This document shows, piece after piece, positions 1-20,465 of a DNA stretch of 20,465 nucleotides; positions within the stretch are counted from its first letter, which is position 1, and each line of letters opens with the position of its first letter. The notes beneath the pieces are model-generated. The model saw nothing but the letters and a program-made list of their open reading frames with translations, was not told the DNA's origin and searched no databases. The position numbers and the translations under genes are program-made. The DNA comes from a virus, in IMG/VR virus record IMGVR_UViG_3300020405_000037, positions 1-20,465 of that record; one strand, given 5' to 3'.

Positions 1-20
1 CTTGCTTAACATCAACCCAG

Positions 21-42
21 AGTGTGAGCTTCGGCTCACACT
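21..42 (+). other. Perfect hairpin with UUCG tetraloop
   Basis: A 9-bp perfect stem (AGTGTGAGC at 21-29, GCTCACACT at 34-42) is closed by the very stable TTCG tetraloop at 30-33. No T-run follows, so it is not a classical intrinsic terminator. It lies just upstream of the Shine-Dalgarno of the small gene at 65 and could mark an RNA processing site, protect a 3' end, or be a weak terminator. It is the first of three such hairpins in 540 bases. Confidence 0.8.
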
Positions 43-64
43 CGCAACCTGCAGGAGATAAACT

Positions 65-235
65 ATGAATGCAGAAAAGACACGCGACTACTGCGTTAAG
101 TGGTTACAAGACTATTCACTCTTTTCTAGGTACTTCTTTACTGAGGGCCAAGCAAGAGCATGGATAACACGAGAACTGTTGAGCAAAACACCAGTGATAT
201 CTATTGATGATATCCAGCTCATCAAAGTACGCTAA
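65..235 (+). CDS. Small hypothetical phage protein (56 aa)
   Basis: A 56-residue open frame starts at ATG 65 and ends at TAA 233-235. AGGAG at 53-57 gives a correctly spaced ribosome binding site. The protein begins MNAEKTRDYCVKWLQDYS and ends DDIQLIKVR. It has no signal peptide, membrane segment or motif I recognise; the aromatic-rich middle (LFSRYFF) suggests a small folded helical protein. A UUCG hairpin sits on each side (21-42 and 244-263), so it looks like a single-gene cassette of the kind common in phage early regions, where small host-modifying proteins are often encoded. That role is inference from position. The reading frame is short, so the evidence is mainly the ribosome binding site and the tight fit between hairpins. 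Confidence 0.65.
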   Translation: MNAEKTRDYCVKWLQDYSLFSRYFFTEGQARAWITRELLSKTPVISIDDIQLIKVR

Positions 236-243
236 CACTAACC

Positions 244-263
244 GAGGGAGCTTCGGCTCCCTC
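244..263 (+). other. Perfect hairpin with UUCG tetraloop
   Basis: An 8-bp perfect stem (GAGGGAGC at 244-251, GCTCCCTC at 256-263) is capped by TTCG at 252-255. It lies 8 bases after the stop of the preceding small gene and just before the AGGAGA ribosome binding site (275-280) of the next one. No T-run follows. It may be an RNA-stabilising or processing element, or a weak terminator that lets transcription continue. Confidence 0.8.
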
Positions 264-285
264 ACTGTTCTAATAGGAGAATACA

Positions 286-510
286 ATGAATATAGAACAA
301 ACAATCGACTACGGATATGACGTAAAATACAAGAACGGTACACTGTACTTAACTGATCGCAGATGGAAGTACATGTTTGATGCAACCACACTCAAACTTG
401 GTGATGTAAGATATGCACTCAAGCATAATAACATAGACTCACTGCCTTGGTTAGCCAAGTTCAGAAGACACAACGATACAAACCTATGGGAATTGTATGC
501 AACCAACTAG
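286..510 (+). CDS. Small hypothetical phage protein (74 aa)
   Basis: A 74-residue protein starting at ATG 286, with AGGAGA at 275-280 as ribosome binding site. It begins MNIEQTIDYGYDVKYKNGT and is rich in aromatic and charged residues, with alternating hydrophobic positions that suggest beta strands in the first half. I see no known motif, signal peptide or membrane segment. Like its upstream neighbour it is bracketed by UUCG hairpins, and the downstream one (516-540) carries a T-run and should end this transcript. It is probably an early accessory protein, but no function can be assigned. Other open frames across the same bases, in other frames and on the other strand, lack comparable ribosome binding sites. 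Confidence 0.7.
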   Translation: MNIEQTIDYGYDVKYKNGTLYLTDRRWKYMFDATTLKLGDVRYALKHNNIDSLPWLAKFRRHNDTNLWELYATN

Positions 511-515
511 AGATT

Positions 516-540
516 GGGGCTTCGGCCCCTTTCTTTTTTA
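516..540 (+). terminator. Intrinsic terminator with UUCG loop
   Basis: Stem GGGGC (516-520) and GCCCC (525-529) enclose TTCG (521-524) and are followed by a T-rich tract (530-539, interrupted by one C) that continues T-rich beyond. This is a standard rho-independent terminator six bases after the stop of the small gene ending at 510. It closes the short first transcription unit before the long non-coding region. Confidence 0.85.
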
Positions 541-669
541 TTTCTTTTTTTGTTTTTTATTTTTTATATATAAAATCCCATAGTTCGGGGGGTTATAGCA
601 CGCATACTAACAGAGTTAATGTTATAGTTACATGTAAAGTTACAAGGTATCTAGCTATCTAGTTACAAC

Positions 670-698
670 TTGACACAACATGTTGTGCTTTAGATACC
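670..698 (+). promoter_or_regulatory. Candidate sigma-70-like promoter overlapping a palindromic operator
   Basis: A consensus -35 hexamer TTGACA lies at 670-675. Possible -10 hexamers are TAGATA at 691-696 (15-base spacer) or GATACC at 693-698 (17-base spacer); neither is perfect. The 14-bp palindrome CACAACATGTTGTG (674-687) overlaps the -35 and fills the spacer, the classic place for a repressor site. The -35 match is seen directly; promoter activity is inferred. Confidence 0.3.
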
Positions 699-1043
699 TA
701 AAGTTTACACGATGTAGTCCATATAGCGTTGATTTACTTGCGTTTTAGCCATATGACAAGCGAAATACTATCTAGTTTATCTAAATTATCTATGAATTAT
801 ACATATACCCTTTGTCTGCAAGATATTTCCAACGATATAACGATAGCGAGAGTAGCAACGTATTACTTAATTCCACCTAGATAGTTTATATACTAAGTTG
901 TAACCTGCTGTTATACTTATGTTTTCTAGTATCTATAACCTGTAGGTATCCTGTAACTATACATGTATAAAGCTGTGTGTTTATAGATACTTGTTTAAAC
1001 TTGCGTTTATCTTGTAAATACGCCAAAACTTTACAAGCGAAAA

Positions 1044-1098
1044 CCGATTTGATAAAGTTCAAAAATCGGCAGGGCGAGGGTATCAGATACTCTGATAC
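1044..1098 (+). repeat. Two inverted repeats in the leader of the gene at 1141
   Basis: The first inverted repeat is CCGATTT (1044-1050) with AAATCGG (1063-1069), loop 12 bases. The second is GTATCAGA (1080-1087) with TCTGATAC (1091-1098), loop 3 bases. Both lie 30 to 95 bases before the start codon at 1141. They could be operators or leader RNA hairpins controlling the first gene of the long operon. Neither is followed by a T-run. Confidence 0.6.
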
Positions 1099-1126
1099 TA
1101 TCTGCTGTATACCAATGATCTTAAAC

Positions 1127-1135
1127 AAAGGAGGT
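1127..1135 (+). promoter_or_regulatory. Near-perfect Shine-Dalgarno sequence
   Basis: AAAGGAGGT sits five bases before ATG 1141 and matches the anti-Shine-Dalgarno sequence of 16S rRNA almost completely. It fixes the start of the 101-residue protein and suggests high translation of this first gene of the operon. Confidence 0.85.
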
Positions 1136-1140
1136 ATATC

Positions 1141-1446
1141 ATGGGTAAATTATACGAAGGTAATGTAGAACTGTTTGCTAACCACAAGACTAAGAAGGTT
1201 AACATCCGTCCTAACCCCGAGGGTAAGTTCAACAAGGAGAATGTATCCGAGTTGTACAACAAGATGAAAGAGCATGCTACTAGGTTGAAGTATGAGATGA
1301 ACTTGTTTGTACCCGATGCTAACAAAGCAGAAGTTCCTGTGTTGTTAGCTAGCTTGAGGTTTGGTGGTAAACCATACTTAGCTATGTTGGATAAGCGTGA
1401 TACTACAGCACCATCAAGGAAGAGCGACATTGAAGTTCTATCCTAA
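1141..1446 (+). CDS. Hypothetical phage protein (101 aa)
   Basis: A 101-residue protein with an almost perfect ribosome binding site (1127-1135). It begins MGKLYEGNVELFANHKTKK and ends with an acidic SDIEVLS tail; it is soluble, lysine-rich and has no cysteine. The first half looks beta-stranded, the middle (about residues 34-52) helical, and the motif GGKPYLAMLDKRD near residues 74-86 is the most protein-like block. I do not recognise the family. It is the first gene after the 600-base control region and is followed immediately by a strong terminator (1457-1489), so it may be transcribed at a higher level than the genes downstream. A role as an abundant early protein is inference. Confidence 0.8.
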   Translation: MGKLYEGNVELFANHKTKKVNIRPNPEGKFNKENVSELYNKMKEHATRLKYEMNLFVPDANKAEVPVLLASLRFGGKPYLAMLDKRDTTAPSRKSDIEVLS

Positions 1447-1456
1447 ACATTCATTT

Positions 1457-1489
1457 GAGAGCATGGGTAACACCATGCTCTCTTTTTTT
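1457..1489 (+). terminator. Strong intrinsic terminator
   Basis: A 10-bp perfect stem (GAGAGCATGG at 1457-1466, CCATGCTCTC at 1473-1482) with a six-base loop is followed by seven T residues (1483-1489). This is a textbook rho-independent terminator ten bases after the stop at 1446. The next gene starts at 1508, leaving almost no room for a promoter, so partial read-through or antitermination is likely. Confidence 0.92.
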
Positions 1490-1507
1490 GTAACTATGGG
1501 AGATACA

Positions 1508-1720
1508 ATGACAGGTAATTACATCTGTAATGTTTGTGGTATCGAGGAGGTTATGCCTGCTCGTTATCAACTTGGTTATCGTTCGTGTTTGAAATGTGGG
1601 GAGGTGACGGCAGGTAAGCGTAAGTTTACAGTCGTACCAATGCACAAGTCTAACTACGTTGTGATATCCAACAAGAAAGAACTCAAAGGTATCAACAACA
1701 AAGGAGGTTTGTATGAATGA
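1508..1720 (+). CDS. Small zinc-ribbon protein (70 aa)
   Basis: A 70-residue protein with two CxxC pairs, C7/C10 and C27/C30, each followed by glycine, spaced like a zinc ribbon. The segment between them contains MPARYQLGYRSC and the C-terminal half contains TVVPMHKSNYVVISNKKEL; I associate this pattern with small conserved proteins of T7-like and aquatic phages whose function is unknown. Start ATG 1508 is preferred because GGGAGA lies at the right distance (1498-1503); an in-frame ATG at 1497 would add four residues. Longer upstream starts would read through the terminator. A role in nucleic acid or RNA polymerase binding is possible for a zinc ribbon but not shown. Its last codons (KGGL) overlap the Shine-Dalgarno of the next gene. 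Confidence 0.85.
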   Translation: MTGNYICNVCGIEEVMPARYQLGYRSCLKCGEVTAGKRKFTVVPMHKSNYVVISNKKELKGINNKGGLYE

Positions 1721-1805
1721 TATCACATGGTGGATTGTATGGGGGGCATTGGCATCAGCTACTGTCTCTCTACTAGACATCTACTTTGGATGGGGTTTGT
1801 TCTAA
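1713..1805 (+). CDS. Micro-protein with one membrane segment (30 aa)
   Basis: A 30-residue frame starts at ATG 1713, five bases after AAAGGAGGT, one of the strongest ribosome binding sites in the window. The peptide (MNDITWWIVWGALASATVSL, then a short hydrophobic and aromatic tail) is almost entirely hydrophobic and would span the membrane once. Its stop TAA shares its last A with the ATG of the next gene (1805), which also encodes a membrane protein, so the pair is probably translated together. The pairing recalls small phage membrane proteins that act on the host envelope, but nothing in the sequence proves this. It is too short to judge by codon use, so the ribosome binding site is the main support. 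Confidence 0.6.
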   Translation: MNDITWWIVWGALASATVSLLDIYFGWGLF

Positions 1806-2011
1806 TGATTATCTATGGACACCCTGTAACTAAACGAAAGGTATTGGAATGGATACTAGCACTTGTCGCAACGGCAGGTGTTGGTTTCCTTCTTGCCTTT
1901 GTAATCATCAACCTGTTGTTAGGTTGTGAGACATGGGATGAAAGTCTTTGGACTGAATACAACTCATGTCTAACCTTACAACACATTATAGAAGGAGTGA
2001 CTAATGACTAA
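1805..2011 (+). CDS. Small single-pass membrane protein (68 aa)
   Basis: A 68-residue protein beginning MIIYGHPVTKRKVLEWILAL. A basic N-terminal stretch (TKRK) is followed by a hydrophobic segment at about residues 15-40, then an acidic, cysteine-containing tail (GCETWDESLW). The charge pattern suggests the N-terminus stays in the cytoplasm and the tail is outside. Start ATG 1805 overlaps the previous stop (TAATG), a typical termination-reinitiation arrangement; a longer frame from ATG 1727 exists but overlaps the upstream micro-protein and has no good ribosome binding site. A holin or spanin part is conceivable but the early position argues against it. No family recognised. Confidence 0.7.
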   Translation: MIIYGHPVTKRKVLEWILALVATAGVGFLLAFVIINLLLGCETWDESLWTEYNSCLTLQHIIEGVTND

Positions 2012-2195
2012 GGCTACGTTGAAACTCTTTATGCTACGAGAGCATCAAGATGGAGTACCAGTAAGAGATAAGAATGGTGACATTATCTTTTACTCAGACA
2101 AGCAAGTCGCCAAGAAGAATAGGGTAGGCAAGCAAGTCGTATCCTATGGCTTTGACCATCGCAAGTATAACCATAACAGAAAGGAAGGTGCGTAA
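2004..2195 (+). CDS. Small basic hypothetical protein (63 aa)
   Basis: A 63-residue basic protein starting at ATG 2004, eight bases inside the end of the preceding gene, with GAAGGAG just upstream as ribosome binding site. It begins MTKATLKLFMLREHQDG and is rich in lysine and arginine, ending HNRKEGA. The segment GVPVRDKNGDIIFYSDK looks like a beta hairpin. It has no recognised motif. Its stop overlaps the start of the MoxR-type ATPase (TAATG at 2193-2197), so it is the first member of that coupled set and may work with it, which is inference from position only. Confidence 0.75.
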   Translation: MTKATLKLFMLREHQDGVPVRDKNGDIIFYSDKQVAKKNRVGKQVVSYGFDHRKYNHNRKEGA

Positions 2196-3187
2196 TGCGA
2201 GCAACATTGTTGAAGGAAACTATCAAGAACCTGTTCCCAATCAAGAGGACTATCTCTATCGAAGGTAGCCCGGGTGGAGGTAAGACAACCATCGTGCAAG
2301 AAGTTGCCAAGGAGTTGAGTGTCGGATACATCGAGAAGCATATGCCAACCATGTTGGTGGAGGACTTTGGTATCCTCTATCCGAATGGTGATGAGATGCT
2401 TCACTACAAGCTACCCGATTGGTTTCCATACGAGGGCAGGGATGACATACCCGATGAAGGTATCCTGTGTTTCGATGACAGAAACCAAGCGAGTGCAGAC
2501 TTGCAGAAGGTGTTGGCTAACATCTGTCAAGCTAGGAATTTACACGGCAAGCCAATGAAGAAAGGTTGGATGGTCGTGTCTACTGGTAACAGACAGTCGG
2601 ACAGAGCAGGTGCTAACAGAGTTCTATCTCACTTGCGTAATCGTGAGACTGTGTATGAACTTGAGACACACCTTGATGACTGGACATCATGGGCGATTGA
2701 CCACGGAGTGAAACCTGTTGTCATATCATTCATTCGATTCCGTACTGCTTTGCTACATGACTTTGATCCACAGAGAGATGTGAACCCATCTCCTCGTAGT
2801 TGGGTTGAGGGTGTTGCCAACATGATTGGTGTTGTACCACCCGAAGCAGAGTACGAGACATTCAAGGGTGCTGTTGGTGAAGGTTGTGCCGCTGAGTTCA
2901 GTGGCTTCTTGAAGATCGAACGGAAGCTACCTAACCCCGATACAATCATTCAGTCACCAATGACTGTGGCTGTACCCGATGACCCTGCTACTTGCTATGC
3001 ACTTACTGGTGCATTGGGTGAGAGAGCAACCACAGAAAACTTTGGGAACATCGTGAAGTTCGCTGAACGTATGTCACCCGAGTTCTCAGTGTTGTGTGTA
3101 TCGTATGCAAGTCGTAAGAATCCCGACCTTGCATCACATCAAGCGTTCACAGAGTGGGCGATTAAACATCAAGACGTTCTATTCTAA
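2195..3187 (+). CDS. MoxR-type AAA+ ATPase
   Basis: A 330-residue AAA+ ATPase. Walker A is GSPGGGKT at residues 24-31. Walker B is GILCFDD at 89-95, with Asp-Asp where Asp-Glu is usual. Sensor 1 is STGN at 129-132, and arginines in the RVLSHLRNR stretch (about 142-150) could include the arginine finger. The size and the lack of other domains fit the MoxR/CbbQ class, which works with VWA-domain partners to remodel protein complexes or insert metals. Here the partner is obvious: a VWA protein two genes downstream. Start ATG 2195 overlaps the previous stop. Such ATPases are widespread in phages but their targets are largely unknown. The DD Walker B may alter hydrolysis and is worth noting. Confidence 0.92.
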   Translation: MRATLLKETIKNLFPIKRTISIEGSPGGGKTTIVQEVAKELSVGYIEKHMPTMLVEDFGILYPNGDEMLHYKLPDWFPYEGRDDIPDEGILCFDDRNQASADLQKVLANICQARNLHGKPMKKGWMVVSTGNRQSDRAGANRVLSHLRNRETVYELETHLDDWTSWAIDHGVKPVVISFIRFRTALLHDFDPQRDVNPSPRSWVEGVANMIGVVPPEAEYETFKGAVGEGCAAEFSGFLKIERKLPNPDTIIQSPMTVAVPDDPATCYALTGALGERATTENFGNIVKFAERMSPEFSVLCVSYASRKNPDLASHQAFTEWAIKHQDVLF

Positions 3188-3197
3188 GGAGGTAACT

Positions 3198-4049
3198 ATG
3201 AAGTTGAGCGATAAAGCATTGCTAGTTCAGTTGAACATTTCTCAATGGACAGCAAGAAAATATGACAAGAAGGCTACCGAACAGGTAGCCCAACAGAATG
3301 CCAGTGCATTGACAGCAGGTAGATACAACAAGTCGTTGCTACCAATGAACGATGCTCTGACTAACATTCATCAGAAGTCTACCCTAATCCGTAAGAAGTT
3401 CTACACGAACACCTTACCTTGGGGTATCGAAGGTACGATGATGTTGCCATCAGCTAACTACCTAAACTTTATGACAGAGTTTAGGAAAGAGAAGTCTGAC
3501 TGGCAACAGCTTGTTGATACATTCTACCAAGAGTATCCAAGACTGCATGCAGATGCACAGAGATTCCTTGGTAACTTGTACAACAGGAATGATTATCCTG
3601 CTCTGCATGATATCCAACGTAAGTTCAAGATGGACATGGCTGTGTTTCCAGTACCATCCAATGACTTCCGTGTGAGTATCGGTGATGAAGAACTGGAGAG
3701 GATACAGCAAGACGTTGAGTCGAGAGTACAAGATGCGGCTCAACAAGCTATGCAAGAAGCTTGGCAGAGATTGTATGACCGAGTGAAACACATGGCTGAG
3801 AAACTTGCCGACCCAAAGTCTGTGTTCAGAGATACCTTGGTTGAGAATACCAAGGAAGTCTGTTCGATATTGAGTCGGTTGAACTTTGCTGATGACCCTA
3901 ACTTGGAGAACATGCGTCAACAAGTTGAGCAGTCATTGGCTAACAATCACCCAGAAAGTCTGCGTAATGACCCCGACCTCAGACGTACCAAGGCTGAGGA
4001 AGCGAAGGCAATCATGGACAAGATGGGTGCATTTATGGGAGGTAACTAA
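3198..4049 (+). CDS. DUF3150-like helical protein between MoxR and VWA genes
   Basis: A 283-residue protein starting at ATG 3198 behind AAGGAGGT; a longer in-frame extension to 3096 overlaps the ATPase and is unlikely. The N-terminus (MKLSDKALLVQLNISQWTAR) and the long helical region at about residues 160-215, rich in Q, E and R, are followed by LSRLNFADDPNLENMRQQVE and an alanine-rich end. This order, and the place between a MoxR ATPase and a VWA/metallopeptidase gene, resembles the DUF3150-type proteins found in the same setting in phages and proteobacteria; the family name is from memory and is tentative. It has no catalytic motif and probably acts as an adaptor or substrate-recognition part of the complex. 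The stop overlaps the next start (TAATG). Confidence 0.75.
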   Translation: MKLSDKALLVQLNISQWTARKYDKKATEQVAQQNASALTAGRYNKSLLPMNDALTNIHQKSTLIRKKFYTNTLPWGIEGTMMLPSANYLNFMTEFRKEKSDWQQLVDTFYQEYPRLHADAQRFLGNLYNRNDYPALHDIQRKFKMDMAVFPVPSNDFRVSIGDEELERIQQDVESRVQDAAQQAMQEAWQRLYDRVKHMAEKLADPKSVFRDTLVENTKEVCSILSRLNFADDPNLENMRQQVEQSLANNHPESLRNDPDLRRTKAEEAKAIMDKMGAFMGGN

Positions 4050-5179
4050 TGGACTTAGAAAGAAGAATCGCCAAGGCAAAGACGGCACTCATACTTGAGC
4101 ATCCGTTCTTTGGTAACTTGGCAATGAACATGCCCTTTGAATTATCAGAGGATGTTCCAACAGCGGCTACCAATGGTAGCCGTGTGTTGTTTAACCCTAG
4201 CTTTTGTGAGCCATTGAAAGACGATGAACTGTTGTTCCTCGTTGCTCACGAAGTTTGTCACCCAATGCTTGAGCATATCTTTCGATTGAATGGTCGTGAT
4301 CCAAAGCGTTGGAACTATGCAGGTGATGCTGTCATCAATCCAATGCTTGAAGATGAGGGCATCGGTAAGTTCATCGAAGGTGGTGTCATGGACAGAGACT
4401 TGCTTCAGCGAGGTGGTGGTACTACCGATGGTGTCTACAACTTGTTGCCACCAATGCCCGAAGATGGTGATGGTGGGTATGGTGACGGAATGAAACCATA
4501 CGATGACATCGAAGATGCAGGGGAGGGTTCTTCCCCTGCTGAGATTGAGCAGAAGAAAGCAGAGTGGAAAGTCAAGGTTGCTCAAGCGGCTCAGTCTGCA
4601 AAGATGATGGGCAAACTATCAGCAGGACTTGAACGATTCGTTGGTGAGTTGATGAAACCACGAGTGAATTGGAAAGATGTCATGCAGAGGTTTCTTGTCA
4701 AGCAACGTACTGACACGAGGACTTGGGCAAGACCAAACAGGAGGTTCTTGTCACAAGGTATGTATCTACCGAGCGTATCGGGTGAAGCACTAGGTGAACT
4801 ATGCTTTGCTATCGACACATCGGGTTCGATTGGTGAGGATGAACTCAATCAGTTTGCGAGTGAGATTATCAAAGTTTACCAAGACTTATCGCCTAAGAAG
4901 ATACATGTCATCTACTTTGATTCTGTTGTCTGTCACTATGACTGCTTTGAAGATGATGAGCCAGTAATCAAACCACATGGTGGTGGAGGTACTGCGTTCA
5001 GTCCTATCTTCAGATTCATGCAGGACAAGGACATTGATCCTGTTGCCTGTGTCGTACTTACTGACCTGTGTTGTGACGACTTTGGTGATGAACCTGCGTA
5101 TCCAGTTCTATGGGTATCCAACATGAAAGGCGATGCACCTTGGGGTGAAATTGTCTACATGGAGGGTGTCAATGACTAG
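4049..5179 (+). CDS. VWA-domain protein with HExxH metallopeptidase-like N-terminus (DUF2201-like)
   Basis: A 376-residue two-domain protein. The N-terminal part contains HEVCH (residues 67-71), an HExxH zinc site, followed by WNYAGDAVIN (88-97), where D93 could be a further ligand; this matches the putative metallopeptidase domain placed before VWA domains in DUF2201-type proteins. A charged, glycine-rich linker (about 120-170) leads to a VWA-like domain with a complete MIDAS: DTSGS at 256-260, T315 in GGGGT and D339 in LTD. VWA domains bind partners through a metal ion and pair with MoxR ATPases, as here. The HExxH is intact, so proteolysis is possible, but not shown. Start ATG 4049 is coupled to the preceding stop. 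Confidence 0.92.
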   Translation: MDLERRIAKAKTALILEHPFFGNLAMNMPFELSEDVPTAATNGSRVLFNPSFCEPLKDDELLFLVAHEVCHPMLEHIFRLNGRDPKRWNYAGDAVINPMLEDEGIGKFIEGGVMDRDLLQRGGGTTDGVYNLLPPMPEDGDGGYGDGMKPYDDIEDAGEGSSPAEIEQKKAEWKVKVAQAAQSAKMMGKLSAGLERFVGELMKPRVNWKDVMQRFLVKQRTDTRTWARPNRRFLSQGMYLPSVSGEALGELCFAIDTSGSIGEDELNQFASEIIKVYQDLSPKKIHVIYFDSVVCHYDCFEDDEPVIKPHGGGGTAFSPIFRFMQDKDIDPVACVVLTDLCCDDFGDEPAYPVLWVSNMKGDAPWGEIVYMEGVND

Positions 5180-5369
5180 GCAACTCAACACCGAACAAGA
5201 CATCGAAGAAGTGTTTGAGTACGCAAGTAAGGAGATACTCAACGGCTATATGTTTATGCACAAAGCCAATGGGTATCTCTACTTCAAGCACACAGTAACA
5301 AGAGGGTACATCGAAATACCCGATAAAGAAATAGCTTATCCACAAGGAGGTAACAATGGGAGAAGTTAA
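5172..5369 (+). CDS. Small hypothetical protein (65 aa)
   Basis: A 65-residue protein from ATG 5172, overlapping the end of the VWA gene by eight bases; GGAGGG at 5161-5166 is the ribosome binding site, which rules out the longer frame from 5133. It begins MTRQLNTEQDIEEVFEYASK, probably a helix, then alternates aromatic and polar residues (YMFMHKANGYLYFKH), probably beta strands. The last residues, GGNNGRS, are encoded by the Shine-Dalgarno of the next gene, so they are unlikely to be functionally constrained. I do not recognise the family. The tight coupling places it in the same translation unit as the MoxR/VWA module. Confidence 0.75.
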   Translation: MTRQLNTEQDIEEVFEYASKEILNGYMFMHKANGYLYFKHTVTRGYIEIPDKEIAYPQGGNNGRS

Positions 5370-5541
5370 GAAACTGCTCATAGAAGCAGAGTCTATGTTG
5401 GTCACATGCCTAGATGATTATGGCATGACCAACGACCAAGCGTTTGAGAAGATACGCAAGGAACTAGGTACTATGGCAGAAGAACATGTCCGTAGTTTAA
5501 TTAACAAATGGAACGAGGAGGATAGCACATGGCGACAGTAA
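5356..5541 (+). CDS. Small hypothetical helical protein (61 aa)
   Basis: A 61-residue, mostly helical and acidic protein starting at ATG 5356 behind AAGGAGGTAACA. It begins MGEVKKLLIEAESMLVTCL and contains two predicted helices (about 3-20 and 26-55). It overlaps the previous gene by 14 bases and the next by 13. No catalytic or binding motif is visible. Its composition would suit a small adaptor or dimerising protein, but this is only a guess from its shape. Confidence 0.75.
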   Translation: MGEVKKLLIEAESMLVTCLDDYGMTNDQAFEKIRKELGTMAEEHVRSLINKWNEEDSTWRQ

Positions 5542-6221
5542 GATTCAGCCAACAACTGCAAGACGATATTGTTCGTAATGCAGAGAGAATGTTTGATGAC
5601 AGTCTCAAAAAAGCAAGAGAGAACTACCCAAAAGACTGGGGTAAGAAACTGTATGACAGTTTGTTCTCAGCAGATATCCAAGCAAAGATGAATGCTTTGC
5701 CTACTGGATTCTTTGGTAAGATTGAAAGCCTATCACTTACAGGGTTCAGAAATGCACCCGAAGATGTATGGCAGACAGCACATACCAAGGTGGAAACATG
5801 GAAACGAGTAGACTTACGTCTGCAACTACCAAGTCCATTACCATTCCCACCACAGAAAGAGTGGCAGAACGCAGGGGATAGTGGGTACTACATGGACTAC
5901 TCAAGGTATGAGATTGATTTCCACAACGAGAAGTTTGAGTGGTTACATGAACCATTCAAGAAGTATACCCAAGGTATCTTCAATGCAGAAGCTAAGAAAG
6001 ATGAGTTTGTAGCAGGGGTCAAACAGATTGTGACTACCTATACAACACTAGCACCTGCATTGAAAGCATGGCAACCATTGTGGGATTTACTACCCGATGA
6101 TGCCAAGGAACGTCACAAGAAAATTACTGAGAAGCCTAAGCCAAAGACAGCACAAGATATTGGTGTGGACTTAAACAGTATGACGGCTCAAGTAACATTC
6201 AACAAACTAACAAGAAAGTGA
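5529..6221 (+). CDS. Hypothetical phage protein (230 aa)
   Basis: A 230-residue soluble protein from ATG 5529 behind GGAGG. The N-terminal helix (RFSQQLQDDIVRNAERMFDD) leads to ADIQAKMNALPTGFFGKIES, then a proline-rich stretch LPSPLPFPPQKEW near residue 100, a tyrosine- and aspartate-rich middle, and a basic end (KKITEKPKPKTAQ). The layout of an N-terminal basic helix followed by a MNALP-GFF motif reminds me of the Nmad5-type proteins linked to phage nucleotide modification, but I cannot confirm this and no modification genes are seen nearby. It is coupled to its neighbours and probably belongs to the same early module. Function unknown. Confidence 0.82.
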   Translation: MATVRFSQQLQDDIVRNAERMFDDSLKKARENYPKDWGKKLYDSLFSADIQAKMNALPTGFFGKIESLSLTGFRNAPEDVWQTAHTKVETWKRVDLRLQLPSPLPFPPQKEWQNAGDSGYYMDYSRYEIDFHNEKFEWLHEPFKKYTQGIFNAEAKKDEFVAGVKQIVTTYTTLAPALKAWQPLWDLLPDDAKERHKKITEKPKPKTAQDIGVDLNSMTAQVTFNKLTRK

Positions 6222-6228
6222 GGTAACT

Positions 6229-7347
6229 ATGCAAGAGTTTGGAAAACAACAACTTATCGAGTACATCCAAGAACAGATGACCGATAATAATCTAAGAGGT
6301 AGCTACGCAAATGATACTAATGGTGGTCGTAGGTTGGATACCTATGACCAGTTTGCCAAGGAGTTTGCAAGATGTCGTGACCACAGTAAAGGTCGTAAGA
6401 TATCGGCAAGCTTCAGACTGTTCAAGCATGACTCAGTACAACAAGGTGTCACATCTTATGTCGTCAATCTTGAGGGGTACGGCAGTCAACCATTCATGCG
6501 TATAACACCTGACAACATAGTGGAGTTTATTGCACCACCACAAGCAGTATGGCAACACTCACAGTCTATCGTGTCATCATCGTATCGTTGGATACCATTC
6601 CTGTTTGAGCGACACAAGAAAGGTTTGTATCGTGTAACACATACAATGAAACATGATACAGACTTCTGCACAAGACTTACTCAATGGTATCAGAACAAGT
6701 TGCATGAAGCTAAAATGTTATCTGATGATGTAAGTGAAGCGTTGTGTAATGACATGAGGTCTGCCACTTACATGTCACAATGGCGATTGAACAGCGAGAT
6801 GATGAGAGAAGCACCTGCTTACTTTCAAGGTATCAAGTTCAACATCATTACTGGCGAGTGTCTCAATCGTAGACCCGATGATAAGTTCGTTGAGAAACCT
6901 GCTGAACGTAAGATATGGCGACAAGCACTAGCCAAGTTCAAGCGTGGTATCAAAGCAAGGGCAAAGGTTCGTGCCTTTGATCCATTGATTGAGAAAGTGT
7001 GGGCAGAGCGACAGTCTCAGAACCGATACCATTGGAAGCAACCCGATTGGTCTAGTCAACCTTGGCTTGACTTGCTTGAGAAATCAATACGAGACAACGA
7101 GTTCCCACACGAACTGTTGATAGGCTTCTGTTCTACACCACCAAGTGGGTACTACCAACAATCCAAGCCTACAAGCAAGGAAGTATTTGATGGTGTTCAC
7201 AAGATACTGAACGACATGTCAGTCGAATTGCGTAGACGATTCAATGTCTTTGAGAAAGAAGGACATGATGAGAAGCGTGAGGAGAAGTACAAGTATACCT
7301 ATTACGGAAAGAATACACTAACAATAGAGGAAGCGAGGAAACTATGA
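6229..7347 (+). CDS. Hypothetical phage protein (372 aa)
   Basis: A 372-residue soluble protein starting at ATG 6229, seven bases after the previous stop, with GAGGTAAC as ribosome binding site. It is basic, rich in W, Y, R and K, and has no signal peptide or membrane segment. The middle contains PAERKIWRQALAKFKRGIKA, a basic helix that could touch nucleic acid, and the C-terminal part contains TPPSGYYQQSKPTSKEVFD. The end is strongly charged (EKEGHDEKREEKYKY). I find no Walker, nuclease or zinc motif. Its stop overlaps the start of the Ntn hydrolase by ATGA, so the two are translationally coupled. Function unknown; a regulatory or nucleic-acid-binding role is only suggested by composition. 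Confidence 0.85.
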   Translation: MQEFGKQQLIEYIQEQMTDNNLRGSYANDTNGGRRLDTYDQFAKEFARCRDHSKGRKISASFRLFKHDSVQQGVTSYVVNLEGYGSQPFMRITPDNIVEFIAPPQAVWQHSQSIVSSSYRWIPFLFERHKKGLYRVTHTMKHDTDFCTRLTQWYQNKLHEAKMLSDDVSEALCNDMRSATYMSQWRLNSEMMREAPAYFQGIKFNIITGECLNRRPDDKFVEKPAERKIWRQALAKFKRGIKARAKVRAFDPLIEKVWAERQSQNRYHWKQPDWSSQPWLDLLEKSIRDNEFPHELLIGFCSTPPSGYYQQSKPTSKEVFDGVHKILNDMSVELRRRFNVFEKEGHDEKREEKYKYTYYGKNTLTIEEARKL

Positions 7348-7802
7348 CAGTAATAGCATGGGATGGAAAGACCCTTGCTACTGACAGAATGGCTAACGAT
7401 GGCTCTCAGAAATGGGAGTCATCAAAGGCTTGGTATGGCATGAGCAAGGAGAAAGAAGTAGTAATCATTACAGGTGTTGGACTAGCATCCTACATTAGAG
7501 AACTATCGGAATGGTATCAGCAAGGTATGGAGGGTGATGTACCCCTACAAAAACCCGGCATGGCACAACTTATTGTGGTGAAGAAAGACGGACTGTATGA
7601 ACTATCATACAAGATGTTGATACCAAGGACGACACCCTACTCTGCGTTTGGAGATGGGAAGGAGATAGCACTTGGTGCGTTGGCAATGGGTGCTACTGCA
7701 AGTCAAGCTGTAAACATTTGTAACGAACACTCTTTACAATGTGGTAAAGGTGTGGAATTATTCACTTTACACGGAGGTAACGATGAGCAGAAAGAATGCT
7801 AA
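7344..7802 (+). CDS. Proteasome beta-subunit-like Ntn hydrolase
   Basis: A 152-residue protein with the layout of a proteasome/HslV beta subunit. It starts MTVIAWDGKTLATDR, so removal of Met would expose Thr2 as the N-terminal nucleophile; Asp14 and Lys28 fall where the catalytic Asp and Lys are expected. Later, AFGDGKEIALGALAMGATAS followed by AVNICNEHSLQCG matches the helix-bearing half of the fold. Such short stand-alone Ntn proteins are known in phages and bacteria but their substrates are unclear. No AAA unfoldase lies directly beside it, although the MoxR-type ATPase is about 4 kb upstream. Start ATG 7344 overlaps the preceding stop (ATGA). The C-terminal HGGNDEQKEC is read from the next gene's ribosome binding site and start region. 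Confidence 0.88.
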   Translation: MTVIAWDGKTLATDRMANDGSQKWESSKAWYGMSKEKEVVIITGVGLASYIRELSEWYQQGMEGDVPLQKPGMAQLIVVKKDGLYELSYKMLIPRTTPYSAFGDGKEIALGALAMGATASQAVNICNEHSLQCGKGVELFTLHGGNDEQKEC

Positions 7803-8079
7803 GTATAAACGAGGTAACATACTAAAGAAAGCAGACAAGCTAACATCGGTAGACAGACAAGATGACCACGGAGACTTTGCAGATAATGCTAGAGTTACAG
7901 CAGAGTTGTGGACTACATACAAGGGGGTTGAGTTTAACCCCCACGATGTACCAGTCATGTTGGCTTTACTGAAAGTAGCTAGGATAAAACAGAACCCCAA
8001 GCATGTTGATAACTATGTGGACATGTGTGGCTATGGTGCATTAGCAGGAGAACAAGTTCCTGTAAGGGGGAAGCAATGA
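7783..8079 (+). CDS. DUF6378-type phage protein (98 aa)
   Basis: A 98-residue protein from ATG 7783 behind GGAGGTAACG; it overlaps the Ntn hydrolase by 20 bases. After a basic N-terminus the sequence runs DRQDDHGDFADNARVTAELW, then VEFNPHDVPVMLALLKVARI and HVDNYVDMCGYGALAGE. This series (an acid-rich DR..DHGD segment, MALLKVARI, then DxxGYGALAGE) matches a family I know as DUF6378, small phage and bacterial proteins that may be related in fold to all-alpha nucleotide pyrophosphohydrolases. Nucleotide hydrolysis is inferred from that resemblance and not shown. It sits just before the DNA polymerase and shares a TGA/ATG overlap with it, which would suit a role in nucleotide supply or DNA metabolism. 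Confidence 0.82.
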   Translation: MSRKNAKYKRGNILKKADKLTSVDRQDDHGDFADNARVTAELWTTYKGVEFNPHDVPVMLALLKVARIKQNPKHVDNYVDMCGYGALAGEQVPVRGKQ

Positions 8080-9950
8080 GAGTAATCACGATTGACTTTG
8101 AAACATACTATAGTCGTGAGTATTCCCTATCCAAGATGACAACCGAAGCCTACATCAGAGACCCAAGGTTTGAGGTTATTGGTGTAGGTATAAAGGTAGA
8201 TGATAACCCACCCGATTGGTATAGTGGGGAGGATGTCGGTAGGTTTCTGAACTCACTAGACTATTCGGAAGATGCTATCCTTGCACATAATACTGTGTTC
8301 GATGGTGCTATCCTATCTTGGTTGTATGGTATCAAGCCTAAGTTTTGGTTTGATACTTTGTCTATGGCTAGACCATTCCATCATGCAAATGTGGGGGGTT
8401 CTCTCAAGGCATTGGCAAACTTCTATAACCTTGGTCAAAAGGGAGATGAGATTATACAAGGTCTTGGTAAGAAACGCAAAGACTTCTCACCACAAGAACT
8501 TGACAGGTATGCTGACTATTGTTTGCAGGATATAAACTTGACATACAAACTATATGAAAAGCTGAGATACAAAGTACCTGTATCTGAACTTATGATTATA
8601 GATCAAACAATCCGTATGTATACCGAGCCTACTATACAACTAGATCGGCAGGTTTTATCTGACCATTTACAAAAGGTTAAAGATGACAAGCGACAACTGA
8701 TTGAATCACTAGCACTCAAAGGTATTAGTGAGGACAGAGTTAAGAAGGCTCTGATGTCTAATCAAATCTTTGCAAAGATACTAGAAACTGTTGGTGTAGA
8801 ACCACCGATGAAGACTAGCCTACGCACTGGTAAAGAAACCTATGCGTTTGCAAAGACAGACAAAGAGTTTACTGCTTTGCTCGACCACCCTAACCCAAAG
8901 GTTCAGACTCTAGTGGCGGCAAGACTTGGTACAAAGTCTACCATCGAAGAGACTAGGACTGAGAACCTTATGAAAGTAGCAGATAGGGGAGCATTACCTA
9001 TTATGCTCAACTACTATGGCGCACATACAGGTAGGTTTAGTGGTGGCGATAAGCTGAACTTACAGAACTTACCTAGGAATGGTGCTATTCGTAAAGCTAT
9101 TACTGCACCCGAAGGTCATGTCTTGATTGCTTGTGACTCGTCACAGATAGAAGCTCGTATGGTTGCGTATATCGCAGGACAAGATGATCTTGTGCAAGCA
9201 TTCCGTGAGGGCAGAGATGTGTACAGTGAATTTGCATCCGAAGTCTACGGCAAGAAAGTTACAAAAAATGATAAGATTCAAAGGTTTGTAGGGAAAACTT
9301 GTATTTTAGGACTCGGGTATGGTATGGGTCATGTAAAGTTTAGAGCCACTCTTGCTCTTGGGCAAGGTGGTATAGCTGTAGATATAGATGAGAACGAAGC
9401 CAAACGTATTGTAAACTTATACCGACAGAAGAATCATAAGATAGTATCACTATGGCATAGCTGTGGTCATGCTCTGAATGGTATGGTGTCGGGTGCATCG
9501 GGTAACATATGTGACCTACTACCTTATGATAAGGATGGTATAGTTTTACCTAATGGACTGAGAATAAAATACAATGCGTTGCGTAATACGGCTGATGGTT
9601 TTGAGTATATATCTGACGCTAGGACTTTCCGTAAACTTACACAGAAAAGATTGATGACTGGTGAACAGCAGAAGATTGACTGGACTAGGATTTACGGAGG
9701 TAAAGTTACAGAGAATGTGGTACAGGCTTTGGCTAGGATTGTAGTCGCAGAACAGATGGCATCAATCGGACAGTCATATCATGTTGCTTTTCAAGTACAT
9801 GATGAAGTTATTATCACGGCCCGGGAACACGACACAACACACGCACGACAACTTGTTGAGAGGAAAATGTCTTCACCACCACGCTGGGCGAAGGACTTGC
9901 CTGTTGCATGCGAGTCGGGTGTAGGTTATAATTATGGAGAAGCGAAATGA
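8076..9950 (+). CDS. polA: Family A DNA polymerase with 3'-5' exonuclease domain
   Basis: A 624-residue replicative DNA polymerase. The N-terminal DEDD exonuclease has D7 and E9 (IDFETY), D76 (AHNTVFDG) and D152 with Y148 (YCLQD). The polymerase domain has motif A at D354 (CDSSQIEAR, with Ser where Tyr is usual in DYSQIE), motif B around R403 and K407 (GKTCILGLGYG) and motif C HDE at 575-577. There is no 5'-3' exonuclease domain, as usual for phage enzymes. The residue matching Phe762 of E. coli Pol I is Leu411. Start ATG 8076 overlaps the previous stop; an upstream ATG at 8025 overlaps the preceding gene and lacks a ribosome binding site. It leads the replication block. Confidence 0.97.
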   Translation: MRVITIDFETYYSREYSLSKMTTEAYIRDPRFEVIGVGIKVDDNPPDWYSGEDVGRFLNSLDYSEDAILAHNTVFDGAILSWLYGIKPKFWFDTLSMARPFHHANVGGSLKALANFYNLGQKGDEIIQGLGKKRKDFSPQELDRYADYCLQDINLTYKLYEKLRYKVPVSELMIIDQTIRMYTEPTIQLDRQVLSDHLQKVKDDKRQLIESLALKGISEDRVKKALMSNQIFAKILETVGVEPPMKTSLRTGKETYAFAKTDKEFTALLDHPNPKVQTLVAARLGTKSTIEETRTENLMKVADRGALPIMLNYYGAHTGRFSGGDKLNLQNLPRNGAIRKAITAPEGHVLIACDSSQIEARMVAYIAGQDDLVQAFREGRDVYSEFASEVYGKKVTKNDKIQRFVGKTCILGLGYGMGHVKFRATLALGQGGIAVDIDENEAKRIVNLYRQKNHKIVSLWHSCGHALNGMVSGASGNICDLLPYDKDGIVLPNGLRIKYNALRNTADGFEYISDARTFRKLTQKRLMTGEQQKIDWTRIYGGKVTENVVQALARIVVAEQMASIGQSYHVAFQVHDEVIITAREHDTTHARQLVERKMSSPPRWAKDLPVACESGVGYNYGEAK

Positions 9951-10192
9951 TAAATGAAGATGAACTGCCTAGTGACTTTAAGGCACATAATAATAAGAAA
10001 CAAAGGATACTTGAGATACTTGACAAGGTATCCAATGCCGTGAAGGAGAACACCTCGGCAGAAGAACTACTTGTCATGGTAAAGTTAGACGGAGAGTATG
10101 TAAGGTTTTCTAGTATGCTAGAAAGCAGTACAGAAACCATAGCTATACTTGAGATGCTCAAGCATGACATAATTAAGAGGATGTCTATATGA
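9947..10192 (+). CDS. Small hypothetical protein (81 aa)
   Basis: An 81-residue acidic, mostly helical protein linked to the polymerase by an ATGA overlap and to the next nuclease by another. GGAG lies upstream of ATG 9947. It begins MINEDELPSDFKAHNNKKQR and continues with a long helix and the segment LLVMVKLDGEYVRFSSMLES. I do not recognise it. Its place between polymerase and Cas4-like nuclease in a strictly coupled run suggests a small replication or recombination accessory, which is inference. Confidence 0.8.
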   Translation: MINEDELPSDFKAHNNKKQRILEILDKVSNAVKENTSAEELLVMVKLDGEYVRFSSMLESSTETIAILEMLKHDIIKRMSI

Positions 10193-10839
10193 CATTATCA
10201 CATTCATTCTCGTCTATTAAAATGTACGAGAACTGCCCTAAACGATACTATCATCAGAGGGTAACTAAAGAAGTAAAGGACACAGGTAGTGATGCCACTA
10301 TCTATGGTGAACGAGTACACGAAGCACTTGAACATAGACTGGATAAACAAGTGGCATTACCTGCTGAGTCTGAAGCCTATGAACCTCTATGTAAAAGCAT
10401 AGAGGATATGGGTGGAACTTTACAGGTGGAGCAGAAGCTAACACTAAATGAAAACCTTACACCAACAACTTGGTGGGAGAAGGATGCTTGGCTACGATCC
10501 ATACTTGATGTTCTAGTTTTGTTTGATGATAAGGCTATCGTTATGGATTGGAAGACTGGTAAACGTAGACCCGACTTTTCACAGTTAGAGATGTTTGCGT
10601 TGCAGGTGTTCCAACACTACCCAAACATTAATAAGGTTCAGTCAACTTTTGTATGGCTAAAAGATATGTCACTAGACTCGCAGACATATAGTAGAGTAGA
10701 TACAGATGACATGTGGGTAAAGTTACTGAGCAAAACAGAACGCATTAACCAATCATTTGCAAACAATAATTGGCCACCAAAACCTAGCGGATTATGTAGG
10801 TTTTGTCCTGCAAAAAATATTTGTGAGTTTGCTACTTGA
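10189..10839 (+). CDS. Cas4/RecB-like PD-(D/E)XK nuclease with likely Fe-S cluster
   Basis: A 216-residue nuclease of the PD-(D/E)XK superfamily. Active-site positions are H44 (ERVHEALEH), D107 (ILDVLV) and D120-x-K122 (MDWKTGK), followed by SQLEMFAL (131-138), the QxxxYxL-like motif of RecB-type nucleases. Four cysteines, C16 (NCPKRYY) and C203, C206 and C212 (CRFCPAKNIC), have the spacing of the Fe-S cluster in Cas4 and AddB nucleases. It probably degrades or trims DNA ends during replication-linked recombination. No CRISPR array or cas1/cas2 gene is in the window, so a CRISPR role is not supported. Start ATG 10189 is coupled to the previous gene (ATGA). Confidence 0.92.
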   Translation: MTLSHSFSSIKMYENCPKRYYHQRVTKEVKDTGSDATIYGERVHEALEHRLDKQVALPAESEAYEPLCKSIEDMGGTLQVEQKLTLNENLTPTTWWEKDAWLRSILDVLVLFDDKAIVMDWKTGKRRPDFSQLEMFALQVFQHYPNINKVQSTFVWLKDMSLDSQTYSRVDTDDMWVKLLSKTERINQSFANNNWPPKPSGLCRFCPAKNICEFAT

Positions 10840-10861
10840 CATTTATGTAAAGAATAATAAT

Positions 10862-11161
10862 ATGAGTAATACCCCCGAGGGAAAAATTAAACGTTGGTTA
10901 GACAAGTCACTGAAAGAACTTGACGTTTGGTTTTACAGCCCACAGAGTGGGCCTTTCGGTAAAGCAGGCATACCCGATAGGGTAGCCATAGTGAAGGGTA
11001 GATTTGTAGGTATAGAATGCAAGGCTGATAAAAATAAAAAGCCGACTGCATTACAAACCAAAACGATGAAGGAGATAGAGATGCACGGTGGCAAATGTTT
11101 TTTAGTTTACGACAAAGAAACTATACAAGAAGTTATTACTTATATTAAGGGCGAACAATGA
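10862..11161 (+). CDS. VRR-NUC domain nuclease (99 aa)
   Basis: A 99-residue VRR-NUC protein. The motif runs GIPD (36-39), IECK (51-54) and Q65 (KPTALQ), giving the D...ExK...Q catalytic pattern of the PD-(D/E)XK fold. Small stand-alone VRR-NUC proteins in phages are often next to a SNF2-type helicase, as here; some cut branched DNA such as Holliday junctions. Start ATG 10862 is 22 bases after the previous stop and has only a weak AAAGAA-like ribosome binding site; a longer frame from 10757 would overlap the Fe-S nuclease by 83 bases and is less likely. Its stop overlaps the helicase start by ATGA, so the two are co-translated. Confidence 0.93.
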   Translation: MSNTPEGKIKRWLDKSLKELDVWFYSPQSGPFGKAGIPDRVAIVKGRFVGIECKADKNKKPTALQTKTMKEIEMHGGKCFLVYDKETIQEVITYIKGEQ

Positions 11162-12708
11162 TTGTTATTGAACAAGCAAAAGCTATTGCTCTTAACCCAA
11201 AGCACCCGAATCAAATTTTACAAACGATTCCTACCGCCCGCATGCTGAAGTATGACGGAGCAGAACTTGTTGTAGCACCACACAAACTTGACGAAGTGAA
11301 GGTGTTACGCAACCTAGGATTTCAAGTACCATCCCCCATACTACATTATTATAACTGGACAGGTCGTTATACACCTTACGAACATCAACGCATGACTTCT
11401 GCTTTTCTTACCATGCACAAGAAAGCATTGGTACTTAACGAGATAGGAACTGGTAAAACACAGTCAGCATTGTGGGCATCAGATTATCTTATGGAGATAG
11501 GAGAAGTTAAGAAGGTACTAATTATATCACCACTATCTACACTTGAGAGAGTATGGGGTGATGGTATCTTTATGAACTTTCCTCATCGTACATCACTAAC
11601 TTTACATGGAACAAGTGCAAGAAGAAAGAAGTTACTCAAGACAGAAGCAGACTTCTATATTATAAATCACGATGGTTTCAATATTATATCCGATGATGCT
11701 GTCAACATGTTTGACCTTGTTATTGTAGATGAAGCCGCCGTTCTTAGAAACCCATCAACAAACAGATTCAAGACGCTCAGGAAGTTTATGGACAAACACC
11801 CGAGAACTCGTTTGTGGTTGATGACAGGTACACCCACCCCGAATGATCCCACCGATGCTTGGGCATTAGCCAAGCTAGTGGATAGTCCACACTGCACTAA
11901 AACTTATACTGCTTTCAGAGAAGCCGTGATGATGAAGATAGGTCAGTGGAGATGGATACCAAGGCCCGAATCAATAGAGGTAGTAAAGCACATCCTGTAC
12001 CCTGCTGTTAGGTATACAAGAGATGAATGCTTTGACCTACCCGATACAGTCTATCAAACAAGAAAGATAGACCTCACCCCCGAACAGAAGAAACATTACT
12101 CAATCATGCTGAAACATTTTGTAACACAGCTTGAAGAAGAAGGAACAATCACTGCTGTCAATGAAGCCGTGAAGCTACAGAAACTTGTACAGATAAGTTG
12201 TGGTGTAGTGTACGGAGATGATGGCAGGCACATTGAAGTTGATTGTTCGCCAAGAGTCAAAGTTGTTAAAGAGATCATAGAGGAAGTTGGGGGTAAGGTT
12301 ATAGTTTTTGTTCCCCTTACAGGAACATTAAACATGTTGGAAAGAGAACTCTCAAAGACATGGGATGTAGCTGTTGTTAATGGAGAAGTATCAGCTTCAA
12401 AGCGTAACACTATCTTTCATAACTTTCAGAATGAAAAGAATCCACATGTACTAATTGCTCACCCTGCGACTATGGCACATGGTCTAACTCTTACCGCCGC
12501 ATCTACTGTGGTGTGGTATGGGCCAGTGACTAGCAATGAGCAGTACATTCAAGCGAATGGTCGTATTGAAAGGATAGGTAAGAAACATGTCTCTAACGTC
12601 ATACACATAGAGTCAACAGACCTAGAGTATAAGATGTACGAGAGACTTAAAAATAAACAAAAACTACAAGGTCTTTTACTAGACCTTATACAGAAGGAAA
12701 CGAGGTAA
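11158..12708 (+). CDS. SNF2-like superfamily 2 helicase
   Basis: A 516-residue SF2 helicase of the SNF2-like class. YEHQ (74-77) acts as Q motif, NEIGTGKT (94-101) as Walker A, DEAA (191-194) as Walker B and TGTP (223-226) as motif III. The C-terminal RecA-like domain ends with GRIERIG (468-474), the arginine-finger motif VI. Phage SNF2-like proteins move on double-stranded DNA and are coupled to VRR-NUC nucleases; the junction here is an ATGA overlap. A role in branch migration, fork remodelling or removing bound proteins is likely but not shown. The N-terminal 70 residues have no recognised fold. Confidence 0.95.
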   Translation: MIVIEQAKAIALNPKHPNQILQTIPTARMLKYDGAELVVAPHKLDEVKVLRNLGFQVPSPILHYYNWTGRYTPYEHQRMTSAFLTMHKKALVLNEIGTGKTQSALWASDYLMEIGEVKKVLIISPLSTLERVWGDGIFMNFPHRTSLTLHGTSARRKKLLKTEADFYIINHDGFNIISDDAVNMFDLVIVDEAAVLRNPSTNRFKTLRKFMDKHPRTRLWLMTGTPTPNDPTDAWALAKLVDSPHCTKTYTAFREAVMMKIGQWRWIPRPESIEVVKHILYPAVRYTRDECFDLPDTVYQTRKIDLTPEQKKHYSIMLKHFVTQLEEEGTITAVNEAVKLQKLVQISCGVVYGDDGRHIEVDCSPRVKVVKEIIEEVGGKVIVFVPLTGTLNMLERELSKTWDVAVVNGEVSASKRNTIFHNFQNEKNPHVLIAHPATMAHGLTLTAASTVVWYGPVTSNEQYIQANGRIERIGKKHVSNVIHIESTDLEYKMYERLKNKQKLQGLLLDLIQKETR

Positions 12709-12710
12709 CT

Positions 12711-13118
12711 ATGGAACTAACTACAGATAAAGTTATTGCCACATACCTCAAGTTGAGAGGACAGAAGGAAGCTATAGAAGCTGAAGCCAAAGAAAAGGTT
12801 GCAGATATAAAAGCTAATCTTCTCAAACTTGAAGCGTGGCTAAAAGAAAAGATGGATGCTGATGGTGAAACTTCTAAGAAGACACCATTCGGTACAGCGT
12901 TCATAACGACTACCGACTTTGCCCAAGTGGGAGATTGGGATGCAGTCTTAGGTTTTATTCAGAAGAATGAAGCATGGGATATGCTAGAGAAAAGAGTCAG
13001 TAAGACAGCAGTGCGTGGCTATATTGATGCCAACAAAGCTGTTCCCGATGGTGTTAATTATGGCACACGAATAGATGTTAATGTTCGTAAGCCTGTGAAT
13101 AAGGCAGACGACAAATGA
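12711..13118 (+). CDS. Conserved phage protein with coiled coil (135 aa)
   Basis: A 135-residue protein from ATG 12711, two bases after the helicase stop, behind GAGGTAACT. Residues about 14-50 form a coiled coil rich in A, E and K (AIEAEAKEKVADIKANLLKL). The second half contains GTAFITTTDFAQVGDWDAVL, then WDMLEKRVSKTAV and PDGVNYGTRIDVNVRK. I recognise this layout as a common phage family of unknown function that travels with single-strand-binding proteins and helicases. The coiled coil followed by a beta-rich domain may serve in DNA-end handling or as an inhibitor of host nuclease, but that is not established. It overlaps the next gene by ATGA. Confidence 0.85.
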   Translation: MELTTDKVIATYLKLRGQKEAIEAEAKEKVADIKANLLKLEAWLKEKMDADGETSKKTPFGTAFITTTDFAQVGDWDAVLGFIQKNEAWDMLEKRVSKTAVRGYIDANKAVPDGVNYGTRIDVNVRKPVNKADDK

Positions 13119-13804
13119 TTGCACCGAAGATTTCTATCAAAGGTCAACAGTTTCGTGTTGTTAGTGGCGAGGAGGATACTGTACTCGACAAGAGTATAGA
13201 TGTTGTCATTGTCGGTGCGAATCCAAAGCTATCAAAATCTTGGTATGCAGAGGAATGGTCTGAAGATAGTCAGTCTTCTACTCCCGATTGCTATTCACTA
13301 GATGGTGTATATCCAAGCAAGAACAGTCATGCCATGCAGAATGACATGTGTGTCTCTTGTCCACAGAACGCTTGGGGTTCTAGAACTACACCAACAGGCA
13401 ACAAAGTTAAGGCTTGTGTCGATCAAAAACGATTGGCAGTTGTCTTAGCAGATGGCCCCTTTAGTGAAGCATACTTACTACAAGTTACTCCTGCGTCTTT
13501 GAAGAACTTAAACGCTTACCAAAAAGAATTGTCCATGCGTGGTATTGCACCCGAGATAGTAAGGACAAGGATAGAGTTTGATACACTAGCCGCTTTCCCG
13601 AAGCTACGATTCAGCTTCCGTGGATTCAATAGTGATAAGAACCAAACTCTTGTCGATGAGCATTTGGGGACTAATCAGACTAGGATTGTCACAGGAGAAC
13701 TTGCTGTTGAAACAAGACAGTCCACCCATTCATTCGATGATTTCGGTTTTGTCGAAGAAGATGGCTTTATCAATAACGAACTAGGAGGTTCAGACAATGA
13801 ATAA
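13115..13804 (+). CDS. Conserved phage replication-region protein with four-cysteine cluster (229 aa)
   Basis: A 229-residue protein coupled to its neighbours by ATGA at 13115 and an 8-base overlap at its end. Its first third includes VVIVGANPKLSKSWY, followed by four cysteines, C59, C79, C82 and C101 (PDCYSLDG, MCVSCPQNAWGSR, KACVDQKRLAVV), probably a zinc site. The later part has TPASLKNLNAYQKEL and FPKLRFSFRGF. It is a family I have seen next to gp2.5-like single-strand-binding proteins, without a known function. The acidic end (EEDGFINNELGGSDNE) resembles the acidic tails of phage DNA-binding proteins. A single-strand-DNA or primase-related role is inference from position. Confidence 0.85.
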   Translation: MIAPKISIKGQQFRVVSGEEDTVLDKSIDVVIVGANPKLSKSWYAEEWSEDSQSSTPDCYSLDGVYPSKNSHAMQNDMCVSCPQNAWGSRTTPTGNKVKACVDQKRLAVVLADGPFSEAYLLQVTPASLKNLNAYQKELSMRGIAPEIVRTRIEFDTLAAFPKLRFSFRGFNSDKNQTLVDEHLGTNQTRIVTGELAVETRQSTHSFDDFGFVEEDGFINNELGGSDNE

Positions 13805-14543
13805 AACTTTTACAACCGCTAAAGGGATTGCGTACTACCCTTACATCAGTGCGCCCGACACTAAGTTTGATGAGCAAGGACACTACAAAGTTAATCTTTG
13901 TTTGTCAGAAGAAGATGCTCAGCCAGTGATTGAACTGATCAAGCAGAGTGTTGTCGAAGGTATTAAGGCTTTGAAGAAAGACAAGCCTAATATGGAAATC
14001 AAGCAAGCACCTTTGCCTTTCTCTAAGGAAGTAGATGAGGATGGTAATCCAACAGGTAATGTGATTATCAAATTCAAATCCAAAGCCGCATATAAACCTG
14101 CTGTCTTTGATAGTAAGGGTAATATGATGACCAACTCTAATATTTATGGTGGGTCAGAGATCAAGGTTAATGGCTCTTGTGCTTTCTTTCACACAGCTAT
14201 GATTGGTGCAGGTGTATCAATCAGACTCAGAGCAGTACAAATCATCCAGTATGTAGAGGGTGCAAGTGGTGCTACTAAGTTTGGCTTTGAAGAAGTAGAA
14301 GGATTCACCATAGAGGAAGATGTTTCTGTGAGTGATACCGAAGAAACAACAGCTGCAGCAGAAGAACCAACTCCTGCTCCTGCTAAGCCAAAGGTAGTAC
14401 AAGCTATCAAACCTGTGCAACAAGCGAAGCCTGTTGAAACACCGAAGGTAGTCGAAGAACCAAAGGCGGCAAAGACTGTCAGTGGTGCTGATGACCTAGC
14501 CGCAGAGATTGCACAACTCGTAGGAGATGTGGACAATGGCTAA
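13797..14543 (+). CDS. Single-stranded DNA-binding protein, T7 gp2.5-like (DUF2815-like)
   Basis: A 248-residue protein with a gp2.5-like N-terminal OB-fold domain (about residues 1-165): it opens with a TAKGIAYYPYISAPDTKF stretch and has YKVNLCLSEEDA and AVFDSKGN segments typical of the DUF2815/gp2.5 group. Residues about 178-230 form a low-complexity linker rich in P, A, E, K and V, and the end (ADDLAAEIAQLVGDVDNG) is an acidic tail of the type that contacts polymerase and primase-helicase in T7. It should coat single strands in replication and recombination. The linker is longer than in T7 gp2.5. Start ATG 13797 has AGGAGG upstream and overlaps the previous stop. Confidence 0.9.
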   Translation: MNKTFTTAKGIAYYPYISAPDTKFDEQGHYKVNLCLSEEDAQPVIELIKQSVVEGIKALKKDKPNMEIKQAPLPFSKEVDEDGNPTGNVIIKFKSKAAYKPAVFDSKGNMMTNSNIYGGSEIKVNGSCAFFHTAMIGAGVSIRLRAVQIIQYVEGASGATKFGFEEVEGFTIEEDVSVSDTEETTAAAEEPTPAPAKPKVVQAIKPVQQAKPVETPKVVEEPKAAKTVSGADDLAAEIAQLVGDVDNG

Positions 14544-14820
14544 CACACCACCTCTTGATTTCAAGAAAGTGGAAGCCTTACGAAAGCATATGCTTTTGAC
14601 CACAAGTAACATGGCAGAACTTCTTGGTGTGTCTCGTATGACTTATTATGGTTGGGTTAAGGGTAACAAAATCCGTAAGAACAATGATAAGAAAGTACGA
14701 AGCACACTGAAGGAATTGCTTGATGTTATGACAGATGGGTGGCCTGCACCCGATGTCATAGCTATGGAACAGAAGTATAGATTCCAAAGGCTTCTTGAGG
14801 TTATTGACAAAACAGGTTAG
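14536..14820 (+). CDS. Helix-turn-helix DNA-binding protein (94 aa)
   Basis: A 94-residue protein with one clear helix-turn-helix at residues 21-43 (TSNMAELLGVSRMTYYGWVK), of the XRE or MerR/phage-repressor type. The basic stretch KIRKNNDKKVRS follows. Start ATG 14536 has GGAG at 14523-14526; an upstream ATG at 14527 lies too close to that site. It overlaps the single-strand-binding gene by eight bases and is followed by a hairpin (14829-14866) before the primase gene, so it could regulate the operon or the primase. Binding of origin DNA is another option. No partner antirepressor or integrase is visible, so a lysogeny switch is not supported. Confidence 0.85.
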   Translation: MANTPPLDFKKVEALRKHMLLTTSNMAELLGVSRMTYYGWVKGNKIRKNNDKKVRSTLKELLDVMTDGWPAPDVIAMEQKYRFQRLLEVIDKTG

Positions 14821-14828
14821 TATAACAA

Positions 14829-14866
14829 AGGGGAGAGTAGTTGAGACTGCATTAATGCTCTCCCCT
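14829..14866 (+). other. Long-stem hairpin before the primase gene
   Basis: A 9-bp perfect stem (AGGGGAGAG at 14829-14837, CTCTCCCCT at 14858-14866) encloses a 20-base loop that contains the palindrome CATTAATG (14850-14857). The 3' side is not followed by a T-run, and the primase start codon lies 19 bases after it. TATAACA occurs on both flanks (14821-14827 and 14866-14872). It may tune primase expression, act as a protein binding site, or be a weak terminator. Confidence 0.65.
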
Positions 14867-14884
14867 ATAACATAGGTAGGTAAT

Positions 14885-17740
14885 ATGAACACGCTAGAGT
14901 TTCTCAAGCGAGTCCTACCGATAGAAGGGTTTTATGTAACCACTGTTATCAACCAAGATGGTCGGAAACAGGGTTTCTTTGAGTCGGTAGAAGAACTTGC
15001 ACATACATGTGAAAGATTGGATAGCACAGGTAACAACACTTATTTCGCTATATCTTCTTTCAATGCTAAAGGTAACAGAAAACAAGACAACGTTAGAGCT
15101 ACTAAGGTTGTAGCTATAGATGTGGATTGTGGTGAAGGAAAGCCATACGCATCTTGGAAAGAAGGATTACAAGAACTAGGTAAATTTGTACACACAATGA
15201 GTTTACCCAAACCGATGATAGTATATTCGGGTAATGGGTTACATGTGTATTGGGTACTTACAGAAGAACTAGAACCACAAGATTGGAAGCCACTAGCCAA
15301 TGCCATGAAACAAGCGGCATTGGATAAAGAGTTTAAGATAGACGCAGGACTCACAGCTAACAGTGCGTTAGTGCTAAGACCTGTTGGCACACACAACCCA
15401 AAGAATGGTAACGAAGTAAAACTTTTGGTGGATGCAGAACCAGTAGAGGTTTCTGCTCTGACTGAATCGCTATCTTATTTTTATCGTGACACGCCCCGGG
15501 GCACTGAAAGTCACACTCGTGACAACACGTTGCTCGAAAATCTTGTGTCTAAACAAGAGTTCCCACTTGCTGTTGGCTCAATAGTCAAATCTAAATGTAA
15601 ACAGATTGATTGGGCAGTAGACAATCAAGACAAGGTTGATGAACCATTATGGTATGACCTAATAGGTGTAGCCGCTTTCTGTAATGATGCAGAGAAGACA
15701 GCAGTAGAGTGGAGTCAACGTCATCCTAAGTTTGATTACCAAGCTACCATAAGCAAACTTAACCACTGGAAAGACTCAGCTAGTGGCCCAACAACTTGTG
15801 CTAAGTTTGAAATAGATAGACCTAATGGATGTAAAGGGTGTGTCTACAAAGGTAAGATAGGATCACCTGCAAGACTAGGTGTTCAATACCAAGAAGCACC
15901 ACTATCAGCAGAAGCACCCGATGCTCAAGCTAATCAGATACCAATACCAAAACCATTTAAGAGAACACAAGATGGTATAAAAGTTACCATAGATGATACA
16001 GATATAGATGTCTGTAAGTTTGATATATACCCTGTCAGCTATGGACTCGATGAATCACTAGGGTATGAAACAGTTAGATACCACTGGAATAGACCTCATA
16101 TGGGGTGGCAAGACCTCATACTAAGACAGGCATATCTAACAGAAGGCAATCGTGAGTTCGCTACAGCTATAGCAGATCAAGGGATTGTATTATATAACAA
16201 AAGACAAACGGAGTATTTTCAGCTTATGTTAAGAACATATATGGATGAGTTGAGGCAAATCCGTACTATGACTAACTTATATTCTACTATGGGTTGGAAA
16301 GAAAAGAATACGGCATTTGTCTTAGGCGATACACTTCTAAAGCGTACAGCAGAGGGAGTGACAGAAGAATCAATCAGTCTAGCATCGGGCATACAGAAGC
16401 AAGGTGCAGACTTATATACTAGTAAGGGTGATGCAGAACAGTGGATAAACCTAACATCAGTGTTAGAAAAAGCAGGTTTGAAATCACATATGTTTACTTT
16501 AGGTGTTGGCTTTTCAGCACCATTGTATAACTTCACAGGACTCAAGGGATTAACTGTATCTCTTTATGGCCCAACTGGTGGTGGTAAAACACTGGCACAA
16601 TACTGGGCGCAGTCTATCTATGGCAACCCCGACAAGCTACACTTTGCGGCTAAGTACACACAGAACAGCCTGTTCTCAAGACTTGGTACATACGCTAACC
16701 TGCCGCTGACAATAGATGAAGTAACTATGATGAACGATAAAGAGGTCGGTGACTTCTGTTATTGGGTATCACAGGGTAGAGATAAAGCTAGACTCAATCG
16801 TAATGCTGAAGAAAGAGATGCTAAAACATGGTCAACCCCTGTCATAGTATCTACCAACAAGTCTCTACAAAGTAAGCTGATAGCTTCTGGTCTGGATACA
16901 GATGCACAAATGGCTCGTTTACTAGAACTTACTGTGCCATCTGTACCTTTGTTTACTCGAGGCTCTGAAGCAGGTCGTAAAATATACGAAGCCATCCATG
17001 CTCATTACGGGTCAGTAGGAAGACAATACATCATAAACTTATTGTCAATGGGTGAAGAAGGTATCCAGTCTGCAATAGCTGAAGCATCAGATAACTTTCA
17101 CAAGAAATACAAAGCTAAGTTTAGTGGTGAAGAGAGATACTGGGAACAGTCAATTATACTAGCAGACTTAGGTATGAAACTAGCTAGTGAGTGGGGATTG
17201 ATTAAGTTTGATTACACACAAGCTACCGAGTGGGTACTGGCACAGATAGGTGCTATCCGTAGGACAGTACAAGAGAATCAAGTTGATTGTTTTGATCTTG
17301 TTGCAGAGTATATGGCTGACTGTGCTGATACATCCGTAACTGTCATGCACACTGTAGGACAGAAACCACAACCCGACTTTGCTAGAATACCAAGAGGTGA
17401 CATAAGAATCAGATTGGATGTATTCAGAAAATCACCTGCCGAAGTATTTGATAAGGGTACTATGATGATTGATAGGACTCACTTTAGGAAATGGTTGTCT
17501 GTACGCGGCGCGGATTACAAGTCATTCAAACAGGAACTTGTTTCAGAGAATGCGTTAGCTACACCACGTTCGGAGAAAGCATCATTAGGTAAGGATACCC
17601 CAATCAAACTAGCACAAAGTTATGTCATAGGATTTAATCTAACACATCCAAGATTCCAAAGTTTGCTTGAGAATGCAGATGTAGCGGCTGATGATATGGC
17701 ATATGGACAGCTACAGGTAGTGAAAGATAAAGAAGTTTGA
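14885..17740 (+). CDS. AEP-type primase fused to DUF927-like ATPase/helicase
   Basis: A 951-residue replication protein. The N-terminal primase domain of the archaeo-eukaryotic type has D79 and D81 (IDVDCG), SGNGLH at 115-120 and an LRPVGTHN block near 164-171. A cysteine cluster follows, C305, C316 and C319 (NGCKGCVYKGKIGSPARLG), which I associate with the DUF927-type linker. The C-terminal ATPase has Walker A GPTGGGKT at 562-569, Walker B with D611 and E612 (TIDEV) and a VSTN sensor. It probably unwinds DNA and primes it, standing in for the primase-helicase of T7. No separate DnaB-like helicase or TOPRIM primase is present. Start ATG 14885 has AGGTAAT just upstream. Confidence 0.93.
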   Translation: MNTLEFLKRVLPIEGFYVTTVINQDGRKQGFFESVEELAHTCERLDSTGNNTYFAISSFNAKGNRKQDNVRATKVVAIDVDCGEGKPYASWKEGLQELGKFVHTMSLPKPMIVYSGNGLHVYWVLTEELEPQDWKPLANAMKQAALDKEFKIDAGLTANSALVLRPVGTHNPKNGNEVKLLVDAEPVEVSALTESLSYFYRDTPRGTESHTRDNTLLENLVSKQEFPLAVGSIVKSKCKQIDWAVDNQDKVDEPLWYDLIGVAAFCNDAEKTAVEWSQRHPKFDYQATISKLNHWKDSASGPTTCAKFEIDRPNGCKGCVYKGKIGSPARLGVQYQEAPLSAEAPDAQANQIPIPKPFKRTQDGIKVTIDDTDIDVCKFDIYPVSYGLDESLGYETVRYHWNRPHMGWQDLILRQAYLTEGNREFATAIADQGIVLYNKRQTEYFQLMLRTYMDELRQIRTMTNLYSTMGWKEKNTAFVLGDTLLKRTAEGVTEESISLASGIQKQGADLYTSKGDAEQWINLTSVLEKAGLKSHMFTLGVGFSAPLYNFTGLKGLTVSLYGPTGGGKTLAQYWAQSIYGNPDKLHFAAKYTQNSLFSRLGTYANLPLTIDEVTMMNDKEVGDFCYWVSQGRDKARLNRNAEERDAKTWSTPVIVSTNKSLQSKLIASGLDTDAQMARLLELTVPSVPLFTRGSEAGRKIYEAIHAHYGSVGRQYIINLLSMGEEGIQSAIAEASDNFHKKYKAKFSGEERYWEQSIILADLGMKLASEWGLIKFDYTQATEWVLAQIGAIRRTVQENQVDCFDLVAEYMADCADTSVTVMHTVGQKPQPDFARIPRGDIRIRLDVFRKSPAEVFDKGTMMIDRTHFRKWLSVRGADYKSFKQELVSENALATPRSEKASLGKDTPIKLAQSYVIGFNLTHPRFQSLLENADVAADDMAYGQLQVVKDKEV

Positions 17741-17750
17741 AAGAGTCCGG

Positions 17751-17939
17751 TTGAAGAATGGGTTGTATCTATATCTTAGGTTGGATACGCCACCATACAA
17801 GTTTGCACACCCCAAAACCATAGAGCGTATAAATAAGAAATTACTTAGCGCAGAGCGTATTTGGCGAAAAAGACAGGAGTATCTGAAAAAACAAGCCTCT
17901 CAGAAGCCCGTACAGAGGCGAAACGACCCTTCTAGGTAG
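17751..17939 (+). CDS. Possible small basic protein with TTG start (62 aa)
   Basis: An open frame of 62 residues beginning with TTG 17751, ten bases after the primase stop; no in-frame ATG or GTG upstream is available and AGAG is the only weak ribosome binding site. The sequence is basic and mostly helical, with a central IERINKKLLSAERIWRKRQE and a lysine/arginine-rich tail, so it reads like a genuine protein. The C-terminal codons contain a hairpin that acts as a terminator for the opposite strand (17886-17919), which lowers confidence. It may be a small DNA-binding protein at the end of the replication operon. Confidence 0.45.
   Translation: MKNGLYLYLRLDTPPYKFAHPKTIERINKKLLSAERIWRKRQEYLKKQASQKPVQRRNDPSR
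17886..17919 (-). terminator. Intrinsic terminator facing the minus-strand virion gene
   Basis: Read on the minus strand, GCCTCT (17919-17914) pairs with AGAGGC (17900-17895) around a 13-base loop and is followed by TTGTTTTTT (17894-17886). This is an intrinsic terminator placed about 33 bases after the minus-strand stop at 17952. It overlaps the small plus-strand frame above. Read on the plus strand it lacks a T-run, so plus transcripts would not stop here by this signal. Confidence 0.8.
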
Positions 17940-17951
17940 TTTAGTACCCCC

Positions 17952-20465
17952 CTATTTTAGGTCATCTATACCGTAAATCTCTAGTAATTCATCAATCGTG
18001 GGTCGAGATTGTTTGGGTGCAAACTTTCTAAATCTGTTTACACTGTTCTTCCTAGCAGACTTATAGGACTTGTTAGCAGACTGTGTGAAGTTCTTAAAAT
18101 AAAACTCCGAGTCTCTACCTACATCTTTGTTCCACTCACGAACAAAGTTAAGTATCCTTCTCATCTCACCTCTATTGTTTTCTATCCTTGCTTTGACATA
18201 TGCTTGACGATAGTGCGCTTTCAAATCCTGCACATAAGCATTAGTTTGTTTGGACATACGAATGATATCATTTTGAACAGTGGCGGCATATGGATAGAAA
18301 CCTAACAACCTACCTACAATAGCTAGAGTGCCGACTTCATTTGATATGACAGTACCATCTGCTCTAGTAATTTTTCCGTCATCAATGTAAGCCATACCAT
18401 CAAACAAACCTCTGATAGCAGATGATGGTACATCTCTTAGTATATCATTAAAGCGTGTCGTTCCATCTTTCAGGCCCACAGTCTCTGCACCATACCTGAC
18501 AAGTTGTGCTCCTGTGCCCATCAATCCTGTGATACCACTAAACACTGGGCCTGCAAAGTTCTTAGCTTCTTGCCAATGTTCTCCTGCATTTGATTTTGCT
18601 TTGAACATACCAGTCAATGGAATCAAATCACCAAAGCCAAGTCTTGTAGAAACTGTCGCTCCAAAGTATGGGTCAATAATCCCTCGCATGAAGATCGGTG
18701 ACGCCCCGGGGATAAACCCATCAACAAGCCGTGCAGCTTCTTCCTCTACGCTTTTCATTCTAATACCAAACTTCTGAGCAAGAGTATCAATCAAGTCCAT
18801 CAAGTCGTCAGCAAATGGTAGTCCTTTCATACCCGAGAGTATGAACAACATACCCAACATAGCAAGTCTACCTTTGGGTGACATACCTTTCATCAACTGC
18901 ACACTGACAATGACGAACTGCTTATACATGAAAATATATTGTGCTATGTTTCCTCTAGCCATCTCCGGCCTGTTATACATAGCGTATTCACCTTGCGATG
19001 TATTCACTGCTTTCGTAGCAAACTCCAACGCAGCATCTCGCACTGCGATCTGGTCTTCCACCGGAAGGTTATCGAAATTAGTTCCGTATCTTTGATCTGA
19101 TAGGATTCGTTCTCGCTCTAGTCTATAAGAAGCAAGGAAAGTAGAACGTCTGTTAAGTTGTTCTGTATATGAGAACATAGACATCCATGCTTTGATTGCA
19201 CCATTATAACTATTGCTAGCCCTACCACCTCTTGATGTACCAACAAGTGCATTAAACTGTGCAGCCTGTAACACACCAGCGCCTGTAGCATCTAGTATAG
19301 CGTTAGCTTCATCTTGAGATAGATTGTGTTTGTCTTGTAATGTTTGGCTTTCTACCACTTGCAGCATGTAATCATAGTTAGCTAGCTGAGCATTCTTTAC
19401 ATCAACTGCAGCTTTAGTCATTGCGGCAGCAGATTGACCTAGACCAAAGCCACCACCATAACCACGGTTTGGATTATAACTACCAAGATATGGTATGGTG
19501 TGAGTAACCATAGACATCATGTTGATTGCGGCAGTAGCAAAAGAACCACCGAGCTGTAGTAGTACAGCATATAGTTTTAACCTAGAGCCAACCTCACCAG
19601 ATAAAAGGTCTTCTGTTGAGTCTTGAAGGTTTGCTGCATCTGCGTAGAACTGTAATAGTTTCTTAGCTTCTTCTCTGTAATCTTCACCACGACCTTCATT
19701 TGGTATGGCGTTACCATCTCTATCTTTAGCTTGTACAGCACCTTGGTCAGCCATGTGGCTATACTGATATGCGTAAGCATCGTATGCTTTTCTAGCTGCT
19801 TCTCTTTGTGCTTCTGTGCCTTGTGTTGTGGCTTCTTCAAGTTTTGCTAGCTTAGCAGGATCACCTCTAAACTTAGCATTATCAGCCATAATATCATTTA
19901 GCTGCCATGAGTAAGTAACTTTACCTGCAACATGTGCTTGTGTTTCTAAGTGTTCTGCAACACTTCTGACAACATCTCTATCCCAGCCGGGGTTGCCTGA
20001 TCTTTGCAGACTTCTTCGTGCAGTAGATTGAACACTGGTAAGTGCTGTGATAATACGCTGTCGTTCTTGAGGTGTAAGACCAATTTCTAAACGCTGAACC
20101 ACACTCATAAACTCTGTAAGATTCATAGAGTTAGTTAGTGGTTGTGATTGTCTAGCCTTAGATACCTGAGCTTGGAATCGTATGTTACGAGTCTGCCCAT
20201 CGGTATCTCTCATTTGGTAGGTTATAGGATTAGCACCATCTGCTACAATATCCTGTAGTCCTGCTGCTATGTCCTGTGCATCTGTTTCACGTTCAGCTTG
20301 GAAGAATGGTATAGAACCAGCATAAGTTTCTTCTAGGCTTACTGCCTCACCTGTAGCTGCATCATATGCCTGCATACGAACTTGCCACTTACCTCGTCTG
20401 GTAAATGGTACATACCCTGTAACAAGTGTACGTCTTGCATTGAAGTCCGCGTTAAGAGAACGTTG
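17952..20465 (-). CDS. C-terminal part of a very large internal virion or ejection protein (partial)
   Basis: A minus-strand frame of about 837 codons that stays open to the window edge: upstream of the first in-window Met (codon at 20375-20373) the frame continues with 30 sense codons (ending TRRGKWQVR before that Met), so the start lies outside. The protein is helical and rich in A, Q and R. It has hydrophobic stretches (for example MLGMLFILSGMKGLPF and LLQLGGSFATAAINMMS) and the block RGNIAQYIFMYKQFVIVSVQ. These features match the C-terminal region of giant phage proteins annotated as PLxRFG-domain or large polyvalent proteins, which are thought to be packaged and ejected with DNA. The stop is at 17952-17954. 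It opens the structural arm. Confidence 0.85.
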   Translation of the reverse strand, partial: QRSLNADFNARRTLVTGYVPFTRRGKWQVRMQAYDAATGEAVSLEETYAGSIPFFQAERETDAQDIAAGLQDIVADGANPITYQMRDTDGQTRNIRFQAQVSKARQSQPLTNSMNLTEFMSVVQRLEIGLTPQERQRIITALTSVQSTARRSLQRSGNPGWDRDVVRSVAEHLETQAHVAGKVTYSWQLNDIMADNAKFRGDPAKLAKLEEATTQGTEAQREAARKAYDAYAYQYSHMADQGAVQAKDRDGNAIPNEGRGEDYREEAKKLLQFYADAANLQDSTEDLLSGEVGSRLKLYAVLLQLGGSFATAAINMMSMVTHTIPYLGSYNPNRGYGGGFGLGQSAAAMTKAAVDVKNAQLANYDYMLQVVESQTLQDKHNLSQDEANAILDATGAGVLQAAQFNALVGTSRGGRASNSYNGAIKAWMSMFSYTEQLNRRSTFLASYRLERERILSDQRYGTNFDNLPVEDQIAVRDAALEFATKAVNTSQGEYAMYNRPEMARGNIAQYIFMYKQFVIVSVQLMKGMSPKGRLAMLGMLFILSGMKGLPFADDLMDLIDTLAQKFGIRMKSVEEEAARLVDGFIPGASPIFMRGIIDPYFGATVSTRLGFGDLIPLTGMFKAKSNAGEHWQEAKNFAGPVFSGITGLMGTGAQLVRYGAETVGLKDGTTRFNDILRDVPSSAIRGLFDGMAYIDDGKITRADGTVISNEVGTLAIVGRLLGFYPYAATVQNDIIRMSKQTNAYVQDLKAHYRQAYVKARIENNRGEMRRILNFVREWNKDVGRDSEFYFKNFTQSANKSYKSARKNSVNRFRKFAPKQSRPTIDELLEIYGIDDLK

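Follow-up and report, generated by a model that had tools for sequence, protein, structure and literature searches.

What does a phage-encoded AAA+ ATPase act upon when its gene is closely coupled to genes for a mainly helical protein and for a protein fusing a zincin-like metallopeptidase domain to a von Willebrand factor A (VWA) domain? The question is raised by an IMG/VR virus record (IMGVR_UViG_3300020405_000037), of which a stretch of 20,465 nucleotides was analysed (hereafter the window), and which had been predicted to carry a compact block of these three genes (hereafter the trio). The block is borne out by the ORFs and by their tight or overlapping junctions (Table 1): the small gene s63 and the AAA+ gene overlap by 1 nt, as do the DUF3150-like and the zincin/VWA genes. 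The preferred start of the DUF3150-like gene, at 3198, is preceded by AAGGAGG; a longer GTG start at 3096 also stands in the ORF list. The block does not end at 5541, as had been proposed, since coupled genes run on: M overlaps s61 by 13 nt, and g372 starts 7 nt past the end of M and is followed by a further overlapping ORF. The gene set is conserved and carried by a group of podovirus-like phages.

Table 1 Features of the coupled gene block (positions within the window)
Feature	Position	Strand	Basis or remark
s63, small basic protein, 63 aa	2004–2195	+	ORF; just 5' of the ATPase gene
AAA+ ATPase, MoxR/Midasin-like, 330 aa	2195–3187	+	phrog_1297, profile matches, conserved residues
DUF3150-like protein, mainly helical, 283 aa	3198–4049	+	PF11348 matches in relatives
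Zincin-like metallopeptidase domain + VWA fusion, 376 aa, DUF2201	4049–5179	+	PF13203, PF09967
s65, lineage-specific small protein	5172–5369	+	ORF; 8-nt overlap with zincin/VWA gene
s61, lineage-specific small protein	5356–5541	+	ORF; 14-nt overlap with s65
M, Nmad5-like, 230 aa	5529–6221	+	HMM match; PF18757 matches in relatives
g372, conserved, no family assigned	6229–7347	+	after M in window lineage (78/82 loci)
Further ORF of the coupled block	7344–7802		4-nt overlap with g372

The AAA+ protein matches phrog_1297 (1.2e-68) and, in profile comparison, is closest to Midasin (2.8e-31), with CobS (8e-6) and CbbQ (1.6e-5) further down. Since its score against Pfam AAA_5 (PF07728) is below the cut-off (20.9 versus 22 bits; E 3.8e-4), it is designated MoxR-like only. 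Walker A (GSPGGGKT), Walker B (FDD), N132 (sensor 1), R150 and R201 are present, R150 and R201 being read by us as the probable Arg finger and sensor 2, respectively; G29, K30, N132, R150 and R201 are invariant where covered among 168 distinct AAA proteins. The zincin/VWA protein scores above cut-off with Pfam families PF13203 (putative metallopeptidase; 1e-44, 153.7 bits) and PF09967 (VWA-like; 3e-23, 82.7 bits). In profile comparison its zincin part yields weak matches to minigluzincins (0.0012) and M48 peptidases (0.1), while the VWA part matches VWA/I-domains. The predicted combination of an HExxH motif with an intact MIDAS is indeed present, as HEVCHxxxxH (H67, E68, H71, H76) with D93 and N97, and as the DTSGS motif (D256, S258, S260) with T315 and D339. 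Both sites are near-invariant, and the lack of conservation that the original prediction had named as evidence against itself was looked for and not encountered: H67, E68, H71, D256, S258 and S260 are kept in 201 of 205 distinct homologues, T315 in 198 and D339 in 196, the remainder being gaps save for one H76N and one D339V. Matches to the AAA and the VWA protein of the window were found in 678 and 560 phage records, respectively, duplicates included in both counts. PHROGs labels the zincin-VWA family as HNH endonuclease, a name also borne by many phage records; this mislabel is corrected here.

The Glu of a zincin HExxH motif serves in catalysis and not in metal binding. Its invariance (Glu68 in 201/201 covered homologues) makes it very improbable that the module is an ordinary conserved chaperone with a catalytically idle, solely structural zincin. 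In favour of that reading, the ATPase of the window lineage has Asp at the Walker B position usually held by the catalytic Glu, a hint that this enzyme can do without strict catalysis. The zincin domain is, as far as motifs tell, a probable protease head.

In the window lineage, Walker B is DD in all 81 resolved proteins (8 unresolved), and hydrolysis may be slowed or stopped there. Other lineages comprise 54 DE, 18 DD, 2 EE and 5 unresolved. A strict pairing of Walker B Asp with the DUF3150-like gene was ruled out: among the 168 AAA proteins, DD occurs with the gene in 97 cases and without it in 2, DE with it in 18 and without it in 36 (EE, 2; unresolved, 13). Glu and Asp were apparently exchanged more than once, with at least 8 changes in either direction counted on a quick FastTree reconstruction, a weak tree with long branches.

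The third protein of the trio scores below the cut-off of PF11348 (DUF3150; E 0.0014, 18.5 versus 24.9 bits), whereas 30 of 64 relatives match this family (E ≤ 0.05; best 6e-9); it is therefore termed DUF3150-like only. Its AF2 model (pLDDT 90.8) found nothing among PDB folds at E 0.001, and VIA returned helix bundles (best Z 9.2 over 95 residues, rmsd 3.1). The gene is present in 146 of 205 distinct loci, a set seeded with the window and two VWA alignments (best 80 per scan) and not an unbiased census. Across these loci the trio occurs in the orders AAA/DUF3150-like/VWA, DUF3150-like/AAA/VWA and AAA/VWA/DUF3150-like; N4-type AAA/VWA pairs occur without the DUF3150-like gene. PF11348 was also run against five records of plasmids and phages without a match (0/5), and no mention of DUF3150 was found in the open-licence literature.

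Downstream, M is matched (1.9e-14) by an HMM built from 11 ORFs sited between the AAA and VWA genes in other phages. M itself does not match PF18757 (Nmad5), while 43 of 70 relatives do (E ≤ 0.05; best 7e-20), and it is for this reason called Nmad5-like only; M is regarded as a divergent relative of Nmad5, a nucleotide-modification-associated protein. Its AF2 model (pLDDT 91.3) matches five viral models at E ≤ 0.001, none of them named Nmad5, resembles named Nmad5 proteins weakly (E 0.007–0.15, TM 0.30–0.51), and found nothing among PDB folds at E 0.001 (VIA: Z 4.0, 133 residues, rmsd 9.2); for neither model do these fold comparisons count against any fold. M is encoded in 133 of the 205 loci, between the AAA and VWA genes in some clades and 3' of the VWA gene in others. 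The idea of an obligate partner was rejected, since beyond the main clades neither Nmad5 nor M was found in any of 14 records (0/14, in searches run without a positive control), namely N4, phage G, six further large phages, two 77–78 kb phages, the Planktothrix phage and three plasmids.

The phage version of the module had been thought to have no established target. This holds insofar as no experimentally assigned target was found in the open-licence literature, and nothing on N4 gp24/gp25 was found in the CRISPRi-ART paper; the phage version as such, however, is already described. The AAA/VWA pair corresponds to N4 gp24/gp25, listed as core in N4-like phages (PMC4193335, Table 3; PMC7650795, Table 2). 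As in the window, the pair of N4 (Schitoviridae; phrog_1297/phrog_1314) consists of an AAA+ and a zincin-VWA protein with the same key residues; in contrast, N4 has Glu in Walker B, its VWA protein is 28 % identical, no DUF3150-like gene lies in the N4 stretch examined, nor is an Nmad5-like one present in its record. Group 2.2 jumbo phages share the domain fusion and the MoxR partner, but their account in PMC7824862 describes no third or fourth gene and proposes a virion role. The MoxR-vWA ternary conflict systems of the VMAP/iSTAND type (PMC7159879) likewise combine MoxR and vWA with a third conserved gene; in the window the third gene matches DUF3150 (by Pfam scan only) and is seen mainly on phages and plasmids, and the VMAP/iSTAND third component is absent from the Pfam matches listed for the block. 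On the IncA plasmid pRA1, MoxR-type AAA, DUF3150 and VWA proteins are also encoded near one another, in the order AAA, hypothetical, bet, exo, DUF3150 and CobT-VWA; it differs by the three interposed genes, by a CobT-like VWA protein and by a DUF3150 profile that fails to align directly with that of the window (hhalign, probability 1.7 %). NorQ/NorD, CbbQ/CbbO, RavA/ViaA and Midasin share the AAA+ ring with a VWA-MIDAS partner, and none of them is known to be associated with a zincin head, DUF3150 or an Nmad5 partner. Not found described before are the DUF3150-like gene, the Nmad5-like neighbour, the occurrence on plasmids and bacterial contigs, and the position on the replication strand.

MoxR/VWA pairs are able to insert metals (PMC13036017, PMC9976466), and the IncA counterpart is CobT-like (PF06213), its N-terminal stretch aligning over the HExxH region with a probability of only 22 %. 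A CobS/CobT- or NorQ/NorD-like inserter of metal or cofactor, in which the HExxH metal would serve delivery or structure without peptide cutting, with a metal-dependent enzyme of DNA modification as client, is nonetheless unlikely: the HExxH region lies within a Pfam putative metallopeptidase domain and shows the above weak resemblance to peptidases, and by reading only, no CobN-like large chelatase subunit was recognized among the ORFs of the window or of a 53.9-kb phage relative.

Among 99 IMG/VR contigs fetched with the VWA and DUF3150-like proteins of the window (111 loci, 12 of them duplicates), the full trio is present in 88, which exceeds chance; of the remaining 11, ten start partway through it and L036 has the AAA and VWA genes only. 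Beyond phages, the DUF3150-like protein was found in 44 plasmid records, mostly of Burkholderiales (16 typed conjugative, 20 non-mobilizable), and in seven bacterial contigs, one of which has, judged by reading, conjugation and ParB genes as neighbours. In the two conjugative plasmids examined, the zincin-VWA gene follows the DUF3150-like gene and an AAA gene is near. This distribution on mobile DNA is drawn from sampled phages, plasmids and DUF3150-bearing contigs; Streptomyces relatives are noted in the N4 record, so that the spread need not be confined to mobile elements.

These occurrences bear on virion maturation, one of the originally suggested functions, in which AAA/VWA would fold and the zincin process a structural protein. 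Such a role has been proposed for jumbo phages, the analogy being drawn to ATV, a virus of archaea (PMC7824862), and Xanthomonas phage XaC1 has genes annotated as structural a short distance (a few genes) 5' of the pair (RaK2 has a similar order with hypothetical neighbours). Conjugative plasmids, however, make no virion, the 53.9-kb relative has the block on its replication strand, divergent from the terminase-to-tail genes (genes named by reading), and N4 gp24/gp25 are classed as middle genes (PMC4193335). In view of the plasmid-borne trio and of gene position, a virion role is not favoured and appears improbable. Nothing was found that points to host RNA polymerase, another of the suggested targets.

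That the module occurs on both phages and plasmids would also suit host takeover or anti-defence, with the machine dismantling a host complex, of defence or restriction, that DNA encounters on entry. A mutation in nmad5 is reported to let phages escape the Tmn defence system, though deletion of the gene gave no escape in the same study (PMC11846954), and a gene annotated as anti-CRISPR AcrVA2 follows the module in a Planktothrix phage, a label not borne out by Pfam or PDB searches (no match at E 1 in either for the AcrVA2-labelled protein of locus L115). Moreover, unlike patchy anti-defence genes, the trio is near-universal in the window lineage and the pair is listed as core in Schitoviridae (PMC7650795), and we regard this function as rather unlikely. 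As a control for shared ancestry, 28 of 75 newly fetched loci contained a related polymerase and 7 kb upstream of it; 27 of the 28 carry trio genes (26 all three), so that the trio is not separable from the backbone, and M is present in 26 of 27. M and the trio may simply be inherited together with the replication block.

From the gene set and its coupling, residue conservation, the several gene orders, the plasmid occurrence and the location in a replication block, we tentatively favour a remodelling machine of the MoxR/VWA type, borne on mobile DNA and probably bearing a protease head, that would act on a DNA-associated complex during replication. By analogy with Midasin and with NorQD, the mechanism of which is of the MoxR/VWA type (PMC9976466, PMC13036017), the AAA+ protein would form a ring on which the VWA part docks, the MIDAS metal would grip an acidic residue of the target, and ATP-driven motion of the ring would pull or twist it. 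The N-terminal zincin might then clip an exposed segment, as its motifs suggest, or hold it via the metal. In the window lineage and many others, gene neighbourhood suggests the DUF3150-like protein as a third subunit, with a role as adaptor or scaffold the simplest option, and M as the likeliest local client or partner; with M as client, the target would lie on phage DNA (a modification or replication complex) and not in the virion. More doubtful is a fuller version, namely a four-part ATP-driven metalloprotease machine, its trio also present on conjugative plasmids and in mobile regions of bacteria, which would process or assemble DNA-bound modification or replication complexes with the slow, switch-like motor suggested by the exchange of Walker B Glu for Asp. 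If true, a protease-remodeller of this kind would for the first time be linked to the DNA of mobile elements instead of to virions.

Pairs of the N4 gp24/gp25 type belong to the core genes of a large family of phages, yet the literature search retrieved no target for them. The pair is often part of a three- or four-part module, which is also plasmid-borne and accompanied by a DNA-modification-associated protein in several lineages; the plasmid occurrence and this travelling protein make DNA, and no longer the capsid, the place where the machine likely acts. The module opens direct and cheap tests of mechanism.

The genes remaining with the trio in the window lineage are M (80/82 loci) and g372, not s65 and s61. 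No Pfam or PHROG match was obtained for g372 at E 0.01, and its relative in locus L085 is likewise without Pfam match; kinship to AcrVA2 was rejected, the g372 model missing the AcrVA2-labelled L115 protein even at E 10. The suggestion that the flanking small proteins are specificity factors fared unevenly when their co-occurrence was checked. As general factors, s65 (no Pfam or PHROG family) and s61 (a single weak PHROG match, 0.005, to a family without assigned function) are ruled out, being lineage-specific and found within 900 bp in 12 and 30 of 102 testable window-lineage loci, respectively. The gene at 2004 does better, s63 lying directly 5' of the AAA gene in 64 of the 80 loci of this lineage that could be tested.

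Nine genes (2004–7802) of the window record, a phage fragment of 20,465 bases representing a complete IMG/VR entry, are each joined to the next by an overlap or a short gap (see table). Towards the 3' side follow genes for a family A DNA polymerase, a PD-(D/E)XK nuclease, an SNF2-type helicase, a T7-type SSB and a DUF927 protein. In a related phage contig of 53,928 bases, the AAA+, DUF3150-like and zincin-VWA genes (the trio; A, D and V) share one strand with the replication genes. The opposite strand carries the terminase, portal, capsid and tail genes, identified by inspection of the ORFs, so that the module falls in the replication rather than the structural unit. The HslV-like (Ntn-hydrolase) peptidase carries Thr directly after the start Met and is a second peptidase within the coupled block. 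A convergent 807-aa ORF near the record end may encode a portion of a large structural protein, as in the 53.9-kb relative.

Coordinates of the window genes and of features in homologous loci (distance to the next gene in nt, overlaps negative)
Feature	Locus	Position	Distance	Remark
s63, small gene	window	2004-2195	-1	
A, AAA+ ATPase	window	2195-3187	10	
Walker B Asp-Asp (not Asp-Glu)	window	2474-2479		AAA residues 94-95
D, DUF3150-like	window	3198-4049	-1	
V, zincin-VWA	window	4049-5179	-8	
s65, small gene	window	5172-5369	-14	
s61, small gene	window	5356-5541	-13	
M, Nmad5-like	window	5529-6221	7	
g372	window	6229-7347	-4	
HslV-like peptidase	window	7344-7802		phrog_1040, 2.6e-23
807-aa ORF	window	17952-20375 (-)		
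Split AAA gene	L127	1719-3604		phage pYD6-A
AcrVA2-annotated gene	L115	14048-15088		Planktothrix phage Pag-Yong1
Upstream Nmad5 gene	L256	1036-1635		
Upstream Nmad5 gene	L274	736-1338		canonical by Pfam
Plasmid set	L119	4829-12294		pRA1 (IncA)

By Pfam, V encodes a complete DUF2201 protein (zincin-VWA). The part of its profile with HExxH weakly matches minigluzincins (4qhf, 0.0012) and M48 peptidases (0.1), and the other part VWA/I-domains. Its family, phrog_1314, is named HNH endonuclease in PHROGs, a label repeated in many phage records; nothing among the Pfam matches supports this name, which is apparently a copied misannotation. Midasin is nearest to the AAA+ profile (2.8e-31), with CobS and CbbQ lower down. 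The window's third protein falls below the DUF3150 family cut-off by itself, but hits to the family came from 30 of 64 relatives (E ≤0.05, best 6e-9), identifying it by sequence as a remote DUF3150 relative.

Conservation was counted over covered positions in 205 distinct VWA proteins obtained from 279 loci plus the window. H67, E68, H71, D93, N97, D256, S258 and S260 are each retained in 201/201, T315 in 198/198, H76 in 200/201 (N in L145) and D339 in 196/197 (V in L226). One locus (L068, record G005) has a single in-frame TAA within the VWA match. Among 168 distinct AAA proteins, Walker A, sensor 1, R150 and R201 are invariant at covered positions, and the Walker B Glu is replaced by Asp in 99. 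Within the window lineage (112 distinct loci, VWA identity at least 50 %), every one of the 81 resolved members has this Asp, as do 18 of the 74 resolved outside it, L196 and L208 included. The DUF3150-like gene is in view for 97 of the 99 Asp loci; 18 loci retain Glu despite this gene, and a weakly supported 78-locus tree requires at least eight changes of state.

Over the distinct loci, some of them cut by contig ends, gene orders were ADV (123), AV (40), V (18), DV (9), DAV (7), AVD (6), VD (1) and A'V (1); that the genes are reordered yet still close argues for a working set. Loci without D frequently hold an additional ORF between A and V, and a model built from 11 such ORFs only matches the window M gene at 1.9e-14, uniting them in one family, M, present in 133/205 distinct loci summed over architectures. 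A quick tree with weak support and long branches gave six changes for D presence, five each for M presence and order, and two for M position. Pfam Nmad5 is matched by 43 of 70 M proteins (E ≤0.05). The predicted M structure (pLDDT 91.3) found no PDB fold match at E 0.001 and five matches at that level in a viral structure library, none named Nmad5; library proteins named Nmad5 or nucleotide-modification-associated matched more weakly (E 0.007 to 0.15). L256 and L274 carry an Nmad5 gene 5' of the trio plus a divergent M on the 3' side. PMC11846954 describes Nmad5 as a predicted DNA-modification enzyme whose gene seemed toxic on cloning, and reports that phages escape Tmn defence through one change in nmad5, whereas gene deletion gives no escape.

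Within window-lineage loci having sufficient flanking DNA, D was found in 82/82 (tallied for loci with an identified AAA), M in 80/82, g372 in 78/82 and the HslV-like gene downstream in 38/64. The three small genes had been suggested as possible specificity factors; regular co-occurrence with the trio was seen for s63 (64/80) and not for s65 (12/102) or s61 (30/102). As a control, 75 contigs with a related polymerase were newly fetched, 28 with 7 kb upstream. Of these 28, 26 bear the complete trio and one bears trio genes with AAA out of view; M accompanies 26 of these 27, and the sole trio-less contig is also without M. Trio, M and polymerase are thus co-inherited in this lineage, and the association of M with the trio is confounded with its association with the replication block.

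Such gene pairs have precedents. N4 gp24/gp25 are core genes of N4-like phages with unknown function (PMC4193335, PMC7650795, PMC2784036), the DUF2201 domain is listed in an N4-like phage (PMC5735904), and a MoxR plus metallopeptidase-vWA pair occurs in group 2.2 jumbo phages (PMC7824862); no mention of DUF3150 was found in the open-licence literature searched. The original prediction of an under-described module holds in that it is real, strongly conserved and under-described; it is, however, not new in kind, since the AAA+/zincin-VWA pair is known in phages, and represents a three- to four-part variant thereof. For the jumbo-phage pair, virion assembly with peptide processing was proposed, with an archaeal virus as analogy (PMC7824862). 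The presence of trio genes on conjugative plasmids argues against this as a general role: 44 plasmid records, mainly of Burkholderiales (16 typed conjugative, 8 mobilizable, 20 non-mobilizable), encode the DUF3150-like protein. In the two plasmids inspected, both conjugative, V directly follows D; A adjoins them in pMSMB608, and the Simplicispira plasmid has A ~3.6 kb upstream.

Beyond the observed gene set, coupling, residue conservation, location and spread, the module probably works like a MoxR/VWA remodeller, by analogy with NorQ/NorD, where a VWA finger inserts into the AAA pore and MIDAS is implicated in target binding (PMC9976466, PMC13036017). From family knowledge, the AAA+ ring would hold the VWA partner, with MIDAS binding the target; the zincin, judged from its motifs, would cut or grip this target, and catalysis is favoured on balance. 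By neighbourhood, the DUF3150-like protein may belong to the module as a subunit, with the Nmad5-like protein as its partner or client, the latter pointing to work on phage DNA during replication. The mechanism as a whole, remodelling on phage DNA during replication, is proposed tentatively.

The survey outside phages was made with the DUF3150-like protein; Streptomyces relatives are noted in the N4 record. Seven bacterial contigs, including Dechloromonas, Rhodocyclus, Paraflavitalea and Tannerella, encode the DUF3150-like protein; some of these could be phage or otherwise mobile DNA. A parallel three-part set lies beside recombination genes on plasmid pRA1, where a MoxR-type AAA and a hypothetical gene precede bet and exo, and the DUF3150 and CobT-like VWA genes come after them; direct profile comparison did not confirm homology of its DUF3150 with the phage DUF3150-like protein. 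Two genes after the zincin-VWA gene of L115 lies a gene annotated as anti-CRISPR AcrVA2, the product of which had no Pfam or PDB match. In L127, the AAA gene is annotated as two joined pieces around another ORF, possibly an intron with a homing endonuclease.
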